Shown here piece by piece: positions 1 to 55,076 of a DNA stretch of 55,076 bases; the first letter of the stretch is position 1, and each line of letters begins with the position of its first letter. The notes beneath the pieces are model-generated. The model had not been told where the DNA came from and did no database searches. It saw only the letters and a program-made list of their open reading frames with translations. The position numbers and the translations under genes are program-made. Where the stretch lies: NCBI GenBank assembly GCA_902805735.1, contig CADCTW010000097.1, positions 1 through 55,076 on the forward strand, written 5' to 3'. This stretch comes from an uncultured Gemmatimonadota bacterium (GTDB lineage: Bacteria; Gemmatimonadota; Gemmatimonadetes; Longimicrobiales; Longimicrobiaceae).

Positions 1-133
1 CGCCCGGAGTGACGGGGGCGCGGGTGGCGGGGTCGATACCGAGCGGCAACCACAGCGCGAGATGCGCGGCTACCGCACGAGCTGCGTCCACGCCGGTTCG
101 CCGCCGGCCGAACACGGCCTCCGGGGTACTCAC
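1..133 (-). CDS. Tail terminator/completion-like protein, N-terminal fragment (duplicate of 54367-55020)
   Basis: This is the first 44 codons of the gene that is complete at 54367-55020; it is cut by the window edge. The start is GTG at 133, overlapping the stop of the upstream morphogenesis gene in a GTGA junction. It is the same locus seen twice because of the terminal overlap, not a second gene. Confidence 0.85.
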   Translation of the reverse strand, partial: MSTPEAVFGRRRTGVDAARAVAAHLALWLPLGIDPATRAPVTPG

Positions 134-189
134 GACCGCCGGTCCATCAGGTAGCCGCGCAGCATCTCGAGAGACCGAACCTTCGTCGC
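1..189. repeat. Terminal direct repeat (copy 1), closes the genome
   Basis: Bases 1-189 match 54888-55076 apart from two substitutions (position 71 t versus g; position 98 t versus g). The repeat lies inside coding sequence, so it reads as an assembly overlap of a circular or circularly permuted genome rather than a dedicated non-coding end. The two mismatches could be population variants or sequencing errors. Confidence 0.9.
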
Positions 190-564
190 GCGGTCGAACA
201 CGATCGGAGGCCGCTCCGTCTGGAAACGCGCGTAGAAGAGCTTTGTTCCGACGACCACGAACCGTCGCTCGACCTGTCGGATGCTGCCCTTGGCGCGCTT
301 GTTCGTCAGTGACCGACGCAGCGCCCCGGTCGCCACGAGAATCTTCGGGCTCTGCCCGAGCGCGGCCTTCTTGCGGACCGTCGCGGGCGCCAGCGGCGGC
401 CAGTCGCCTGCGCCCTGCGCCGCGAAGCGAACCCGGGTTGCCTTGCGGATCTCGTCTGAGACATCGCGGAGCGCTGGTCGCATGTCCTCAGCGCGGCCAC
501 CGAAGCGCTCAAGCGACCGGGTGACCTCGTCCGTCCCCGCGTGAGAGAACCGGAAGGCGCTCAC
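130..564 (-). CDS. Phage virion morphogenesis protein (gpG/gpS-like tail completion)
   Basis: A 144-residue protein. A segment near residues 53-70 (GDWPPLAPATVRKK) resembles the W-P-L-x-x-x-T-x-x-K signature of the phage virion morphogenesis/tail-completion family, which acts at the head-to-tail joining step. It sits between the connector gene (561-1292, overlapping 4 bases) and the tail terminator gene (GTGA overlap at 130-133), the expected place for a neck or tail-completion protein. Residues after about 90 are basic. The last 60 bases recur at the right end of the window (55017-55076). The family call is by motif and position only. Confidence 0.7.
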   Translation of the reverse strand: MSAFRFSHAGTDEVTRSLERFGGRAEDMRPALRDVSDEIRKATRVRFAAQGAGDWPPLAPATVRKKAALGQSPKILVATGALRRSLTNKRAKGSIRQVERRFVVVGTKLFYARFQTERPPIVFDRATKVRSLEMLRGYLMDRRS

Positions 565-1292
565 AGCAGGGGTTCTAGATCGCGGGTGAGCAGGACGCTG
601 GTGATCGAGCGGCGAGAGACCGGTTCCCCTGTCCCGCCGGTCCCGTCGTCACGGTCGCGCGCCAGGCCCTCTAGGAGCATCGTCAGGAACCGATCGAGCA
701 TCCTTTCCCACTGATCCCAAGCCTCGCGGACTGCGTCGCGCTGCTGCTCAGGCCAGAAGCCGGGTTCAAGCAGGAGGGCGGTCTGCAGCTTGACGACCTG
801 CCGTGCGGTTGGCTGCCACGCCTCCGGGACGTCTCGGCCGATGGCGGGGGCGAGCAGCAGCCATGCCATCCGGATCTGTTCCTCCACCTGGGCGGGGGAC
901 GGCCTGGTCGCGAAGCTCGGCTGGCCGCCCTGCTCGCCCATCGCGCGGGTGAACATGAGCGCGGCGACGTCGTGCTGGTCGGGCAGCCAGGCGGGGTACC
1001 GGGCTGCGTCGATCGGGGCGGAGACGACGAGTAGCGTGCCGCCTTCAACGACGCCGGGGCTGGTGGTCTCCCACTGGTACAGCCAAGTGCCCGTCTCGGT
1101 AAGCGCGACGTCGGCGTGGTAGACGCCGACCTCGGTCTTGACGATCGGGGCGGCGGGGCTCGTGAAGGTCGTTGGGATCCCGGCGGGCGTGCGAACGGTG
1201 AGCGTGAGGGTCGCGGGGTCCGTGAGGGCGCCAGCCTTGTCGTGGACCTTGAGGTTCAGGCGTGCGGTGTCCCCGCGCTCGTAGTCAGCCAT
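561..1292 (-). CDS. Head-tail connector with N-terminal Ig-like domain
   Basis: A 243-residue protein with two visible parts. Residues 1-95 look like a beta-sandwich (alternating hydrophobic strands, ending GTWLYQWETTSPG and then a strand), similar to Ig-like domains found on virion proteins. Residues 100-243 are helical and resemble gp6-type head-tail connectors. It overlaps the preceding repeat protein by 8 bases and the following morphogenesis gene by 4. The fused Ig-like domain probably projects from the neck and may bind surfaces. That role is inference, and the connector call rests on position and helical character. Confidence 0.55.
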   Translation of the reverse strand: MADYERGDTARLNLKVHDKAGALTDPATLTLTVRTPAGIPTTFTSPAAPIVKTEVGVYHADVALTETGTWLYQWETTSPGVVEGGTLLVVSAPIDAARYPAWLPDQHDVAALMFTRAMGEQGGQPSFATRPSPAQVEEQIRMAWLLLAPAIGRDVPEAWQPTARQVVKLQTALLLEPGFWPEQQRDAVREAWDQWERMLDRFLTMLLEGLARDRDDGTGGTGEPVSRRSITSVLLTRDLEPLL

Positions 1293-4047
1293 GCGTCACC
1301 TCCAGGGAGCCTGCGTGGGTGCTGTCGGCGTCGAGCGTCCCGTTCCGGGTGGCGGTGGTAGTCAGGCTGCCGACGCGCTCGGTGGTGACGGTGAAGCGCG
1401 TGAGCGGCCCGACCAGCGCGAGCGTCGCCCACATCGTGGTGCGGGCCACGGTGACCTGTCCCGCGAGATCCCAGCTTGTGGTCCTCGCGGCCATGGCTTG
1501 CCCGGCGACATCCCACGAGATGGCGCGCGCGGCGTCCGCTGCCACGAGCACATGCCATGTCGCGGAGCGGGCGGTGCTCGTCTCGGCGAGCGTCTGCCAA
1601 GTGCTTGAGCGGGCGCTCGAGACTTCCGCCGCCACACTCCAAGTCGACGAGCGCGCCGCCGTAGCTTCGGTCAGGACCGCCCATGTCGTGGTGCGCGCCG
1701 CAGTGAAGGTCAACCCGACGCCCCACGTGGTCGTGCGAGCCGAGATTGTTTCCCCGGTGAGCGTCCAGGACGTCGATCGGAGCACTTCGAGGACCGTTGT
1801 CGGCGTGGTGCCGTCCGTGTTCCACGTGGTGGTGCGGGTACTCGTGGTCTCACCCGCGAGGGTCCACGGGGAGGTACGGGGCGCTTCGAGCGATCCGCGT
1901 GTCTCCCAGGTGCTCGTGCGAGCCGTGGTGGCTTCGCTACGCACCGCCCACGTGGTCGAGCGAGCGACGGTGGATTCCCCAGCGACCGCCCAGGACGTCG
2001 CTCGAGCGCTCGTCGCTTCCGCGCGCAGTGCCCACAAGGTGCTGCGGGCCGCCTCGGCGGGCGTGAACAACGTCCAAGTCGATGAGCGGGCGGCGGTGAC
2101 CTCGCCCGTGAGCGTCCAGGTGCTTGAGCGGGCGCTAGTGGTCTCGGCGCGTGTCGCCCACAACGTGGTGCGAGTCGCTTCGGTCGGCGTGAGGACCGTC
2201 CATGACGACGACCGGGTGGCCGCGACCGTCCCCGCCGTGTTCCAAGTCGACGAGCGTGCCGCTTCTGCGCTTCCGCCGAGCGCCCAGGACGTGGAGCGGC
2301 TGGCGGCGACCTCGGAGCTGAGCGCCCAGGACGTCGTACGAGTTGTCGTGGCCTCAGACCGCGTGTTCCAGGTAGTGGTCCTCGCGGCGGTGGCTTCTCC
2401 GGCCAGTGTCCATGTCGTGGAGCGCGACGCCTCGAGACTTCCGCCGATGCCCCACGTTGTGCTGCGTGCTGCGGTCGCCTCGCCCCGAAGTTCCCAGGAG
2501 GAGGTTCGTGCCGCCTGCACTTCCGTCAGCCCGGCATCCACCGACCAGCCCGTGGAGCGTGAGACCTCGACCTCCACGCCGACGCCCCATGACGTCGTCC
2601 GCGCGACCGAAACGAACGAGCCATCATCGAAGGCCCGGGACGCGGATAGCTCTGGTGTCCCGAGCCACTCGGCGTTCAGGTCGTCGCCGTCGAAGTAGTT
2701 GAAGTCCGGCGGCGTGGTCTGAAGCACGTCAGGGCGGACGAGGCCGGAGTCGGTGCGGAAGGTGTAGGTCTGGCCCGCCGTCAGGCCCGTGACCCAGAAC
2801 GCCGAGAACGCCCAGCGCGGCGGCGTGTTCGGGACATTCGACGCGCTCGCCTCTGACGGGAACTCCTCCATCCCCGACACAGACATCTGCTGCCACGCGC
2901 CGGCTGGCGGGTTGGTGATCGCGTAGCCCTTGCCGTACTGGCGGGTCCCCGCGTTCGAGTACGTCTCGATCAGGTTGTAGATCTGCGCCCCGGCCGGTAG
3001 CGCGCTGACGGGCTTGATCGCCGCCGAGGTGATGCTCAAGTCCTGGTTGCTGACCGGCATCGCGGTCCCCAGGCAGTCGCCCGGGTCGCCCAAGTAGAGC
3101 ATCGCGCCCGTGCTGCCCGTGGGAATCGTGACCGACCATTCGGCGCAGGCGCTCCCGTGGAAGGCGTCAGCCGCGGTCCTCGTCGGAGTGAACTTCGTGG
3201 CCGTGTCGACCGTCAGGAACCCGCCGACGATGTTCGCCTGATACCCCGCGAGCCGGGTCGCGTCGGCCTCGACCGACGGGTTGCGGACGTAGTTGACCCT
3301 GACGTCGCGCTTGCGGCTCTGCGACGCGTGCGGCGTGCCAAGCCACTGCCAGTCCTCCATGTCGCCGTCCCCGTACGGCGGGACATCCCAACCCTCACCG
3401 GGCCGCGTCGCGTTGCGGTCAATCAGGTCGTGGCTGGCGAGCTGCGAGTCGAGGTAGACGTTGAACGCGCCCGCCGCGACCGCGTACAAGCCGACCCGGC
3501 ATTTCGTCGCGCCAGCCGGTGCCGTCGCGATCGCCCTGAACTCCCACTCACCCGTGCCCGTGAACCCGGTGGTCGAGTTCGTGAGCTCCCTGGGCGCGTT
3601 GGTCATCGCCGCCGTGCTGATCACGGTTCCGGCACTGTTGAACCACTGCACGACCGGGAAGAGCCCCTGGTTCGTGACCGCACGGATGACCTGGCGGTAA
3701 CCGAGCACCTTGCCCTCCTCGCAAGGCACATCGTTGTGCCAGCAGAACAGCGACCCGGCGCCGATGGAACTGCAACCGACCCGCGCTGACTTCCCGCCGC
3801 GCCACGACCAGTCCGTGACATGGTTCGCGAACGCGCCCGTCCCAGCGACCGACAAGCCATTCGCGCCGAAGACGATCGACGCGGCCTCGAACGACGGCTG
3901 GACGATCAGGTTTGTGTAGAACTCCGCAGGCTGCTTGAAGTCCGTCCGAACCGCCCTCTGTCGCCGCGACGGCGCCAGGACGGTCGGCGGAACGGATACC
4001 TGCCGCCCGTTGTGTGGCGTATTCAGCGGCAGCCGTGTGGCGGGCAC
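1285..4047 (-). CDS. Giant virion surface protein with 28 Arg/Thr/Trp repeats
   Basis: A 920-residue protein. The N-terminal half has two beta-rich, carbohydrate-binding-like modules (about 45-215 and 245-440). Each opens with an N-(L/Y)-(I/V)-x-(Q/N)-P-S-(F/V)-E type line and closes with a D-G-D...W-L-G-T-P line seen in actinophage minor tail proteins. From about residue 480 there are 28 imperfect copies of a roughly 14-residue unit of the form A-A-R-(S/T)-(S/T)-(T/S)-W followed by a variable hydrophobic/polar stretch, then a short non-repeat tail. The gene lies in the head cluster between decoration-type genes and the connector, which suggests a head or neck fibre that touches host or environmental glycans. 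Function is inferred. Confidence 0.7.
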   Translation of the reverse strand: MPATRLPLNTPHNGRQVSVPPTVLAPSRRQRAVRTDFKQPAEFYTNLIVQPSFEAASIVFGANGLSVAGTGAFANHVTDWSWRGGKSARVGCSSIGAGSLFCWHNDVPCEEGKVLGYRQVIRAVTNQGLFPVVQWFNSAGTVISTAAMTNAPRELTNSTTGFTGTGEWEFRAIATAPAGATKCRVGLYAVAAGAFNVYLDSQLASHDLIDRNATRPGEGWDVPPYGDGDMEDWQWLGTPHASQSRKRDVRVNYVRNPSVEADATRLAGYQANIVGGFLTVDTATKFTPTRTAADAFHGSACAEWSVTIPTGSTGAMLYLGDPGDCLGTAMPVSNQDLSITSAAIKPVSALPAGAQIYNLIETYSNAGTRQYGKGYAITNPPAGAWQQMSVSGMEEFPSEASASNVPNTPPRWAFSAFWVTGLTAGQTYTFRTDSGLVRPDVLQTTPPDFNYFDGDDLNAEWLGTPELSASRAFDDGSFVSVARTTSWGVGVEVEVSRSTGWSVDAGLTEVQAARTSSWELRGEATAARSTTWGIGGSLEASRSTTWTLAGEATAARTTTWNTRSEATTTRTTSWALSSEVAASRSTSWALGGSAEAARSSTWNTAGTVAATRSSSWTVLTPTEATRTTLWATRAETTSARSSTWTLTGEVTAARSSTWTLFTPAEAARSTLWALRAEATSARATSWAVAGESTVARSTTWAVRSEATTARTSTWETRGSLEAPRTSPWTLAGETTSTRTTTWNTDGTTPTTVLEVLRSTSWTLTGETISARTTTWGVGLTFTAARTTTWAVLTEATAARSSTWSVAAEVSSARSSTWQTLAETSTARSATWHVLVAADAARAISWDVAGQAMAARTTSWDLAGQVTVARTTMWATLALVGPLTRFTVTTERVGSLTTTATRNGTLDADSTHAGSLEVTHG
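1425..2615 (-). repeat. Tandem 42-bp coding repeat array (28 units)
   Basis: A minus-strand array of about 42 bp per unit within the 1285-4047 gene. Each unit encodes a conserved Arg-Thr/Ser-Thr/Ser-x-Trp core followed by diverged residues. Units are not identical at the DNA level, so the array is old or under diversifying change. It also creates long spurious plus-strand reading frames. Confidence 0.85.
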
Positions 4048-4050
4048 GGG

Positions 4051-4476
4051 CTACTCCCGCCAGCGCACGTACAACCTAAGCGCGCTCGACAACGCGATGT
4101 TCACGAGGACGAGCGACGTGCCCGCCTTGATCCGAAGCCCCATCGGCCAGGTCCACACGATCCCGTTGCCGATAGCGCCCGGGATGCTGATCTGCCGCTT
4201 GTATGGCGACGGGGCGGTCGCGGCAGTCGTCGCCGCGAGAACGACGCCACCCTCAGAGGCGACCTCATCGCCGCCCAAGTCAGCGTCGCCCAGGCCGACC
4301 GTCCCGCCGACACCGGCAACACCGGCCCGGCCGAAACCGAGGATGCTTGCGGTCGCCGCGTTGAGGAACAGACCAAGCTCCTCCACGAACATCGGACGGT
4401 TGATCGCCCGCAGTTCGGCGGCAATCGACCCTGCGGCCGTCGCGGTCGTCAGATCGCCACGTTCGTAAAGGCGCAT
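4051..4476 (-). CDS. Virion structural protein, decoration-type
   Basis: A 141-residue protein starting at ATG 4476, which shares one base with the stop of the upstream gene. Longer reading frames upstream of this start are in the wrong frame for that gene. The C-terminal half has alternating short strands ending in Y-V-R-W-R-E. It lies directly after another small structural gene and 3 bases before the giant repeat protein. I do not recognise a named family; head decoration or spike attachment is inferred from position. Confidence 0.6.
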   Translation of the reverse strand: MRLYERGDLTTATAAGSIAAELRAINRPMFVEELGLFLNAATASILGFGRAGVAGVGGTVGLGDADLGGDEVASEGGVVLAATTAATAPSPYKRQISIPGAIGNGIVWTWPMGLRIKAGTSLVLVNIALSSALRLYVRWRE

Positions 4477-4994
4477 CAGGCCGCCGTGTCGAGCGCCACG
4501 CGGAACCCGACGCTGTCCCCGTTGAACGCCGTCGTGCCCGCCAGCACCGTCCGACGCAACCACACCGCCTTGTAGGAAGCCGGCCCAATGTTCCCCAGGC
4601 TGATCCCCGCCGCACGGGTCGTCGGCCGACTGAACGTCACCGACGTCGGCGCGGTCTGCTCGTTCGCGACGACCTGCGCCGCCGTCCCGGCCGCAGCGGC
4701 ATCCGCGCCACCATCGACCGCCGTGTCCGCGCTGCCGCCCTCCGCGTCGAAGAAAAAGGCGACCGCCTCCGCAGTCAGCGTGGCGTGGTTGTTCTGGACG
4801 TAGATGCACCGGTACTCCACGTCACCCGCGGAGTGCTCGGAGCCCGACACGTTGTCCCAGATCGCGTTCAAGGTCGCGTCCGGGATGATTCCGCCACCGG
4901 CCGTGCTCATCGCGCCACCAAGGGAGGCGGCGGGGGACGTGTTGGCCGCCCCGCCTGAGAGGCGGAACGCGACATCTGCGGCAACAATGGGCAC
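4476..4994 (-). CDS. Virion structural protein, decoration-type
   Basis: A 172-residue protein, rich in Ala/Gly and beta-forming segments. It contains an I-W-D-N-V-S-G-S-E line, then Y-R-C-I-Y-V-Q-N, and near the C-terminus K-A-V-W-L-R-R-T-V, a pattern I associate with small phage virion proteins of unknown role. It follows the capsid-gene hairpin at 5027-5055 and has a purine-rich ribosome site just upstream (GAGGAGGGC complementary to 4999-5015). It is probably a capsid decoration or head surface protein; the family is uncertain. Confidence 0.6.
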   Translation of the reverse strand: MPIVAADVAFRLSGGAANTSPAASLGGAMSTAGGGIIPDATLNAIWDNVSGSEHSAGDVEYRCIYVQNNHATLTAEAVAFFFDAEGGSADTAVDGGADAAAAGTAAQVVANEQTAPTSVTFSRPTTRAAGISLGNIGPASYKAVWLRRTVLAGTTAFNGDSVGFRVALDTAA

Positions 4995-5026
4995 GAGGTG
5001 GCCCTCCTCTACGTTTGAAGTCTCAG

Positions 5027-5055
5027 CTCGCGGCGACCCGTAACGGCGCCGCGAG
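5027..5055 (-). terminator. Intercistronic hairpin after the capsid gene block
   Basis: A perfect 9-bp stem (CTCGCGGCG at 5027-5035, CGCCGCGAG at 5047-5055) with an 11-base loop, in the 72-base gap between the 108-residue gene and the next structural gene. There is no T tract on the minus strand, so it could be an attenuating terminator or an mRNA stabiliser that sets capsid mRNA levels. Confidence 0.6.
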
Positions 5056-5066
5056 CATAGGGGGGA

Positions 5067-5393
5067 CTAGGCGGTGCCGACTCCGCCCTTGACGCCGGGC
5101 TCATCACCGATCTGCTCGGTGCGCGGCGCCTGCTCGACCACCACGGCCGTCGGCTCGCCCGGCTTCGGGTTCTCCACCGGCACGACCGTGGAGCCGGGGA
5201 TGAACCGCTCGCGGTAGTCACCGCGCTTCAGGCCAGCACCAGCGGCGTCCTCGGGACCCACGGGCTCCGAGGCGTCCCCGGGGAGCATGGGAACCCCAAC
5301 GTCGGTGGCGTCGTCGCGGGTCGTCACTCCGCCTTCGGTGTGCTCGAGCTTGTCGTTCTGCTTCTCAGTGGCGATGTTCTTCGGCTGGGGCAT
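5067..5393 (-). CDS. Small acidic head-region protein, unknown
   Basis: A 108-residue, charged, Gly/Pro/Glu-rich, probably disordered protein. The start ATG 5393 is chosen because it has a GAGGAG ribosome site 8 bases upstream and overlaps the stop of the upstream 64-residue gene; the longer in-frame extension to 5708 overlaps the capsid gene and is not protein-like. It lies just after the capsid gene, where small head-assembly or decoration proteins are common. No family recognised. Confidence 0.6.
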   Translation of the reverse strand: MPQPKNIATEKQNDKLEHTEGGVTTRDDATDVGVPMLPGDASEPVGPEDAAGAGLKRGDYRERFIPGSTVVPVENPKPGEPTAVVVEQAPRTEQIGDEPGVKGGVGTA

Positions 5394-5587
5394 CAGGAGT
5401 TCTCCTCGAGGTTCGTTTCGGTGGCGCCGCAGTCGACGCACCGGGTCACGCGGACAGCGCCGCGCGGGGACTGCTGGACATAGGTCTCCACTCGCCGCCC
5501 GACACACCCGGGAACGTGCGCGAACACCGCGGGTTCGGTCGGGGGGTCGGGCGTCTTGTGAGCGGGACGGACGGCAGTGGAAGCCAC
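5393..5587 (-). CDS. Small protein with Cys motif, unknown
   Basis: A 64-residue protein beginning with GTG at 5587, 8 bases after the capsid stop. It carries a C-terminal C-V-D-C pair and one further Cys (C-V-G-R-R), which could bind metal or form a disulfide. It ends on the start codon of the next gene (overlap of the stop with ATG 5393), which supports it as a real coupled gene. No family recognised. Confidence 0.55.
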   Translation of the reverse strand: MASTAVRPAHKTPDPPTEPAVFAHVPGCVGRRVETYVQQSPRGAVRVTRCVDCGATETNLEENS

Positions 5588-5595
5588 GAGCTAGA

Positions 5596-6537
5596 TCAGG
5601 CCGCGAGCACACCACGGAGGCGCGCTGCCCCACGCCCGCCGAACACGGCGAGGCCGGGGTAGTACTCAACGCGATGGCGAAGCGCGGGCTTGGAATCGAG
5701 TTCGCCAAGGTCCACGACGGACGGCGGCGCCGTCTGCAAGCCGGTCACGCCCTGATCCTCCTTCGAGCGCCCGTACTTGACCGCGTAGATCGAGGAGGCC
5801 ACGGTGCTCGTGCCTTGCGTCTCGGTCTGCGGAAGGATCTCAGTGCCGTCCGCACGCTGGCCGGCGTCCAGGAGCGCGATACCGCGGTACGCGGGGTTGA
5901 TCTTGTCGAGTGCGCCGCCGTTGACCTTCTCAACGAGATTCAGTCGGCGCAGCGTGGACAGGACCCGCCCGCGAATGACGCTGTTCATGTACAGCGCCTG
6001 GCAGCCAGGAACCCGAGAGATGAGCAGGTCGAGCTGGTCGAGGAAGCTTTGGCGGGCGTTGTCATCAGCCCCGGTGACCGGCATGCCGTTCGCGGCGGCG
6101 TCGATGACCTGCGCGTTGACGAGGCGCTTCTTCAGCCCGTCGAACGAGTTGGCGTCAACGGCGACGTCGCCGTTGAAGAACGTGTCCTGGAACTTGATCA
6201 CCATGGCTTTCGCCTTGCCACGGAGAGCGATCGACCGCTCCTGCACCTCGTTCCCGCCCCATGCGAGGAGGGCCTTGTCGACGTCGGAGTCGCCGCCAAG
6301 GATGGTCAGGGACTCCGTCTTCTGGTTGACGGTGCCCGTCGACTCGGCGTAGGCCGAGTTGACGGCTCGGAACTCGACGCCCGGAAGCGTCGCCTCAAGG
6401 TTGTACCTGAAGGAGTTGCCCGCGATGTTCTGCATCGGCAGGAAATCGAGGATGGCCGATTCGAGCACGATCGTCTCGACGAGGCCACGCTCGACCGGGT
6501 TCTGCACGAGCTTTGCGTGCTCTGCAAGGGTCAGCAT
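5596..6537 (-). CDS. Major capsid protein (HK97-fold type)
   Basis: A 313-residue protein preceded by a strong ribosome site (AAGGAGAA) and lying directly after the scaffold gene. The sequence has the general look of HK97-fold shells of about 300 residues: a helical N-arm, a glycine-rich E-loop-like region (about 35-75), a long central helix (about 100-125), and a beta-rich C-terminal part ending with a hydrophobic strand before G-G-R-G-A-A-R-L. It would form the icosahedral shell. The call rests on position, size and general character rather than a precise family match. Confidence 0.85.
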   Translation of the reverse strand: MLTLAEHAKLVQNPVERGLVETIVLESAILDFLPMQNIAGNSFRYNLEATLPGVEFRAVNSAYAESTGTVNQKTESLTILGGDSDVDKALLAWGGNEVQERSIALRGKAKAMVIKFQDTFFNGDVAVDANSFDGLKKRLVNAQVIDAAANGMPVTGADDNARQSFLDQLDLLISRVPGCQALYMNSVIRGRVLSTLRRLNLVEKVNGGALDKINPAYRGIALLDAGQRADGTEILPQTETQGTSTVASSIYAVKYGRSKEDQGVTGLQTAPPSVVDLGELDSKPALRHRVEYYPGLAVFGGRGAARLRGVLAA

Positions 6538-6576
6538 TGGTTTTTCTCCTTGTGGTGTCGCCGACCCTGCGGACGG

Positions 6577-7323
6577 CTACTTTTTGTAAACGGGGGTCAT
6601 GCCAGACGCCATCCGAGCGAGCCCGGGTGCGATGTCCTCGGGATTGGCCGAGGGCGCGTTGCGGGCACCGCCGTCAGACGGGCCTGGGTCCTGCGGCCTC
6701 TTCTCGGTGGAGAGGAGGTACGTCTTCTCCGCGAGGAGCTCCTTGACGGCCTTCGCGGCACCCGTGACGGTCTCGTCATCGGCGACGACTACCTGATCGG
6801 GCGGGATGAGCGCGACAACCGCGTCCGCGTCGATCGCGCCCTGCTTAGCGGCCTCCGCGACGATCGCTGAACGTCTCAGGACCCCGGCGACGCGACGTGA
6901 CGCGCTCTCCGCGCGTTTGCTCTGCTCGTCGCGTTCGCGTTCGGCCTTCTCCGCGCGACTGGCGGCCTTCTCCAGGTCGCTCTTCTGCGCGGCCTCGATC
7001 TCGTCGAGCTTGCTGGCCTTGGCCTTCAGGTCGTCGAAGCCCTCGAACTCCTTGGCTTTGGCGGCCTGAGCGCGAGCCACGCGGTCCTGCACGATGCGGT
7101 CGAGCTCCTCCTGGGAGAACGCCTTGCTCGCGGGCGGATCGGTGCGCGGCGGCGGAACGTAGGGGGCGGGGTCCTTCGGGGGGTCCGCCGGGGGCGGGGG
7201 GTCCTCGTTGCGAGGATGCCAAGCCGGGATCGCCGCGTAGGCACCCGACTCGTAGTCCGCGGCGTCAAGCGCCGCGAGTTGACCGACGAGACGTAGGGTC
7301 TCGTCGTGGGTGTTCTGGGTCAT
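6577..7323 (-). CDS. Capsid scaffolding protein
   Basis: A 248-residue protein. Residues 38-65 are Pro-rich and flexible, about 70-150 form a strongly charged Lys/Glu/Ala coiled coil, and the C-terminus is short, basic and ends in K-K, the layout of gp20-type scaffolds that organise capsid assembly and are then removed. It lies between the portal-linked small gene and the major capsid gene, the standard scaffold position. No protease gene is visible next to it, so the scaffold may leave intact. Confidence 0.8.
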   Translation of the reverse strand: MTQNTHDETLRLVGQLAALDAADYESGAYAAIPAWHPRNEDPPPPADPPKDPAPYVPPPRTDPPASKAFSQEELDRIVQDRVARAQAAKAKEFEGFDDLKAKASKLDEIEAAQKSDLEKAASRAEKAERERDEQSKRAESASRRVAGVLRRSAIVAEAAKQGAIDADAVVALIPPDQVVVADDETVTGAAKAVKELLAEKTYLLSTEKRPQDPGPSDGGARNAPSANPEDIAPGLARMASGMTPVYKK

Positions 7324-7406
7324 GCGTCCTCCCGTGGGGAGTCACCGGCCAGCTAGAGCGGGTGGCCGTCTACCGCGATGCCGCTACCTGCGCGGCAAGA
7401 GGGGTG

Positions 7407-7595
7407 CTAGCGGTCGCGCAGCAGGGGGGAGGCGGCGCGCTCGGCCGCCTTGCGCTTCGCGTAGGCGTATCGACGGACACGACCGCACAGGCCCCCGTCG
7501 GCGCCCCTGTAGACGCCAAGGTGCTCAAGGCGCCACCACGCCTCCGCTTGCACGGCGCGCGGCCACGAGTAGCCGTAGCGAGTTCGGTAGCTCAC
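7407..7595 (-). CDS. Small basic protein between portal and scaffold, unknown
   Basis: A 62-residue basic protein rich in Arg, Tyr and Trp. The GTG start at 7595 overlaps the portal stop in a GTGA junction, which suggests translational coupling; no separate ribosome site is visible. About 83 bases separate it from the scaffold gene and hold no further gene that I can see. It could be a minor head protein, but no family is recognised. Confidence 0.5.
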   Translation of the reverse strand: MSYRTRYGYSWPRAVQAEAWWRLEHLGVYRGADGGLCGRVRRYAYAKRKAAERAASPLLRDR

Positions 7596-9142
7596 GCCGT
7601 CACGCCCGTTGGCAGTTCGATGCGCGGCGGATCCGCGGGCGGGGAGCCGAAGTCGCGGGCCGCGAGCACCTGCTGCGTCGCGGCCTCCAACAGCTCGGCC
7701 TTGCGCATCTCACGCATCCGGCTGATGTCGTCCGGGGAGTAGTCCGCGTCACGCCAGCCCTGCTCACGAGGCACGCCCAGACCCGCGACGCGCTTGACCA
7801 CCGCGTCCGCGTGCTCGGACTCCGTCCGGTACTCGTGTGGAGCCCACTGCGTCTGGAAGCGCAAGCCGGCGCGAGAGTCGCCCTGCCACGCGAAACCGAT
7901 CCGGACCGCTCGAGATGCGGCCCCACCGAACGGGCGATGCTTCGCGGCCACCTTGGAGACGAGCCCGGCTTCGGCAGCACGAAGGCTCTCGCCGCTCGGC
8001 AGAGCCACGCGACCCGAGAGCAGGTAATGCACCGGCACCCGCGCCCGCGAGGACAACGACTGCACTCGCTGCACGACGAGGTCAATGCACTGCCCGAGAT
8101 TGGAGGACTGCAACTGGCCGATCTTCGGCTCCGGATCGACGTCCTTGTCGTAGTCGAGCATCAACAGGGCGCCCGGCGACGTGTCCAACGGGACCTGGTT
8201 ACCCGCAGCGTCCCTCGGGACCTCCACCCCGATCGCGTACCTGAGCGCGAAGCCCTGATACCTGCTCACGCTGTGCGCATCGACCAGCGTCCCGTTGAGG
8301 CTGTCCTGGGTGCCGATCATGTCCGCCATGTCGCTGCGGCCAAGGCCGATATGCGCCGCGGGCGGGATGAGATGCGGCCACGACTGCAACGCGGTCCCGG
8401 TCCGCGACGGGAGCATCGTCGGCTCGTTGACCACCGGGACCACCGGCACACCAACAGATGCGGGCATCGAAGACTCTGCGGGGACACCGTCAAGCTCGCG
8501 AGGCTCCCAGCCGCCATCCACGCCCCCAAGAGACAGAACCTCCGCGACATCACGAGCACGAGCGCGGCGGTAGCGATACACGCGCCCCGGCATGTACAGC
8601 GTCGCGAACTCATCACCCCAATCCGTGCGCCAACGCTTCAACGCAGCGACAACACGATTGCGATCCTCGGCGTGCCTTGCGACCGCCATCTGCCCCGGAT
8701 GCTCAAGCGTGATCCTCGCCGGGCCATCACCCTCACCGGCCCACACCAGCAGGTACGCCTCGCCGTGCTTGCACGCCTCAGTCCATAACTGCGCCTCATG
8801 CTCAACCAGGTCGCTGCCCGCCCAAATCTCCCAAGCATCCCGATCCCCCGCAACGTCATCCGAACCGGCCAGCGAGAAACCCTGCACACTGATGCGCTCC
8901 ACCGCCGACTGCACCACAAGCGGCATGTAGTTATCGCCGACACTGGCGAGCATCGCGCCCATCGCCGCGCGCAACCGGGATGGCACGAACGCCAGCGAGT
9001 GACGGCCCTCGTAGTAGTCCTCGTACAAGTTCACCAGGACGCGCCGCACGTCGAGCTCCGCGCTCAACGTCTCCAAGTACCAGGCAGGAGAACCGACCTC
9101 CGGGCCGCCCTCAACGGCGGAAGTGATGTCGATGCTCGCCAT
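7592..9142 (-). CDS. Portal protein (SPP1 gp6-like)
   Basis: A 516-residue portal. The start ATG 9142 (M-A-S-I-D-I) is chosen over the longer 560-residue frame because the extra residues overlap the terminase end and look random, and AAAGGG lies upstream. It contains the Y-Y-x-G-x-x-x-L line near residues 43-50 and the long helical C-terminal part typical of gp6-type portals. It forms the dodecameric ring at one capsid vertex through which the terminase pumps DNA and to which the connector and tail attach. It follows the large terminase and precedes the scaffold. Confidence 0.88.
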   Translation of the reverse strand: MASIDITSAVEGGPEVGSPAWYLETLSAELDVRRVLVNLYEDYYEGRHSLAFVPSRLRAAMGAMLASVGDNYMPLVVQSAVERISVQGFSLAGSDDVAGDRDAWEIWAGSDLVEHEAQLWTEACKHGEAYLLVWAGEGDGPARITLEHPGQMAVARHAEDRNRVVAALKRWRTDWGDEFATLYMPGRVYRYRRARARDVAEVLSLGGVDGGWEPRELDGVPAESSMPASVGVPVVPVVNEPTMLPSRTGTALQSWPHLIPPAAHIGLGRSDMADMIGTQDSLNGTLVDAHSVSRYQGFALRYAIGVEVPRDAAGNQVPLDTSPGALLMLDYDKDVDPEPKIGQLQSSNLGQCIDLVVQRVQSLSSRARVPVHYLLSGRVALPSGESLRAAEAGLVSKVAAKHRPFGGAASRAVRIGFAWQGDSRAGLRFQTQWAPHEYRTESEHADAVVKRVAGLGVPREQGWRDADYSPDDISRMREMRKAELLEAATQQVLAARDFGSPPADPPRIELPTGVTA

Positions 9143-9153
9143 GAAGAACCCTT

Positions 9154-10659
9154 TCAGAAGGAGGCAGCGGCACGCTTGCGCCGGCGGGGCGCTTTGCCGA
9201 GACCGGAAAGCGCCAAGGTGACCGCGACCAGCGGGCTGATGTCCACCGTGGAACGAGTCCGCGACCACGTCCACGCCTCGCCAGCCGAACCGGCCGGGCG
9301 CTTGGCAGCACCCTTCACCGCCGCCAGCAACCCGGGGTGCCCCGGGTGACGCAAGGTGCCCTGATCCACAGCGTCGAAGATCGCTCCAGAAGCCTCCGCG
9401 CTCTCCGCCGTGCTTCGGCCAGAGACAACGACCCCGTCAACCTTCCCGTCCTTGACCAAAGCTGCAGCCGGGCTCGACAGCCCGTAGACCACCGATGAAT
9501 GCTCGTGAGTCGCGGTCAGTTCCCCTAACCGACCCCCGACCCAGCCCGTTCCGGGCCGATGCTCGATTACCTCGACGTGCGAGAGCCCGTCTGCTCGGAG
9601 ACCCGCGACGCCGATCGACGCAGCCGAGCGATCCGGCCGCACGTCGAACGCGAAGCACACCGGCCCAACCATCTGAGACGAAGGGTCCTGCAAGGCGAGC
9701 CAACCGTCCAGCGGGATGCCACCCGGGACGATCTCGTCGGGCGCGGGCCAATCGCCCACACCGAGACGCTCGACCGCGAACGTCCGCGGGTCCATCGAGC
9801 GCTGCTCACGCGCCACATGCTCCAAGCTGATCCGGATCCCGAGCCCCGGGTTCGCGCGAGCCCACTGCTCTGCGTCCGTCGCACGCTCCCCGACCAGCTC
9901 CGGGTCTTCAGCGTCAGCCGACCAACCAAAGTACGCCAGCGACGGGTCGTTATGGCGCTCGCCGTGCTCGTCCGTGACCCCGTTGATCGCGCGGTCACGG
10001 ACCCGCGCGAAGACTAAGCCGTGCTCCATCACTTCCTGATCGACCGCAGACCCCGTGTACCACACCTGCGGATTCTCGACCGCCGACACCGTAGGCAGAA
10101 CCGCGCCGTGTATCGCCTCGGGAATGACCATCGCCTCGTCCAAGATCAGGCAGTCGCAGGTGAACCCGCGGGTACCGCCCTTCGTGCGGGTGCGGAAGCG
10201 AATGCGCTGCCCGCTCTTGAACTCGATGCCCTCCTCGCCGTGGGAGTGCTTGTAGCCCTTCGGCTTGACCTGCGAATGAAGGTCCGGAGTGTTTTGGATC
10301 AAGCTTTCTAGCCGACGGAACGCCTCGATCGCCGTCGCGAACTCGTGCGCCGAATGGATAATGAGTTCCTCGCCCAAGATGAACAGGCCGGCCAGTTCGC
10401 GGGCCTCCAGGAGACCGCCCTTGCCGTTCTGACGAGCGACCTCCACTCCAACCTCGAACGCCGCCCACTGCCCGTCCTTGTCCTCGCTCAAGGCGTGGGT
10501 GAGAACGAACTGCTGCCAAGGGTCCAGGTGTAGACCGGCCATCGCCGCGAGTTCGATGGCCTCAATGCCAGTCGAACTCGTAGCGGAAGCCGGAAGGCTA
10601 AGAAGACTGGGCCGCTGAACGCCCGAGACGGGCGGCGCGACGAGCTCTGAGATCGTCAA
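9154..10659 (-). CDS. terL: Terminase large subunit
   Basis: A 501-residue protein when started at TTG 10659; an ORF extending to 10818 overlaps the small subunit and its extra N-terminus looks random. It has the actinophage-type ATPase: an A-R-Q-N-G-K-G-G phosphate loop (about 75-82), A-H-E-F after it (about 104-107), and Walker B L-I-L-D-E (171-175). A C-terminal nuclease segment begins F-A-F-D-V with the first catalytic Asp. It cuts and pumps phage DNA into the prohead. It overlaps the small subunit gene by 62 bases and is followed by the portal. Confidence 0.9.
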   Translation of the reverse strand: MTISELVAPPVSGVQRPSLLSLPASATSSTGIEAIELAAMAGLHLDPWQQFVLTHALSEDKDGQWAAFEVGVEVARQNGKGGLLEARELAGLFILGEELIIHSAHEFATAIEAFRRLESLIQNTPDLHSQVKPKGYKHSHGEEGIEFKSGQRIRFRTRTKGGTRGFTCDCLILDEAMVIPEAIHGAVLPTVSAVENPQVWYTGSAVDQEVMEHGLVFARVRDRAINGVTDEHGERHNDPSLAYFGWSADAEDPELVGERATDAEQWARANPGLGIRISLEHVAREQRSMDPRTFAVERLGVGDWPAPDEIVPGGIPLDGWLALQDPSSQMVGPVCFAFDVRPDRSAASIGVAGLRADGLSHVEVIEHRPGTGWVGGRLGELTATHEHSSVVYGLSSPAAALVKDGKVDGVVVSGRSTAESAEASGAIFDAVDQGTLRHPGHPGLLAAVKGAAKRPAGSAGEAWTWSRTRSTVDISPLVAVTLALSGLGKAPRRRKRAAASF

Positions 10660-10885
10660 GGGCGGTCGCTTTCTGCTCTTCAGGGAGCCGGGCGCGCAAC
10701 TGCTCCATCGTGTCGACCAGCACCCGCGCGCACATCGACTTCGACGTGCTCGACGAGTCGCCGTCGATCTCGCGAGCCAACGCGCGAGCCGTCGCAGCCT
10801 CCGCGCTCTCGGCGACATCCGGGGCCACCTTCTTGAACGCCGCCAGATCCCTGTTCACCGCCTTCAACACCGACACGGTCACCAC
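10598..10885 (-). CDS. terS: Terminase small subunit-like protein
   Basis: Up to 95 residues, helical and charged, located directly upstream of and overlapping the large terminase. Several GTG codons compete: GTG 10885 gives 95 residues, but the GGAGG ribosome site (complementary to 10883-10889) is better spaced for GTG 10876 (92 residues). Small terminases recognise phage DNA and regulate the large subunit. The call rests mainly on size and position, because this family is poorly conserved. Confidence 0.65.
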   Translation of the reverse strand: MVTVSVLKAVNRDLAAFKKVAPDVAESAEAATARALAREIDGDSSSTSKSMCARVLVDTMEQLRARLPEEQKATALDDLRARRAARLGRSAAQSS

Positions 10886-11217
10886 CTCCGAGAGAAGTTC
10901 ACTTCCGACTCCCGCAGAACGCGATGCGTCGACGTTGCCCGGTTACACGCCGTGTGCTCCGGGCCGACGTACACCGACCGGTCCAGGTCGTCGTGACCCA
11001 GGTCCCACGATGCGCCCGGTGCGATCAAGCGGCCACAGCGAGCGCACGCTACGAGCCCCGCTGCGACCTTCGGAGCCCACCTAGCCCGCCGGAGCCGATG
11101 TGCTCGACCGTAGCCCCGCTGCGTCGTTTTGAGCGGCGACTGAGCGGCGGCTGACTTCCGCTTCTGAACCTCGGGGAGAGAAAAGCGCGACCGGCCAGTC
11201 GCCGGGAGAGGAGACAT
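10879..11217 (-). CDS. HNH endonuclease beside terminase
   Basis: A 112-residue protein with a compact HNH fold: C-A-R-C-G near residues 58-62, then D-L-G-H-D-D (about 72-77), and H-x-x-C-N-R (about 88-93). The start ATG 11217 has AGGAGG six bases upstream. HNH proteins of this size next to terminase genes are a known partner for packaging and can stimulate terminase cutting. It could equally be a homing nuclease, but the position favours packaging. Its 3-prime end overlaps the terminase small subunit start. Confidence 0.8.
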   Translation of the reverse strand: MSPLPATGRSRFSLPEVQKRKSAAAQSPLKTTQRGYGRAHRLRRARWAPKVAAGLVACARCGRLIAPGASWDLGHDDLDRSVYVGPEHTACNRATSTHRVLRESEVNFSRRW

Positions 11218-11226
11218 GTTGACCTC

Positions 11227-12036
11227 CTACGCCTGGGGGGTCGCGAGCCTCTCGGGTGCGTAGCGCTCAAGGGTCTCGATGGCGTCCGCGATCCGGTCGG
11301 ACACGCGCTGGCCTTTGCGGTGGCGTCCACCCTTGGTGATCCAGAGCTCAAGGTTCTCGATGCGGTTGTCATCGCGCACCCCGTTGAGATGGTGGATGGA
11401 CTCGCCTTCCACGAGTGGTCGGCCGAGGTGCGTGCTCATGACGAGGGTGTGCTCGAGCAGGTGCCCGGTCTTCCACGCGTTCGGGTGACCCTTGGCGCTG
11501 ACGACCTTGTAGCCGTTGTTGTCGAGGTGTCCTTCTCCTGCCGTCTTGAAGGTCCTGACGGGCGACACGTCGGTCTTGAAGGTCCCGTTGAGCAGGCGCG
11601 AGTAGTGCGCGGTGCAGAGCCCCTTGGTCTTCGCCCGCTTCTCGCACCCACCTACTGAGCACGGGCCGCGGTTCTTGAGTGGCTGGCCCTTCTGGCACTG
11701 GTTCAGTGGGAGGTGCGAGTAGACGTCGCCGTAGTACCGGTGGCGGCGGTAGTGCGCGCTGCACCAGCCCTTGGTCTCGGCGCTGTTGGGGCAGCCGTCG
11801 ACGCTGCACGGGTTACCGTTGAGTTTGCGGTGCTGTTGGCTGCAAAGGTCGCGGCAGAACCGCTGGCGCCAGTGGTTGGCCACGAAGGGCGTAGCGCACT
11901 GCTCGCAGCCGCGCTCCGTGCGCCACGTACCGAGCGGGTCGCCGTACTTGCGGAAGCGTTCGTAGTGGCTACTGCACCATCCGCGCGCTCGCGCATCCTT
12001 GGTGCAGTCCGTGATCGTGCAGGTAGCATCGGTCAT
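11227..12036 (-). CDS. HNH homing-type endonuclease with three zinc-binding repeats
   Basis: A 269-residue protein. Three N-terminal repeats of the pattern C-x-x-x-x-C-x-x-x-A-x-x-(K/R)-G-x-C-x-x-H-Y (about 6-25, 76-97, 125-145) look like zinc-binding DNA-contact modules, with another Cys cluster between the first two. The C-terminal nuclease runs from about 180: E-H-T-L-V-M, then I-H-H-L-N-G-V-R-D-D-N-R-I-E-N-L-E-L-W. A GGGAGG site precedes ATG 12036. It lies between the terminase-side HNH gene and small genes of unknown role, and is probably a free-standing homing endonuclease. Confidence 0.85.
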   Translation of the reverse strand: MTDATCTITDCTKDARARGWCSSHYERFRKYGDPLGTWRTERGCEQCATPFVANHWRQRFCRDLCSQQHRKLNGNPCSVDGCPNSAETKGWCSAHYRRHRYYGDVYSHLPLNQCQKGQPLKNRGPCSVGGCEKRAKTKGLCTAHYSRLLNGTFKTDVSPVRTFKTAGEGHLDNNGYKVVSAKGHPNAWKTGHLLEHTLVMSTHLGRPLVEGESIHHLNGVRDDNRIENLELWITKGGRHRKGQRVSDRIADAIETLERYAPERLATPQA

Positions 12037-12109
12037 GTCGAACCTCCCGGGGTTCGGTCATGCCCTCGGTCCGTGTCAGCGGATGCGAGGGCGCTTTGTC
12101 CCTTGGATT

Positions 12110-12385
12110 CTACAGGACGCCCCGCAGCGTGTAGGTGCTGTACGTCCCGTAGGTCCCGGTGTGTTGGGTGCTGGTGATGCCGGCGGCGTCGAGCTCGACC
12201 GTCTTGGCTGGGTCGTTGGTGTGGATGGTGATGGTGCCGTCGGGTTGCGCGTTGATGGTGGTGTCCATGCTGTCTCCCTTGAGGATGTGTTCCATCTCGT
12301 CCATCGGTCTGCTGAAGGTGCCTGGGGTGAGAGCGCCGCGAAGCCGGTCGAGCGCGGCGGCACGCTTCTCGGCTCGAAGGCTCAT
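12110..12385 (-). CDS. Small protein, unknown
   Basis: A 91-residue protein started at ATG 12385, which overlaps the stop of the upstream gene in an ATGA junction. The N-terminal part is a charged helix (R-A-E-K-R-A-A-A-L-D-R-L) and the C-terminal 50 residues are Thr/Asp-rich with short strands. A second Met at 12268 has a GGGAGACAGC sequence in front and could give a shorter product. No family recognised. Confidence 0.5.
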   Translation of the reverse strand: MSLRAEKRAAALDRLRGALTPGTFSRPMDEMEHILKGDSMDTTINAQPDGTITIHTNDPAKTVELDAAGITSTQHTGTYGTYSTYTLRGVL

Positions 12386-12579
12386 GGCCGATCCTTGGTT
12401 GTCTCGGTGAGTGCGTGGCGTTGGTCGAGGAGCTTGTCGATCTCGGCCCAGCATTGGAGTGGGCTGATCTTGGGTTCGAGGCCCACGTGGTATTCGGCGA
12501 TGTGTTCGCGGTACGTGTTGAGCTTGGCGTCGATCTGGGTGATGACGAGTGGTGCCTGGTTGAGGGTGACCGATGGCAT
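12382..12579 (-). CDS. Small helical protein, unknown
   Basis: A 65-residue protein with a helical central part (I-D-A-K-L-N-T-Y-R-E-H-I) and a D-K-L-L-D-Q-R-H stretch. It ends in an ATGA overlap with the following gene, supporting it as part of the coupled chain. No family or motif recognised. Confidence 0.5.
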   Translation of the reverse strand: MPSVTLNQAPLVITQIDAKLNTYREHIAEYHVGLEPKISPLQCWAEIDKLLDQRHALTETTKDRP

Positions 12580-12586
12580 GGCGCTG

Positions 12587-12850
12587 CTACTCGACGTCGC
12601 TGACGGGGCTGAGCATGTGCAGTGCGGCTGATTGCGCTAGCCCTCCGATGTGCATGGGGCTGGTGCCTGGGAGCGAGCGGTAGTTGACGTGGAAGCGGTC
12701 CTCGCTGTCATCGCCGTCGGGGTCGGGCACTTGAACCTCGAAGAGCAGGGTGGCGCTGGTGAGGGTCGCGGTTGGGCCGTACTCGTCTTGGATGGCGTCG
12801 ATGGCGCGCATGGCTAGGTCGGCTAGTGCGCGGTGGTCTTGCTCGTCCAT
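12587..12850 (-). CDS. Small acidic protein, unknown
   Basis: An 87-residue acidic protein begun at ATG 12850 (M-D-E-Q-D-H-R). The longer frame to 13174 overlaps the neighbour and is low-complexity. It starts with a helix, then a strand segment L-L-F-E-V-Q-V before an acidic loop. It is coupled to the upstream membrane gene by an ATGA overlap. Function unknown. Confidence 0.55.
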   Translation of the reverse strand: MDEQDHRALADLAMRAIDAIQDEYGPTATLTSATLLFEVQVPDPDGDDSEDRFHVNYRSLPGTSPMHIGGLAQSAALHMLSPVSDVE

Positions 12851-13128
12851 CACTCGTTGGTGGCTCGGCGTATGCGTGCTCGTCGTTGGGCGCTTGCGGC
12901 TTCGAGGTGCGCGAGGCGTTCCTTGTTCTGCCTGCGTAACGTGGCCGCTCTCTCTGGTGGGAGCGTGTCGTAGATGTCGCGGATGCGGCGCTGGTTGGCT
13001 TCGGCGCAGACGGTGGCGGCGGTGGCGTTGAGTTCGCGTGCGGTCTCGGCGTGCTGGCGCCATGCTTCCTTGTTGCGGATGCGTAGCCATGCGGCGCCGA
13101 GGGTGAGCGCGACGATGGCGCGGATCAT
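12850..13128 (-). CDS. Small helical protein with hydrophobic N-terminus
   Basis: A 92-residue protein. Residues 3-15 (R-A-I-V-A-L-T-L-G-A-A-W-L) are hydrophobic and could be a short membrane anchor; the rest is a long Arg/Glu/Ala coiled coil containing R-R-I-R-D-I-Y-D-T-L-P-P-E-R. It lies in the block downstream of the Rpf-like hydrolase and overlaps both neighbours by 1-4 bases. A lysis accessory such as a spanin-type protein is possible, but not supported beyond this layout. Confidence 0.5.
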   Translation of the reverse strand: MIRAIVALTLGAAWLRIRNKEAWRQHAETARELNATAATVCAEANQRRIRDIYDTLPPERAATLRRQNKERLAHLEAASAQRRARIRRATNE

Positions 13129-13271
13129 GCGGCAGATGACCTAACCAGGATGGCTGGCACCTGCGCTGCGACAACCTCCTGGTAACGCTTGATCGACTCG
13201 GCCGTGGGGCCGACCTGGATGGTTACCTTGTTGACGAAGTCGAAGATGACGGGCTGCTGTTCGTCGCTCAT
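13125..13271 (-). CDS. Small protein, unknown
   Basis: A 48-residue protein begun at ATG 13271 because that codon overlaps the upstream stop as ATGA; an alternative ATG at 13283 adds four residues. The sequence has a strand-like start (V-I-F-D-F-V-N-K-V-T-I-Q-V) followed by a helix. It couples the Rpf-like gene to the 92-residue gene. No family recognised. Confidence 0.45.
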   Translation of the reverse strand: MSDEQQPVIFDFVNKVTIQVGPTAESIKRYQEVVAAQVPAILVRSSAA

Positions 13272-13519
13272 GCGCACTCCCATGCTCTGAGTCCCTGTCC
13301 TCTGAGGATGCGTCCGGCGATGACGTGCTGCCGGTACGGCGTGGCGTTGTGGGCGTAGCCCTTCCCGCCGTACGCCCTCCACGTGGAGGGGATGGCCTGG
13401 TAGGCGCCGCCGGCCATGCTGCTGCGGTTGAGTGCCCGGAAGTTCCCTCGGCTCTCGCACATCACGATGCGCCACGGGATTGCCCATCGTGTCCCGCCCG
13501 GCCCGGGGAACGGGGTCAC
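13268..13519 (-). CDS. Rpf-like transglycosylase domain (cell-wall hydrolase)
   Basis: An 83-residue open stretch with a clear resuscitation-promoting-factor-like core: W-x-I-P-W-x-I-V-M-C-E-S-R-G-N-F (catalytic Glu in C-E-S), then G-G-A-Y-Q-A-I-P-S-T-W-R-A-Y-G-G, and a C-terminal Q-G-L-R-A-W-E-C. This fold cleaves the glycan strand of actinobacterial peptidoglycan. The GTG at 13519 lacks a ribosome site, and the frame stays open upstream for about 60 codons with protein-like sequence, while the only well-placed start and signal peptide (13593-13700) are in another frame. The gene is therefore either frameshifted or split. Confidence 0.75.
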   Translation of the reverse strand: MTPFPGPGGTRWAIPWRIVMCESRGNFRALNRSSMAGGAYQAIPSTWRAYGGKGYAHNATPYRQHVIAGRILRGQGLRAWECA

Positions 13520-13592
13520 TTGCTTGATCGCGACCCGTGTGCGGCACTCGGTGTGGCGGTTGCACCAGCGCGCTGACGCTTTGGCTTGGCGT

Positions 13593-13700
13593 TCAGTGGC
13601 GCGCTTGTGGCAGACTGGTTGTCTGACACGCGTCGCGTGCCTGGGTGCTGGTGGGCAGTGCGAGCGCGTAGGCCAGCGTGGCGAGCATGGTGGCTCGCAT
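13593..13700 (-). CDS. Signal-peptide ORF in front of the Rpf-like domain (out of frame)
   Basis: A 35-residue ORF starting at ATG 13700 with AGGAGG seven bases upstream. It encodes a textbook export signal (M-R-A-T-M-L-A-T-L-A-Y-A-L-A-L-P, then T-Q-A cleavage-like site). It stops at 13593 while the Rpf-like frame (+1 relative to it) is open through the same region. Read together with one base skipped, the two would give a secreted hydrolase of about 140 residues. It may be a programmed frameshift, a natural mutation or an assembly indel. Confidence 0.5.
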   Translation of the reverse strand: MRATMLATLAYALALPTSTQARDACQTTSLPQARH

Positions 13701-13729
13701 GGCGGTGCCTCCTCACGGCGGGGGTGGGG

Positions 13730-13927
13730 TCAGGCGGCGCGTTGCTGCTGAGCGCGGCGTAACGCGTTCACGGCGGCCCTGGCGTCCTGGGTGGTGACGG
13801 CGCCGGCTGCGTGCAGGTCAAGCAGCTCGAGCAGGGTCCGAGCTTCGGGGCCGGTGGCGTGGAGTTGCGCCTCGTAGGCGGTGAGCCTGAGGCTGCGCTC
13901 GGCGCGGTGTGTGATGGGGGTCGCCAT
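13730..13927 (-). CDS. Small helical protein, unknown
   Basis: A 65-residue helical protein begun at ATG 13927; the longer frame to 14095 overlaps the HTH gene and is low-complexity. It has a regular Leu/Ala pattern (T-L-L-E-L-L-D-L-H-A-A-G) and a basic C-terminus ending Q-Q-R-A-A. No ribosome site is obvious. Function unknown. Confidence 0.45.
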   Translation of the reverse strand: MATPITHRAERSLRLTAYEAQLHATGPEARTLLELLDLHAAGAVTTQDARAAVNALRRAQQQRAA

Positions 13928-14073
13928 GACGGGGTGCGTCACGGGACGTGGGGTGTACAGCGTTTGTGCTGAGGGCGGTATCCGCTGTCGGCCTGGTCGC
14001 GCTATGGCGCGGGGTGCAGGGACTTGTCCTCGTGACGCTGTGCGCGATTGTAGCGGAGCGTCGGACGGCGCAG

Positions 14074-14304
14074 TTACGGCGCCACGCTGGGCCATGTTCG
14101 ACCCTGCTCCCCACGAGGGGCGGTGCGCCGTTCGATGTACGCCTCGACGTCCTCGGCGAAGTAGCGCGTAGAGCGGTGGCCGAGGACCACGCGGCGCAGC
14201 TCGCCGGCTGCCGCGAGCGTCCGGATCTGCCGCGGCGTGTAGCCGAGGATCTCCGCGACCTGGGCTCCCGTCAGGAGCGGGCGGATGGCTGGTGTATCGC
14301 TCAT
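14074..14304 (-). CDS. Excisionase-like winged HTH DNA-binding protein
   Basis: A 76-residue protein begun at ATG 14304 with AAAGGAGA five bases upstream. Residues 10-60 form a MerR/Xis-type helix-turn-helix (L-T-G-A-Q-V-A-E-I-L-G-Y-T-P-R-Q-I-R-T-L-A) followed by a wing (V-L-G-H-R-S-T-R-Y-F-A-E-D-V-E-A-Y-I). Such proteins act as recombination directionality factors or small regulators. It is 10 kb from the integrase, so a regulatory role over the late genes downstream is as likely as excision. Confidence 0.7.
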   Translation of the reverse strand: MSDTPAIRPLLTGAQVAEILGYTPRQIRTLAAAGELRRVVLGHRSTRYFAEDVEAYIERRTAPRGEQGRTWPSVAP

Positions 14305-14334
14305 AGTCTCTCCTTTAGTCGTTCGCAAGGGTGC

Positions 14335-15048
14335 TCATGCGGCGCGCCTCACCCGGTCGCGGGCTGCCGTACTTCGGGCACTCTTTCCTCCGACGTAGCG
14401 ACCATGTGCTCGCGCCACTTCGGCCCTGCAATCACGGTGCCCTCGTGGATCAGGTGGGTTACGACGCGCTCCATCAGGCGGCGGTTGACCGCAGGCACGT
14501 CCTCCCTCCCACGGCACCGCCGATTCCTTCCGCGTCTCGTGGTCCATTGGCGCGAGACGCTGATAGTGCTCGTGGAAGCGATGCGCGATGAACGTCGGCG
14601 CGTACTCACGGACGGGAGGACCGGACGGATGGATGGCTTCGCCGCCGCGCCGATTGAGCGCAGCTCCAAGGTGGCCGGCCTTGCGGGCATCAGCTACTCG
14701 GCGGCTAGCGGTCCGCTCTGAGAGGCCGAAGGCCTGGGCGACGGCGGCGGTGGGCGGTTCGCCTTCTCGTAGCGCTTTGCGGTATACGGATGCGACCTCC
14801 TCGAGAAAGGATTCCGGGTCTGGAGCCGCCCTAGGAGAGGAGGTGAGGAAGCCTTGTGATCCCGTCGAAATCAGTTGACCGAACGGGACACGACGAATAT
14901 CGACCGCTGTGAGTGGCTGTCCGTCGTGGCGCTCGACCTCAACGTGGTGACAGGTCGCAACGCCGTCGATGATCCGCAGGTGGACGGTCACGTTGATCGG
15001 CACGTCGAGCGGGGAATCGACGTAGGAGAACTCCTGCATGAACGCCAT
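14335..15048 (-). CDS. HTH-domain regulator, C-terminus uncertain
   Basis: A 237-residue frame. Residues 1-75 form a beta-rich domain. Residues about 80-135 hold a helix-turn-helix of the type P-P-T-x-A-V-A-x-x-F-G-L-S-E-R-T-A-S-R, common in actinobacterial regulators. It starts at ATG 15048, sharing one base with the previous stop. After about residue 183 this frame becomes Arg/Pro-rich, while another frame (14349-14498) is more protein-like, so the true end may lie in the other frame. The last ten residues match the end of the 15048-15470 protein (A-A-R-D-R-V-R-R-A-A). Confidence 0.65.
   Translation of the reverse strand: MAFMQEFSYVDSPLDVPINVTVHLRIIDGVATCHHVEVERHDGQPLTAVDIRRVPFGQLISTGSQGFLTSSPRAAPDPESFLEEVASVYRKALREGEPPTAAVAQAFGLSERTASRRVADARKAGHLGAALNRRGGEAIHPSGPPVREYAPTFIAHRFHEHYQRLAPMDHETRKESAVPWEGGRACGQPPPDGARRNPPDPRGHRDCRAEVARAHGRYVGGKSARSTAARDRVRRAA
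14349..14498 (-). CDS. Overlapping small ORF or frameshifted tail of the HTH regulator
   Basis: A 49-residue ORF from GTG 14498 with GGGAGG six bases upstream. It encodes a protein-like stretch (M-E-R-V-V-T-H-L-I-H-E-G-T-V-I-A-G-P-K-W-R-E-H). It lies in the +1 frame relative to the HTH gene at 14335-15048, whose own frame looks poor here. Either it is an independent overlapping gene, or an indel separates it from the HTH gene. Confidence 0.45.
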   Translation of the reverse strand: MPAVNRRLMERVVTHLIHEGTVIAGPKWREHMVATSEERVPEVRQPATG

Positions 15049-15470
15049 TATGCTGCGCGCCTAACCCGGTCGCGTGCCGCCCTAGCCCGCTCGCGCCGGT
15101 CCTGCGCTTCGAGGCGCCGTTCCTCAGCGGCCCGGTCCCTTGCCGGGGTGGACTGCATCAACTCGCCCTCATCGCGGACCCTCAGCTCGATCCGGGTTGT
15201 CAGACCGTCGCCTTGCCGCAGGTAGACCGGGGTGTGCGGCGTGGGTTTCGCGAGCTCGGCGTGACCGGCTTCCACCGTCAGCAGCGTGGTGGCGTGATGC
15301 ACCGCGAACCCCGCCTCCACGAGTTTGCGGGCGACCTGCTTCGTGACGCGCTTCGATGGCGCTTCCTCACCGTTCTCCTGGCGGCCGGTGCCTACGTGCA
15401 CGCCGCCTTTGCGGGACCCGAGCCGTAGGGCGTGCTTCATCGCCGGGGTCAAGCGGTGCGGAGTGGTCAT
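15048..15470 (-). CDS. Probable winged-helix small regulator, unknown family
   Basis: A 140-residue protein begun at ATG 15470, overlapping the upstream stop as ATGA. Residues 8-75 suggest a winged helix (L-T-P-A-M-K-H-A-L-R-L-G, then R-V-T-K-Q-V-A-R-K-L-V-E-A-G-F-A-V-H-H). The C-terminal 40 residues are an Arg/Glu/Ala helix ending R-D-R-V-R-R-A-A, shared with the next gene. It lies in the regulatory block downstream of the helicase. Confidence in a DNA-binding role is modest. Confidence 0.5.
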   Translation of the reverse strand: MTTPHRLTPAMKHALRLGSRKGGVHVGTGRQENGEEAPSKRVTKQVARKLVEAGFAVHHATTLLTVEAGHAELAKPTPHTPVYLRQGDGLTTRIELRVRDEGELMQSTPARDRAAEERRLEAQDRRERARAARDRVRRAA

Positions 15471-15763
15471 GCTGCCTCCTCGGCGCGGGCCAGGACAGCG
15501 GCGAGCACGTCGGCGGGACTGACGTCGGCGAACTCCCCATCCGGACCCCAGATGTGCTTGCCGAGCACCTGCACCGGGTCGTCGGTGAACAGGGCGTCTA
15601 GGGCGGCGGCGACGGCGGCCTTCCATGAGCTCGACACTGGGAGATTCTGGCTGCACGCTGAGAAGCGGGCCTCGCGGGCCTCTTTCGCCACGTGCTCAGG
15701 GACGAGGTTCCAGCCCGCAGCGAAGCCGAGGACCGAGCACCCCAGGAACACAGCAGCGCTCAT
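15467..15763 (-). CDS. Membrane-anchored LAAVLARA-family small protein
   Basis: A 98-residue protein begun at ATG 15763 (ATGA overlap). Residues 3-20 are a likely membrane segment or signal (A-A-V-F-L-G-C-S-V-L-G-F-A-A-G-W). The C-terminal 55 residues, A-L-D-A-L-F-T-D-D-P-V ... V-L-A-A-V-L-A-R-A, are shared with the proteins at 22022-22279 and 27566-27895. The three form a paralogous family inside this genome; the membrane segment is unique to this member. Function unknown. Confidence 0.6.
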   Translation of the reverse strand: MSAAVFLGCSVLGFAAGWNLVPEHVAKEAREARFSACSQNLPVSSSWKAAVAAALDALFTDDPVQVLGKHIWGPDGEFADVSPADVLAAVLARAEEAA

Positions 15764-16050
15764 GCTGCCCGCTCTTCGTCGCGCCTGCTCACCGCGGGTT
15801 CGTTCGTCCACTCCCACAACCTCCTGAGCAACAGCACACGACGAGCGGCGGGCGCGAACCGAGCGAGGCGCCGCCTTCGCAACAACGGCGGGGTGTAGCC
15901 GTCCAAGCGAGCTAGGACCGAGTTGGTGATGGCGAGCCGGGCGGACGGGAAGTTCTCTCCGACCTCGATGAGGGGCCGGCCTTTCCCGACAATGAAGACG
16001 TTGTCGAACACGGCCCGCTCAGGGTCGATGCTGCTGTCGTTGCTGCTCAT
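15760..16050 (-). CDS. Small protein, unknown
   Basis: A 96-residue protein. The N-terminal half has short strands (A-V-F-D-N-V-F-I-V-G-K-G-R-P-L-I-E-V-G) and the C-terminal half is Arg/Leu-rich and helical. It overlaps both the helicase gene upstream and the membrane gene downstream by 4 bases. No family recognised; association with replication is suggested only by position. Confidence 0.5.
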   Translation of the reverse strand: MSSNDSSIDPERAVFDNVFIVGKGRPLIEVGENFPSARLAITNSVLARLDGYTPPLLRRRRLARFAPAARRVLLLRRLWEWTNEPAVSRRDEERAA

Positions 16051-17384
16051 GCCGCCAACTCTCTTTCGTCTGATTCGGTGCCTGGGTTGAACCGTTGGTG
16101 CTCGCCGTCGAACACGACGACCTCACCACCAAGCTTGCCGCCCCTGCATTTCGCGAAGCGCACGATCCCGACGTCGAGCGCCTCCAGGGTCTTCGGGTCC
16201 TGCTTGCGCCACACGAACAGCACGTTGTCGGCGATCTCCCCGAGGCTCCCGGTGTCCTTCAGGTCGACGATGGACGGCATCGGGAACCGGCCACTGTCGA
16301 CGGCCCTGGCGCGGTTGACGTGAGCGCAAACAATCACGTGCCGACCGGGGCCGTCCTTCGCTAGACGGTCGAACTCGTTGACGGCGTCGTCGAGGACCTC
16401 GTGGCGCTTCTTGCCGTTGTCGCTCCTGAGGCGCTGCAGGATGTCGACGCCGACCACGTCATAGGCTTGCCGGCGGGCGTGCTGGCAGATCCGGGCGGCA
16501 GTCCAGCCGCTGCACTTCACGATGTCGATGTGGTCGCGCTGCATCCCCTCGAGGACCCTCGCGGCGTCCCGTTCGGTGAGCCGGTGGGCGCCGGCCTCAG
16601 CCTCCTGGAGCACGCTCAGGGACACCCCGGAGAGGCGGGCGGTGATGCGCAGGGTGCGCTCGTCGGGCTCCATCTCGTTCAAGTACAGCGCGACGCGGCG
16701 ACCCTCGGCCCACATGCCTTCGAGAGCACCGTCCAGCAGACAGCTCTTCCCGTGGCTCGGAGGACCGGCCATCACCGTCAGGTGCCCGCGGCGAGCTCCA
16801 CCCCTGGACAGGCTGTTCAGGCGCCCCAGCGGCCAAGCGAACCGCTCCACATGCCGGCCGCCCTGCAACGCCTCCATCAGCCCGGTGCTGCGGTCATCCG
16901 GCGTGAACACGGCCTTCGCCTGGGTGCGTTGCACCGTCTCCCCGAGGCGCTCCTCAGCGTGCCGCCACTCAGCGGGAACGCGGCGCTGAGCGGCCGCGAG
17001 GAGCGCCGTGGCCTTCACGGCGTTCGCGCGCCACGCCGCGTTGCGCTTCACCGAGCTGACGGCGTCGTTGAACGCGGCTGGGCGGTCCACGCCATATGTG
17101 TCGGCGGTCATGTGGTCGATCGCCTGCCGTCCACCCGCGGCTTCGAGGTTGCCGTCGCGGTGCAGGATCTCGCTGACGCTGTGGACGGTGGGGTGGCCGC
17201 CACGGTCGCTGATCTCAGCCATCGCGGCCCACATGTGCTGGTGCGCGGGGTGCGCGAAGTGCTCGACGCCCAGGCCGTTGTCCAACGCTTTGCGGTGGAA
17301 CGCGGTGACGATCAGGCACGACGCGATCAGCGACCGTTCATGGTCACTGTCGGTCCACGCGCTCTGTTCGAGCGGGTCGGTCAC
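16047..17384 (-). CDS. dnaB: DnaB-like replicative helicase
   Basis: A 445-residue protein starting at GTG 17384. Residues 10-125 match the DnaB N-terminal helical domain (E-R-S-L-I-A-S-C-L-I ... H-P-A-H-Q-H-M-W-A-A-M). The C-terminal RecA-type motor has Walker A G-P-P-S-H-G-K-S (207-214), then D-I-L-Q-R-L as the Walker B region and a C-A-H-V-N-R sensor-like line. As a hexamer it unwinds the phage replication fork. It lies 320 bases downstream of the probable helicase loader/initiator gene, forming a replication pair. The phosphate loop is slightly unusual (P-P-S-H-G-K-S). Confidence 0.85.
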   Translation of the reverse strand: MTDPLEQSAWTDSDHERSLIASCLIVTAFHRKALDNGLGVEHFAHPAHQHMWAAMAEISDRGGHPTVHSVSEILHRDGNLEAAGGRQAIDHMTADTYGVDRPAAFNDAVSSVKRNAAWRANAVKATALLAAAQRRVPAEWRHAEERLGETVQRTQAKAVFTPDDRSTGLMEALQGGRHVERFAWPLGRLNSLSRGGARRGHLTVMAGPPSHGKSCLLDGALEGMWAEGRRVALYLNEMEPDERTLRITARLSGVSLSVLQEAEAGAHRLTERDAARVLEGMQRDHIDIVKCSGWTAARICQHARRQAYDVVGVDILQRLRSDNGKKRHEVLDDAVNEFDRLAKDGPGRHVIVCAHVNRARAVDSGRFPMPSIVDLKDTGSLGEIADNVLFVWRKQDPKTLEALDVGIVRFAKCRGGKLGGEVVVFDGEHQRFNPGTESDERELAA

Positions 17385-17477
17385 TCAGACACCGAAGGGG
17401 CTGCGCGTGTTGGTCGGAGCCTGCCAAATGGCGTCCGGTACGACCTGGACCGCGTCGCTTCTGTCAGATCTGGGCAT
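17385..17477 (-). CDS. 30-residue ORF between replication genes
   Basis: A short ORF from ATG 17477, preceded by GGGAGG with six-base spacing, stopping directly against the helicase GTG start. It overlaps the end of the upstream 80-residue gene by 14 bases. The good ribosome site and exact abutment suggest it is translated, perhaps to couple ribosomes onto the helicase start. No recognisable fold. Confidence 0.4.
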   Translation of the reverse strand: MPRSDRSDAVQVVPDAIWQAPTNTRSPFGV

Positions 17478-17706
17478 CGGAGTCCTCCCAGCCAGCCATC
17501 AGAGACAGGTCGTCAAGCGCGTCCTCAAGCCACTCGATTACGTCGGCTGCATCGTCCCCACGTTCGATGGCTGCGATGGCGCGCTTGACGTTGCGGCCCG
17601 GGCTGACGGCCCGCCACCGGTAGCCCTCGCAACGGATGCACTTGAAGTCGACCATGACCGTGGTTCCCGGGTTGACGTAGACCGACTCGGCCTTGGGTTC
17701 GCTCAT
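17464..17706 (-). CDS. Small Cys-pair acidic protein, unknown
   Basis: An 80-residue protein. C-I-R-C at residues 23-26 follows a strand-like start, and the C-terminal half is an acidic helix (I-E-W-L-E-D-A-L-D-D-L). It lies between the helicase loader and DnaB-like genes, overlapping the loader by 4 bases. A single CxxC could take part in metal binding with another chain. No family recognised. Confidence 0.5.
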   Translation of the reverse strand: MSEPKAESVYVNPGTTVMVDFKCIRCEGYRWRAVSPGRNVKRAIAAIERGDDAADVIEWLEDALDDLSLMAGWEDSDAQI

Positions 17707-18611
17707 CGCGGTCCCACCCAGATGCTCAGGTCGCCGTCACTGTCATCGACCACGCCAGGCACCGCCGCAAGACGACGAGGCGGCATAGCCGTCACCTGAG
17801 AGCACCGATCGCGATACGTCCTGACGAGATCCTTCCGCTTCGTCTTCGCGCCGCCGCCGTCGAGCCAGTAGTCGCAGAACTCACCGATCAGGCGAGGGTG
17901 ATCGTGCTCCGGGAAGTCGGCGACGAGCGAGCCGACACGACGACGCAACACCGGGCCGGAGCCTTTCTGCTCGGCGAGGCGGGAGAGCCTGAGATGGACC
18001 TGGGCGGCGACGAGACGCAACGGCTCAGGGAGCTCATCGGGCCAATCGTCGTCGTTTCCCCCCACACCCCCCTTCTCCCCGTCCCCTAGCCCGTCCCTAG
18101 GAGTGTCTGGCGACACTCGACCGACAGTCGCCGAATCCGAGGAAACATCGGAAGACTCTTGAGTGTCGCCGACAGTCTCCTGACCCTCTGCCGACAGTCC
18201 CGACAGTGCGTCGCGCAGAAGCGCCCACCGCGATGTCGGCGCACCGTACTCAGCGAGGAAGGCGACCCGGTAAGGGTGATCCGCCGACACCTTTGCGACG
18301 TGCGCGACGATGCTCTTGGCGATGTTCTCCGTCTTCTGGCGTAGACGCTTCACGCGTGAGCGGACCCAGACCACCTTGCCGTCGTAGAACGCGAAACGGT
18401 GCGCCTCGAGCTCGGCGAACGCCTCGTCGAGTTCTTCGCCGCGTAGGCCGGTCTCGGCTGCGATGAGGCCCCGGGTGACGCGGTAGACGCCGCTCATGTT
18501 GCAGCGGGGGTTCGTCCACGTCCACACGTACAGGTAGCGGGCGGTGGGGGAGAGCTCGGCGACGTCGGGGTCACTCCAGAACTCGCTATCGAAGTCCTCT
18601 GAGCGGCTCAC
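17703..18611 (-). CDS. Replication initiator / helicase-loader-like protein
   Basis: A 302-residue protein from GTG 18611. Residues 1-125 look like the winged-helix N-terminal domain of phage replisome organisers (F-W-S-D-P-D-V-A-E-L-S-P-T-A-R-Y-L-Y-V-W). A Ser/Asp/Gly-rich linker (about 145-190) follows, and then a helical C-terminal domain (about 195-285) like DnaD-type loaders. Such proteins bind the origin and bring the helicase to DNA. The DnaB-like gene lies just downstream, and the HNH gene upstream overlaps by 4 bases. The origin itself is not identifiable by eye. Confidence 0.7.
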   Translation of the reverse strand: MSRSEDFDSEFWSDPDVAELSPTARYLYVWTWTNPRCNMSGVYRVTRGLIAAETGLRGEELDEAFAELEAHRFAFYDGKVVWVRSRVKRLRQKTENIAKSIVAHVAKVSADHPYRVAFLAEYGAPTSRWALLRDALSGLSAEGQETVGDTQESSDVSSDSATVGRVSPDTPRDGLGDGEKGGVGGNDDDWPDELPEPLRLVAAQVHLRLSRLAEQKGSGPVLRRRVGSLVADFPEHDHPRLIGEFCDYWLDGGGAKTKRKDLVRTYRDRCSQVTAMPPRRLAAVPGVVDDSDGDLSIWVGPR

Positions 18612-19192
18612 GCGGCTGCCTTATAGCTGGCTTTTTTGCATCGCTCCGAGCAGAAGAGCCGCGGACGTCCACGGCCAGGCGTGGGAGGCGGGAGTGACTC
18701 GCCACAGATCTTGCACGTCGTCCGACGAGCCGGAGGAGGGGCCCCTCCTGCCCTAGTGGCCCACGGCTTGCAGATTCTGCACCTAGTGCGATCCTTGATC
18801 CCGGCTTCAGGCAGCTCGTGACCGTTCTCGCAATGCGTCCTGATCGGCATGGCTCGGCGAACGTTCTCCTCTGCGGTGACTACTTCCAGGTGCGCAGGGT
18901 TTACGCAGGCCCTCACGCGACAGAGATGGTCGAGCGTCATGCCCTTCGGGATCGGGCCTACGAGTTCGGTGTAGGCAACGCGATGGGCGAGCCGGGGAAC
19001 CCGGCCAATGCCAAACGACCCGTACCCATTGCATGAGCGGGCCGTCCAGAGCCAGCATGTGTCGGTCTTCTGGACCTTGGCCCAGAACAACTCGCGCTGA
19101 TTCTGGTTGAGCGGCGGGATTGGGCGTCCCGACAGGGGGCCTCTAGAGGTGACGACGCCCGTGGCGTCGTGTAGGCTGTACTTCAACTGCAT
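18608..19192 (-). CDS. HNH homing-type endonuclease (AP-type, zinc ribbons at C-terminus)
   Basis: A 194-residue protein from ATG 19192 (GGAG upstream); a coupled GTG at 19342 would add 50 poorly structured residues. Core: C-W-L-W near 41, G-Y-G-S-F, A-H-R-V-A-Y, then the nuclease line T-L-D-H-L-C-R-V-R-A-C-V-N-P-A-H-L-E. It ends with Cys pairs (C-R-I-C, C-K-I-C) and C-S-E-R-C-K-K. It is one of four closely related HNH genes here (also 23376, 25355, 28267). It lies between the C5 methyltransferase and the replication initiator, and is probably a free-standing homing endonuclease. Confidence 0.85.
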   Translation of the reverse strand: MQLKYSLHDATGVVTSRGPLSGRPIPPLNQNQRELFWAKVQKTDTCWLWTARSCNGYGSFGIGRVPRLAHRVAYTELVGPIPKGMTLDHLCRVRACVNPAHLEVVTAEENVRRAMPIRTHCENGHELPEAGIKDRTRCRICKPWATRAGGAPPPARRTTCKICGESLPPPTPGRGRPRLFCSERCKKASYKAAA

Positions 19193-19338
19193 GGGAGCTC
19201 CGATCTCCTGTGCATGACGGCCTCGCGGATCTGCCAAGAACGCGGGGCCGTCGCTATGTATGGGGAGCCCGTATCTTCCCACACTGACTGGACGCGAACT
19301 GCCGTGTACGCGGGTGTTCGTCGCGCTGTTTGCGGGGC

Positions 19339-20016
19339 TCACGCGGCCTCCTCGCGTTTGTGGTGGATCGCGGCGAGCAGGTAGGAGCCGACGTGCTCGC
19401 AATACGCGGGTGGGATGGCCTCCGAGAGTTCGTCGTCGGTCATCCAGTCGATGCCCATAGCCGCTGGCCACTCGTGCTTGCCTCCCGCGTTGCCGTAGAC
19501 CTGCACGACCTTCGCCAGCCGCGCCTCACCGTTGGGGCGCCAGCCCGTCCAGAACTTCTCCTTGTTGTGCAAGTGGTGAGCGCACGGCGACGACATCACG
19601 GGGAACGAGCACTCGAACAAGCGGTGGCGGCGCACGGCGAGGCCGAAGCTTGAGCCGCATAGCCGGATGGGGTCGTGTAGGTGCCGTAGCGCGTCCGGGA
19701 CGTTCTCGATGACGTATGGCAAGCCTGCCTCGACGAGCAGCGCGCGTGTTGCTGAGATCAGGTCGGTGTGGGTGTGCTCGCGGCCCATCGCTTCGTTTGC
19801 GCGCGTCAGGTTGAGGTAGCCCTGGCACGGCGGGCTGGCGTGTATCGCGTCGAACCCGGTGGGCGGGTAGGTGAGCGCGTCGGCCTGATGGAACTCGAAC
19901 GGGTAGTTGGGCTGCGGGCGATGGTCGACGCCGACGACGTCGAACCCGGCGCGGTGGTAGCCGACGGAGCATCCGCCGGCGCCGCAGAACAGGTCGAGGA
20001 GGCGCGGGCGACTCAC
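19339..20016 (-). CDS. dcm: C5-cytosine DNA methyltransferase
   Basis: A 225-residue methyltransferase from GTG 20016. Motif I D-L-F-C-G-A-G-G (8-15) binds AdoMet, motif IV P-P-C-Q-G-Y carries the catalytic Cys (C64), and motif VI is E-N-V (104-106). It is short for the family, as phage orphan enzymes often are, with a small target-recognition region. No restriction endonuclease of the same system is visible, so it probably protects phage DNA from host restriction or marks it for regulation. It overlaps the resolvase gene upstream by 4 bases. Confidence 0.9.
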   Translation of the reverse strand: MSRPRLLDLFCGAGGCSVGYHRAGFDVVGVDHRPQPNYPFEFHQADALTYPPTGFDAIHASPPCQGYLNLTRANEAMGREHTHTDLISATRALLVEAGLPYVIENVPDALRHLHDPIRLCGSSFGLAVRRHRLFECSFPVMSSPCAHHLHNKEKFWTGWRPNGEARLAKVVQVYGNAGGKHEWPAAMGIDWMTDDELSEAIPPAYCEHVGSYLLAAIHHKREEAA

Positions 20017-20486
20017 GCGGCCTCCCTGCGTGCTGCGCCGCTCAGCACGAGCGCGGCGTCCGCTGCTGCGAGCGCGTCCGCCTCATCCTGCGAGGTCCCG
20101 GTCCACCCGAGCAGGCGCGCGTGCAACACGAGGCGCTCCTTGCGCGAAGGGGCCGGCGGGGCCTTGATGAGCCGGTCGAGCTCCGCGGGGCCGAGCACGA
20201 TGACCGGGCACTTGAGCGTGGACCGGGCGGCTTCGAGGAGAACGCCGTAGCTGGCCATGAGGCTGGCGTTGGTGTGCCGGGTGCTCGGACGCTCCACAAC
20301 GCAAGCCCACGTACCTTCGTCGCTGATGGGGGCAAGCCACGCCCGGGCGCCCACCCGGAGGGCGGTGAGGCGGTCCGGGAGATCCCCGGTCACGGTGAGG
20401 GTCGTGGTGCGGATGCTGCCGTCGTGGCGGATGGCGGCCAGGCCGGTGTCGTAGGACGCAGGGTCGATGCCGACGACGAAGGTCAC
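20013..20486 (-). CDS. RuvC-like Holliday junction resolvase
   Basis: A 157-residue protein from GTG 20486. It has an RNase-H-like fold with the acidic set expected for RuvC-type nucleases: G-I-D-P (D8), V-V-E-R-P (E65) and D-E-A-D-A (D134, E135, D137). It would cut branched DNA formed in recombination and replication before packaging. It lies in a DNA-metabolism stretch with two methyltransferases. Confidence 0.8.
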   Translation of the reverse strand: MTFVVGIDPASYDTGLAAIRHDGSIRTTTLTVTGDLPDRLTALRVGARAWLAPISDEGTWACVVERPSTRHTNASLMASYGVLLEAARSTLKCPVIVLGPAELDRLIKAPPAPSRKERLVLHARLLGWTGTSQDEADALAAADAALVLSGAARREAA

Positions 20487-20749
20487 GCGTCAAGCGCCTT
20501 GCGTGCGACCTGAGCGATGAACTCGATCTTGTGCTCGGGCGTCGCACCGTTGGCGCAGCAGACACGGATGCGCTCAAGCGCCTCGCGGTACTCGTCACGC
20601 TCCATGGTCAGAGCAGACAGCACCTCATCGTGGCCGAGTTCGCAGCGGAAGCAGCCCGGCACGATGGTTCGGTGATCGTGCGGCGCGCCGGTCAGCCCGC
20701 CCCCGCCGACGATGATGTGGTCCCCGATCTGGGGGTCACGTCGCGGCAT
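20483..20749 (-). CDS. Small Cys-containing protein, unknown
   Basis: An 88-residue protein from ATG 20749 with a strong GGGAGG site. The N-terminal half is Gly-rich (I-V-G-G-G-G-L-T-G) with C-F-R-C-E, and the C-terminal half is helical (E-R-D-E-Y-R-E-A-L-E-R-I-R-V-C-C). Four Cys might bind a metal. It overlaps the resolvase by 4 bases and the next gene upstream by 14. No family recognised. Confidence 0.55.
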   Translation of the reverse strand: MPRRDPQIGDHIIVGGGGLTGAPHDHRTIVPGCFRCELGHDEVLSALTMERDEYREALERIRVCCANGATPEHKIEFIAQVARKALDA

Positions 20750-20984
20750 TGTGTTCCTCCCGCCTTGAAGGCTTTACAAGCAGGAGGCACGCGCTTACGA
20801 GCTCCGACCCGAACAGTTCCTCGAACTCGGTGAACGCCTCGTCGCTATCCATCCCGGGCGCGTCATCAACGATCTCGTTGTAGGCGTCCCAGATGAGTTT
20901 GTCCGCAAGCTTGATCATCCGCTCGCGAGTGAACAAGCGGACGTCGAAATCCCCGGGCTCGCTCTTGCCTGCTTCGGCGCTCAT
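20736..20984 (-). CDS. Small acidic helical protein, unknown
   Basis: An 82-residue protein begun at ATG 20984, which overlaps the stop of the 52-residue gene upstream; the long frame to 21227 is mostly shadow sequence. It is an acidic helix-rich protein (E-R-M-I-K-L-A-D-K-L-I-W-D-A-Y-N-E-I-V-D). No motif. Its 3-prime end runs 14 bases into the next gene, whose ribosome site lies inside it. Confidence 0.5.
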   Translation of the reverse strand: MSAEAGKSEPGDFDVRLFTRERMIKLADKLIWDAYNEIVDDAPGMDSDEAFTEFEELFGSELVSACLLLVKPSRREEHNAAT

Positions 20985-21139
20985 GCTCCCCACCGCCTCA
21001 ACAGCGCGCAGAAGTGATACGAAAACCCGAGCCGCCATGCGAGCCTGACGAGCGGTCCGCCGTACCGGATCTGCGGGATGTTCTGGCCGTGCCCGCACAT
21101 GCGCCGGATGCGAGCCCGGGAACGCCACGAGAAGGTCAC
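20981..21139 (-). CDS. 52-residue basic protein, unknown
   Basis: A short gene filling the gap between the adenine methyltransferase and the 82-residue gene. It starts at GTG 21139, overlapping the methyltransferase stop (GTGA), and ends at 20981, overlapping the next ATG. The product is basic and aromatic, with residues such as W-R-S-R-A-R-I-R-R-M-C-G-H-G near its N-terminus. Tight overlaps at both ends support that it is translated. Confidence 0.55.
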   Translation of the reverse strand: MTFSWRSRARIRRMCGHGQNIPQIRYGGPLVRLAWRLGFSYHFCALLRRWGA

Positions 21140-21750
21140 GCGGCAGCCTCCCCGGGTGCGCGTAGGCCGGGGATCGTGACGGTCCCGAGGCTGCCGTCCC
21201 CGGCGTAATCCCAGCCGAAGCGAGCACGGCGAGCGAAGAGTTCGACGTAGGGGCCGGGTGACGCCTGCTCGACCATGTCTATGAAGGCATCGGGTTTTCG
21301 GCTATGCGCCTTGCCCATCCGCTTCCAGTTGAACCAGCACGAGTCGAAGCGCTGCAGGGACTTGAGCGAGCCGCATCGCGCGAACAGCACATACTCGACG
21401 TTCTGGGCCCACGTCCCGCCGGGCCCTTGACCCATCGGCGTCTTCGCCCAGACAAGCGTCTGCGAGTAGGTGAAGCCCCACGCCTTGACGACCTCGAAGG
21501 CGTCGGGGAGGTAGCGGTTGGTCGTCCACAGGTACAGGTGCGCGTGGTCCTCAACCATCGCCGCTACGGGCAGTGCCTTGATCGCATCGACCGTCATCCC
21601 GGCGTAGGGCATGGGCGTGCGCCGATTACGGTCCCACTCAACTCCCACCCGTGCCGCACGCTTCGCTGCCTGCGCCATCTGTGAGCCGACCGGCCAGCCC
21701 TGGGGGTAACTCCATGGTGGGTCGGCGACGATGGTGCGGTAGCCGCTCAT
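21136..21750 (-). CDS. MT-A70-type N6-adenine DNA methyltransferase
   Basis: A 204-residue protein with the catalytic D-P-P-W (10-13) near the N-terminus, the MT-A70 layout. It also has Y-L-W-T-T-N (about 72-77) and a K-T-P-M-G-Q-G region. The C-terminal part carries H-S-R-K-P-D and V-E-L-F-A-R-R, as in the family. It would methylate adenine in phage DNA. With the C5 enzyme 1.1 kb downstream it makes a two-enzyme DNA-marking set, probably against host restriction. It overlaps the upstream gene by 4 bases. Confidence 0.88.
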   Translation of the reverse strand: MSGYRTIVADPPWSYPQGWPVGSQMAQAAKRAARVGVEWDRNRRTPMPYAGMTVDAIKALPVAAMVEDHAHLYLWTTNRYLPDAFEVVKAWGFTYSQTLVWAKTPMGQGPGGTWAQNVEYVLFARCGSLKSLQRFDSCWFNWKRMGKAHSRKPDAFIDMVEQASPGPYVELFARRARFGWDYAGDGSLGTVTIPGLRAPGEAAA

Positions 21751-22010
21751 GCGGCGCCCTCGAAATGCTGTCGCCGTCCAGCTCGGGATGCTGCAAAAAG
21801 CTGTAGCCAGCTCCGGCTCCTGCGCGAACTCCCTGCAAACCGCGTGCGCGGTCCTGCGCGGTGTTGCGGGGCGTTTCGCCAGGCCCCGCCTACGGTTTCG
21901 CGGTCCTGCGGGAGGGTTGATGCAGTCGGGGCGGATGGTTTCACAGACGCGAAACTCGTGTGTTCATGCGGCCCGTGGGACGGGCGGCTGTCAGGAAGCT
22001 GCACGCTCAT
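21747..22010 (-). CDS. Small basic protein, unknown
   Basis: An 87-residue protein begun at ATG 22010 with GGAGGG in front. It is Ser/Arg/Pro-rich, probably disordered at the N-terminus and basic at the C-terminus (F-A-G-S-S-R-R-S-R-S-W-L). Its first bases are identical to those at the start of the 40-residue ORF at 22798-22920 (both begin M-S-V-Q-L), suggesting a recombination joint. No family recognised. Confidence 0.5.
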   Translation of the reverse strand: MSVQLPDSRPSHGPHEHTSFASVKPSAPTASTLPQDRETVGGAWRNAPQHRAGPRTRFAGSSRRSRSWLQLFAASRAGRRQHFEGAA

Positions 22011-22021
22011 CGCTCGCCCTC

Positions 22022-22279
22022 CTACGCGCGGGCCAGGACGGCGGCGAGAACTTCGGAGGGACGGACGGTGGCCGTCATGTCCCGGTCGCTCATGTGGACG
22101 GACACGTCGTAGACCTCCACCGGCTCGTCGTTGAACAGCGCGCCCAGGGCGGCGGCGATGGCGCGGCGGGCCAAGGCTTCGGCCTCCGCGGCGCCACGAC
22201 CGCCCGTCCGAGCCGGGTACATCGCGTCAAGCGCAGCCTCCACGACGTGCTCCGGAATGCTCGCGGGGTCAGTCGGCAT
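22022..22279 (-). CDS. PTDPAS/LAAVLARA modular small protein
   Basis: An 85-residue protein with AAGGAGG upstream of ATG 22279. The N-terminal module M-P-T-D-P-A-S-I-P-E-H-V-V is shared with 22269-22541 and 27566-27895. The C-terminal module A-A-A-L-G-A-L-F-N-D-E-P-V ... V-L-A-A-V-L-A-R-A is shared with 15467-15763 and 27566-27895. It has no Cys motif, unlike the 27566 relative. Function is unknown; a small adaptor or regulator is possible. Confidence 0.6.
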   Translation of the reverse strand: MPTDPASIPEHVVEAALDAMYPARTGGRGAAEAEALARRAIAAALGALFNDEPVEVYDVSVHMSDRDMTATVRPSEVLAAVLARA

Positions 22280-22541
22280 GGTGTTCCTCCTTGGCTCCTG
22301 CGTACTCACGCCGAACGGAGTCCATGATCGCGTCGCAGACGTCCTGCGCCCACTCGGGATTGATCCCGTCGTCGCTGATGGCCGCCAGAACGCGCTCGCG
22401 TAAGGTCGGGGGCGGATAGCCGAAGTGTCGGGCGTGCTCCACCCGGCAGTTCTCGCAGCCAGGCCGATAGATCACCCCGTCGTGATCACAGGGTTCTGTG
22501 GTGACGTGTTCCGGCATGCTCGCGGGGTCAGTCGACATCAC
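22269..22541 (-). CDS. PTDPAS-module small protein with Cys/His residues
   Basis: A 90-residue protein (GTG 22541 or ATG 22538) starting M-S-T-D-P-A-S-M-P-E-H-V, the same N-terminal module as its neighbour. A C-D-H-D-G ... C-E-N-C line (residues about 18-33) could bind zinc. The C-terminal half is a helical segment (R-E-R-V-L-A-A-I-S-D-D-G) distantly like the other modules. It overlaps the upstream gene by 4 bases. No family recognised. Confidence 0.55.
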   Translation of the reverse strand: MMSTDPASMPEHVTTEPCDHDGVIYRPGCENCRVEHARHFGYPPPTLRERVLAAISDDGINPEWAQDVCDAIMDSVRREYAGAKEEHHAD

Positions 22542-22801
22542 GCGCCCCTCCCCATGCGACGCTGTACGTGCGGCGGGCCGAACTCGCGCTCCGCATGAAC
22601 AGGCAGGCGCCGGTCATCAGCTTCGGCCAGATCGGCGCCTGGCCTTGTGAAGGCACTAACCTCCCCGTGGCGGGGGCAGTAACCGTCGTAAGTGCAGTGC
22701 TCGCAGCGACCCACGAACTCCCCGCCCCCGGTGTGCTCGCGTATCGGGCATGGGCCAGTCAACTGCACATCAGGCTCATGTCGCCGCCATCGTCGGATCA
22801 C
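22538..22801 (-). CDS. Small zinc-finger-like protein
   Basis: An 87-residue protein begun at GTG 22801, which overlaps the stop of the integrase-tail ORF. It has C-P-I-R-E-H (about 19-24) and C-E-H-C ... C-P-R-H (about 35-46), a His/Cys set that could bind one or two zinc ions. The rest is charged. A longer reading frame to 22960 is not protein-like upstream of this start. Function unknown. Confidence 0.55.
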   Translation of the reverse strand: MIRRWRRHEPDVQLTGPCPIREHTGGGEFVGRCEHCTYDGYCPRHGEVSAFTRPGADLAEADDRRLPVHAEREFGPPHVQRRMGRGA

Positions 22802-22920
22802 GCGCCCCGCCTTTCCTTGAGTTGTGCGATGTCCCCGTCTGCGTAGCCGTCCATGGCGACCCGGACCCTGGCGCGCGAGATAGCGGAGTCCGCGTGCCCG
22901 TACGCAAGCTGCACGCTCAT
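22798..22920 (-). CDS. 40-residue copy of the integrase C-terminal tail
   Basis: A free-standing ORF from ATG 22920 with GGAGG six bases upstream, overlapping the neighbours at both ends (ATGA at 22917-22920, GTGA at 22798-22801). Residues 7-20 (Y-G-H-A-D-S-A-I-S-R-A-R-V-R) are identical to residues 318-331 of the integrase at 23956-25008, and the following D-G-Y-x-x-G-D continues the match. It includes the position of the integrase catalytic tyrosine but no other part of the enzyme. It could be a remnant of a second integrase or an accessory peptide. Confidence 0.6.
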   Translation of the reverse strand: MSVQLAYGHADSAISRARVRVAMDGYADGDIAQLKERRGA

Positions 22921-23171
22921 CGAAGGCCCTCCGCGAAGTTCGGCGCTTCCTCAGCCTCACCCACCGTGAACGTGGCGCCGATGCTCTGGACTGCCTCGAC
23001 CAGCAGATGCGTCGGCCCGAGAGCTGTCATCGGCGTCTCGGGCGCGTAGGTAACGATCCTCGCGACGATAATCTCAAGCGTCTTCTCGTCGGCCGATGCT
23101 TCGAGCGCGAGGCGGATAGCGCCGACCACGTCCTCGTTGGAGTAGGGGCCGGGTTCCCTGTGCTCGATCAT
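22917..23171 (-). CDS. Small acidic protein, unknown
   Basis: An 84-residue protein from ATG 23171 with GGGAGG upstream. It is mixed alpha/beta (N-E-D-V-V-G-A-I-R-L-A-L-E-A-S, then L-E-I-I-V-A-R-I-V) and acidic overall. It is coupled to the preceding membrane gene by an ATGA overlap. No family recognised. Confidence 0.55.
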   Translation of the reverse strand: MIEHREPGPYSNEDVVGAIRLALEASADEKTLEIIVARIVTYAPETPMTALGPTHLLVEAVQSIGATFTVGEAEEAPNFAEGLR

Positions 23172-23305
23172 TGTTCCTCCCACGCGAGGGTCGTCCCCGC
23201 GCCGATGGCAGCCGCCGGGAGAAAGCCCGCCCAGCCGACCATGAATGAGAGAGCCAGGCACCCTACGACGACGAGAACCCAGCCCATGACGTTGCGTGAG
23301 GTCAT
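23168..23305 (-). CDS. Small membrane protein (45 residues)
   Basis: A 45-residue protein from ATG 23305 with one or two tightly spaced membrane segments (V-M-G-W-V-L-V-V-V-G-C-L-A-L-S-F-M-V-G-W-type helix, then G-F-L-P-A-A-A-I-G-A-G). It overlaps the 25-residue membrane ORF upstream and the 84-residue gene downstream by 4 bases each. Small early membrane proteins of phages can affect host membrane or superinfection; no direct evidence here. Confidence 0.55.
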   Translation of the reverse strand: MTSRNVMGWVLVVVGCLALSFMVGWAGFLPAAAIGAGTTLAWEEQ

Positions 23306-23379
23306 CGCAGAATCCAGATGGTGTAGGCACTCACTGCGATGGCAGTGACCGAGAGGGCGATGCTGAGGTACGAGATCAT
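23302..23379 (-). CDS. 25-residue membrane peptide
   Basis: A tiny ORF from ATG 23379 with a strong AAAGGAGGG site. Almost the whole product is one membrane-spanning helix (Y-L-S-I-A-L-S-V-T-A-I-A-V-S-A-Y-T-I). It starts on the stop of the HNH gene and ends on the start of the 45-residue membrane gene, each as ATGA. The ribosome site and exact couplings argue it is translated. Confidence 0.55.
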   Translation of the reverse strand: MISYLSIALSVTAIAVSAYTIWILR

Positions 23380-23882
23380 GCGGCCCTCCTTTCGCGCTGA
23401 CGCGCGGCGTGACAGGCAAGGCACTTCCGCTGGCCCTTCCTCAGGTGGTAAGCGGAGAGGTTGTCCCCCTCAAGCGGGTGGCCGGCAGGACAGTGCGTCT
23501 TGCGGGCGTGGGTACCGCTCCAGCCGACTCCACGAAGGATGTTCTCCCTAGTTGTCACCGCCTCAAGATGAGCCGGATTCACGCACCGGGTGTTCCTGCA
23601 CAGATGGTCGATGACGAGCCCCTCCGGGATCGGCCCGACTTGCTGCTCGTAGTAGTGGCGATGGGCGAGATGCCGCCGCGCGTTGATGGACAGCACGCCA
23701 TAGCCAGACGGGTCGACAGTTCGAATCCACTGCCAGCACCCCGCTGCGGTGATCTCGTAGTCCGGTCCGGGCTTGCGTCGCTGGTGCCCATGGATATAGC
23801 GACGCGGCTTGCCTTGGTAGATATTCGTGATCCGCCCGCAGCCGCACTCGCAGTAGCCGCTCGGGTACGCTTCGTCTGTCAT
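23376..23882 (-). CDS. HNH homing-type endonuclease
   Basis: A 168-residue protein from ATG 23882. The N-terminal C-E-C-G-C-G looks metal-binding. The HNH core is C-W-Q-W, G-Y-G-V-L, A-H-R-H-Y-Y, then V-I-D-H-L-C-R-N-T-R-C-V-N-P-A-H-L-E. A C-terminal zinc ribbon follows (C-P-A-G-H ... C-L-A-C-H). It is closely related to 18608, 25355 and 28267. It directly follows the integrase gene across a hairpin-bearing gap. Confidence 0.85.
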   Translation of the reverse strand: MTDEAYPSGYCECGCGRITNIYQGKPRRYIHGHQRRKPGPDYEITAAGCWQWIRTVDPSGYGVLSINARRHLAHRHYYEQQVGPIPEGLVIDHLCRNTRCVNPAHLEAVTTRENILRGVGWSGTHARKTHCPAGHPLEGDNLSAYHLRKGQRKCLACHAARQRERRAA

Positions 23883-23905
23883 CGGAACCTCACTTCCGTT
23901 GGCCG

Positions 23906-23935
23906 TGGCCCCGGCGTTCACAGCGCGCGGGGCCA
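23906..23935 (-). terminator. Hairpin after the integrase gene
   Basis: An 8-bp perfect stem (TGGCCCCG at 23906-23913, CGGGGCCA at 23928-23935) in the 73-base gap between the integrase stop and the HNH start. No T tract follows on the minus strand. It may be a weak terminator or part of an attachment-site region. Confidence 0.4.
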
Positions 23936-23955
23936 TCTCTGTAGTGCCCAGCATT

Positions 23956-25008
23956 CTACCCGATCTCCCTACGAAGGGCGTGCAAATCGCCACTTTCGTA
24001 GCCGTCGAGCGCCTGCCGCACTCGGGCGCGAGATATAGCTGAGTCTGCATGGCCGTAAACTTCGTTGACCAGCCGGCCCCCGTCGACATGCCCGAGCTGG
24101 CCGGCGACGTCTGCGGCGCTCACCCCGAGCTCCAGCAGGTGCGTAGCCGCATGGTGCCGTAGCTCGTGCCACGCCATCCCCGGGCGCCCCGCTGCGGCCC
24201 TGACGGGACGCCAGTAGTAGTGCAGGGTCGGCTGGAAGAACATGCCGCCACGCGGCGTCGGGAGCACTAGGGGCACGCCGTCCATCCTGGGCATCCGCTC
24301 CACCGCCTCACGAGCCACACGCGGGAACACGATGGTCCGGCTCGCCCCGTTCTTCGGGGTGGTGATGGTCCGGGAGTGACTGTCCGCCGACCGGGTGATG
24401 TCGATCTCGTCGTGCCTGAGGTCGCGGTGCTCGAGCGCGAAGAGCTCCCCGGCGCGGATGCCGGTGTACGCGGCGAGGATGATGCCGCCCGCGAGGATCT
24501 CGCCGTAGCGTCCCCACGTGTCCCGCGCGCACTGCGCGAGGTGCTCGATGTCGCTCGCGGTGAGCCACCCGGCTTTCAGGTCCCTTCGGCCGCGGGACTG
24601 CTCGATGCCGAGGCGCTCCCACGGGTTGCGCTCCAGGAGGCCGGCGCGGCGCGCGTCGTTCCACATGGCGCGGGCGGTGATGAACTGCCCGCGGTGCTGC
24701 AGCGCCCACGCGCGGGCTTCGAGGACGGTGATGCTGTCCATGCGCCGTGGGCCGAAGTCCCGTAGGAGCGGTTGGAGGCGGTAGTGGCGCGTGATGTTCG
24801 TGGACTCCTTGGGGGCCCGGAAGTCGCGCATCCACCGGTCCGCCCACTCCTTCACGGTGACGCCGTGCGTCAGGTCCAGGCGCCGGGCTTCGCTCTCGGC
24901 GGTCAGGGCGTCGCGTTTGAGGCGGTAGGTCCCGACCTGCCGGTTCTTCCCGGTGCCGGGCTCCCGAACTTGCGCGACCCACTTGTCGCCTCGCTTGAAC
25001 ACGGTCAT
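23956..25008 (-). CDS. int: Tyrosine-family integrase
   Basis: A 350-residue recombinase from ATG 25008; the longer frame to 25155 overlaps the upstream gene and looks random. Catalytic set: R185 in T-G-I-R-A-G-E-L, H281 and R284 in H-E-L-R-H, H307 in L-G-H-V-D-G-G, and the nucleophile Y318 in V-Y-G-H-A-D. The N-terminal 60 residues form the arm-binding type domain and 70-140 the core-binding domain. It inserts phage DNA into the host chromosome, showing that the phage is temperate. An excisionase-like HTH lies 870 bases upstream. Its last 33 residues are echoed by the ORF at 22798-22920. Confidence 0.92.
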   Translation of the reverse strand: MTVFKRGDKWVAQVREPGTGKNRQVGTYRLKRDALTAESEARRLDLTHGVTVKEWADRWMRDFRAPKESTNITRHYRLQPLLRDFGPRRMDSITVLEARAWALQHRGQFITARAMWNDARRAGLLERNPWERLGIEQSRGRRDLKAGWLTASDIEHLAQCARDTWGRYGEILAGGIILAAYTGIRAGELFALEHRDLRHDEIDITRSADSHSRTITTPKNGASRTIVFPRVAREAVERMPRMDGVPLVLPTPRGGMFFQPTLHYYWRPVRAAAGRPGMAWHELRHHAATHLLELGVSAADVAGQLGHVDGGRLVNEVYGHADSAISRARVRQALDGYESGDLHALRREIG

Positions 25009-25358
25009 GCCGGCTCTCCGTGCTGGGCATAGATCGTTCGCAGCTCGTCGTCGCTCGGCTGCCCCGGGTCGGGACCGTCCGCGAGGGCCACGGCGTCGCG
25101 GTAATCCTTCCAGAGCGCCCGCACGCGGACCGTCTCGGGGTCGAGGCGGTTGCATCCGCAGTCGCGGTCGAGAGTCGTGCAGGTGTCCATCGCGGTCTGC
25201 ATGCAGAAGTCCTCGATGTCCTCGCGCACATCCGCAAGGCTCACGCCGGCTCCGAGAGCGTCGATGATGTCCTTCGCCTCGCGGTACCGCTCAAGCACCC
25301 AGGACGAGTCGTCCACGAGCGCGGGCATCGACCCGTTCCTGTCAGCTTTCGCGCTCAT
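25005..25358 (-). CDS. Small Cys-rich protein, unknown
   Basis: A 117-residue protein with a helical first half (W-V-L-E-R-Y-R-E-A-K-D-I-I-D-A-L) and a Cys group (C-M-Q ... C-T-T-L-D-R-D-C-G-C) at about residues 52-68. It overlaps the integrase start as ATGA, so the two are translated together, and overlaps the HNH gene upstream by 4 bases. It might be an accessory protein for recombination or simply a passenger. No family recognised. Confidence 0.5.
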   Translation of the reverse strand: MSAKADRNGSMPALVDDSSWVLERYREAKDIIDALGAGVSLADVREDIEDFCMQTAMDTCTTLDRDCGCNRLDPETVRVRALWKDYRDAVALADGPDPGQPSDDELRTIYAQHGEPA

Positions 25359-25882
25359 GCGCTCGCCTTTCTGGCCTTGTACTTGCGCTGCCGATCAGCC
25401 GTGCAGGTGCGGCAATCGCGATTCCCGTTGGGCCTTCGGTAGGTGTTGGCCTCGTCGTAGGGGTGGCCGTTTGCGCATGTAGTGCGGCTGCCCCATGTGC
25501 CGCGGGCCATGTTCTCAGCGTGCGTGACCGGCTCCAGATGGTCTGGATTCACGCACGCCCGGTTACGGCAAAGGTGGTCGATCTCCAAGCCGGCGGGGAT
25601 CGGGCCGCGATGGCGCTCGTAGACCATCCGATGCGCGCCAACCACACGACCATCGACCATGAAACGTCCGTAACCGCGGTTGTCCATCGACCGTTGCCAG
25701 ATCCAGCATCCTCGGTCGTCGACCAGGTATTCGGTGGGCGCCGGAAGCAGTCGCGTGTGGTGGCCCTTGAGGAACCGGTTGGGCTGACCTTTCACCCTTC
25801 CACGGGCGGTGCTTGTAGTGCTGACAAGTTTGGTGGCCCCTCCGCACCCGCACCCGCACAGACCCTTCGGAATATCAGTCAT
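25355..25882 (-). CDS. HNH homing-type endonuclease
   Basis: A 175-residue protein with AGGAGG upstream of ATG 25882. It has an N-terminal C-G-C-G-C-G cluster, a core C-W-I-W, G-Y-G-R-F, A-H-R-M-V-Y, L-E-I-D-H-L-C-R-N-R-A-C-V-N-P-D-H-L-E, and a C-terminal zinc ribbon (C-A-N-G-H ... C-R-T-C). With 23376 it flanks the integrase and its 117-residue neighbour, so this segment is bounded by two related nucleases. Confidence 0.85.
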   Translation of the reverse strand: MTDIPKGLCGCGCGGATKLVSTTSTARGRVKGQPNRFLKGHHTRLLPAPTEYLVDDRGCWIWQRSMDNRGYGRFMVDGRVVGAHRMVYERHRGPIPAGLEIDHLCRNRACVNPDHLEPVTHAENMARGTWGSRTTCANGHPYDEANTYRRPNGNRDCRTCTADRQRKYKARKASA

Positions 25883-26097
25883 CCTGCTTTCCTCCTGAGC
25901 CAGTTCTCGACGTCGGTCACGCGGAACCTTCGCTGACCACCCCACTTCTCGCTAGGGCAGCCAAGGGCCACTTGCTGCTCGACCCAGCGCGTGCTGAACC
26001 CTAGGTGCGCGGCTAGTTGCTGCTTCGTCGCCCACGGCTCCCTGTCGGACCCGGCTTCTCGGGCGCGACGCGCGTCGGCGAGCTGGTGGACGCTCAC
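25879..26097 (-). CDS. xis: Excisionase-like HTH protein near the integrase
   Basis: A 72-residue protein from GTG 26097, overlapping the stop of the 50-residue gene upstream. It has a helix-turn-helix of Xis/AlpA type (T-K-Q-Q-L-A-A-H-L-G-F-S-T-R-W-V-E-Q-Q) and a wing (G-G-Q-R-R-F-R-V-T-D-V-E-N-W-L). It lies close to the integrase, which makes it the best candidate for the recombination directionality factor. The gene symbol is functional inference. Confidence 0.65.
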   Translation of the reverse strand: MSVHQLADARRAREAGSDREPWATKQQLAAHLGFSTRWVEQQVALGCPSEKWGGQRRFRVTDVENWLRRKAG

Positions 26098-26246
26098 GAG
26101 ACCTCCCGGGCCTTCACGCCACGAATCACGCTGCAATACGGGCACGCCGCACGCTCATCGCTGAACGCTTGCTGCCAGCGGCGTCCGCACTGCCCGCACT
26201 CGATGAGCGCCCATGTCGCGATGGTGACCAGCCGGTGAGCGGTCAC
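26094..26246 (-). CDS. 50-residue zinc-ribbon protein
   Basis: A short gene between the XRE-like gene and the excisionase-like gene, from GTG 26246 (GTGA overlap) to a stop overlapping the next GTG. It has two CxxC pairs, C-G-Q-C (about residues 17-20) and C-P-Y-C (about 35-38), the spacing of a compact zinc ribbon. It may be a small regulator. Confidence 0.6.
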   Translation of the reverse strand: MTAHRLVTIATWALIECGQCGRRWQQAFSDERAACPYCSVIRGVKAREVS

Positions 26247-26641
26247 GCCGCCTCCACGTCATCGTCGAACCCGTAGACGACGCTCAAATGGGTCCCGAGC
26301 GCGATGCACAACCGGTCCGCCGCATCCACACTGATCCGGTCGTCCTCACGCATCTTCCGCCGGATCAACCGCGACGTGACCCCAGCGTCACTCGCGAGCG
26401 CCTCCACTTCACGCCGCAGCATCTCCCGCTCGATCAGCGGACGCAACGGCGCGCACGGCAAGCTGCCGCGCCGACCTGAGCGCATCGGTCCCGCGACACG
26501 CTCCCCGCGTTCCAGCTCGAGCTTCCGGTTGTTCGAGCACTGCTTACACATCGCCATCAGGCCGGAGCGTTGACGGGCGTGGCGGTAAAAGTTGTCGGGG
26601 GTGGCGGGCAGCGTGGCGCCGCACACCGTGCAGGTCTTCAT
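26243..26641 (-). CDS. Zinc-ribbon plus XRE-like HTH protein
   Basis: A 132-residue protein. The N-terminal zinc ribbon has C-T-V-C-G (4-8) and C-K-Q-C (about 32-35) with F-Y-R-H-A between. The C-terminal 60 residues suggest an XRE-type helix-turn-helix (A-L-A-S-D-A-G-V-T-S-R-L-I-R-R-K-M ... A-A-D-R-L-C-I-A-L-G). Zinc ribbons of this type are also found on phage HNH proteins, but no HNH core is present. It is probably a transcriptional regulator of the early operon. Confidence 0.6.
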   Translation of the reverse strand: MKTCTVCGATLPATPDNFYRHARQRSGLMAMCKQCSNNRKLELERGERVAGPMRSGRRGSLPCAPLRPLIEREMLRREVEALASDAGVTSRLIRRKMREDDRISVDAADRLCIALGTHLSVVYGFDDDVEAA

Positions 26642-27141
26642 GCCGCCGCTCGCCTTCGTCGAGGACCGGGAGGACCGTGAGCGGGGCGAGGCGTGAACCC
26701 CGCCGCCGCGATGGCCTTGTTCCAGGTGCCGAACGCGCGGATCGCAGAGACAGCGCTCGGGTAGCCGTCTCGCAGCGCTTGCTCAGCCCGGACGGCGCGC
26801 CCCTCGTCGCGCAGAACATGCCGCGCCTGCCACGTATCCCAGTCCTTCACCCCGGGCGGTTCGCCATGCTCAGCGGCCCACCGACGGACAGCGTCGATGA
26901 CCGCGGCCTGCGTCCACACCGTCTTGTCGGGAGCGTGAGCCTGCCAGCACTCCCGGCAGAACTTCGGGGCGTCAGGGCCACGCCCGTTGCCTCCGTACAT
27001 CAGGGCGCCGCAGTCCGGGCACGGCGCGCCGTACATCGTCCGCTTCCGGCACGCTTCGCTGCACCACTTCCGGCCACCACGCCTCGGCTTGCTGATCGGG
27101 ACTGAGCAGCCCTGACAGACAGATTGCTCGGACGTGCTCAT
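26638..27141 (-). CDS. Zinc-binding protein with homing-endonuclease-associated repeat
   Basis: A 167-residue protein. Residues 5-65 carry Cys pairs (C-Q-G-C, C-S-E-A-C, C-P-D-C-G, C-R-E-C) for probably two zinc sites. Residues 75-155 match the repeat often found beside HNH nucleases (A-V-I-D-A-V-R-R-W-A-A-E-H-G-E-P-P ... F-G-T-W-N-K-A-I-A-A-A-G-F), a DNA-binding unit. No HNH nuclease motif is visible, so it may be a DNA-binding remnant or a regulator. It overlaps its neighbours by 4 bases. Confidence 0.7.
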   Translation of the reverse strand: MSTSEQSVCQGCSVPISKPRRGGRKWCSEACRKRTMYGAPCPDCGALMYGGNGRGPDAPKFCRECWQAHAPDKTVWTQAAVIDAVRRWAAEHGEPPGVKDWDTWQARHVLRDEGRAVRAEQALRDGYPSAVSAIRAFGTWNKAIAAAGFTPRPAHGPPGPRRRRAAA

Positions 27142-27569
27142 GCTGCCTGCCTCCCGAAAGTTGGTTGCGCCACATCAGGCTCACGCTGGCCGGCGTGGTC
27201 GTCAGCGAGATCGCGACGGGCCGACCAGTTGAGGAGACGCGAAAGGTCGCGCCGATCCGCGCCGCGCCGATAAGCGTTCTGCCTGGTCGCGTCCAGGACG
27301 CCCTCGGCGATGTCGCGGTCCCGCCGCAACGCCGCGACACGCTTCGAGCCGCGCGCCACGTCGCCGCACACACTCCACGCGAGCCCGTCGGCGTGGAGTT
27401 CCACGATCGTCTCGCTCAACGCCTCCCGGTACGCGCGCTCAGCCTCAGCCAGGGCGCGGGACGCCGAGCGCAGGTCGTCCTCCACCTGCGCCTGGATACG
27501 CCCGGCGACCTTCACGGCCTCCCGGGCATCAGGCAGGTCGAAGGGGGTGAGAGTGGAGGCGGCGGTCAT
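27138..27569 (-). CDS. Coiled-coil early protein, unknown
   Basis: A 143-residue helical protein. Residues 15-60 form a long coiled coil (A-S-R-A-L-A-E-A-E-R-A-Y-R-E-A-L), and the C-terminal half is Arg/Asp-rich. One Cys only. It overlaps the modular small gene upstream and the zinc-binding gene downstream by 4 bases. No family recognised. Confidence 0.55.
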   Translation of the reverse strand: MTAASTLTPFDLPDAREAVKVAGRIQAQVEDDLRSASRALAEAERAYREALSETIVELHADGLAWSVCGDVARGSKRVAALRRDRDIAEGVLDATRQNAYRRGADRRDLSRLLNWSARRDLADDHAGQREPDVAQPTFGRQAA

Positions 27570-27895
27570 CGCTCGCCTTCCTTCGCGCGGGCCAGGACGG
27601 CGGCGAGCATCCAGCGGGGCGCGGCGGCCCCCCGGACGTTTCCGTAGTCGTCGTAGAAGTCCACCGGCTCGTCGCCATTGAACAGCGCGTCGAGAGCGGC
27701 GGCGACGGCGCGTCCAGCCTCCCGCCGGGCGTGGTCCACTGCGTTGCGCGGGATACCCACGGCGTCACAGGCTGTGCAGTCGAGGTTGCTCCGGATGGAG
27801 ACACCGGTCCCGCCGCACGCCTTGCAGCGGAGCGAGCCGTGCGCAGCGATGATGTCCACAGCGTGCTCCGGGATGCTCGCGGGGTCAGTCGGCAC
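27566..27895 (-). CDS. PTDPAS/LAAVLARA modular protein with inserted zinc knuckle
   Basis: A 109-residue protein from GTG 27895. The N-terminal module P-T-D-P-A-S-I-P-E-H-A-V is followed by a DnaJ-like Cys set (C-K-A-C-G-G-T-G ... C-T-A-C) and then the C-terminal module A-A-L-D-A-L-F-N-G-D-E-P-V ... L-A-A-V-L-A-R-A. It is the most complete member of the family found also at 15467-15763, 22022-22279 and 22269-22541. Its start lies 11 bases inside the upstream gene. Confidence 0.6.
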   Translation of the reverse strand: MPTDPASIPEHAVDIIAAHGSLRCKACGGTGVSIRSNLDCTACDAVGIPRNAVDHARREAGRAVAAALDALFNGDEPVDFYDDYGNVRGAAAPRWMLAAVLARAKEGER

Positions 27896-28064
27896 TCGTC
27901 CACCCCTTCGGCCTTCCACGCTTGCAGTGAATGCAGCGACGCCGCACCCCATGGCTTGCACGCACGACCGCGTGCCCGCACTCGAGCTTGTCCATGACGA
28001 CGCCGCGCACATCGACCGCACCGACGATCTTGCGCAGAGGCGCGGTCGCGGGGTCAGTCGGCAC
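27885..28064 (-). CDS. Small zinc-binding protein with PTDPA start
   Basis: A 59-residue protein from GTG 28064 (GAGGT upstream) that starts M-P-T-D-P-A-T-A-P, a version of the shared N-terminal module. It continues with L-E-C-G-H-A-V and C-I-H-C-K, a probable zinc site, and a basic end. No family recognised. Confidence 0.55.
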   Translation of the reverse strand: MPTDPATAPLRKIVGAVDVRGVVMDKLECGHAVVRASHGVRRRCIHCKRGRPKGWTSAD

Positions 28065-28085
28065 GGTGGACCTCACGGGTGGCGA

Positions 28086-28277
28086 TCATGGGCGTATCCC
28101 GACGGTGCGTCCGTTGCTCTCGTAGAGACGCGCGGCCCGGCGGGCACCCCAGCGCGTCAGGTGGTAGGTGAACCACCCGTAGTCGCCCGCAGCCCCGATT
28201 CGCTGAACGACGACCATTCCGTCCTCGCGGCGCTTGCGCACGGTTGCTCGGGGTGCGCCGCGAAGATCAGTCGGCAC
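28086..28277 (-). CDS. Small basic protein with PTDL start, possible winged HTH
   Basis: A 63-residue protein from GTG 28277 starting M-P-T-D-L-R-G-A-P. The middle has strands (G-M-V-V-V-Q-R-I-G) and a segment W-F-T-Y-H-L-T-R-W-G-A-R-R-A-A-R-L that could be a winged-helix recognition part. The start shares the cagtcggca sequence seen at the other modular genes. No family recognised. Confidence 0.5.
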   Translation of the reverse strand: MPTDLRGAPRATVRKRREDGMVVVQRIGAAGDYGWFTYHLTRWGARRAARLYESNGRTVGIRP

Positions 28278-28752
28278 GGTGAGCCTCCGGCATCGCTGCG
28301 GCCTTCCGCACGGTCGCGCGCCGGGGCTGCGGCACCATCCGCCGGCACGCCGCCACGCTCTCGAAACGAGCAGCGAGCTTCAGCGCGCGGTACTCAGCCT
28401 TCTTCGCCCTCTCACACGCCCTACACCTCCGGGACCCGTCTCTCCTCTGGATCGTGTTCTCAAGGGTGTAGTCGTGACCATTGACGCAAGTGCCCGCCGG
28501 GACCCTTCTGCGCATGTTCTCAGCGTGCGTGACGACTTCCATGTGCTCCGGGTTGACGCAGGCACGGTTCCGACACAGGTGGTCGATTTCCAGCCCGTCC
28601 GGGATTTCTCCGACGTTCCTCTCGTAAGAGAACCGGTGGGCGCAATACATGACGGAATCGCTGCGCAGGACGCCGTAACCACAGTTGTTCAGCGCGCCAG
28701 TCCAAATCCAGCACGTGTCGGTTTTCTCGACCTTCGCCCAAAAGCGGTTCAT
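28267..28752 (-). CDS. HNH homing-type endonuclease with a copied neighbour tail
   Basis: A 161-residue protein from ATG 28752. Core: C-W-I-W, G-Y-G-V-L, A-H-R-F-S-Y, L-E-I-D-H-L-C-R-N-R-A-C-V-N-P-E-H-M-E, then a zinc ribbon (C-V-N-G-H ... C-R-A-C). Its last 30 residues (A-R-F-E-S-V-A-A-C-R-R-M-V-P ... R-R-A-T-V-R-K) closely match the C-terminus of the upstream gene at 28749-29231. This suggests the nuclease inserted there and kept or duplicated the target gene's end. It overlaps both neighbours. Confidence 0.85.
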   Translation of the reverse strand: MNRFWAKVEKTDTCWIWTGALNNCGYGVLRSDSVMYCAHRFSYERNVGEIPDGLEIDHLCRNRACVNPEHMEVVTHAENMRRRVPAGTCVNGHDYTLENTIQRRDGSRRCRACERAKKAEYRALKLAARFESVAACRRMVPQPRRATVRKAAAMPEAHRAD

Positions 28753-29231
28753 GCTGCCCCCGTCCTCTTGACAGTGGCCCGCCGGGCGACTGGCACCATC
28801 CGCCGACAAGCGGCAACGGTTTCAAATCTGCCCGCGAGCTTTTTCAGCTCACCGGCCTGCGGCTTGAGGACCACCACCGGCCGTAGCGCCTTCCGGGCCG
28901 CCTCCTCGGACAGCACGCCATCCGTGACGAGCCGCTCGAGCTCGACGCGCAACTCCTCCACGCTCCACTCCGCGACCTCCGCGGGCTTCCCCGTGATGTC
29001 GAACCCGTCGACGTGCAGGGTCAACGTGTTCTCGCGATCCATCCGGGCGTGGAGTTCGGCGTCAAGTGCCTGCTTCGCGAGCCGCTGGTTCTCCTCATCA
29101 GCGCGGATCAGTTCGCGTACCTCAGCGAGCGTTTCCAGTGGCGCGTCAGCTAGGACAAGCTCTTCCCCGGTCGCCGGGTCGAACAGCCTCACGGTGTCCG
29201 CGGTCTCCCGCAAGATCGGCAACGCGCTCAT
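28749..29231 (-). CDS. Early acidic protein, unknown
   Basis: A 160-residue protein. It begins with strand-like segments around D-P-A-T-G-E-E-L-V-L, continues as an acidic helix (A-E-V-R-E-L-I-R-A-D-E-E-N-Q-R-L), and ends with a basic stretch containing F-E-T-V-A-A-C-R-R-M-V-P that is repeated at the end of the HNH gene downstream. It sits directly after the Sak4-like ATPase gene, which suggests a role in recombination or replication, but no family is recognised. Confidence 0.55.
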   Translation of the reverse strand: MSALPILRETADTVRLFDPATGEELVLADAPLETLAEVRELIRADEENQRLAKQALDAELHARMDRENTLTLHVDGFDITGKPAEVAEWSVEELRVELERLVTDGVLSEEAARKALRPVVVLKPQAGELKKLAGRFETVAACRRMVPVARRATVKRTGAA

Positions 29232-30085
29232 GCCGACTTCTCCTTCTTCGCCTTGGGGGGCGCCGGGGTCATCGCGGCCTCATGAAGGACAGCGAAATCC
29301 TCAAGGGTCTGCGCATCCACCACGCCCGCCTCATCCCCCGCAGGCTCGGTGTAGTCCTCGCTCCACGGAAGATCACTCTCATCCGGCGCGAGCGCACGGG
29401 AGTACACGTCCAACCACTCAGTCAGGTCAAGGTCACGGAACGCGCCCAGCGCCCCGGAACGGTCCTTCGCGCGCCTCCCCTTGTCCTGCACCAGCTGACC
29501 GACCCACCGCTTCGGGGTGTCCTCAGTCGCCTCGACAACACCGCAGTACGCCGCGACATCAACCTCCCCGAGCAGGATCTCCGGGAGCTGCTGGCCGCCC
29601 GTCATTGGCCTGACGATCCGCTCCCCGTCCTCATCGTCGATCTTCTCGTGGCAGACGAGCACCACGTTCATCGGCTGGTCCCGTAGGAACAGCACGAGAT
29701 CCTCGATGGCTTTGTTCGCTTGGCCGTAGTGCTGGATCTGTGGCTTGGCGCCCCCGAGCTCCGCGATGATGCGCTTGTGGACCTTGGCGATGGTGTCGAT
29801 CACGACGGTCTGGGCGCCGTCCGCGCCAGCCTTGACGTACTCGCAGAACGGGCGTAGGACGCGCTGACCTTCGAAGTTGATCTCGCGGATGTCGCGGCCG
29901 TGTTTGCGGGCCATCGCCAGGCCGCCGGGACCTTCACTGTTCAGGACGAGGACGGGGCCGGGGGCGCTGGTCGCGGCCATCGTCTTCCCGGAGCCGCTCG
30001 GGCCGTAGAGCAGGAAGTTCGCGGTCGTGAACGCTGCTTGCGGCGCGACGAACATCAGGCCGGTGGGGATGTCGCTGCCGCTCAT
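29228..30085 (-). CDS. Sak4-like RecA-fold ATPase (single-strand annealing)
   Basis: A 285-residue protein from ATG 30085. The P-loop is G-P-S-G-S-G-K-T (28-35) and Walker B V-V-I-D (94-97), followed by I-Q-H-Y-G-Q-A-N (about 117-124) and V-C-H-E-K as a sensor region, the usual line-up of phage Sak4/AAA_24 proteins. Such proteins bind single-stranded DNA and aid recombination and replication, often with a single-strand binding protein. No SSB gene is obvious next to it. The C-terminus is acidic and ends in a Lys-rich tail. Confidence 0.82.
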   Translation of the reverse strand: MSGSDIPTGLMFVAPQAAFTTANFLLYGPSGSGKTMAATSAPGPVLVLNSEGPGGLAMARKHGRDIREINFEGQRVLRPFCEYVKAGADGAQTVVIDTIAKVHKRIIAELGGAKPQIQHYGQANKAIEDLVLFLRDQPMNVVLVCHEKIDDEDGERIVRPMTGGQQLPEILLGEVDVAAYCGVVEATEDTPKRWVGQLVQDKGRRAKDRSGALGAFRDLDLTEWLDVYSRALAPDESDLPWSEDYTEPAGDEAGVVDAQTLEDFAVLHEAAMTPAPPKAKKEKSA

Positions 30086-30273
30086 GCCGCTCCTCGTTCG
30101 GGGTCGGCGCTGGCGTGCGCGACGGAGGAGATGTGCCCCTCCGCGCTCGCCTGCGCCGCCAAGCGGTTCATCAAGACTGCTTGCCAGCCGCAACGGCACC
30201 ACGCGATCGCGGTGGTGCCGTGAGGCCCCGCCTGCGTGGCGACGCCCGTGACGTGCTCCGTCTCGGTGCTCAT
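30082..30273 (-). CDS. Small protein, unknown
   Basis: A 63-residue protein from ATG 30273, ATGA-coupled to its neighbours. It contains A-W-C-R-C-G-W (one CxC pair) and a helix A-A-Q-A-S-A-E-G-H, and ends in G-A-A. No family recognised. Confidence 0.5.
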   Translation of the reverse strand: MSTETEHVTGVATQAGPHGTTAIAWCRCGWQAVLMNRLAAQASAEGHISSVAHASADPERGAA

Positions 30274-30647
30274 GCCGCTCCCCTGTCCGAGTCGGCGCGT
30301 CCCAAGGCTGCGAGGCGTTCCGCGTTGAGATGACTGGCCGCGCGAACCGCGAGGGTCTCCGTGGGGTAGGAATGCCGGGTCACTGAGCCGGTATCGGGGC
30401 TGACGACTATCCAGCGCCTCCCATTGAGAAAGGGTCGCGCGCGGTAGTAGCCAGCGGTCCGTTCGCGTTCCTCGCGCCGCAGCAGTCGGCACGCCTCCGC
30501 GGAGACGCCCGACGCCCACTGCTCGGCGGCTTCCCCGGTGAGCCCGAGCATCCGGGCGCTCTGCGCGACCAGGTCGGCGAGCAGGTCGCTCGACGCGATC
30601 ACAGGGTCCTGGCCGTCACGAGCGAGCTGAGCAGGCGTGGGGATCAT
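30270..30647 (-). CDS. Early protein, unknown
   Basis: A 125-residue protein from ATG 30647. The first 75 residues are helical (L-L-A-D-L-V-A-Q-S-A-R-M-L-G-L-T), and the second half has strands (R-R-W-I-V-V-S-P-D-T-G) and an A-S-H-L-N-A helix. It ends in G-A-A. ATGA overlaps on both sides. No family recognised. Confidence 0.55.
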   Translation of the reverse strand: MIPTPAQLARDGQDPVIASSDLLADLVAQSARMLGLTGEAAEQWASGVSAEACRLLRREERERTAGYYRARPFLNGRRWIVVSPDTGSVTRHSYPTETLAVRAASHLNAERLAALGRADSDRGAA

Positions 30648-30886
30648 GCGACCGCCTCGAAGTGAGAGCCCTTGACAGGCACGAAGCGCGCGCCAGCCGG
30701 GGACTCCCACTTCGCGACCAACCACCCGGTCAAGGCCAACGTCGGGTGAGGTCCGACCATCTCGCCGATGTCACCTTCCATGGCGAGGTCTGCGGTGAAG
30801 TGCTCGCACTCGGGGTCCTTCGCCGTCACGAGCGCTTTGGCGGTGAATCGGACGCGCTGTCCGGGGGTATCTTGTGCTTCGGTCAT
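30644..30886 (-). CDS. Small beta-rich protein, unknown
   Basis: An 80-residue protein from ATG 30886 (GAAAGG upstream). It is made of short strands (R-V-R-F-T-A-K-A-L-V-T-A-K-D, G-W-L-V-A-K-W-E-S-P, F-V-P-V-K-G-S-H-F), perhaps an SH3-like or OB-like barrel. It lies two genes upstream of the Sak4-like ATPase. No family assigned. Confidence 0.5.
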   Translation of the reverse strand: MTEAQDTPGQRVRFTAKALVTAKDPECEHFTADLAMEGDIGEMVGPHPTLALTGWLVAKWESPAGARFVPVKGSHFEAVA

Positions 30887-31128
30887 CACGGGCCTTTCGT
30901 GGTGGCTGTGACGGAGCGCCCTTCCCGGCGCTCCGTCCTCGTTACGGGCTGGACGTGAACACCGGACGCGAGCGGCCGGCAAGCAGCCTGAGCCTGCTGC
31001 TCGGGCTCCGCGTAGCGGCGACGCACGCGCGGCGGGACCGCCTCGATCTCGTCAGCGGGCGTGTGGTCTTCGAGGCGGTCGTGGCGCATCCACCACTCGT
31101 CGCTGTAGGCGTCATCCAACGCGAGCAT
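30886..31128 (-). CDS. Small acidic-to-basic protein, unknown
   Basis: An 80-residue protein. The first part is acidic with aromatic residues (Y-S-D-E-W-W-M-R-H-D-R-L-E-D-H) and the C-terminal half basic and probably disordered. It shares one base with the downstream gene start, and its start lies 17 bases inside the upstream membrane gene. No family recognised. Confidence 0.45.
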   Translation of the reverse strand: MLALDDAYSDEWWMRHDRLEDHTPADEIEAVPPRVRRRYAEPEQQAQAACRPLASGVHVQPVTRTERREGRSVTATTKGP

Positions 31129-31291
31129 CGGAGTCCTCCCACTCGACGGCGTTCAAGTCGGCATCAGCGATCCCGGCGATGCGGCACAACGCGAGCCCGA
31201 GCACCGCGACCGCCAGCCACAACACGACGCTGACGAGCAGGACGCCGTACGCGGTCGCGAGGACAGCGAGCGTGTCGATGAGGAAGGTCAC
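31112..31291 (-). CDS. Small membrane protein
   Basis: A 59-residue protein from GTG 31291 (overlaps the upstream stop). Residues 2-38 are one long or two short membrane helices (L-A-V-L-A-T-A-Y-G-V-L-L-V-S-V-V-L-W-L-A). The C-terminus is acidic (V-E-W-E-D-S-D). Function unknown. Confidence 0.55.
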   Translation of the reverse strand: MTFLIDTLAVLATAYGVLLVSVVLWLAVAVLGLALCRIAGIADADLNAVEWEDSDARVG

Positions 31292-31494
31292 CGCTGTCCC
31301 TTGTCTTGGGTCCGGGGGCAGGCGAAGCGCTCCACGCGCCATGTCGTTGACGCTGTAGCGGCCGCGCGCGCTTCGTTGAGCTGGCGTCGCAGACGCGCGT
31401 TGCTCTCCATGAGCCGGTTCGCGCGATGGAACTCCTTCGCGAAAAGGATCAGTGCAACCACGAGGGCGACGGTGAGAATCTCCGTGACGCTCAT
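31288..31494 (-). CDS. Small membrane/coiled-coil protein
   Basis: A 68-residue protein from ATG 31494 with a membrane helix at residues 5-22 (I-L-T-V-A-L-V-V-A-L-I-L-F-A) and then a coiled coil (R-L-M-E-S-N-A-R-L-R-R-Q-L-N-E-A-R). It is coupled to the preceding HTH gene by ATGA. Similar single-pass small proteins are frequent in actinophage early regions; role unknown. Confidence 0.55.
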   Translation of the reverse strand: MSVTEILTVALVVALILFAKEFHRANRLMESNARLRRQLNEARAAATASTTWRVERFACPRTQDKGQR

Positions 31495-31721
31495 GCCGCC
31501 ATCTCCCGTCCGCGCTTCGATGCCGCGATGCGCTCCCGCGTGTACCGGTGCGGCAACACCCAACCCAGGCGCCTCATGCGGGCCATCTCCACGCTCAACC
31601 GCGTGTCCGACCACCCGAGCGCCGTCGCGATCACGCGGCTCGAGTGACCCGCGAGCCACAAACTTTGGATGAGTTCGCGGCGGTCACGGGCGCGACAACG
31701 CGGACACGACGCAGCAGGCAT
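31491..31721 (-). CDS. Small zinc/HTH DNA-binding protein
   Basis: A 76-residue protein. C-P-R-C (6-9) is followed by an apparent helix-turn-helix (R-E-L-I-Q-S-L-W-L-A-G-H-S-S-R-V-I-A-T-A-L-G-W-S-D-T-R-L) that resembles a homeodomain-like resolvase or sigma-type segment. It lies in the first part of the early operon, where small regulators are expected. Confidence 0.55.
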   Translation of the reverse strand: MPAASCPRCRARDRRELIQSLWLAGHSSRVIATALGWSDTRLSVEMARMRRLGWVLPHRYTRERIAASKRGREMAA

Positions 31722-32236
31722 CAGGACGCCTCCTCAGCAACGATGTGAAGCTGAGGGGCGGCCTGGAGCTTGCCCGGCCTCAGCTTGCTTAGCCGACAAC
31801 CGCAGCGCGCGCAGGGCACGTTCTCAACAAGGCGGTCCTTCGGCATCTGAACAGGCTGCCGGTCACAGTTGGTGCAGCCGACGGTCCCGGGCGCCGGGAA
31901 CCAGTAATGCTTCGCCTGTTTGGCAGCCTCTCGGGCGGCGCGGCCGGCCTCCCAGAGGCGTTCACGCTCAGCCCGGCCTTCTGCTCGTTCGAGGACCATC
32001 GCTTCGGTGACCGTCGCTCCGCGCACGTTGTGCAGCGGCTTCTCGTTGCTGATGGCGACCGCTTCGGCTAGTTCCGCCTCAAGCTTGGATCCGAAGTGCT
32101 CGACGTCCACACGAGCCACCTGTGTCCACCAACCCTTGGAGGACGCGTGCTGGCTGAGGCGCTGCATGGCCGTGTTCGATACGCCGATGTAGAGGAGCGT
32201 CCCCTCGGCGTCCCTCAACCGATAGACGACGCTCAT
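31721..32236 (-). CDS. GIY-YIG endonuclease with C-terminal zinc site
   Basis: A 171-residue protein from ATG 32236. Residues 2-80 are a GIY-YIG-type nuclease domain: V-V-Y-R-L-R (VYR in place of GIY), L-Y-I-G-V-S-N (YIG), Q-H and then E (E-A-E-L-A-E-A) with N-x-x-P-L-H-N-V. The C-terminal part has a helix and Cys pairs (C-T-N-C, C-A-R-C-G-C), probably zinc-bound DNA contact. It may be a homing endonuclease or act on host or phage DNA early in infection, since it is the second gene of the early operon. Confidence 0.8.
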   Translation of the reverse strand: MSVVYRLRDAEGTLLYIGVSNTAMQRLSQHASSKGWWTQVARVDVEHFGSKLEAELAEAVAISNEKPLHNVRGATVTEAMVLERAEGRAERERLWEAGRAAREAAKQAKHYWFPAPGTVGCTNCDRQPVQMPKDRLVENVPCARCGCRLSKLRPGKLQAAPQLHIVAEEAS

Positions 32237-32472
32237 GCGGCCTCCTCGACCGGGCCGTAGAACGCCTCCATCGGAAGGCCGAAGATGTCGGCCAGTCCCG
32301 CCAGGTTCGTGTCGTTCGGTCGCACGACGCCGCGCTCCCAACGCGACACGGCAAGCTGATCGACTCCGAGACGAGCCGCGAGTTGCCGCTGAGTCATCCC
32401 GCTCTGGTCACGCGCCACCCTCAGGTGATGGGCGACACGCTCGGATAATGTGGACGTTCCTTGACTAGCCAT
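32233..32472 (-). CDS. cro: Cro-like HTH regulator, first early gene
   Basis: A 79-residue XRE-type protein: T-Q-R-Q-L-A-A-R-L-G-V-D-Q-L-A-V-S-R-W-E-R-G-V (about 27-49) is the helix-turn-helix. It is divergent from the repressor gene and starts 23 bases from the nearest possible start of that gene. Its promoter probably has -35 TTGACT and -10 TATGGT with 17-base spacing, which would start the transcript 2-3 bases before ATG 32472, so the mRNA is close to leaderless. It would repress the lysogeny promoter and start the lytic programme. The name is by position and fold. Confidence 0.8.
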   Translation of the reverse strand: MASQGTSTLSERVAHHLRVARDQSGMTQRQLAARLGVDQLAVSRWERGVVRPNDTNLAGLADIFGLPMEAFYGPVEEAA

Positions 32473-32510
32473 CGAGTAGGCACCATAGTAGCCGAATGCC
32501 CGCTAGTCAA
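32461..32510. promoter_or_regulatory. Symmetric divergent promoter/operator of the immunity switch
   Basis: A 9-base inverted repeat, TTGACTAGC (32461-32469) and GCTAGTCAA (32502-32510). Each TTGACT is the -35 box of one promoter: plus-strand -35 32461-32466 with -10 CATAGT 32484-32489; minus-strand -35 32505-32510 with -10 TATGGT (plus 32482-32487). Both spacers are 17 bases. The -10 boxes overlap by four bases, so only one polymerase can bind at a time. The repeat arms are also codons 2-4 or 3-5 (Ala-Ser-Gln) of each ORF, so an operator, a promoter and coding sequence coincide. Confidence 0.75.
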
Positions 32511-32567
32511 GTGCCGTCGTGTGGATTGCCCACGACAAGACGTGCCCAACTTGCAAGGTTGCGCCTC

Positions 32568-32990
32568 ATGGCCAGCCAGCACGCAGCGCGCATCGGAGCG
32601 CGCATCCGCGAGCGGCGCGAAGAGCTGCACCTCACGCAGAGTCAGCTAGCCCGTCAGATGCCGGGGAGCATCGACGTCAACCAAGTGTCCCGGTGGGAAC
32701 GAGGCGTGCACAAGCCCCACGACGACACGCTCGCCGAGTTGGCCCGGATCCTCGAGGTCGACATCAGTTACTTCTACGGCGACGAGCCGGCGCCCGGCAC
32801 CGCAGACCTCATGAGCGCTCTCGGCCCGCCAGTCAACGGCGCAACGTTGCTAGAGCGCAAAGTTGACCTCATGCTTCGCAGCCTTGACGTCCTGCTTGAA
32901 TCTCGCCAAGACGAACCGGTCGTGGCCGAGCTACTTCACGATGTGCACGCCGTCCTAGACGATGCGCTGGGGGACGATCCGCCTACGTGA
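32568..32990 (+). CDS. Immunity repressor, XRE family
   Basis: A 140-residue repressor from ATG 32568 (M-A-S-Q-H), with AAGG nine bases upstream. If the predicted leaderless start at ATG 32496 is used, it gains 24 residues. The HTH is T-Q-S-Q-L-A-R-Q-M-P-G-S-I-D-V-N-Q-V-S-R-W-E-R-G-V, followed by an oligomerisation part (L-L-E-R-K-V-D-L-M-L-R-S-L-D-V-L-L). It resembles the Cro-like protein at 32233 in the HTH and in the S-R-W-E-R-G-V line. It lacks a LexA-type autocleavage domain, so induction must use another route. Confidence 0.8.
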   Translation: MASQHAARIGARIRERREELHLTQSQLARQMPGSIDVNQVSRWERGVHKPHDDTLAELARILEVDISYFYGDEPAPGTADLMSALGPPVNGATLLERKVDLMLRSLDVLLESRQDEPVVAELLHDVHAVLDDALGDDPPT

Positions 32991-33279
32991 ACCAGCGGGC
33001 TTCTAGCGCGTCGGCGATGCCGTCGAGAGCCCTCGCGGCCCGGGAGCCGTCGCGCCTCGCGGCGAGCGCCCGGAGCTCGTCGACCGCCGTGCGCACCGCC
33101 GCATCGTCCAATGCGTCGTCGTCGGCGTGGAGGTCGAGCATCGCGGCTCTGGCCGGATCAACCACGCCGATAAGGGCGCGCAACTGTCGCTCTACGGTGC
33201 TCATCTCATCCGGGTTGGTGGACACGTCGAGCATCTTCACACGAAGGCTGATCCTGGCGCAATCCACTTCGCTGACCAT
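32983..33279 (-). CDS. Small helical protein in the lysogeny block (minus strand)
   Basis: A 98-residue ORF on the minus strand, convergent with the repressor (8-base overlap of 3-prime ends). It is helical and acidic (T-V-E-R-Q-L-R-A-L-I-G-V-V-D-P-A-R-A-A-M-L-D-L-H, then R-T-A-V-D-E-L-R-A-L-A-A-R-R). ATG 33279 gives the full frame; M-S-T-V at 33204 is a possible shorter start. The plus-strand frames here look random, which favours this one. It may be transcribed antisense to repressor readthrough. No family recognised. Confidence 0.5.
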   Translation of the reverse strand: MVSEVDCARISLRVKMLDVSTNPDEMSTVERQLRALIGVVDPARAAMLDLHADDDALDDAAVRTAVDELRALAARRDGSRAARALDGIADALEARWFT

Positions 33280-33319
33280 TCACGCAACTTGTGCCTTATC
33301 GAACAGGGAGCCCTAACCA

Positions 33320-33955
33320 ATGAAGAGCGTGTTGAAGGTTGCGCTGGGCGTCATCCTTGGGCTCACCGTCCTGGTCGTGGGGTGTACGGCCCTCTTAGCC
33401 GCTGGCGTCGATACCCCGACCGACGAGCCGGAGAGCGCCGTCAACACGGAAGCGGAGAGCAGCGCTCCTGCTCCCGCTGAGAAGACGGACGCGTGCGGGT
33501 CTCGGGCGACCGACGACTGCACCCCGAGCGTCGGCCCGAACGAGAGCGTCCGAGTCGACGCGCTCAGGTGGACCATCGAGGACGTGAAGACCGCCAAGCA
33601 GCTCGGCGACCAGGAGTTCGGGTTCGGCGCCAAGGCCGACGACGTGTTCGTGGTCGTGACGGTGAACGTGCGGTCGCTGAAGAACGAGTCGGCGACGCTC
33701 ACCAGCGAAGCGGTGCAACTCGAGAGCCGTGACGGGGCGAAGTACGACGCGGACTCGGAGGGCACCACCGCCGCGCTCGGTGAAGGTGAGGACCCGCTGT
33801 TCCTGGAGGATCTTGGGCCCGATCAGACCACGACGAGCCGGGTTGTGTTCGATGTCCCGCAGCGCGTGCTGGACGGCAGGCCGCGGCTTCGCTTCAACGA
33901 GCTGGGGTTCGGGAGCACGCACGGCTACATTCGGCTGCCGAGCACAAGCGGCTAG
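33320..33955 (+). CDS. Lipoprotein-like secreted protein, DUF4352-type fold
   Basis: A 211-residue protein with GGAG upstream. Residues 5-21 are a signal/membrane segment ending L-V-V-G-C (Cys22), a lipobox-like site. A Glu/Ala/Pro-rich spacer follows (about 30-60), and then a beta-sandwich of about 130 residues (V-F-V-V-V-T-V-N-V-R-S-L-K-N-E-S, typical of DUF4352-like extracellular domains). It lies on the plus strand just after the repressor, so it is probably expressed by the prophage and displayed on the host surface, for example to block superinfection. That role is inference. Confidence 0.7.
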   Translation: MKSVLKVALGVILGLTVLVVGCTALLAAGVDTPTDEPESAVNTEAESSAPAPAEKTDACGSRATDDCTPSVGPNESVRVDALRWTIEDVKTAKQLGDQEFGFGAKADDVFVVVTVNVRSLKNESATLTSEAVQLESRDGAKYDADSEGTTAALGEGEDPLFLEDLGPDQTTTSRVVFDVPQRVLDGRPRLRFNELGFGSTHGYIRLPSTSG

Positions 33956-33957
33956 CC

Positions 33958-34353
33958 GTGCGACGCTTGGCTATGGCTCTCGGGTTGAGTGTGCTGGTGG
34001 CACCGTCACCCGCGGACGCGTCGCACCTTCGTGTCCGCTGCGAGCTCGACGCGAACGCCACGCCGTCGGTGACCTACCTCTCGGCCAGTCGCGGCATCGG
34101 CTGCAACACCGCCAACGTCCTAGCGGGCTCCCTGTCCGAGCAGGCTGGACGCCGGTTCCCGACGCCGCTGCCACGCCGGTTTCGCAAGACGTGGGAGATC
34201 GACCGTGAGCAGGGCACCAGTGACTTCGATCGCTTCGCGTGCCGCAATCGAGTCGCCCGTGTGGTGGAGCCGGAGCGTCGCTTCACGCGGCAGGTCGTGA
34301 CGTGCACGAGCCGTCAGGGGGCGAGCTTCCGGGCGAGCATGACCATGGCGTGA
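33958..34353 (+). CDS. Small secreted Cys-containing protein, unknown
   Basis: A 131-residue protein from GTG 33958, two bases after the lipoprotein stop. Residues 1-22 are an export signal (L-A-M-A-L-G-L-S-V-L-V-A-P-S-P-A-D-A then S). The mature part is basic with four Cys (C-E-L, G-C-N, A-C-R, T-C-T) that may form disulfides, and strand-like segments. Co-oriented with the lipoprotein, the two look like a prophage-expressed surface/secreted pair. No family recognised. Confidence 0.6.
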   Translation: MRRLAMALGLSVLVAPSPADASHLRVRCELDANATPSVTYLSASRGIGCNTANVLAGSLSEQAGRRFPTPLPRRFRKTWEIDREQGTSDFDRFACRNRVARVVEPERRFTRQVVTCTSRQGASFRASMTMA

Positions 34354-34465
34354 CGTCGCCCATAGCCCCTTCCCCTTGGCTGAGGTAGCCCTGCTGCGCT
34401 TATGTGCCTGAGGTAGCTAGCTCACAGCTACGCATTGTGCCTCCGCCATCGGACGGGCCCGCCCC

Positions 34466-34495
34466 GCGCCTCCGGTCTCCACGCCGGGGGCGCGT
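34466..34495 (+). terminator. GC-rich hairpin after the secreted-protein pair
   Basis: An 11-bp stem with one wobble pair (34466-34476 and 34485-34495) and an 8-base loop. It lies 110 bases after the stop of the secreted protein and is a plausible terminator for the plus-strand lysogeny transcript. A smaller 6-bp hairpin (GTAGCT/AGCTAC, 34413-34431) precedes it. Confidence 0.5.
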
Positions 34496-34582
34496 TGCGT
34501 TTCGGGTGCGCACGGGTGTAGGATCGGCGCGGAGGGAATCGCGTGGGAGCCCCGGCTTAGCTTCAGCGGCGAAGGGCTCAGA

Positions 34583-34621
34583 ATGAAGGCTGGCGCACCC
34601 TCCACCCAGCCCAATGAGTAG
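34583..34621 (+). CDS. 12-residue possible leader peptide
   Basis: ATG 34583 has AAGGG seven bases upstream and encodes 12 residues, ending at TAG 34619-34621, overlapping the start of the 45-residue basic ORF by 8 bases. This arrangement suggests translational coupling of the downstream ORF. Confidence 0.35.
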   Translation: MKAGAPSTQPNE

Positions 34622-34751
34622 CCGACGCACGCGAAAGATCCGACGCAAGACGAAGGCCGTCCTGAAGTTCGGGCCGACCGCGCGCCCGGTCCACAAGTCG
34701 CGGTCCGGACGCACCGGCAAGGTGCACTACTCGCAGCTCAAAGGCCGTTAG
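34614..34751 (+). CDS. 45-residue highly basic protein
   Basis: A small ORF from ATG 34614, coupled to the leader peptide above. The product is rich in Arg and Lys (S-S-R-R-T-R-K-I-R-R-K-T-K-A-V at the N-terminus) with a C-terminal V-H-Y-S-Q-L-K-G-R, like a nucleic-acid-binding peptide. It lies in an otherwise non-coding stretch. Whether it is translated is unproven. Confidence 0.45.
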   Translation: MSSRRTRKIRRKTKAVLKFGPTARPVHKSRSGRTGKVHYSQLKGR

Positions 34752-34930
34752 ACGCCCTGAACGCAGCAAAGCCCGCCAGCCGCGGGTGGCGGCAGCAAGT
34801 CGAGCATCTGGATGCGCCGGACTAACCGGTAGGGTTCGATCCCTCAGTAAAAGCGCCCCCGCGACCGCTTGAACGGCCCGGGGGCATGACACGGGGGTAA
34901 GCCCATGTTCGATGATCCTAGGCGCTTCTA

Positions 34931-35353
34931 GTGGGCGCTTACGTCCATGTGATGGAGGCCGTTGACCCGGAATCCATGACAGGAGTCTGCCGCCGCTGTG
35001 GTCCAGTCTCCTTGAAGCTGAGGCGGAAGAGCAACGGGGACCCCCGCTACTCATGTCGCATCGGTGAGAGCGAACGGTACAACACGCCCGCAGCGCAAGC
35101 GCGGAAAGCCCGTTGGAACGCGACTCATCCGAAGGGAAGCAAAGGCCATCGCGCTTTCGTCGCCGCCTCTTGCGAACGCTGCGGATTCAAGCCCGAGTCT
35201 GTGGTTCAGCTTGACGTCCACCACGTCGATCTGGACCACAAGAACAACGTGCGGGAGAACCTCCGAACGCTCTGTGCAAACTGCCACCGACTGCTTCACC
35301 ACCGCCTTCGGGAAGCTGAGAACGACGAGAGCCCCGCCAGCGCGAAAGGCTGA
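34931..35353 (+). CDS. HNH endonuclease (plus strand)
   Basis: Up to 140 residues from GTG 34931; ATG 34952 or ATG 34976 are possible starts. It has a zinc pair C-R-R-C-G near the N-terminus, and C-E-R-C-G (about 81-85). The nuclease core is V-Q-L-D-V-H-H-V-D-L-D-H-K-N-N, then R-T-L-C-A-N-C-H-R-L-L-H. It is the only HNH gene on the plus strand and belongs to a different subfamily from the four early ones. It ends just inside the terminator at 35328-35362. Confidence 0.82.
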   Translation: MGAYVHVMEAVDPESMTGVCRRCGPVSLKLRRKSNGDPRYSCRIGESERYNTPAAQARKARWNATHPKGSKGHRAFVAASCERCGFKPESVVQLDVHHVDLDHKNNVRENLRTLCANCHRLLHHRLREAENDESPASAKG

Positions 35354-35362
35354 CGGGGCTCT
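35328..35362. terminator. Strong bidirectional terminator between convergent modules
   Basis: A 14-bp stem with one mismatch (AGAGCCCCGCCAGC 35328-35341; GCTGACGGGGCTCT 35349-35362) and a 7-base GCGAAAG loop. It overlaps the end of the plus-strand HNH gene and lies 53 bases from the 3-prime end of the last late gene (35416). It would stop both the plus-strand lysogeny transcript and the long minus-strand late transcript. Confidence 0.8.
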
Positions 35363-35415
35363 ATGGGGTCGTCGCCACGGCGACGCGGGCGGGGAGGGGC
35401 GGCGCCGCCGAAGGG

Positions 35416-36303
35416 TTAGAAGGGCTGCTCCCACCTGCGGGCGGCCATGTGGTTCTTCGCGGAGCCGATGTAGTTCCGGGCGCCCTCGTCGTACCAGCGC
35501 CCCGAGTACCACGCCCCGACCCAGCCCCACACGTCCGCCTGATCCATCCCGGGGTTCATCTCCTCCAGCCAATCCACGTGCCCATCAACGCCCGAGCGGA
35601 CGGAGGCGCCCCAGAAGTCCACGTTGAACGCCGTGCTGATCTGCGACAGCGGGTACGTGCCTTCCCAGCCCGTCCACTGCGTCCCGGTCGGCCGCTTGAT
35701 CTGCGTGACACCGAACGAGTACGGCACACCGTTGATGTGGTCGCCCTCGGTCTGCTGGTTCCACCCGGATTCGTTGACGCAGACGGCGCGCAGGATGTCC
35801 TCGTCGAGGCCCCACTTCCATGCCGCCCACTGGATGATCTCGTCGGTGGTGCCGGTGAACTGCCCGTCGACGCGGTCGGCGTAAGCTTGCAGCTTGCTGC
35901 CGTTGCCGTTGGCGGTCCGGAACCCGACGAGTTCGGCGCTGGTCGGGACGCGCTGGTTGGCGCGCGCGTTCTCCGGGCGTGGTTCCCACGGGCCGCGGCG
36001 GACCTTCGCGGCGGCCTGCTGGCTGGTCAAGAGCGGGGTGCCGGGCGGGGTGTTGGTCGACTTCGCCGTGGGCGCCGGTGGTGGCGGCGGCGGCGGCGGC
36101 AGGGGCTCCGGGGTGGGCGGTGGTGCGGGGGCGCTACCGAGCGTCGCCCACTCGTCGCCTGACAGGACGCCGTACGCGACGCGTGTGCCGTTCGAGTCGA
36201 GGAAGTCCAGGACGACTCGACCATCCTCGATGACCCGCCGGCGCGCCTGCCCCTTGATCGTGGTGCCCTTCCGGGCGTTGATCGTGAAGCGAACCTCGCT
36301 CAT
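35416..36303 (-). CDS. Lytic transglycosylase endolysin with Pro-rich linker
   Basis: A 295-residue protein. Residues 1-57 form a small beta domain, 58-90 are a Pro/Thr linker (a run of prolines), and about 125-295 hold an SLT-like catalytic domain with V-N-E-S-G-W (Glu178 likely catalytic) and Y-S-F-G-V-T-Q-I. It would cut peptidoglycan glycan strands at the end of infection. It is the last gene of the late operon and part of a cassette with two further hydrolases (37337, 38466). The N-terminal part may bind the wall. Confidence 0.75.
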   Translation of the reverse strand: MSEVRFTINARKGTTIKGQARRRVIEDGRVVLDFLDSNGTRVAYGVLSGDEWATLGSAPAPPPTPEPLPPPPPPPPAPTAKSTNTPPGTPLLTSQQAAAKVRRGPWEPRPENARANQRVPTSAELVGFRTANGNGSKLQAYADRVDGQFTGTTDEIIQWAAWKWGLDEDILRAVCVNESGWNQQTEGDHINGVPYSFGVTQIKRPTGTQWTGWEGTYPLSQISTAFNVDFWGASVRSGVDGHVDWLEEMNPGMDQADVWGWVGAWYSGRWYDEGARNYIGSAKNHMAARRWEQPF

Positions 36304-36318
36304 ACTGACTCCTGAAGG

Positions 36319-36699
36319 TCAGGGGTTGTAGGGGACCGCGAGCGGCGTGGAACCATCGGAGGCGACCGCGAGAAGCATCGCCTGCCCAACATCCAGGCCG
36401 TCGGACAGCCGGATGATGCGGCCCATCGGCCTGCCGTACTTCTCGCGTTTCCGAGACAGGAGCGTGTACCGGGTGCCTGGTGGGAGCATCGCGTGGAGAG
36501 CGCCGCGCGCCTCGGCTCCGAAAGGCCGGTTGAGCTCGATGGCGTTGATGCCTTCGACGCGGACGTTCTCGCCGTGGGCTTCGAGCCCCGGCTGCCACAT
36601 GACGTGGCTGATGACGGAGTCGCCGTCCTGGGCGTAGTCGACGATGGCGGGCGCCATCCAGACGAACCCGGACTGAGCGGAGGGGTGACGGTCGCTCAT
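36319..36699 (-). CDS. Staphylococcal-nuclease-like (SNase) protein, site partly changed
   Basis: A 126-residue protein from ATG 36699. It shows the SNase pattern: D-Y-A-Q-D-G-D-S-V (D21, D25, D27), V-R-V-E-G-I-N-A-I-E (R48, E55), a compact middle, and K-Y-G-R-P-M-G-R-I (R90). Family members usually carry an Asp and Pro in the I-D-x-P-E line; here these are Asn52 and Ile54, so activity may be reduced. An SNase-like protein in the lysis cassette might degrade host nucleic acid on lysis or simply use the fold for binding. Confidence 0.6.
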   Translation of the reverse strand: MSDRHPSAQSGFVWMAPAIVDYAQDGDSVISHVMWQPGLEAHGENVRVEGINAIELNRPFGAEARGALHAMLPPGTRYTLLSRKREKYGRPMGRIIRLSDGLDVGQAMLLAVASDGSTPLAVPYNP

Positions 36700-37340
36700 C
36701 AGGCGCGCCTCATGATCGACCGCGCGCGGCGACAGTCGGAGGTGTCGTAGCTCCACGTCCACGGCTGGCGCGTCTCGAGAGGGCGGGGGAGCGACGGCGC
36801 GAACGCGGCCATGAAGAGGCCCATCCATCGCTCGCCGCGCCAGTCCCAGTAGTCCTGCTCGCCGATCTCCTCGAACCAGCCGACTGGAGGTTCGCCCTGG
36901 CCGGTGTAGTCGAAGCGGTCACGGATCGCCTCCCGCTGAGCATCGGTCATCGCGCCGTAGTCGACGGCGTGCGCGGCTTCCGCGAGGAACACCTCGCGCG
37001 CGAGGTCCGGGTCGCTCATCGCGTGGGCGCCGACCTCGATACGACCTGCGGGGTGGTCAGCGGTCGGTAGCCAGTAGAGCCCCAGCGGCGCCTTCCGTGC
37101 CGCGTCGGGCTCACCGAGCAGGTGACCGTGCTCCCCGTCGACGTGGACGTGCCCGTGGCCGTGAGCCTCCATCGCGGCGTTGAAGCGCGACAGGTCACTC
37201 ACGGCGACCGGTACCGGCTTGCCCGTGTTGCGCAGGATGCGGGTCGTCGGGAACGTGCACGCGACGATCGCGGGCTCGATGACCGTCCGATGCTCCGGGG
37301 AGAGGCCGCTGAGGTCGAAGCCCTTCCGCGTCGGTCTCAT
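36699..37340 (-). CDS. Late protein with His-rich patch and zincin-like remnant
   Basis: A 213-residue protein from ATG 37340; a 547-residue frame reaching to 38342 is a shadow of the lysin gene. It has a His-rich G-H-G-H-V-H-V segment (about 61-73) and, at 116-127, E-V-F-L-A-E-A-A-H-A-V-D. This is the shape of a zinc-peptidase helix (H-E-x-x-H) but with Ala in place of the first His. It is probably an inactive or altered metallopeptidase-like protein. It overlaps the genes on both sides. Function unknown. Confidence 0.55.
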   Translation of the reverse strand: MRPTRKGFDLSGLSPEHRTVIEPAIVACTFPTTRILRNTGKPVPVAVSDLSRFNAAMEAHGHGHVHVDGEHGHLLGEPDAARKAPLGLYWLPTADHPAGRIEVGAHAMSDPDLAREVFLAEAAHAVDYGAMTDAQREAIRDRFDYTGQGEPPVGWFEEIGEQDYWDWRGERWMGLFMAAFAPSLPRPLETRQPWTWSYDTSDCRRARSIMRRA

Positions 37341-38110
37341 GCCCACGAGGTGACGTACCGGGTGACGTTCCCCTTGTGACCGTGCTTGCCGGCCAGGACG
37401 CCCGAGTACAGGTGGCACCACTCGAGCGGCGTCCTGACCGCGGTGCCGTCGGGGAACCGGAAGTCGAAGCCGGTCACCCACGTCTGCGGCGTCGTCCAGT
37501 AGCTCGCGAGCTGATGGATCGGCGTCCTGGAGAACCGGTCGGCCGCACTCGGGTAGTTGTGGTTCAGGCACGCCAGCCGCCATGCCTTCTCCCGTGGGCT
37601 CATGCCGCCGTAGCCGTCCCGTGTGCCGGTGCGCGGCTCGAAGATTGAGCGCAACTCGACGAGGCGGTCGCGCAGCAACCGGCCCTGGTAGGCGGTGTCG
37701 AACGCGCGCTGGATGACGGCGTCGTCGCCGTAGTCGGCCTCGTAGACGCGGCGCTGGAACACGCCGCTGTCCACTCCGCCGACCACCGACCAGTTGACGG
37801 CGCCGAGCAGGTTGCCGCCTTCCATCTCGGAGAACCCGCGCAGCAGGTTTGGCGGCACAGTTCCCTCGAGCGGGTGAAGGATCAGGCTGACGAGCCCTGC
37901 TTGGGTACGCGGGCCGGCGATCCCGTCCGCGATCAGGCCGAGGGCGCGCTGGGTGACCTTGACGCTGTTCTCCGTCGCCGGGCCGAAGTCGCCGTCGAGC
38001 GCGACGTCGGTGTTCTGGGCGTTGAGCGCCTTCTGGAGACTCCAAACCACTATCCCGCGGTCGCCGACGCGGAGACTGGGGTCCGTGGTCTTGGGGATCG
38101 TCCACGCCAT
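37337..38110 (-). CDS. Endolysin: PG-binding domain plus lysozyme-like domain
   Basis: A 257-residue protein. Residues 10-75 are a PG_binding_1 repeat (L-Q-K-A-L-N ... D-G-D-F-G-P-A-T ... V-T-Q-R-A-L-G-L-I-A-D-G-I-A-G). Residues 85-257 form a lysozyme-like domain with F-S-E-M-E-G-G (E95, E97) and G-V-D-S-G-V-F-Q-R-R-V, the latter like transglycosylase active-site strands. It degrades host peptidoglycan. It lies directly after the holin-like gene, sharing one base with it. Confidence 0.75.
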   Translation of the reverse strand: MAWTIPKTTDPSLRVGDRGIVVWSLQKALNAQNTDVALDGDFGPATENSVKVTQRALGLIADGIAGPRTQAGLVSLILHPLEGTVPPNLLRGFSEMEGGNLLGAVNWSVVGGVDSGVFQRRVYEADYGDDAVIQRAFDTAYQGRLLRDRLVELRSIFEPRTGTRDGYGGMSPREKAWRLACLNHNYPSAADRFSRTPIHQLASYWTTPQTWVTGFDFRFPDGTAVRTPLEWCHLYSGVLAGKHGHKGNVTRYVTSWA

Positions 38111-38442
38111 CAGGCGAGCCCGGGCTTCCCGCCGACGGCGCCCTCGGGCAGCAGGTCCGTGTCATTCGCGACCCGCTCGTCCGTCTCGTCGTCGTAGACG
38201 CCGGAGAAGTCATCGAGCTGAGCGGGGGATGGGGCGTCGCGGTGTTGCGCGTAGCCCTGCGCCATCCGGCCGGCGATCGTCGTGAGGACGAGTGACAGGG
38301 CGCCGAGCGCGAGCTTCTCGGTGTCCTCGGACAGGTTGACATTGGCGAGCTCGACGATCAGGGCTAGCAGGATCGTTGCGGCCGCGCCGTACTTGCCGAG
38401 CTTGGTCGCGAGTCCTTCGGGGATGGTGGGTGTTGCGTTCAT
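38110..38442 (-). CDS. Putative holin
   Basis: A 110-residue protein. One clear membrane helix lies at about 19-35 (A-A-A-T-I-L-L-A-L-I-V-E-L-A) and a second hydrophobic stretch at about 45-60 (L-G-A-L-S-L-V-L-T-T-I-A-G). The C-terminal 50 residues are acidic and cytoplasmic in type. It lies between two endolysin genes, the classical holin place. The call rests on size, topology and neighbours. Confidence 0.65.
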   Translation of the reverse strand: MNATPTIPEGLATKLGKYGAAATILLALIVELANVNLSEDTEKLALGALSLVLTTIAGRMAQGYAQHRDAPSPAQLDDFSGVYDDETDERVANDTDLLPEGAVGGKPGLA

Positions 38443-38465
38443 GGTGGTGCCTCTCTTGGTTGATG

Positions 38466-39098
38466 TCAGGACGCCAGGCGTCGCCAGGTCGCCCTGCCGA
38501 TGACGCCGTCAGGGGTGAGGCCGTGCTTGCGCTGGAACCGGGTGACGGCCGAGCGCGTGGACTCGCCGTACCAGCCACTGGCCCGGACGCTGAGGAAGCC
38601 CTTGGCGCGCAGCCGGCGTTGCACCCACCGCACTCGCGGGCCTTGGGAGCGGTAGCGCAGCGGACGGAAAGTTGCGGCCTGGACGGCGGGGTAGCGGCCC
38701 GGCCGCCACTTCAGATGCCACGGTTCCGATGGCGCGTCGCTCCAGTGTTTCTGCCAGCCGTACTTCGCGCCGATCCGGTCGATGATCGGGCGCATCACGC
38801 CCGGGTTGGCGAGGTCGACGGCGAGACCCCACCCGTGGTTGCTGGTGCCGGGGCGAGCGGCGAGGTTCCCGCGACCGGACCGGTACAGATTCCAGAAGTA
38901 CTGTTGGTCGGCGAGCGGCCGGTACGCGGTTCGCGCGGACGAGACGCGTAGGGTCACGCCGAACCGTCGGACGGACTCGGCGTTCATCGCGTTGAACGCG
39001 GCGGCAGCATCTTTGCGAAGGCGGGCGCGCTGCCCGTTGGAGGCGGTCGTGATCGCCCCGAGCACACCGGGGGGTAGCCGTCCGTTGGTGTAGGCCAC
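38466..39098 (-). CDS. Endolysin: D,D-carboxypeptidase (VanY/M15) plus PG-binding domain
   Basis: A 210-residue protein from GTG 39098. The N-terminal 135 residues are an M15/VanY-type zinc peptidase: S-N-H-G-W-G-L-A-V-D (H88, D95) and E-P-W-H-L-K-W (E125, H128), which give the metal ligands and general base. Residues 145-208 are a PG_binding_1 domain (V-R-W-V-Q-R-R-L-R-A-K-G-F ... Y-G-E-S-T-R-S-A-V-T-R-F-Q). It cuts the stem peptide of peptidoglycan, complementing the glycan-cutting enzymes next to it. Confidence 0.85.
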   Translation of the reverse strand: MAYTNGRLPPGVLGAITTASNGQRARLRKDAAAAFNAMNAESVRRFGVTLRVSSARTAYRPLADQQYFWNLYRSGRGNLAARPGTSNHGWGLAVDLANPGVMRPIIDRIGAKYGWQKHWSDAPSEPWHLKWRPGRYPAVQAATFRPLRYRSQGPRVRWVQRRLRAKGFLSVRASGWYGESTRSAVTRFQRKHGLTPDGVIGRATWRRLAS

Positions 39099-39150
39099 GG
39101 GGATGCCTCCCTTGGGGGTTGGGTGCTACACGGTGGGACGAGACGGGGCG

Positions 39151-39357
39151 CTACTTGGCGATGAGCGAGATCAGAACGAGCACGACCGTGATCCCGTAGA
39201 GCGCGAACGCCTCCGTGCGGAAGCGCCGCAGTTCCTTCGCGACCTGCGCGGCCAGCGCGACACGCTCAGCCGCCAGGAGCGCCGCGAGCTCGTCACGCTC
39301 GATGACCAGCGCGGCGGCCTTCGCGTCACGCTGAGCCGGGGAGTCGTGGTCAGCCAT
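39151..39357 (-). CDS. Small coiled-coil membrane protein of the lysis cassette
   Basis: A 68-residue protein from ATG 39357. Charged helix (R-D-E-L-A-A-L-L-A-A-E-R-V-A-L-A-A-Q-V) and then one membrane helix (L-Y-G-I-T-V-V-L-V-L-I-S-L-I-A-K) at the C-terminus. This topology is compatible with a second holin-type or accessory lysis protein. It overlaps the next gene by 8 bases. Confidence 0.55.
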   Translation of the reverse strand: MADHDSPAQRDAKAAALVIERDELAALLAAERVALAAQVAKELRRFRTEAFALYGITVVLVLISLIAK

Positions 39358-39886
39358 CGCCGAGGCCTCGGAACGGCCTGGCGCTCGGCAAGCGGTCGCA
39401 GTCAACGTCGCTCAGTTCGGCGCGCAGGATGCTGATGCCCTCAGTGAGCGCGGTTGTGTCGATCATGATGGCTCGGATCTCCCGGTTGAACGCCGCCACG
39501 ATCTTGGGGTTCGGCGGGTCGGGGTCGTTCTCGTCGCGGGCGATCGAGATCGTCAGCAGCTTCCGCAGCCGCTCGTCAGAGCGGCGCAATCGGACCTTGG
39601 TGTCGATGAGACGCGTGGTGTTGACTTCCCCGCGCTGACAGATGCGCCTGTCGGTGCGAGCGTCAGCGATCACCCGCTCGCGACGCAGCTCCTGCACTCG
39701 GTCGAGGTTCTCGCGCTGCTCCTGGTAGAGCGCGGCGCCGAGCACAGCGCCGAGGATGGCCGCGCCGTACAGGATGCGGTTCTCGATCTGGGAGCGGCGG
39801 TGCCGGGACTCCAGGCGCTCGATGCGCTCCCGGTTGCTGCGCGGCGTGATGCCGTGCTGATCTTCCTCGCGGCGTTGCGGTGTCAT
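39350..39886 (-). CDS. Membrane-anchored helical late protein
   Basis: A 178-residue protein from ATG 39886. A basic N-terminus (N-R-E-R-I-E-R-L-E-S-R-H-R-R) precedes one membrane helix at about 39-55 (I-L-Y-G-A-A-I-L-G-A-V-L-G-A-A-L-Y) and a long charged helix, with C-Q-R-G and D-C-D near the end. It is similar in layout to spanin-like or lysis-control proteins. ATGA overlap with the peptide gene upstream. No family assigned. Confidence 0.5.
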   Translation of the reverse strand: MTPQRREEDQHGITPRSNRERIERLESRHRRSQIENRILYGAAILGAVLGAALYQEQRENLDRVQELRRERVIADARTDRRICQRGEVNTTRLIDTKVRLRRSDERLRKLLTISIARDENDPDPPNPKIVAAFNREIRAIMIDTTALTEGISILRAELSDVDCDRLPSARPFRGLGDG

Positions 39887-39990
39887 CGGGCGATCCAGTC
39901 GACGAGAAGGATCAGGAAGGACAGTGACCCGCAGATGGAGACGATGAGTCGCTCGGCGCTCGATAGGCAGGTGCTGCGCATGTGCTTCAC
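39883..39990 (-). CDS. 35-residue membrane peptide
   Basis: A short ORF from GTG 39990 (overlapping the previous stop as GTGA; ATG 39981 is an inner alternative). One membrane helix (L-I-V-S-I-C-G-S-L-S-F-L-I-L-L-V-D-W-I). It is part of a run of four small membrane genes in the lysis region. Confidence 0.5.
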   Translation of the reverse strand: MKHMRSTCLSSAERLIVSICGSLSFLILLVDWIAR

Positions 39991-40223
39991 GGCTTCGGTG
40001 TCCCGCGCGCGGCCTCCAGGACACTCGCCACGCTCGACGCGACCACCGGGCCCATGCAGCCGACTGCTGCGGCCACGATCGCCCACTCCACCCCGGGGGG
40101 CGGGCCCTGCTCCCGGTAGAGCAGGTACATGCCGAACAGGAAGCCCAGGATGCGAGCAGCGAACGCCCACCACGCTTCGAGTTCCGTGCGTCGGCTCGTC
40201 TTGGATGAGGGCGGGGTGCTCAT
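39987..40223 (-). CDS. Small two-helix membrane protein (holin-like)
   Basis: A 78-residue protein from ATG 40223. Two hydrophobic segments (F-A-A-R-I-L-G-F-L-F-G-M-Y-L-L-Y about 20-36; W-A-I-V-A-A-A-V-G-C-M-G-P-V-V-A about 47-62) are separated by a short charged loop, with a Ser/Thr/Arg N-terminus. The topology is holin-like. It competes with 38110-38442 for that role; sequence alone cannot decide. Confidence 0.5.
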   Translation of the reverse strand: MSTPPSSKTSRRTELEAWWAFAARILGFLFGMYLLYREQGPPPGVEWAIVAAAVGCMGPVVASSVASVLEAARGTPKP

Positions 40224-40229
40224 TCATCG

Positions 40230-40529
40230 TCACGCAGTGGGCGTGGTCGCGGTGGTCCATGCTTTGGCGGCGGCGGCGACCCGCTTCTGCGCGGCGAGGC
40301 TGACAGCAGCGCGGTCTTTCAGCGCTGCGGTGATCTCGGTTTCCACGGTGGTGAGGGCCTCCTCGGCGTTGGTGCCTAGGAGCGCGCGGGCGGGCGCGAG
40401 CGCTTGGCGCATCTCGGCCGGCGTGACTTCCGCGCTACTGACCTCTTGGCCGTCGATGACGAGTTGCAGCGTGACGGTGGCGGTGTCGGCTTGCGGGTCG
40501 ATGCGGGCGGTCATCTGGATGCTGGTCAT
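40230..40529 (-). CDS. Small late protein, unknown
   Basis: A 99-residue protein. The first half has strands (M-T-A-R-I-D-P, A-T-V-T-L-Q-L-V-I-D-G-Q-E-V) and the second is an Ala/Lys-rich helix. It is probably a tail-fibre accessory or chaperone by position after the tail proteins. No family recognised. Confidence 0.5.
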   Translation of the reverse strand: MTSIQMTARIDPQADTATVTLQLVIDGQEVSSAEVTPAEMRQALAPARALLGTNAEEALTTVETEITAALKDRAAVSLAAQKRVAAAAKAWTTATTPTA

Positions 40530-40530
40530 G

Positions 40531-41277
40531 TCAACCGACCCTTACGGGGCGCGCCTGGAGCGTGCGATGCACGAACTGCCCGGTCCCGGCGGTCACCGTG
40601 TATTGCGTCTGGAGCGCCGTAGGGGTGGCGATCGTCTTGCGCCAGGACTTCGAGAGGCTCGCGTAGGCGTTGACGCTGCTCGATAGGAGAAACAGGGAGT
40701 CCTCGGACGGGGGCGCAGCGGACCCGAGACCAACCCCCATCTGCGACGCGGCGCCCGCAGTGTTGTTCTGCAATCGGCCGCTCACGCTCAGGTCGTACTC
40801 CCCGGCGAGCGGCAGGTTCAGGTTCGGTCCGTTGAGTCCCACGGGGACCGTTGACGCGGTTGTCTCCGCGGCATCGCGGGTCGCCGACAGGGGCGCCCCG
40901 CCGACGAACTCCCACTTGTACGGCGAGGTGCTCGCGGCCCGGTACTTCAGACGCCACACCACACCGTTGGTGGCGTCGGCGAGGTAGAGGATCTCCTGCC
41001 CGTCGATCGGGCTCAGCGGCAACGCTGTGACGATCGGGGGGGAGCCGTCCACGATCCACCCCGTCCCCACGTCAACGCTGACGACCCTGGGGGTCTGGTC
41101 TGTCGCGACGTACACGCGCCCGAGCTCCCCCGCTGCGGGGCGACTGGCGCCGCTGCCGCTGATGACGTGCACGCCGTACGCCCTGAGCGACGCGAGGATC
41201 GCGCGGAACGTGTCGTCGGCGGTCCCGAGGTTGTCGGTCCCGACAGGATCATTGGGAAGTCCAGGCAGTCCGGGCAT
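40531..41277 (-). CDS. Tail fibre-region virion protein
   Basis: A 248-residue protein. The first 75 residues include R-A-I-L-A-S-L-R-A-Y-G-V-H-V and strands with L-G-R-V-Y-V-A-T. The C-terminal half contains W-E-F-V-G-G-A-P-L, then a strand-rich domain (L-N-L-P-L-A-G-E-Y-D-L-S-V-S-G-R) known from actinophage distal tail proteins. It lies after the gpI-like gene, and is probably a host-contact protein at the tail tip. Confidence 0.55.
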   Translation of the reverse strand: MPGLPGLPNDPVGTDNLGTADDTFRAILASLRAYGVHVISGSGASRPAAGELGRVYVATDQTPRVVSVDVGTGWIVDGSPPIVTALPLSPIDGQEILYLADATNGVVWRLKYRAASTSPYKWEFVGGAPLSATRDAAETTASTVPVGLNGPNLNLPLAGEYDLSVSGRLQNNTAGAASQMGVGLGSAAPPSEDSLFLLSSSVNAYASLSKSWRKTIATPTALQTQYTVTAGTGQFVHRTLQARPVRVG

Positions 41278-42032
41278 CAGGTGAGGCTCCCGTCGAGTGG
41301 CGTGTTGTACGTGTTCCCCGCGGCCCCAGCGGAGTCGTAGGTGCGAGCGGCTGCCTCGTCGTACGTGACGCCCTCGGACACGACGTGGTGCACCAGGACG
41401 CGCATCGGGGCGGCATCCTGCGCGCGACGCGCCGTCAGCGCGGGGTCCGGGGTCTGCGTCGTGCGAGTCACGATCGTCAGGTGGAAGCGCGCGTCAGCGC
41501 CGTAGAAGTCGAGGTCGGGCCTGGCTGGGTCGTAGCGTTCGATGAGGCGGATCAGCGCGGGCGCGGTGAGCGTCTCGGCGACCGCCGCCCGGATCTCCTC
41601 GTTGCGTCCTTGGCGTTCGCTCGAGCGGCGCCGCACCCGGTCACGGCGCATGGTCTCCGAGAGCCGCTTGTCGACGGGGGTACCGGTGGACTGCTCCACG
41701 CTCGACAGGAGCTCGACCGGCGCGAGGTCAACGTCGAGCAGGAGCCGGGGTTCCGCGGCGACCCGGTCGGCGATCGTGACCGGCGCGAGGAGCGCGGCGA
41801 CGTAGTGCCCGAGCGGCCAGCCGGCCGCGGCGTCCGCGTCCGCGCCATCGGCCAGTGGCGCCAGGATGGGGTACACGTCGTCGGCGAGCAGACTGGCGCC
41901 CCCGGGGAGCACGCTGGACAGCCCGCCCGGGCGACCGGGGTCGACGACTACAGCGGGGGGCGACTCGACGATCAGCGTCTCCCCCGGGGCGAGATTCGCC
42001 GCGGGAAAAAGCGTGAAGCTTGGGAACGCCAC
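41277..42032 (-). CDS. Baseplate/tail protein, possibly gpI-like
   Basis: A 251-residue protein from ATG 42032. An N-terminal strand-rich part (about 1-60) is followed by a helical charged segment (R-R-D-R-V-R-R-R-S-S-E-R-Q-G-R-N-E-E-I-R-A-A-V) and a C-terminal alpha/beta part (H-L-T-I-V-T-R-T-T). It sits downstream of baseplate J and the tail spike, a place often held by gpI-type proteins. It overlaps the next gene by one base. The call is positional. Confidence 0.45.
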   Translation of the reverse strand: MAFPSFTLFPAANLAPGETLIVESPPAVVVDPGRPGGLSSVLPGGASLLADDVYPILAPLADGADADAAAGWPLGHYVAALLAPVTIADRVAAEPRLLLDVDLAPVELLSSVEQSTGTPVDKRLSETMRRDRVRRRSSERQGRNEEIRAAVAETLTAPALIRLIERYDPARPDLDFYGADARFHLTIVTRTTQTPDPALTARRAQDAAPMRVLVHHVVSEGVTYDEAAARTYDSAGAAGNTYNTPLDGSLT

Positions 42033-42042
42033 GGCGCTCGCC

Positions 42043-44244
42043 TTAGACGGCGTTCTGCTGGTAGACCTTGCCGACGGCGGAGCCGACGACCTCCACGGTT
42101 ACGCCCGGGGCCTGGGAGTTGTCGAGGTCACGGACGACCAGTCGGGTCGGGGTGCCGGACGCGTAGACCGCTCGGGAGCTGGATCCGTCCATCCTGCGGA
42201 TCTCGAGGCCCTTGATCTCACCACGGTAGGTTCCGCCGGGCCGGATGCCGAGCGTCTGGGCGGTTCCGACCATCTCGTAGTGGATCGACATGCCGTCGAT
42301 GTCGACCTGGTAGCTGGACCCGCCCATCGGCATCAGGGTTGGAGCGAACGTGAACGCTCCGCTGACCGTGCCGACGATCTTCACCCGGACGGCCCGCATC
42401 GTCAGCCGGCCCGGGTTCGTGCCGAAGCCGATGTAGAAGGGACCCGTGGGGTAGCGGTTGGCCGTGATGGTCGAGTCCCACTGGCGGAGGAAGACCTCGA
42501 ACCCCTGGACGTTCAGGTGTTGGACGTCCACGTCAGGGATCAGGATCGCGCGGTGCTTGCCCTCGCGCCAAGCCTGCTGCAACCGGACGTAGTAGGAGCA
42601 GTTGAGAATGTTGATCGTGCCGATCGCGGGGGAGCCGCCGCCCCCGATGTCGAATCCCTCCCCCTGGTGCGCTGCGGCGTTGCTCTCGTTGATGACGAGC
42701 GTGTCACGGATCGCGTGGCAGTCGTCGAACGTGTTGACCTGCGAATCGACGTTCTGCGAGGTCGCCCAGTTCGAGTTGTAGTTGCGCGTGAGGAAGGCGG
42801 ATTGGCTCGCGTCGATGATCGTCGTGCCGCGCGTCGTCGCCCTACGGAAGGCGTTGATCTCGACGCCGACGTCGCCGCTCCTCAGGCCCGTGCAGTCCTC
42901 GATCAGCAACCGCTCGCCGTAACCGACGCTCCCGACGTGGAAGTTGCTGCTGTAGATCAGGGGGACACCGGCCATCGATACGCCCGTGTCGTGGTAGCAG
43001 CGCCGGATGACGATGCGGTCCATCTCGACGTTGACCGGCACCGACGTTGACGAAGAGCCGACGATCGAGACGCCCTGGATGCCGCCCTGAAGCTCGCAAT
43101 CCTCGACGAGGATGTCGTGCATGAAGTTCTTGGTCGCCTCGTAGTTCACCTGCGAGCTGAGCGGGAAAATCTGGATGCGACGGTTCGTCGGGCCGGGCTG
43201 CGGGCTCGTCTCCGTAGGCACGTTGTACGACCGGATGCGACGAATCTTGATCCGCTGCCAGTTCAAGCGCAGAGAGTCGGAGGCTCCGAGGATGACCGCG
43301 CTGACCCCCGTCCCCGTGATCACGTTGTTGCCGTCTACGTCGAAGTCCTCCAGGTTCACGTTCTGGAACGTCGCGTGGTCCGCCGCGCTGGTGACGTCGA
43401 AGAGCGTCGGGCACCCGGTGGAGAGCCGGAAGGTCGCGCCGTTGCCCTTGATCGTCACGCCAGCCGCGCCAGTCGGGAGTTTCAGGGAGCCACCCGTCCC
43501 GAGGAAGTAGGTCTTGCCGTGGACGAGCTCGAGGACGCCGGCCCCGGAGAGCGCGTTGATGTCCGCCTGGAGCTGCGCGGTGTCGTCGGCGACGTTGTTG
43601 CCAACCGCCGACGTCACCCTTGTCGCTGCCAGGCCGCCGCTGCCGCTGACCGCCGCCCACTTCACCCCGGCGGCAACGGTGCCGTCGGCCGTGAGTACCT
43701 GACCGTCCGCGCCGACCGGGACCCGGACGACCGCGTCCGGTGCGCTACCGGCGATGATGTCGCCCTTCGCGTCGATGATCGTCGCGGCGATCCCGCCCGA
43801 AGCGCCTGGGGCAGCCGCCCACTTCACGCCCAGCGGGGCCGCGGCGTCGGCGGTCAAGACCTGCCCGTCCGCCCCCAAGACCAGCTTCGCGGGTGTGTCC
43901 GCGGCGCTCGCGGCGATCAGGTCGCCCTTCGCGTCCAGGAGGGTCGCCGCGATCCCGCCGCTGGACGCCGGGAGCTGCGCCATCGGAACCTTCGCGTCCG
44001 CGCCGAGAGTCGCGACGCCGCTGGCCACCCCCAGCTGGGCCTTGTCTACCTTCGCGGCCCCCACCGTGTCTGTGTAGGCACCGAGTCGCTGTTCTTGGTC
44101 GGTGAACGCTTCGGCGTTCAGGGGGGTGACGAGTGTCGGGTTCGCCGCGACGTAAGCGTTCAGCCGGTCGATGTATTCGCGGTACGACTCCCCGACGTTC
44201 GGTGGGAACGAGAGGTTCTTCCACGTCTTAGGACTGATGGGCAC
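42043..44244 (-). CDS. Tail spike with beta-helix, pectate-lyase-like
   Basis: A 733-residue protein. After an N-terminal helical stretch there are two repeats of about 50 residues (G-G-I-A-A-T-L-L-D-A-K-G-D-L-I-A ... V-L-G-A-D-G-Q-V-L-T-A-D; and again T-I-I-D-A-K-G-D-I-I-A ... V-G-A-D-G-Q-V-L-T-A-D). From about residue 210 on it is a right-handed beta-helix (A-D-I-N-A-L-S-G-A-G-V-L-E-L, and L-N-I-L-N-C-type lines), the fold of phage spikes that cut host polysaccharide. It is a receptor-binding and probably depolymerising protein. Confidence 0.75.
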   Translation of the reverse strand: MPISPKTWKNLSFPPNVGESYREYIDRLNAYVAANPTLVTPLNAEAFTDQEQRLGAYTDTVGAAKVDKAQLGVASGVATLGADAKVPMAQLPASSGGIAATLLDAKGDLIAASAADTPAKLVLGADGQVLTADAAAPLGVKWAAAPGASGGIAATIIDAKGDIIAGSAPDAVVRVPVGADGQVLTADGTVAAGVKWAAVSGSGGLAATRVTSAVGNNVADDTAQLQADINALSGAGVLELVHGKTYFLGTGGSLKLPTGAAGVTIKGNGATFRLSTGCPTLFDVTSAADHATFQNVNLEDFDVDGNNVITGTGVSAVILGASDSLRLNWQRIKIRRIRSYNVPTETSPQPGPTNRRIQIFPLSSQVNYEATKNFMHDILVEDCELQGGIQGVSIVGSSSTSVPVNVEMDRIVIRRCYHDTGVSMAGVPLIYSSNFHVGSVGYGERLLIEDCTGLRSGDVGVEINAFRRATTRGTTIIDASQSAFLTRNYNSNWATSQNVDSQVNTFDDCHAIRDTLVINESNAAAHQGEGFDIGGGGSPAIGTINILNCSYYVRLQQAWREGKHRAILIPDVDVQHLNVQGFEVFLRQWDSTITANRYPTGPFYIGFGTNPGRLTMRAVRVKIVGTVSGAFTFAPTLMPMGGSSYQVDIDGMSIHYEMVGTAQTLGIRPGGTYRGEIKGLEIRRMDGSSSRAVYASGTPTRLVVRDLDNSQAPGVTVEVVGSAVGKVYQQNAV
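43670..43970 (-). repeat. Duplicated GADGQVLTAD collar repeat in the tail spike
   Basis: The minus strand encodes two related units of about 50 residues, each with K-G-D-(L/I)-I-A, G-A-D-G-Q-V-L-T-A-D and G-V-K-W-A. These repeats are known from the collars of other phage fibres. Confidence 0.7.
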
Positions 44245-44262
44245 GGTGGCCTCCCGTCAGGG

Positions 44263-45672
44263 TCATGCTGCGAGGCTCGCCGTGATCGAGCCGGGCCGCG
44301 TGAGCGGCGCCGCACCGGGGAGCGTGACGTTCGTGTTCGCAGTGGCGACGCGGGCGATGCTGCCCGAGCCGTCCGTGGTGATGTCGATCGCTGCGCCGCC
44401 GCTCGTCGCCGCGAGCTTGAACGAGCTGGCGGTGACGTCGCGGACGTAGTACGTCGTGCCGGCGACCAGCGGAGCGCCGCCGGTCGGGGCGGTCAGGACG
44501 ACCGGATCACCGGCGAGGTAGCCGTGGTCGGCGAGGGTCAGGAGGTCCGTGGCGGCCGCGACGGTGTACGCGCGCGGCGCCGGGCTGATCGTGATCGTGT
44601 CGACGTGCTTGACCCCGGGGACGTTGTTGATGACTGCGTACAGCTCGCCGAACCGGACGGTGCGATCAAGGACCCACAGGCCGGGCGTCAGGGTCTGGTC
44701 ACCGGAGCTGGGTGAGCCCCACTGCGCGGGCTGCAGGTAGCCGCGGACGGCGTCCTGCGCGGCCGTGAGGACCGCCGCTGTTGCGGTCGCGTCGACAGTG
44801 GAGAGGGTGAACGTGACGTTGATCGTCGAATGGGTCGGGACTCCGACGCCGAGGATCATGTTCGCCTCGCGCCTGGCCTGCACGAGCGCGGCGATCTCGG
44901 TGCGGATGAACGCTGCGGGTGGCTCGCCGGCCGCGTCGACGGGGTAGGCGGCGATCGCGCCGGCCACGTTGTCGCGGGCCGTCGCGCTCGTTGTGCCGTC
45001 CGGGAGCAGGCCGCCGGCGGGGACGTGCAGGTCGAGGACCAGGACCCGTTCGACAGTCGGGTGGCTTCGCACGTAGATCGCGAGCTGCCGGGCGTTGACG
45101 AGGGTCGGGTCGTCGAAGAAGATCTGGAGGTAGTCGACGAGCTCTGCGAGGTAGGTGTCGATGTCCTCCTCGTCCTGGCCGCCCGCGAGCGCAGTGGTGA
45201 CCTCGACGCTGACGAGATCGTCGAACTGGTCGTACACGGTGCCGACACCGAACGCGCCGTTGGCTTCGGGGCCGGGCAGCACGGCCTCGACGGGCACATC
45301 GTCGATGAGTGTCTGGCCGACCTCGCCGCCGGCCGCCTCGAGGGTCTGCATCGCGTGCCCGGCGACGATGATCTGTGTGGCGGCCTCGACGACGAACCCG
45401 GCCGCGACGGTGAACCGCGCGAGCCCGGAGGCGGAGACAGCTTCGCGTCTGGGTCGTCCGCGCCTGCGGCCGATAAGTTCGAGTTCGGCGACCTCGCGTT
45501 GCGCGAGCCCGGCGTTGACCTGCGCGAGCGCGAAGGACAACTCCTCGATGAGGACGACCTCGGGGTTCGCGTCGCTGGGGACCCAGTCGGGTTTGCGGGC
45601 CTGGTAGTCAGCGATGACCTGCTGCTGAATGTCCGGCGGGTAGGTCGGCAGATCGACGGGCGTGAACGTCAC
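44263..45672 (-). CDS. Baseplate J-like protein
   Basis: A 469-residue protein from GTG 45672, coupled to the upstream gene. The N-terminal part with V-L-I-E-E-L-S-F-A-L-A-Q-V-N and the central part with V-Y-V-R-S-H-P-T-V-type lines fit baseplate J/gp47 wedge proteins of contractile-tailed phages. Residues about 395-440 hold a small repeat-like beta insertion (A-D-H-G-Y-L-A-G-D-P-V-V-L ... G-T-T-Y-Y-V-R-D), a module also seen on phage fibres. It joins the hub to the spike. Confidence 0.8.
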   Translation of the reverse strand: MTFTPVDLPTYPPDIQQQVIADYQARKPDWVPSDANPEVVLIEELSFALAQVNAGLAQREVAELELIGRRRGRPRREAVSASGLARFTVAAGFVVEAATQIIVAGHAMQTLEAAGGEVGQTLIDDVPVEAVLPGPEANGAFGVGTVYDQFDDLVSVEVTTALAGGQDEEDIDTYLAELVDYLQIFFDDPTLVNARQLAIYVRSHPTVERVLVLDLHVPAGGLLPDGTTSATARDNVAGAIAAYPVDAAGEPPAAFIRTEIAALVQARREANMILGVGVPTHSTINVTFTLSTVDATATAAVLTAAQDAVRGYLQPAQWGSPSSGDQTLTPGLWVLDRTVRFGELYAVINNVPGVKHVDTITISPAPRAYTVAAATDLLTLADHGYLAGDPVVLTAPTGGAPLVAGTTYYVRDVTASSFKLAATSGGAAIDITTDGSGSIARVATANTNVTLPGAAPLTRPGSITASLAA

Positions 45673-45974
45673 GAGGTGCCCTCCGCAACCTGAACCTGCA
45701 CCTCGGCGCGGCGCAACGCGGCCATGAGAGCGGGTTCGTTCCCGGACGCGACCGGGGCGGTGCGCGGGTCGATCTCCGTGAGCCGGCGTTCGAGGTCGGC
45801 GAGGTCGACGCCGCCCTGGCGGTGCGTGCGCGGCCGGGCTCCGAAGTCGGGGTTGGCGGGGCGGTCGCCGGGGGCGTAGATGGCGGCGACGATCGCGCAG
45901 TCGCGGATCTCGTTGCTGGAGTCTTGGTCGGTGGCGGGCGTACCGAACGGCCATCCGATGTGCTCGCGGCTCAC
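45669..45974 (-). CDS. Baseplate wedge protein, possibly gp25-like
   Basis: A 101-residue protein from GTG 45974 (GTGA overlap). It has N-E-I-R-D-C-A-I-V-A-A-I-Y-A-P-G-D-R-P-A-N-P-D-F-G, reminiscent of the gp25/gpW line (I-x-x-I-I-x-x-x-P-G-x-R-x-x-x-P-x-F-G), then a helical C-terminus. It is placed directly before baseplate J, the standard gp25 position. The match is partial. Confidence 0.5.
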   Translation of the reverse strand: MSREHIGWPFGTPATDQDSSNEIRDCAIVAAIYAPGDRPANPDFGARPRTHRQGGVDLADLERRLTEIDPRTAPVASGNEPALMAALRRAEVQVQVAEGTS

Positions 45975-46231
45975 GTGGTCTCCCACGTGATGCACACGAG
46001 CCTGCCGCGCGTGCTGCGGGTGAACCAGACGAGGTCACCGACGACGGGGTACGTGATGCCGTGCGGGTGCCAGCCGGCGAGTGGTCCTTCGACTCGGCCG
46101 TCGGCGAGCGCGTAGAGGTCCCCGGAGATGCTGAGGGGCGCGGGTTCGGTGACGGTCGCCTCGATGACTGCGCCGGATACTGCGCGGGCCCGGGCGGACG
46201 GGGAGAGGGCGGAGAGGTTCGATGTGGCCAC
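45971..46231 (-). CDS. Small baseplate protein, possibly spike (gpV-like)
   Basis: An 86-residue protein rich in strands (V-I-E-A-T-V-T-E-P-A-P-L-S-I-S-G-D-L-Y-A-L, then V-V-G-D-L-V-W-F-T-R-S-T-R-G-R-L-V-C-I), similar to an OB-fold. It sits between the hub and gp25-like genes, where the gpV central spike protein belongs. It is much shorter than gpV, so the assignment is tentative. Confidence 0.45.
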   Translation of the reverse strand: MATSNLSALSPSARARAVSGAVIEATVTEPAPLSISGDLYALADGRVEGPLAGWHPHGITYPVVGDLVWFTRSTRGRLVCITWETT

Positions 46232-46241
46232 GGTGCTCCTC

Positions 46242-48119
46242 TCAGTCGTCGAGGTAGGTGCGGAAGGTCAGGCCGCGCGCACGCCAGTACGCGACGGTGC
46301 TGTAATCGATCGGCGCGGAGCCGTGCCCGATCGTCTTGCCGTCTCCGATGAACAGCTCGCAGTGGCTGGTGCCGACGAGAATGTCGCCGGGACGCGGCGA
46401 GCTGGTCGCCCGACCACGTCCGAGCATCGCCCCGGTGTACGTGCCGGGGTCGGGGGCGCCCGCTTGGAGGTAGATCGCGCGGATCCACTGTGAGCAGTCC
46501 GTTCGTGCTGGTGCCCGGGGTGTCGGGTCGCTGGTCAGCGCGCCGGTCAGTGAGTAGCGGCTGAAGCCCGTCTTGCTCGTGAGGGTGGCTTTCGCCGCGG
46601 CGACGATCCGGTCACGCTGGGATCCGCGGGAACGGGCGCCGCGGGCTCCCTGCGAGCCGCCTCCCTGCGGTCCGCTCGCCGCGGACTGCTTCTGCTCGGC
46701 GGGCGGCTCGAGCTTCGCGCGTTGCGCGCGGGTGAGGGTGACGGTCGCGGTGAGGGAGCGCACGTCGTCCTTGCTGATCTCCTCGACCAGCCACCGGCCG
46801 TCCTTCGCGGCGCCCCACCCTTCCAGGAGGACAACGCTCCCGGGTGGGGCGCCCCACCCGATCGCGCGGTACTTGAACGTGATCTGCTGCACCTTGTGGC
46901 CGACGTCACGGGAGTGCGACGGCAAGCTGACCAGGCCGACGGTGGTCGGGGTGACCGTCATCCTGGGCCGACTGCGCATGAGCGTCTCGTCGGAGTCGAA
47001 GTAGATCGCGCCACCCGACTCGAAGAACCGCCAGTTGCGCTCCTCCGCCAGGCGCAGGCCGCACGCGGTGGTGCTCTCCCGCTCACCGCCTTGGCCGCGC
47101 CGGAACCGGTAGTCCTCGACGTCGGGTTCGCGGTCCCCGTCAGACGGGATGCCGCCCGGTCCGTCCGCGCCGCGCGGCCCAACGCCGAACGCGGCGACGA
47201 TGCGCTTCGCCTCCGCCTCCCATGGGGCGTAGCCGCCAACGCTGCCCTGCACGCGCTTGAGCATCGACTCGCGGTCCCCGGAGCGCGTCTTGATCGACCC
47301 GTGCACCTTCTGCCAAGACGTCGGGCCGGTGACTAGGAACGCCTTCGTCGACGCCTCCGGGTCCTTGGAGCCTTTGACGCTGATCCAGTTGCGTCCCTGC
47401 TGGTAGATGCCGACGTCATCGTTGCCGGTCGTCACGTTCGCCAGTGCGCCGGCGCCGGACTCCTGCGTGATGCACATGACCACAGCGACCATCACGAACG
47501 GGGAGGCGCCGAGCCGGTTGGCCTCCTCGAGACAACCCGCGATGACACGACGCTGCTGAGAGGTCGCGGCCTTCCCTTTGACGGTGACGCGCGCGTCATC
47601 AGCTAGGCCGCGGTCGCGGCCGCGGTCACGCCGTTGCGAAGGGCTCGTCGCTTCGGTGGAGTTGACCTCCGCGACACGCTGGCGGACGTGCAGCCTCCGG
47701 CAGATGAACGGGATGCGCTCCGCCTTGACCTCACGGACGAGCGCGAGCAGGAACTCCGCGGCCGTCACGTCCTCGCGACGCATCGACCGAGGTCGCGTCT
47801 TCTCCGCCAACCTGGCCCATACGCGTGACTCGAACGTCAGGGTGAGCAGGCCTTCCTCGTCGGTCGCGTCGCTCGCCAACCGGAACCACAGCGGAGTGCC
47901 GTCATCCGCGGGCAGCTTGAGGTCGGCGGCGCGGTCGAGGATCCCGGAGCGCTGCACCACCCCGTCCCGGTCAGCGACGGTCACGACGACAGTCGAGGCG
48001 CCCGAGATCGTGCGCTTCGGAGCGACGCTGGTCACGCGGCCGGTGATCGCAAGGTCCAGGGCGCGGCCGTCGAGGACGATCTCCGACAGTTCGAACGGGG
48101 CGAGACCAGCAGCTGGCAT
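46242..48119 (-). CDS. Baseplate hub with two wall-degrading domains
   Basis: A 625-residue protein. The N-terminal part (about 1-150) resembles the gpD/late-control hub. A central insert (about 215-310) looks like a lysozyme/transglycosylase (C-I-T-Q-E-S-G-A-G, then V-G-I-Y-Q-Q-G). The hub fold resumes to about 470, and the C-terminal 110 residues are NlpC/P60-like with C542 (T-D-C-S-Q-W-I), H586 (S-H-C-E-L-F) and H599. It would sit at the tail tip and open peptidoglycan during DNA entry. It follows the LysM-position gene. Confidence 0.75.
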   Translation of the reverse strand: MPAAGLAPFELSEIVLDGRALDLAITGRVTSVAPKRTISGASTVVVTVADRDGVVQRSGILDRAADLKLPADDGTPLWFRLASDATDEEGLLTLTFESRVWARLAEKTRPRSMRREDVTAAEFLLALVREVKAERIPFICRRLHVRQRVAEVNSTEATSPSQRRDRGRDRGLADDARVTVKGKAATSQQRRVIAGCLEEANRLGASPFVMVAVVMCITQESGAGALANVTTGNDDVGIYQQGRNWISVKGSKDPEASTKAFLVTGPTSWQKVHGSIKTRSGDRESMLKRVQGSVGGYAPWEAEAKRIVAAFGVGPRGADGPGGIPSDGDREPDVEDYRFRRGQGGERESTTACGLRLAEERNWRFFESGGAIYFDSDETLMRSRPRMTVTPTTVGLVSLPSHSRDVGHKVQQITFKYRAIGWGAPPGSVVLLEGWGAAKDGRWLVEEISKDDVRSLTATVTLTRAQRAKLEPPAEQKQSAASGPQGGGSQGARGARSRGSQRDRIVAAAKATLTSKTGFSRYSLTGALTSDPTPRAPARTDCSQWIRAIYLQAGAPDPGTYTGAMLGRGRATSSPRPGDILVGTSHCELFIGDGKTIGHGSAPIDYSTVAYWRARGLTFRTYLDD

Positions 48120-48820
48120 CAGCGCTTCCGGGCGCGAGCGCGAGCCAATGCGACGGCCAGGGCGGCTTGCGTCGTCGCACGGGACCGCGCCTCATCCGCG
48201 CGGGCCTTCTCGGAGACGCGCCGGGCGCGGGTGACGGGGCGCTCCTGGTCGATCCGCTCGTCGCGGGTCTCCATGAGCGTGACCTCGTAGCCCTGCCGGA
48301 TGCGGTAGTCGGTCCCGGACGGCGCCCTGGCCCACCACACCCGGGCGGGCTCCGTGGACGGGGCGAGTCCGCCGCGACCGAACACCCACAGCATCGCGGG
48401 GGCGCCCGCGGGCACGAGCCCGGCGACTCTGAGCGTGGCGCGGGTCTTCGCCCACAGTTCGAGGCGCTGGCAGTCCGCCTCGACGCTGCGCCGGCGGCGA
48501 GCCTCATCGAAGAGGAGGCCCGGGATGGTGAGGCCCATCGCGGCCGGTTCGGTGAAGTCGGTGGCGGGTCGCCCGATCACCAAGGGGACTTGCTCGTGCC
48601 CGCCGAACCCCTCGGCGGTGAAGGTGGGGACGGGCCCGACGACCCGGGCGGTGATCTTGAGGTCGGGGCGGTCGGCCTGGTAGATGCGCACCTGGCCCTT
48701 CGGGACAGTCTGTGCGACCGCGCCCCTGATCGGGGTCGGGGCCGCCGCGCCGAACCCCGGCTTGCTGGCAGAAGCGCGGCGCGCTTGGACCTGCTTGACG
48801 GTCAGGGAGGGCTTGGCCAT
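48119..48820 (-). CDS. Baseplate/tail initiator-position protein
   Basis: A 233-residue protein directly after the tape measure and before the hub. The middle has strand-rich lines (F-G-G-H-E-Q-V-P-L-V-I-G-R-P), and about residues 100-180 include L-R-V-A-G-L-V-P and Y-R-I-R-Q-G-Y-E-V-T-L. It occupies the place of LysM/gp53-type proteins that bind the tube and start the baseplate. The C-terminus is a basic Arg/Ala helix. Family by position and weak pattern. Confidence 0.5.
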   Translation of the reverse strand: MAKPSLTVKQVQARRASASKPGFGAAAPTPIRGAVAQTVPKGQVRIYQADRPDLKITARVVGPVPTFTAEGFGGHEQVPLVIGRPATDFTEPAAMGLTIPGLLFDEARRRRSVEADCQRLELWAKTRATLRVAGLVPAGAPAMLWVFGRGGLAPSTEPARVWWARAPSGTDYRIRQGYEVTLMETRDERIDQERPVTRARRVSEKARADEARSRATTQAALAVALARARARKR

Positions 48821-51162
48821 CAGCGTCTCCTGGCTGTGTGCGTGGCAACGGCGCGCCCGGTGGCCTCACCGATGATCTCGTCGCGGAACGTGACCGGGAT
48901 CGGCGCGTGCCGCACGAACACCTCCACCTCCTGCCTGCCGCCACCAGCGCTCGTGCGGACCCGGGGGGTGCGCATCGCGGCCGGAGCAGGCAACGCCATC
49001 GCGGTCTGACCAGCGTCGAACACGGTTGAGGCGCCGGGTAGCCGCAGGAGCTCGGGGCCACGCTCACCGACGACCGCCCAGCCAGCTTGCTGGACGACGC
49101 CGCCCGTTGCCAAGCCGGCGATGTCCGCTGCGCCACCGATGATCTTCCCGACGGCGCCGGGAGCGCTCTTGATGATGTCGCCGATCGCGCCGGGGACGCG
49201 CCGCACGAACGCGATCAGCTCCCGGAAGCGGTTCGCGATCCCGGACACGACGCGGGACGCGGCGTCGTAGATGCCTCGGAAGGCCCCGCCGACCGAGCTG
49301 GCCGCGGACTTCACGCCGTTGAACGCGGCCGTGACGATGTTGCGGAACGTCTGGCTCTTGCGGTAAGCGAGGACGAGCGCGGCGCCGAGCGCGACGAGCA
49401 GGATCCCGACTCGGACGAGCGGGTTGGCGCGCAGCACGAAGTTCAAGATGCGCTGCGCTGCCGCGAACCCGCGGGTTGCGACCGCGGCGACCCCGGTCGC
49501 GACGGCGGAGGCGCGCGCCGCTACGGCCTGCGCGAACAACGCGACCTTCGCCCGCATACTGGCTGCGGCAGAGGTGTACGTGGCGCGCGCAAAGACCGTG
49601 GTCGCGACTGTGGTGATCCGCTCCTGCACAGCCAATGCGGCAAGCCCGATGCGGGTGCCGAGAGTGGATGCGTTGAACGCGACGAGCTGCGCCTTGGCGA
49701 AGCCCGCAGCCTTCCCGAGCAGCGACACACCGCGCGACGTGCCCATCAGCCCAGACGCGAAGGACGCGAGGCCGATCGCTTGGGAGACGGCGAGGACCCC
49801 GAACAGGGTGCTGATAGCCGCTGACCCGCCGGGCACGTTCTGCGCCACCCACGCGGTCGCCTCAGCGATCTTTGTCAGGCCCTGCACGAACAGCACGAGC
49901 GGCCCACTGGACCCGGCGAGCGGCTCGAAGGCGACCGCCAAGGCGGTGATGAGCCCGACGAGCGCGGGCCCGAACGCGGCGGTGGTGCCCATCACGACCC
50001 GCTCGAGGATCGGGACGAGCGTCCGGATCTTCGCGAGCAACGGAGCTAGGCCGCCGTTCGAGCTGACCGACAGCCGGGCGAAGGAAGCGGCCATGTCGCC
50101 GATCAGGCCCATCATCTCCCGGACGACGGGACGAGCCTCGGCGAAGAACTGCGACAGCTTGATCTTGCCCTCGACGCTGCCGGTGAACCGCGCGAAGCGG
50201 GCCGTGATGGCGTCGAGGGAGTCAAGCATCCCCTTGCCCATCGGCCCGGCGGCACGACCGACGTTGAAGAGTCCGCGGGCGAGGTTCCCGATGATGCCGA
50301 GCACACTTGACAGGACACGCTGCGTTTTGCCGAAGAACGCGGCGAGCGCGCCGGACTTCGTAGCTGCGAACGTCGCGTTGTAGGCGGCAGCCGCCCATCC
50401 CTTCGCGAGTTGCCCGACCCAGGTGGTGAGCGGTCGGGCCGCGTCGAGTACCATGATGAGCGCGGCGCCCATCGTGATCGCTGCCTCCCCGACGTTGCGA
50501 ATCAGGCCGACGTTGGTCTGCATGATTCGGGCGAGCTGGCCGCCGAACGCCCCGGCTGTCAGACCCGCTCGCTCAGCCAGAACACCAAGGGCGTTTGCGG
50601 TCGCCTTGATCGACGGGGTGAGCTGGCCGATCAGCGGCTGTGCCGCCCGGATTCCGCGAATCGCGCCCCCCAAGATCTGGCCCTGCACCGCGTTCTTCAA
50701 CGACAACAGCTCGGGCACCAGCCCCTTCACGGTGCGCGCGAACGCGTTGGTGGCCGGCGTCTGCTCCTCGAACTCGTCGAAGACGCCCTTCATCGAGGAC
50801 GACAGGCCCATGCCGGCGACCCTCACGAGCGCCATGCTCGTCTTCATGGCGATCATCGCGGCGCCGTAGGAGGCGACGACCCCGACGAGCGGGGCGAGCG
50901 CCCCGACAACGCCGACCGCTCCCGCGGCGACAGCGCTCAGGCCACCGGCCGCCAGGCCGAGGCCGGTGATGAGCGCGGCGGGCTTGATGAGGCCCATCGT
51001 GCGGCCGACGAGGCCGAGACCCCCGGCGCTCTTGCGGGCGTCCCGGTTGGTCTCCTTGAACTCGCGGCCGAGGCGCTTGACCTCCCGAGCGCTGCTCTTC
51101 ACTTGCGCGGCGAACCGGCGGGAACCATCAAGCCACAACTTCACACGGACGTCTTCAGCCAT
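48820..51162 (-). CDS. Tape measure protein
   Basis: A 780-residue protein. It starts with a charged helical region (R-R-F-A-A-Q-V-K-S-S-A-R-E-V-K-R-L-G-R-E-F-K) and then long hydrophobic helices (V-G-V-V-G-A-L-A-P-L-V-G-V, A-V-A-A-R-A-S) typical of tape measures, which set tail length and later enter the host membrane. The C-terminus has a G-G-V-V-Q-Q-A-G-W-A-V-V-G-E-R-G-P-E-L motif common in these proteins. It is followed by the baseplate genes. At about 1.5 angstroms per residue it would specify a tail of roughly 110-120 nm. Confidence 0.88.
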   Translation of the reverse strand: MAEDVRVKLWLDGSRRFAAQVKSSAREVKRLGREFKETNRDARKSAGGLGLVGRTMGLIKPAALITGLGLAAGGLSAVAAGAVGVVGALAPLVGVVASYGAAMIAMKTSMALVRVAGMGLSSSMKGVFDEFEEQTPATNAFARTVKGLVPELLSLKNAVQGQILGGAIRGIRAAQPLIGQLTPSIKATANALGVLAERAGLTAGAFGGQLARIMQTNVGLIRNVGEAAITMGAALIMVLDAARPLTTWVGQLAKGWAAAAYNATFAATKSGALAAFFGKTQRVLSSVLGIIGNLARGLFNVGRAAGPMGKGMLDSLDAITARFARFTGSVEGKIKLSQFFAEARPVVREMMGLIGDMAASFARLSVSSNGGLAPLLAKIRTLVPILERVVMGTTAAFGPALVGLITALAVAFEPLAGSSGPLVLFVQGLTKIAEATAWVAQNVPGGSAAISTLFGVLAVSQAIGLASFASGLMGTSRGVSLLGKAAGFAKAQLVAFNASTLGTRIGLAALAVQERITTVATTVFARATYTSAAASMRAKVALFAQAVAARASAVATGVAAVATRGFAAAQRILNFVLRANPLVRVGILLVALGAALVLAYRKSQTFRNIVTAAFNGVKSAASSVGGAFRGIYDAASRVVSGIANRFRELIAFVRRVPGAIGDIIKSAPGAVGKIIGGAADIAGLATGGVVQQAGWAVVGERGPELLRLPGASTVFDAGQTAMALPAPAAMRTPRVRTSAGGGRQEVEVFVRHAPIPVTFRDEIIGEATGRAVATHTARRR

Positions 51163-51191
51163 CGGTCACCCCCCGCTTCTAAGATCCAGCC

Positions 51192-51437
51192 ATGGACGAC
51201 GACATGACGACGTTCCTGCGGTTCTGGGCTGAAGTCGGCCCCGCAGATGACCTCGGCCCTATCGGCAGCGATGGCGGGCTGCTGATTCGCCACGCGGCCG
51301 AGCGGGCCGTCTCGGCTGGACTCATGGCTCACCCGCGCGGCACCGACCGGATCACAGACGTGGCCATCGACCTCCAGTGCGCCGCACGAGCCCGCCTGGG
51401 CCTGCTCGGACCGGGACCACTCGGCACGCGCTACTAG
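51192..51437 (+). CDS. Plus-strand gene embedded in the tail operon
   Basis: An 81-residue ORF on the plus strand in the 271-base gap between the tail-chaperone and tape-measure genes, where no convincing minus-strand frame exists. It is acidic at the N-terminus (M-D-D-D-M-T-T-F-L-R-F-W) and helical after (L-L-I-R-H-A-A-E-R-A-V-S-A-G-L). Its TAG stop shares a CTAG with the stop of the convergent chaperone gene. It is a likely independently expressed moron gene, perhaps from the prophage. Its ribosome site is weak. Confidence 0.6.
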   Translation: MDDDMTTFLRFWAEVGPADDLGPIGSDGGLLIRHAAERAVSAGLMAHPRGTDRITDVAIDLQCAARARLGLLGPGPLGTRY

Positions 51438-52197
51438 CGGGTGCTGCTCGTGTTCGACCCGCCGCGCGATGCTTGCGCGCGGACGTTGTGCGACCGGACC
51501 GCCAGATCCTGATTGAGTTCCTGGCGGCGACGGATCGCGGCGTCGTAGACAGCGGTCCTGACGAGGGCACGCACGACGCTCTGAGGACGGTCGAGGAGCC
51601 GCTCCCACGCCGGGTCACCGGCGACAAGGGCGTGGGCGGCCGCGTCGATCTCCGGCCGCCCCCTTATTCCCCCAGGAACGCCTCGTTGACCTCGCTCGTC
51701 GGGTCGGCGAGCCACGCCTCCACGATCCGGGACTGCTGGATCACCGCCCAGCCGTTCCTGCGGAACGCGTGCAGGACCGTCTTGAGCACCCGGTCATCCG
51801 GCGGCTCGAAGGTCAGGCCGAGCGCCGCGGCGAGACGGGCGTCGAAGCGGACCGCGCCGGCCGGGTGGGAGACGAGCTCCTCCGTGACCGGGTGCCGGAA
51901 ACCGACCTCATCGCAGCACAACGCGAGGGTGTGCGCGGCGACGTACAGCGCCTGCGTGGATCCGGGGAGCTGGCGCCCGGCGTCCTTCGCGAGGCGCTCC
52001 GTGCGGCTCGGGTCGATCCACTTGTAGCGCGCGCACAGTACAGGGCGGGAGTCCGCGTTGACATCGAGCGTGAGATGCGTGTCGAGGTCCTCCCCGACAC
52101 GCTCGTACTCCGCGGCGAGCTGCGCCCAGCCGGAGCCGGGCTCCTCGGCGGGCGCGTCGGCTTCGATGTCGACCTCGGGTTCCTCGAGCATGCTCAT
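51434..52197 (-). CDS. Tail assembly chaperone, -1 frameshift fusion
   Basis: Readthrough product of about 254 residues made by a -1 frameshift near the end of the 51664-52197 gene. The slippery site is GGGGGAA (plus 51667-51673), with the zero-frame codons CTG-GGG-GAA followed at once by TAA. After shifting, translation continues G-G-I-R-G-R-P-E-I-D-A-A and gains about 78 residues ending S-N-T-S-S-T-R. Many tailed phages make their two chaperones this way; the second part has no start of its own. Confidence 0.7.
51664..52197 (-). CDS. Tail assembly chaperone (short form)
   Basis: A 177-residue acidic protein. The N-terminus is acidic and disordered (E-E-P-E-V-D-I-E-A-D-A), then a helical domain (R-L-A-K-D-A-G-R-Q-L-P-G ... 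F-R-H-P-V-T-E-E-L-V-S-H). It lies between the tube and tape measure genes, where G-type chaperones are found; these coat the tape measure while the tube is built. It ends at a TAA directly after the GGGGGAA slippery site. Confidence 0.75.
   Translation of the reverse strand: MSMLEEPEVDIEADAPAEEPGSGWAQLAAEYERVGEDLDTHLTLDVNADSRPVLCARYKWIDPSRTERLAKDAGRQLPGSTQALYVAAHTLALCCDEVGFRHPVTEELVSHPAGAVRFDARLAAALGLTFEPPDDRVLKTVLHAFRRNGWAVIQQSRIVEAWLADPTSEVNEAFLGE
51667..51673 (-). other. Programmed -1 ribosomal frameshift site
   Basis: The minus-strand heptamer GGGGGAA at the end of the chaperone gene. Zero-frame reading is CTG-GGG-GAA-TAA; the -1 frame (GGG-GGA-ATA) is open for 78 more codons. The P-site slip GGG to GGG keeps pairing, and the A-site slip GAA to GGA is only partial. 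Confidence 0.65.
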
Positions 52198-52649
52198 GCG
52201 ACCGGGAGTCCGCCGGTCGCGAACGTGAGCTGCAGCGTCGCCTTGCCGTTCGGCTCGTTGATGTTCGCGCCGCTCGCGGTCAGCCCGATGAGCTGGCCGT
52301 GCGAGACGATCGGCAGGTCGAACGCCGCCTTCGTGCGCGGTTCGAGGTACTGGTCGCTGATGTCGAAGTACCCGCCGCCCGCCGCGAAGATCGCGATCAG
52401 CCGCTTGATCGCGTTACGGTCGCGCGGCAGCTCGAACGTGCGGGTCAGCTCCCGCTCGCCCTGCTCGGGCTGCGCCGCCAACGGCTCACGACCGAGCCCA
52501 TAAGCGTCACGATCGAACTCGGGGTCGGCGGTGATCTCGAGGTCCCCGGATTCCTGCCATGCCCCGAAGTCCTCCATCGGATCGGTGGGCGCCCCCGTCG
52601 AGTTTCCGCGCAGCGTGATGACACGCGCGCCAGTTGTTGACTTGCTCAC
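52194..52649 (-). CDS. Tail tube protein
   Basis: A 151-residue protein directly after the sheath gene (sharing one base) and before the chaperones. It is beta-rich with D-L-E-I-T-A-D-P-E-F-D-R and E-R-E-L-T-R-T-F-E-L-P, a pattern compatible with contractile-phage tube proteins, which stack as hexameric rings to make the DNA channel. Position and size (about 150) fit. The exact family match is not provable by eye. Confidence 0.75.
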   Translation of the reverse strand: MSKSTTGARVITLRGNSTGAPTDPMEDFGAWQESGDLEITADPEFDRDAYGLGREPLAAQPEQGERELTRTFELPRDRNAIKRLIAIFAAGGGYFDISDQYLEPRTKAAFDLPIVSHGQLIGLTASGANINEPNGKATLQLTFATGGLPVA

Positions 52650-54127
52650 TAGCTCACCCTTTCGTTGACCGCCGCCGTGACGATGTCGAGGTAGACGTAC
52701 TTTGCGCCCGGGCTGTACCTAGCGCCGACGCGCGCCCAGAGCTGCTTGGCCGCGATCGTCGCGGCCGTGTTGACGTTCGGGCCGACATCGACCACGAACC
52801 CCGGGTCAGCCTCAGTGCCGTAGATTGCGCCGAGGCGCTGCAGCCCGGACAGGAACCCGACGAGGTCGCCTCCGTACCGGCCGGCCAGAACCCCCTCCGC
52901 GTCGACCGAACGGTGGCGGTAGCTCGCGGCAATCGCGTAGCCCCGGCCCCGCACGAGCATCGCGGTCCGGGAGTTCGCGAACTGCGTCAGCAGCGGCGCG
53001 GTCAGCGGGTTGGCGAGCGTCTCGTCCCCGTCGACTTGGATGGTGCCGTCCCCGAACAGGTCGACGATCGGGTTGAGGCCCGTCCCGTCGAGTTCGGTGA
53101 CCTCCGCGTCAGTCGCGAGATCCAAGGCTCCGAGGACGTAGCCGCCGAAGTTCGCTCCGCCCGGGAGCCCGGCAGGGTCGCCGTACTCCCCTGCCGCCGC
53201 CTCGTTCGGATTGCCGAGCGCGGCGTCGTTGCGGCTGAGCATCGCGGCCTGCACGACGCTCCACGGCAGCGTCAGGTAGGTGCCAGCGACGGCGCCCTGC
53301 ACAAGCAGCCTGCCGCGGTACATCGCCGCGCGTGCGGCGCCCGCGATGGCTCGTGCGGTCGATGCCGCGGTCTTCGCGGTCGACAGCGCACCCACCGGGG
53401 CGTCGAGGATCGCGCGCTTGTTCACGTCCCCGTTGGCGAGGCCGAGAAGCGCGGTGTGCACGGCGGTGCTCGTCTTCCCGGCGGCGATCACCTGTCCCGG
53501 CCCGGCCCGGCGGTCCAGGCTCGCGAGGTCCGCGGCGAGGGTCGCGTCGGTGACGCCGGCGAGGTCGTCGGCACCGCCGGTCAGCGCGGTCGCGGCGATG
53601 GTCGTCGGCGGCCACTGCGTCGCGTCCGCGCCCGGGATGTAGTCGATGAGCCGGGAGCCGATCGACCAGGCGGCCGCCTCGGCCTGGGAGGCGAGAGCGG
53701 GGCTGACCTCGCTGGCGGTGTCTCCGGCGGTGACGCGCGTCACGGTGAACACCGCGGTTCCCGCTCCGGTGTCGGCGGTGATCGCGACGCGGAGGTCGTT
53801 GCCGGTCGCGCCGAGATCGTCGGCAGTCACGGTGCCCGCCGCGCTGGCGCCCTTCAGGATCGCGAGGGTCGCGCGGGCGGCCGCGGCGCCGACGCGCCTG
53901 CGGACCATGACGCGGCTGCCACCGAGACGGAAGAACGCGGTGACGTAGTCCGGGTCCGGGCTCGTGGTCCAGCGTGGCCCGAACAGCCGGAGCAGGTCAG
54001 CTTCGCTGCGGACCTCCGTCGGCAGGACGGGGCCGCGCGGGAACGTGCCGGGGTAGTGCAGGGTGCCGGTGTCGGTCGGGACGGTCTTGGTCGGCCGGGA
54101 CTGGCTTTCGCGGATGAGGACGGGCAT
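52649..54127 (-). CDS. Contractile tail sheath protein
   Basis: A 492-residue protein starting M-P-V-L-I-R-E-S, with D-T-G-T-L-H-Y-P-G-T-F-P-R-G-P (about 19-33), F-G-P-R (about 49-52) and Y-V-T-A-F-F-R-L-G-G-S-R-V-M-V-R-R (about 60-77), the standard N-terminal pattern of tail sheaths. The C-terminal third (about 370-480) has A-A-S-Y-R-H-R-S-V-D-A-E-G, D-L-V-G-F-L-S-G-L-Q-R-L-G-A-I-Y-G-T and D-I-V-T-A-A-V-N-E, the usual end. It shows that the phage is a myovirus: the sheath contracts to drive the tube into the cell. Confidence 0.9.
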   Translation of the reverse strand: MPVLIRESQSRPTKTVPTDTGTLHYPGTFPRGPVLPTEVRSEADLLRLFGPRWTTSPDPDYVTAFFRLGGSRVMVRRRVGAAAARATLAILKGASAAGTVTADDLGATGNDLRVAITADTGAGTAVFTVTRVTAGDTASEVSPALASQAEAAAWSIGSRLIDYIPGADATQWPPTTIAATALTGGADDLAGVTDATLAADLASLDRRAGPGQVIAAGKTSTAVHTALLGLANGDVNKRAILDAPVGALSTAKTAASTARAIAGAARAAMYRGRLLVQGAVAGTYLTLPWSVVQAAMLSRNDAALGNPNEAAAGEYGDPAGLPGGANFGGYVLGALDLATDAEVTELDGTGLNPIVDLFGDGTIQVDGDETLANPLTAPLLTQFANSRTAMLVRGRGYAIAASYRHRSVDAEGVLAGRYGGDLVGFLSGLQRLGAIYGTEADPGFVVDVGPNVNTAATIAAKQLWARVGARYSPGAKYVYLDIVTAAVNERVS

Positions 54128-54190
54128 GGGCGGTTCTCCTGTCGTTCAGGGGGGATGGTGTGCCGCCCACGGCGGCCAGGAAGGGTGGTG

Positions 54191-54370
54191 CTACTTCTTC
54201 GACTTGGAGCCCTGCTCGGGCTCCTCGGGCGCGGGGGGCGCCTCGACAGTGGGGGCTGCGGCGTCGAGGCCGAGCGGCGCGTCTTCGATGGTGGTTCCGG
54301 CGGGTGCGGTCGCGGTCGGCGCGACGGGGCTACCGGTGCGCAGCGCGTCCTTGATCTCACGGATACTCAT
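54191..54370 (-). CDS. Small Pro/Glu-rich tail-region protein
   Basis: A 59-residue gene in the gap between the tail terminator and the sheath, from ATG 54370 (ATGA overlap with the upstream stop). It starts M-S-I-R-E-I-K-D-A-L-R-T-G and becomes Ala/Pro/Glu-rich, ending Q-G-S-K-S-K-K. It is probably a small accessory of the tail; no family is recognised. Confidence 0.6.
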   Translation of the reverse strand: MSIREIKDALRTGSPVAPTATAPAGTTIEDAPLGLDAAAPTVEAPPAPEEPEQGSKSKK

Positions 54371-55020
54371 GGCTGGATCTCCCAGGTTTCGAGGTCAACG
54401 GTCTCGGCGACGTAGCCGGACGACTCGGGGTTAGATGGGCTCGCAGGCCCAGAGGTCAACTTCAACGCGCGCTCCAGCCGGATGACGAACACGTCAACGC
54501 GGCCCTGCCGGGTGCGCTCGTCGTCGGAGTCGATCTCCTCGCCGTCCCCGCCACCGAGCCACCACACGCCGTCAACGCCCGCCACCGGCTGCTGCTCAAG
54601 GCACAAGACGACCGCGGCCTCATAGCACGTGAGGACGTCCGCGGTGCCCTCCGTGCTCTCACCGAGGACGATGCTGTACACGTGGCAGGTGACGTCGATC
54701 GAGGCCCATTCACCGTCGCGGTCGACGACGGCCTGATCGAGCGGGACAACCCGGACGAACGGTGGGGTGTCCTCCCCGCGCGGCTGGAAGACCCGGGCGG
54801 CCCGGATGGACGACGGGAGCAGCGCGCGCCCACTGACAGCATCGGGCAGCCCGCGGAGAGTCGCGGCATTGGGAAGGTAGGTACCGGCGCCCGGAGTGAC
54901 GGGGGCGCGGGTGGCGGGGTCGATACCGAGCGGCAACCACAGCGCGAGATGCGCGGCGACCGCACGAGCTGCGTCCACGCCGGTGCGCCGCCGGCCGAAC
55001 ACGGCCTCCGGGGTACTCAC
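54367..55020 (-). CDS. Tail terminator/completion-like protein
   Basis: A 217-residue protein from GTG 55020. Central strands and helices around W-A-S-I-D-V-T-C-H-V-Y-S-I-V-L-G-E and the ending V-D-V-F-V-I-R-L-E-R-A-L fit tail-terminator-type proteins that cap the tube and sheath and join the head. It lies just before the sheath gene. Its N-terminal portion is also present at window positions 1-133 because of the terminal overlap. Assignment is by position and general fold. Confidence 0.55.
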   Translation of the reverse strand: MSTPEAVFGRRRTGVDAARAVAAHLALWLPLGIDPATRAPVTPGAGTYLPNAATLRGLPDAVSGRALLPSSIRAARVFQPRGEDTPPFVRVVPLDQAVVDRDGEWASIDVTCHVYSIVLGESTEGTADVLTCYEAAVVLCLEQQPVAGVDGVWWLGGGDGEEIDSDDERTRQGRVDVFVIRLERALKLTSGPASPSNPESSGYVAETVDLETWEIQP

Positions 55021-55076
55021 GACCGCCGGTCCATCAGGTAGCCGCGCAGCATCTCGAGAGACCGAACCTTCGTCGC
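54888..55076. repeat. Terminal direct repeat (copy 2)
   Basis: This copy matches 1-189 with two substitutions (54958 and 54985). It shows that the two window ends join, giving a circular map of about 54,887 bp. Confidence 0.9.
55017..55076 (-). CDS. C-terminal fragment of the morphogenesis protein (duplicate of 130-564)
   Basis: The last 60 bases repeat the 3-prime end of the virion morphogenesis gene, which is complete at 130-564. It is cut by the window edge and is not a separate gene. Confidence 0.85.
   Translation of the reverse strand, partial: ATKVRSLEMLRGYLMDRRS

Follow-up and report, generated by a model that had tools for sequence, protein, structure and literature searches.

A conserved 50-bp predicted bidirectional promoter element between two divergent HTH genes as a candidate lysis/lysogeny switch of a temperate phage

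The lysis/lysogeny control region of phage lambda is laid out with separate promoters and three operators, unlike the compact element described here. Separate divergent promoters are also described, in the available account, for Staphylococcus phage 13. Bidirectional promoters are defined, in the available text of two reports, by divergent transcription starts located 7-25 bp apart, with 10, 18 and 23 bp as the common spacings (PMC12825309, PMC10268837). According to the available portion of the first of these, basal firing of five E. coli bidirectional promoters is too weak to bring polymerases into competition, and regulators sitting on the DNA are displaced without stopping the transit of polymerase (PMC12825309). 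The locus reported here is a 50-base stretch that appears to choose between dormancy and killing of the host, and its layout recurs in seven further virus sequences of only distant similarity.

The window, i.e. the whole stretch of 55,076 nt that was analysed, represents one whole contig (C97) of a 5.79-Mb genome in 254 contigs. It carries genes for a terminase, portal, tail sheath, DnaB helicase, HNH nucleases and a tyrosine integrase, as well as a Sak4-like protein, which identifies it as a temperate contractile-tailed phage or prophage. The integrase gene (23956-25155, minus strand), which is in agreement with the temperate setting, is not adjacent to the switch and lies >7 kb from the repressor gene, and integration-dependent immunity of the type known from phage BPs was rejected on these grounds. 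No exact overlap was found between the contig ends (15-299 bases tested). The genome contains two matches to WhiB, which among 14 control genomes was found only in Corynebacterium, pointing to an actinobacterial phage host if the contig is correctly binned; a temperate phage of an actinobacterium is the most likely identity.

At 32461-32510, the window contains a symmetric element, 50 bp in length, predicted to act as a bidirectional promoter and putative operator, the arm-to-arm length being the same in the seven relatives. The predicted plus promoter, that of the repressor-like gene, is composed of a -35 box TTGACT (32461-32466), a 17-bp spacer and a -10 box CATAGT (32484-32489, plus strand), and the predicted minus promoter, that of the Cro-like gene, of TTGACT (32510-32505), a 17-bp spacer and TATGGT (32487-32482, minus strand). 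The two -10 boxes share positions 32484-32487, and both are poor (4/6 each); both -35 boxes are near-consensus. The latter are provided by the TTGACTAGC arms of an inverted repeat, inside the first codons of the two divergent helix-turn-helix (HTH) genes: the Cro-side arm (32460-32471, plus strand) combines the -35 of the repressor promoter with codons 1-4 of the Cro-like gene, and the repressor-side arm (32500-32511, minus strand) combines the -35 of the Cro-like promoter with codons 3-5 of the repressor frame. In the Cro-side arm, positions 32462-32471 form an imperfect dyad, TGACTAGCCA, the final two bases of which are supplied by the Cro ATG. Assuming six bases between -10 and +1, the predicted plus start coincides with the A of ATG 32496, and the predicted minus start falls at 32475, 3 bases ahead of ATG 32472, with 21 bp between the predicted divergent starts and 23 bp between the two ATGs. 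All coordinates of the initial annotation were found correct when the sequence was re-checked, and its 17-base spacers and four-base overlap of the -10 boxes are exact; its inverted repeat indeed supplies both -35 boxes, although the exact repeat is not nine bases but 10 nt long (CTTGACTAGC at 32460-32469 and 32502-32511), with looser symmetry extending to 17 bases at 82%.

Inverted repeats of such length are common in the window, which would favor an explanation whereby promoter-like matches and a short repeat simply coincided in ordinary intergenic DNA. Nine-base inverted repeats with spacers of 20-60 nt number 42 (mean 30.9 and maximum 56 in 40 shuffles), and ten-base repeats number 15 (mean 9.5, maximum 19); the inverted repeat by itself is not above chance in 40 shuffles of the window. 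Between 31000 and 34500, the only promoter-like sites are the two described above (mean of 50 shuffles, 0.1). The same rule finds only two such sites in the whole window, with a shuffle mean of 2.5, and their number is therefore not unusual; an overlapping antiparallel promoter pair, however, was seen in 0/60 shuffles of the window. We also looked in the window for additional copies of the arm in the manner of L5-type stoperators, asymmetric repressor sites of which many are scattered over the genome. While TTGACTAGC occurs exactly twice, and seven times with up to one mismatch (seven being reached by 12/100 shuffles), the ten-mer CTTGACTAGC with two or fewer mismatches occurs 42 times, with a shuffle mean of 27.6 and a maximum of 41 (0/100 shuffles reach 42). 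This slight excess possibly corresponds to weak scattered sites or to codon usage.

The strongest argument against chance is provided by conservation in relatives. With the two 9-base arms as a pattern, 7 matches were obtained in viral contigs; at one of them, L048, a homologous pair of HTH genes diverges from arms that again span 50 bp. A protein alignment search, from which 80 Cro-like loci were kept, revealed three members among the 12 loci inspected (L072, L073, L074), with L073/L074 displaying the arms TTGACTAGA/TCTAGTCAA. The pattern TTGACTAGN34CTAGTCAA yielded 14 matches in viral contigs, including 6 homologous ones, and freeing of the inner arm bases yielded 23, including 8 homologous ones, adding L186 and L188 with their TCG-type arms. 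The two earlier patterns fix arm bases, and the freed-arm pattern still requires the -35 cores as well as the -10 (TATnnT) and the ATG of Cro; L166 first came up in the protein search (as L073), so that its geometry and arms constitute an independent result. L072 and L152 are the contig of L048, L073/L074 are L166/L174, and L174, which matches L166 at all of the 2000 bases compared, was left out of the counts, leaving eight distinct members: the window, L048, L166, L168, L170, L176, L186 and L188, with all relatives being uncultivated viral contigs. Their Cro-like proteins are 38-64% identical and their repressors 30-53%, with L186 and L188 being most closely related to one another.

The arm pair can also be found at unrelated places, as would be expected by chance: there is no homologous HTH pair at 6/7, 8/14 and 15/23 of the viral pattern matches, nor at any of the 9 matches in the genome collection (genome_contigs), 8 of which are from Amycolatopsis. 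In these eight Amycolatopsis loci (L155-L157, L159-L163), a TTGACTAGC/GCTAGTCAA pair measuring 48-51 bases end to end precedes an ABC transporter gene, and a PadR-like gene is in view at 7/8 of them (names by eye), so that an unrelated regulator seems to be using arms of the same bases. Nevertheless, the fact that homologous gene pairs whose proteins are 30-64% identical share the 50-bp layout, together with the paired arm changes described below, appears to have largely refuted the chance explanation, which we regard as extremely improbable.

A DNA search of 31500-34000 against INPHARED phages gave no match. In the same collection, tblastn gave weak HTH matches in 4, 221, 28 and 209 records, and the two regions that were opened (Bipper and Lunatic) have divergent-gene gaps of 224 and 503 bases, not the 50-bp layout. 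Single-protein scans of viral contigs found no relative with the repressor or with Sak4, and three distant loci with the Cro-like protein. Of the 61 genomes covered by genus-to-order searches, 18 and 34 contained matches, which were weak except for the window itself. The terminase at E 1e-20 found only its own match in 154 genomes of the order, and the pattern TTGACTNGN34CNAGTCAA only its own in 395 genomes of the phylum, with 3 matches for a reversed control pattern. A repressor profile at E 1e-12 recovered, from 394 genomes of the class, its own match and two of the same genus. The latter two (L195, L196), each from a different genome, are near-identical host HTH proteins with repressor-profile E-values of 1e-14 to 1e-15; these are single HTH proteins, with no second or divergent HTH frame caught by the motif filter.

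In all eight members, the element measures 50 bases arm to arm, the -10 boxes overlap by four bases by position, and each -35 box resides within the first codons of the other ORF, as the initial annotation had claimed for the window. The last T of the repressor -10, which is fixed by no search pattern, is present in 8/8, and the Cro-like ATG adjoins the arm in 8/8, although the search pattern fixed this for some members. The arms are equal over nine bases in 5/8 (window, L048, L166, L170, L186) and over eight in 7/8, and their inner bases change in pairs (A/A, T/T, TAG to TCG), with the dyad centre inverted in one arm of L188. Six members have arms of the TAG type and two (L186, L188) of the TCG type, and the putative operator can be read as a dyad, TGAC-TA-GnCA or TGAC-TC-GTCA, with dyad centres 38 bp apart. 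Its CA is found in the Cro-side arm in 8/8, because it is provided by the Cro ATG, and in the repressor-side arm in 3/8. The shared geometry and the paired inner-arm changes support the proposed symmetric switch, with an HTH gene of the Cro/C1 type diverging on either side.

It may be argued that the arms are bound by just one of the HTH proteins, which would make the element an autoregulated bidirectional promoter with no two-protein toggle, and that the other HTH protein acts elsewhere. As the core is the same in both arms, there is little in their sequence to suggest opposite preferences, and the slight excess of weak sites elsewhere would also fit. The recognition helices of both proteins, however, change together with the arm type, Ser being replaced by Gly/Asn in the Cro-like protein and by Tyr in the repressor between TAG- and TCG-type members (by eye), as would be the case if the arms were read by both proteins; since L186 and L188 are closest kin, the difference may represent a single event. 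The two proteins of the window are, moreover, 42% identical in the HTH, and we consider action of one protein only to be rather doubtful. A third palindromic operator upstream of the Cro-like -35 was sought and rejected, as 41 to 200 of 200 shuffles match each member's best palindrome.

The Cro-like gene (32233-32472, minus strand; 79 aa, HTH_3 E 1.1e-14) has no start codon earlier than ATG 32472. This ATG is located nine bases after the -10 in 8/8 members, a distance fixed by the pattern for those from the freed-arm search, and a ribosome site therefore does not fit. Its stop codon overlaps the ATG of the next gene, a GIY-YIG endonuclease in the window, as ATGA (32233-32236; 11803-11806 in L048), which suggests translational coupling in a leftward operon. 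In three relatives, Cro is followed on the same strand by recombination genes, namely an Erf-like annealing protein and an exonuclease in L174, exonuclease VIII in L188, and an exonuclease in L170; L168 has a terminase and L048 a tape measure protein. Among 10 tested proteins, 3 had no PHROG match and one belongs to a family of unknown function.

The repressor-like gene (32496-32990, plus strand; 164 codons, HTH_3 E 4.5e-12) has its ATG at the predicted +1, six bases after the -10. A shorter reading of 140 codons (32568-32990, plus strand) begins at an internal ATG, with nine bases between it and an AGG at 32556-32558; both lengths agree with the 164- and 140-residue forms in the initial annotation. 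Pfam finds only HTH families and a weak MqsA match in this protein, and an SOS-cleavable lambda-like repressor was rejected, the self-cleaving C-terminal peptidase domain being absent. Foldseek gave no PDB match at E <=0.001, with PlcR, BldD, ComR and P22 C2 as the best; solved relatives of both HTH domains include the P22 C2 and 434 repressors. Downstream of the repressor on the same strand, the window encodes a DUF4352 protein with a lipoprotein-like start (33320-33955; Pfam E 3.5e-13), and, as judged by eye, the repressors of L176 and L168 are likewise followed by a small ORF that looks secreted (4826-5284 and 2620-3177, respectively).

Two candidate start codons in the repressor frame leave room for an alternative in which the element is a genuine switch but its repressor mRNA carries a leader: transcription would start near 32496, giving a leader of 72 nt, only ATG 32568 with its AGG would be used, and the codon at +1 and the open 24-codon frame would have no function. 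In line with this, the internal start, 72 nt downstream at codon 25, is kept in 8/8 members (ATG in 7, GTG in 1) and the AGG at codon 21 in 7/8. In codons 6-24 of the extension, pN is 0.502 and pS 0.535, no better than in a shifted frame (0.503 and 0.533), and codons 26-45 have pN 0.334 and pS 0.568; importance of the amino acids in the extension is thus without support from substitution patterns. AlphaFold, run on the 8-row alignment, predicts one helix for residues 12-43 and no confident structure for residues 1-11. Set against these observations is the presence of a start codon at the predicted +1 in 4/8 (ATG in the window, L168 and L170, GTG in L166) and at +4 in 2/8 (GTG in L186, ATG in L188), for which the background, counting ATG/GTG in two codons, is 5.4% per member (P ~8e-6 for 5/7 relatives, with the window left out). 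Moreover, the extension has an open frame and constant length in 8/8, whereas the shifted frames have stops in 4/8 and 8/8, the latter in part because of the TAG in the arm. Overall, an exclusively leadered repressor mRNA seems unlikely, albeit worth serious consideration, and synthesis of two repressor forms (164 and 140 residues) is plausible. The near-leaderless starts predicted initially agree with start-codon placement for the Cro-like gene in 8/8 and for the repressor in 6/8, but not in the other 2/8, L048 and L176 having no start at +1 or +4.

An RNA hairpin at the repressor 5' end was rejected, as the consensus fold over 8 sequences is empty. GACAA in repressor codons 13-15 (32534-32538 in the window) is kept in 7/8 members though the region is otherwise variable; neither a palindrome nor an RNA fold accounts for it in the 8 members. 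Host DNA was scanned over 278 kb, in 20 stretches with 145 ORFs treated as genes. A TAnnnT motif precedes 6/1485 candidate starts by 4-9 nt, which in this crude, low-power scan is not above control codons, and Shine-Dalgarno motifs 4-6 bases before candidate starts are about twofold enriched over control codons. This argues weakly against common leaderless genes with a TAnnnT -10 in the host.

Taken as a whole, these observations lead us to assign a probability of roughly 0.75 to the reading that the element controls lysis and lysogeny in a temperate phage through a 50-bp bidirectional promoter, the arms of which act as operators as well as -35 boxes, with leaderless or near-leaderless mRNAs predicted. 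Two antiparallel promoters would share part of one -10 in a near-symmetric element, so that polymerase bound leftward would produce the Cro-like mRNA, with a leader of 0-3 nt, and, downstream, the early genes, and polymerase bound rightward would produce the repressor mRNA, with translation beginning at the 5' AUG (164 aa) and perhaps also at AUG 32568 (140 aa). Each arm would serve at once as the -35 of one promoter, as coding sequence of the other gene and as an operator, an imperfect TGAC-TA-GnCA dyad bound by one or both HTH proteins. With repressor on arm 32500-32511, the Cro-like promoter would be closed, and the Cro-like protein, or excess repressor, on arm 32460-32471 would close the repressor promoter. 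As the arms share their core, any preference of the proteins must come from the flanks, and the Cro-side arm, having the fuller dyad, is predicted to fill first. The initial proposal that polymerases exclude each other, and that a repressor bound to an arm would block the other gene's start, is weakened by the five E. coli bidirectional promoters, which in the available text barely compete and have their bound regulators displaced (PMC12825309); with basal firing low and regulators displaced there, occupancy of the -35 operators is likelier to be the main control than polymerase exclusion or roadblocks. The bistable design proposed along with it is likewise weakened, as arms with the same core are insufficient alone and the two proteins must prefer different arms.

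It is possible, though we put it at somewhat below an even chance, that these loci form an undescribed family of phage switches that would decide between lysis and lysogeny by the direction in which a single polymerase faces on a 50-bp mirror element, with -35 boxes doubling as operators and early codons, mRNAs beginning near start codons, arms evolving jointly for immunity specificity, and a second start giving two repressor forms. If so, one bidirectional promoter would make up the entire control region of a phage switch with two genes, joining these recently described promoters to the classic lysis/lysogeny question. The eight variants with two operator types would offer a natural series in which polymerase orientation, operator occupancy or both may hold a bistable state, and starts set by promoter geometry would make a clean system for leaderless translation.

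There is precedent for each ingredient, namely bidirectional promoters, the leaderless cI and cro of PY54, and the overlapping promoters of EcoRV. Our literature search, with subscription papers mostly outside its reach, found neither a phage switch whose promoters share a -10 nor one whose repressors are leaderless, and we do not claim absence from print. Like the window, telomere phage PY54 has divergent repressor and Cro genes, and its mRNAs are both leaderless by RACE, those of the window leaderless or nearly so by prediction; unlike the window, PY54 as described in the available text has several separate promoters in a wider region, Cro acting on one operator, and no shared -10 (PMC4488713). 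Leaderless regulator mRNAs with a divergent partner gene are also exemplified, in the available account, by lambda cI from PRM and by paaR2/ydaS of an E. coli O157:H7 cryptic prophage, where the starts are 97 bp apart as compared with 23 bp between the ATGs of the window (PMC8630535). The EcoRV and CfrBI restriction-modification systems share with the window overlapping divergent core promoters, coupled transcription and an HTH controller, but they serve restriction-system control with one controller, and the EcoRV C transcript is, in the text available, not leaderless (PMC5333194). Mycobacteriophage BPs, an actinophage with divergent repressor and Cro-like genes at Prep/PR, resembles the window, with its putative operators, in having palindromic operators at both promoters and short and long repressor forms; in the portion of the report available, the short form differs at the C-terminus through attP inside the repressor gene, the integrase is adjacent, and an operator lies between -10 and -35 of PR, unlike in the window (PMC4557955). 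In promoter structure, the window resembles prokaryotic bidirectional promoters, in which antiparallel promoters share -10 bases and admit one polymerase orientation at a time; the predicted 21 bp between starts in the window falls within their 7-25 bp, although not among the common spacings, and, by the available descriptions of these promoters, the window differs from them in that its near-consensus -35 boxes form inverted arms, probably operators, both placed inside coding starts (PMC12825309, PMC10268837).
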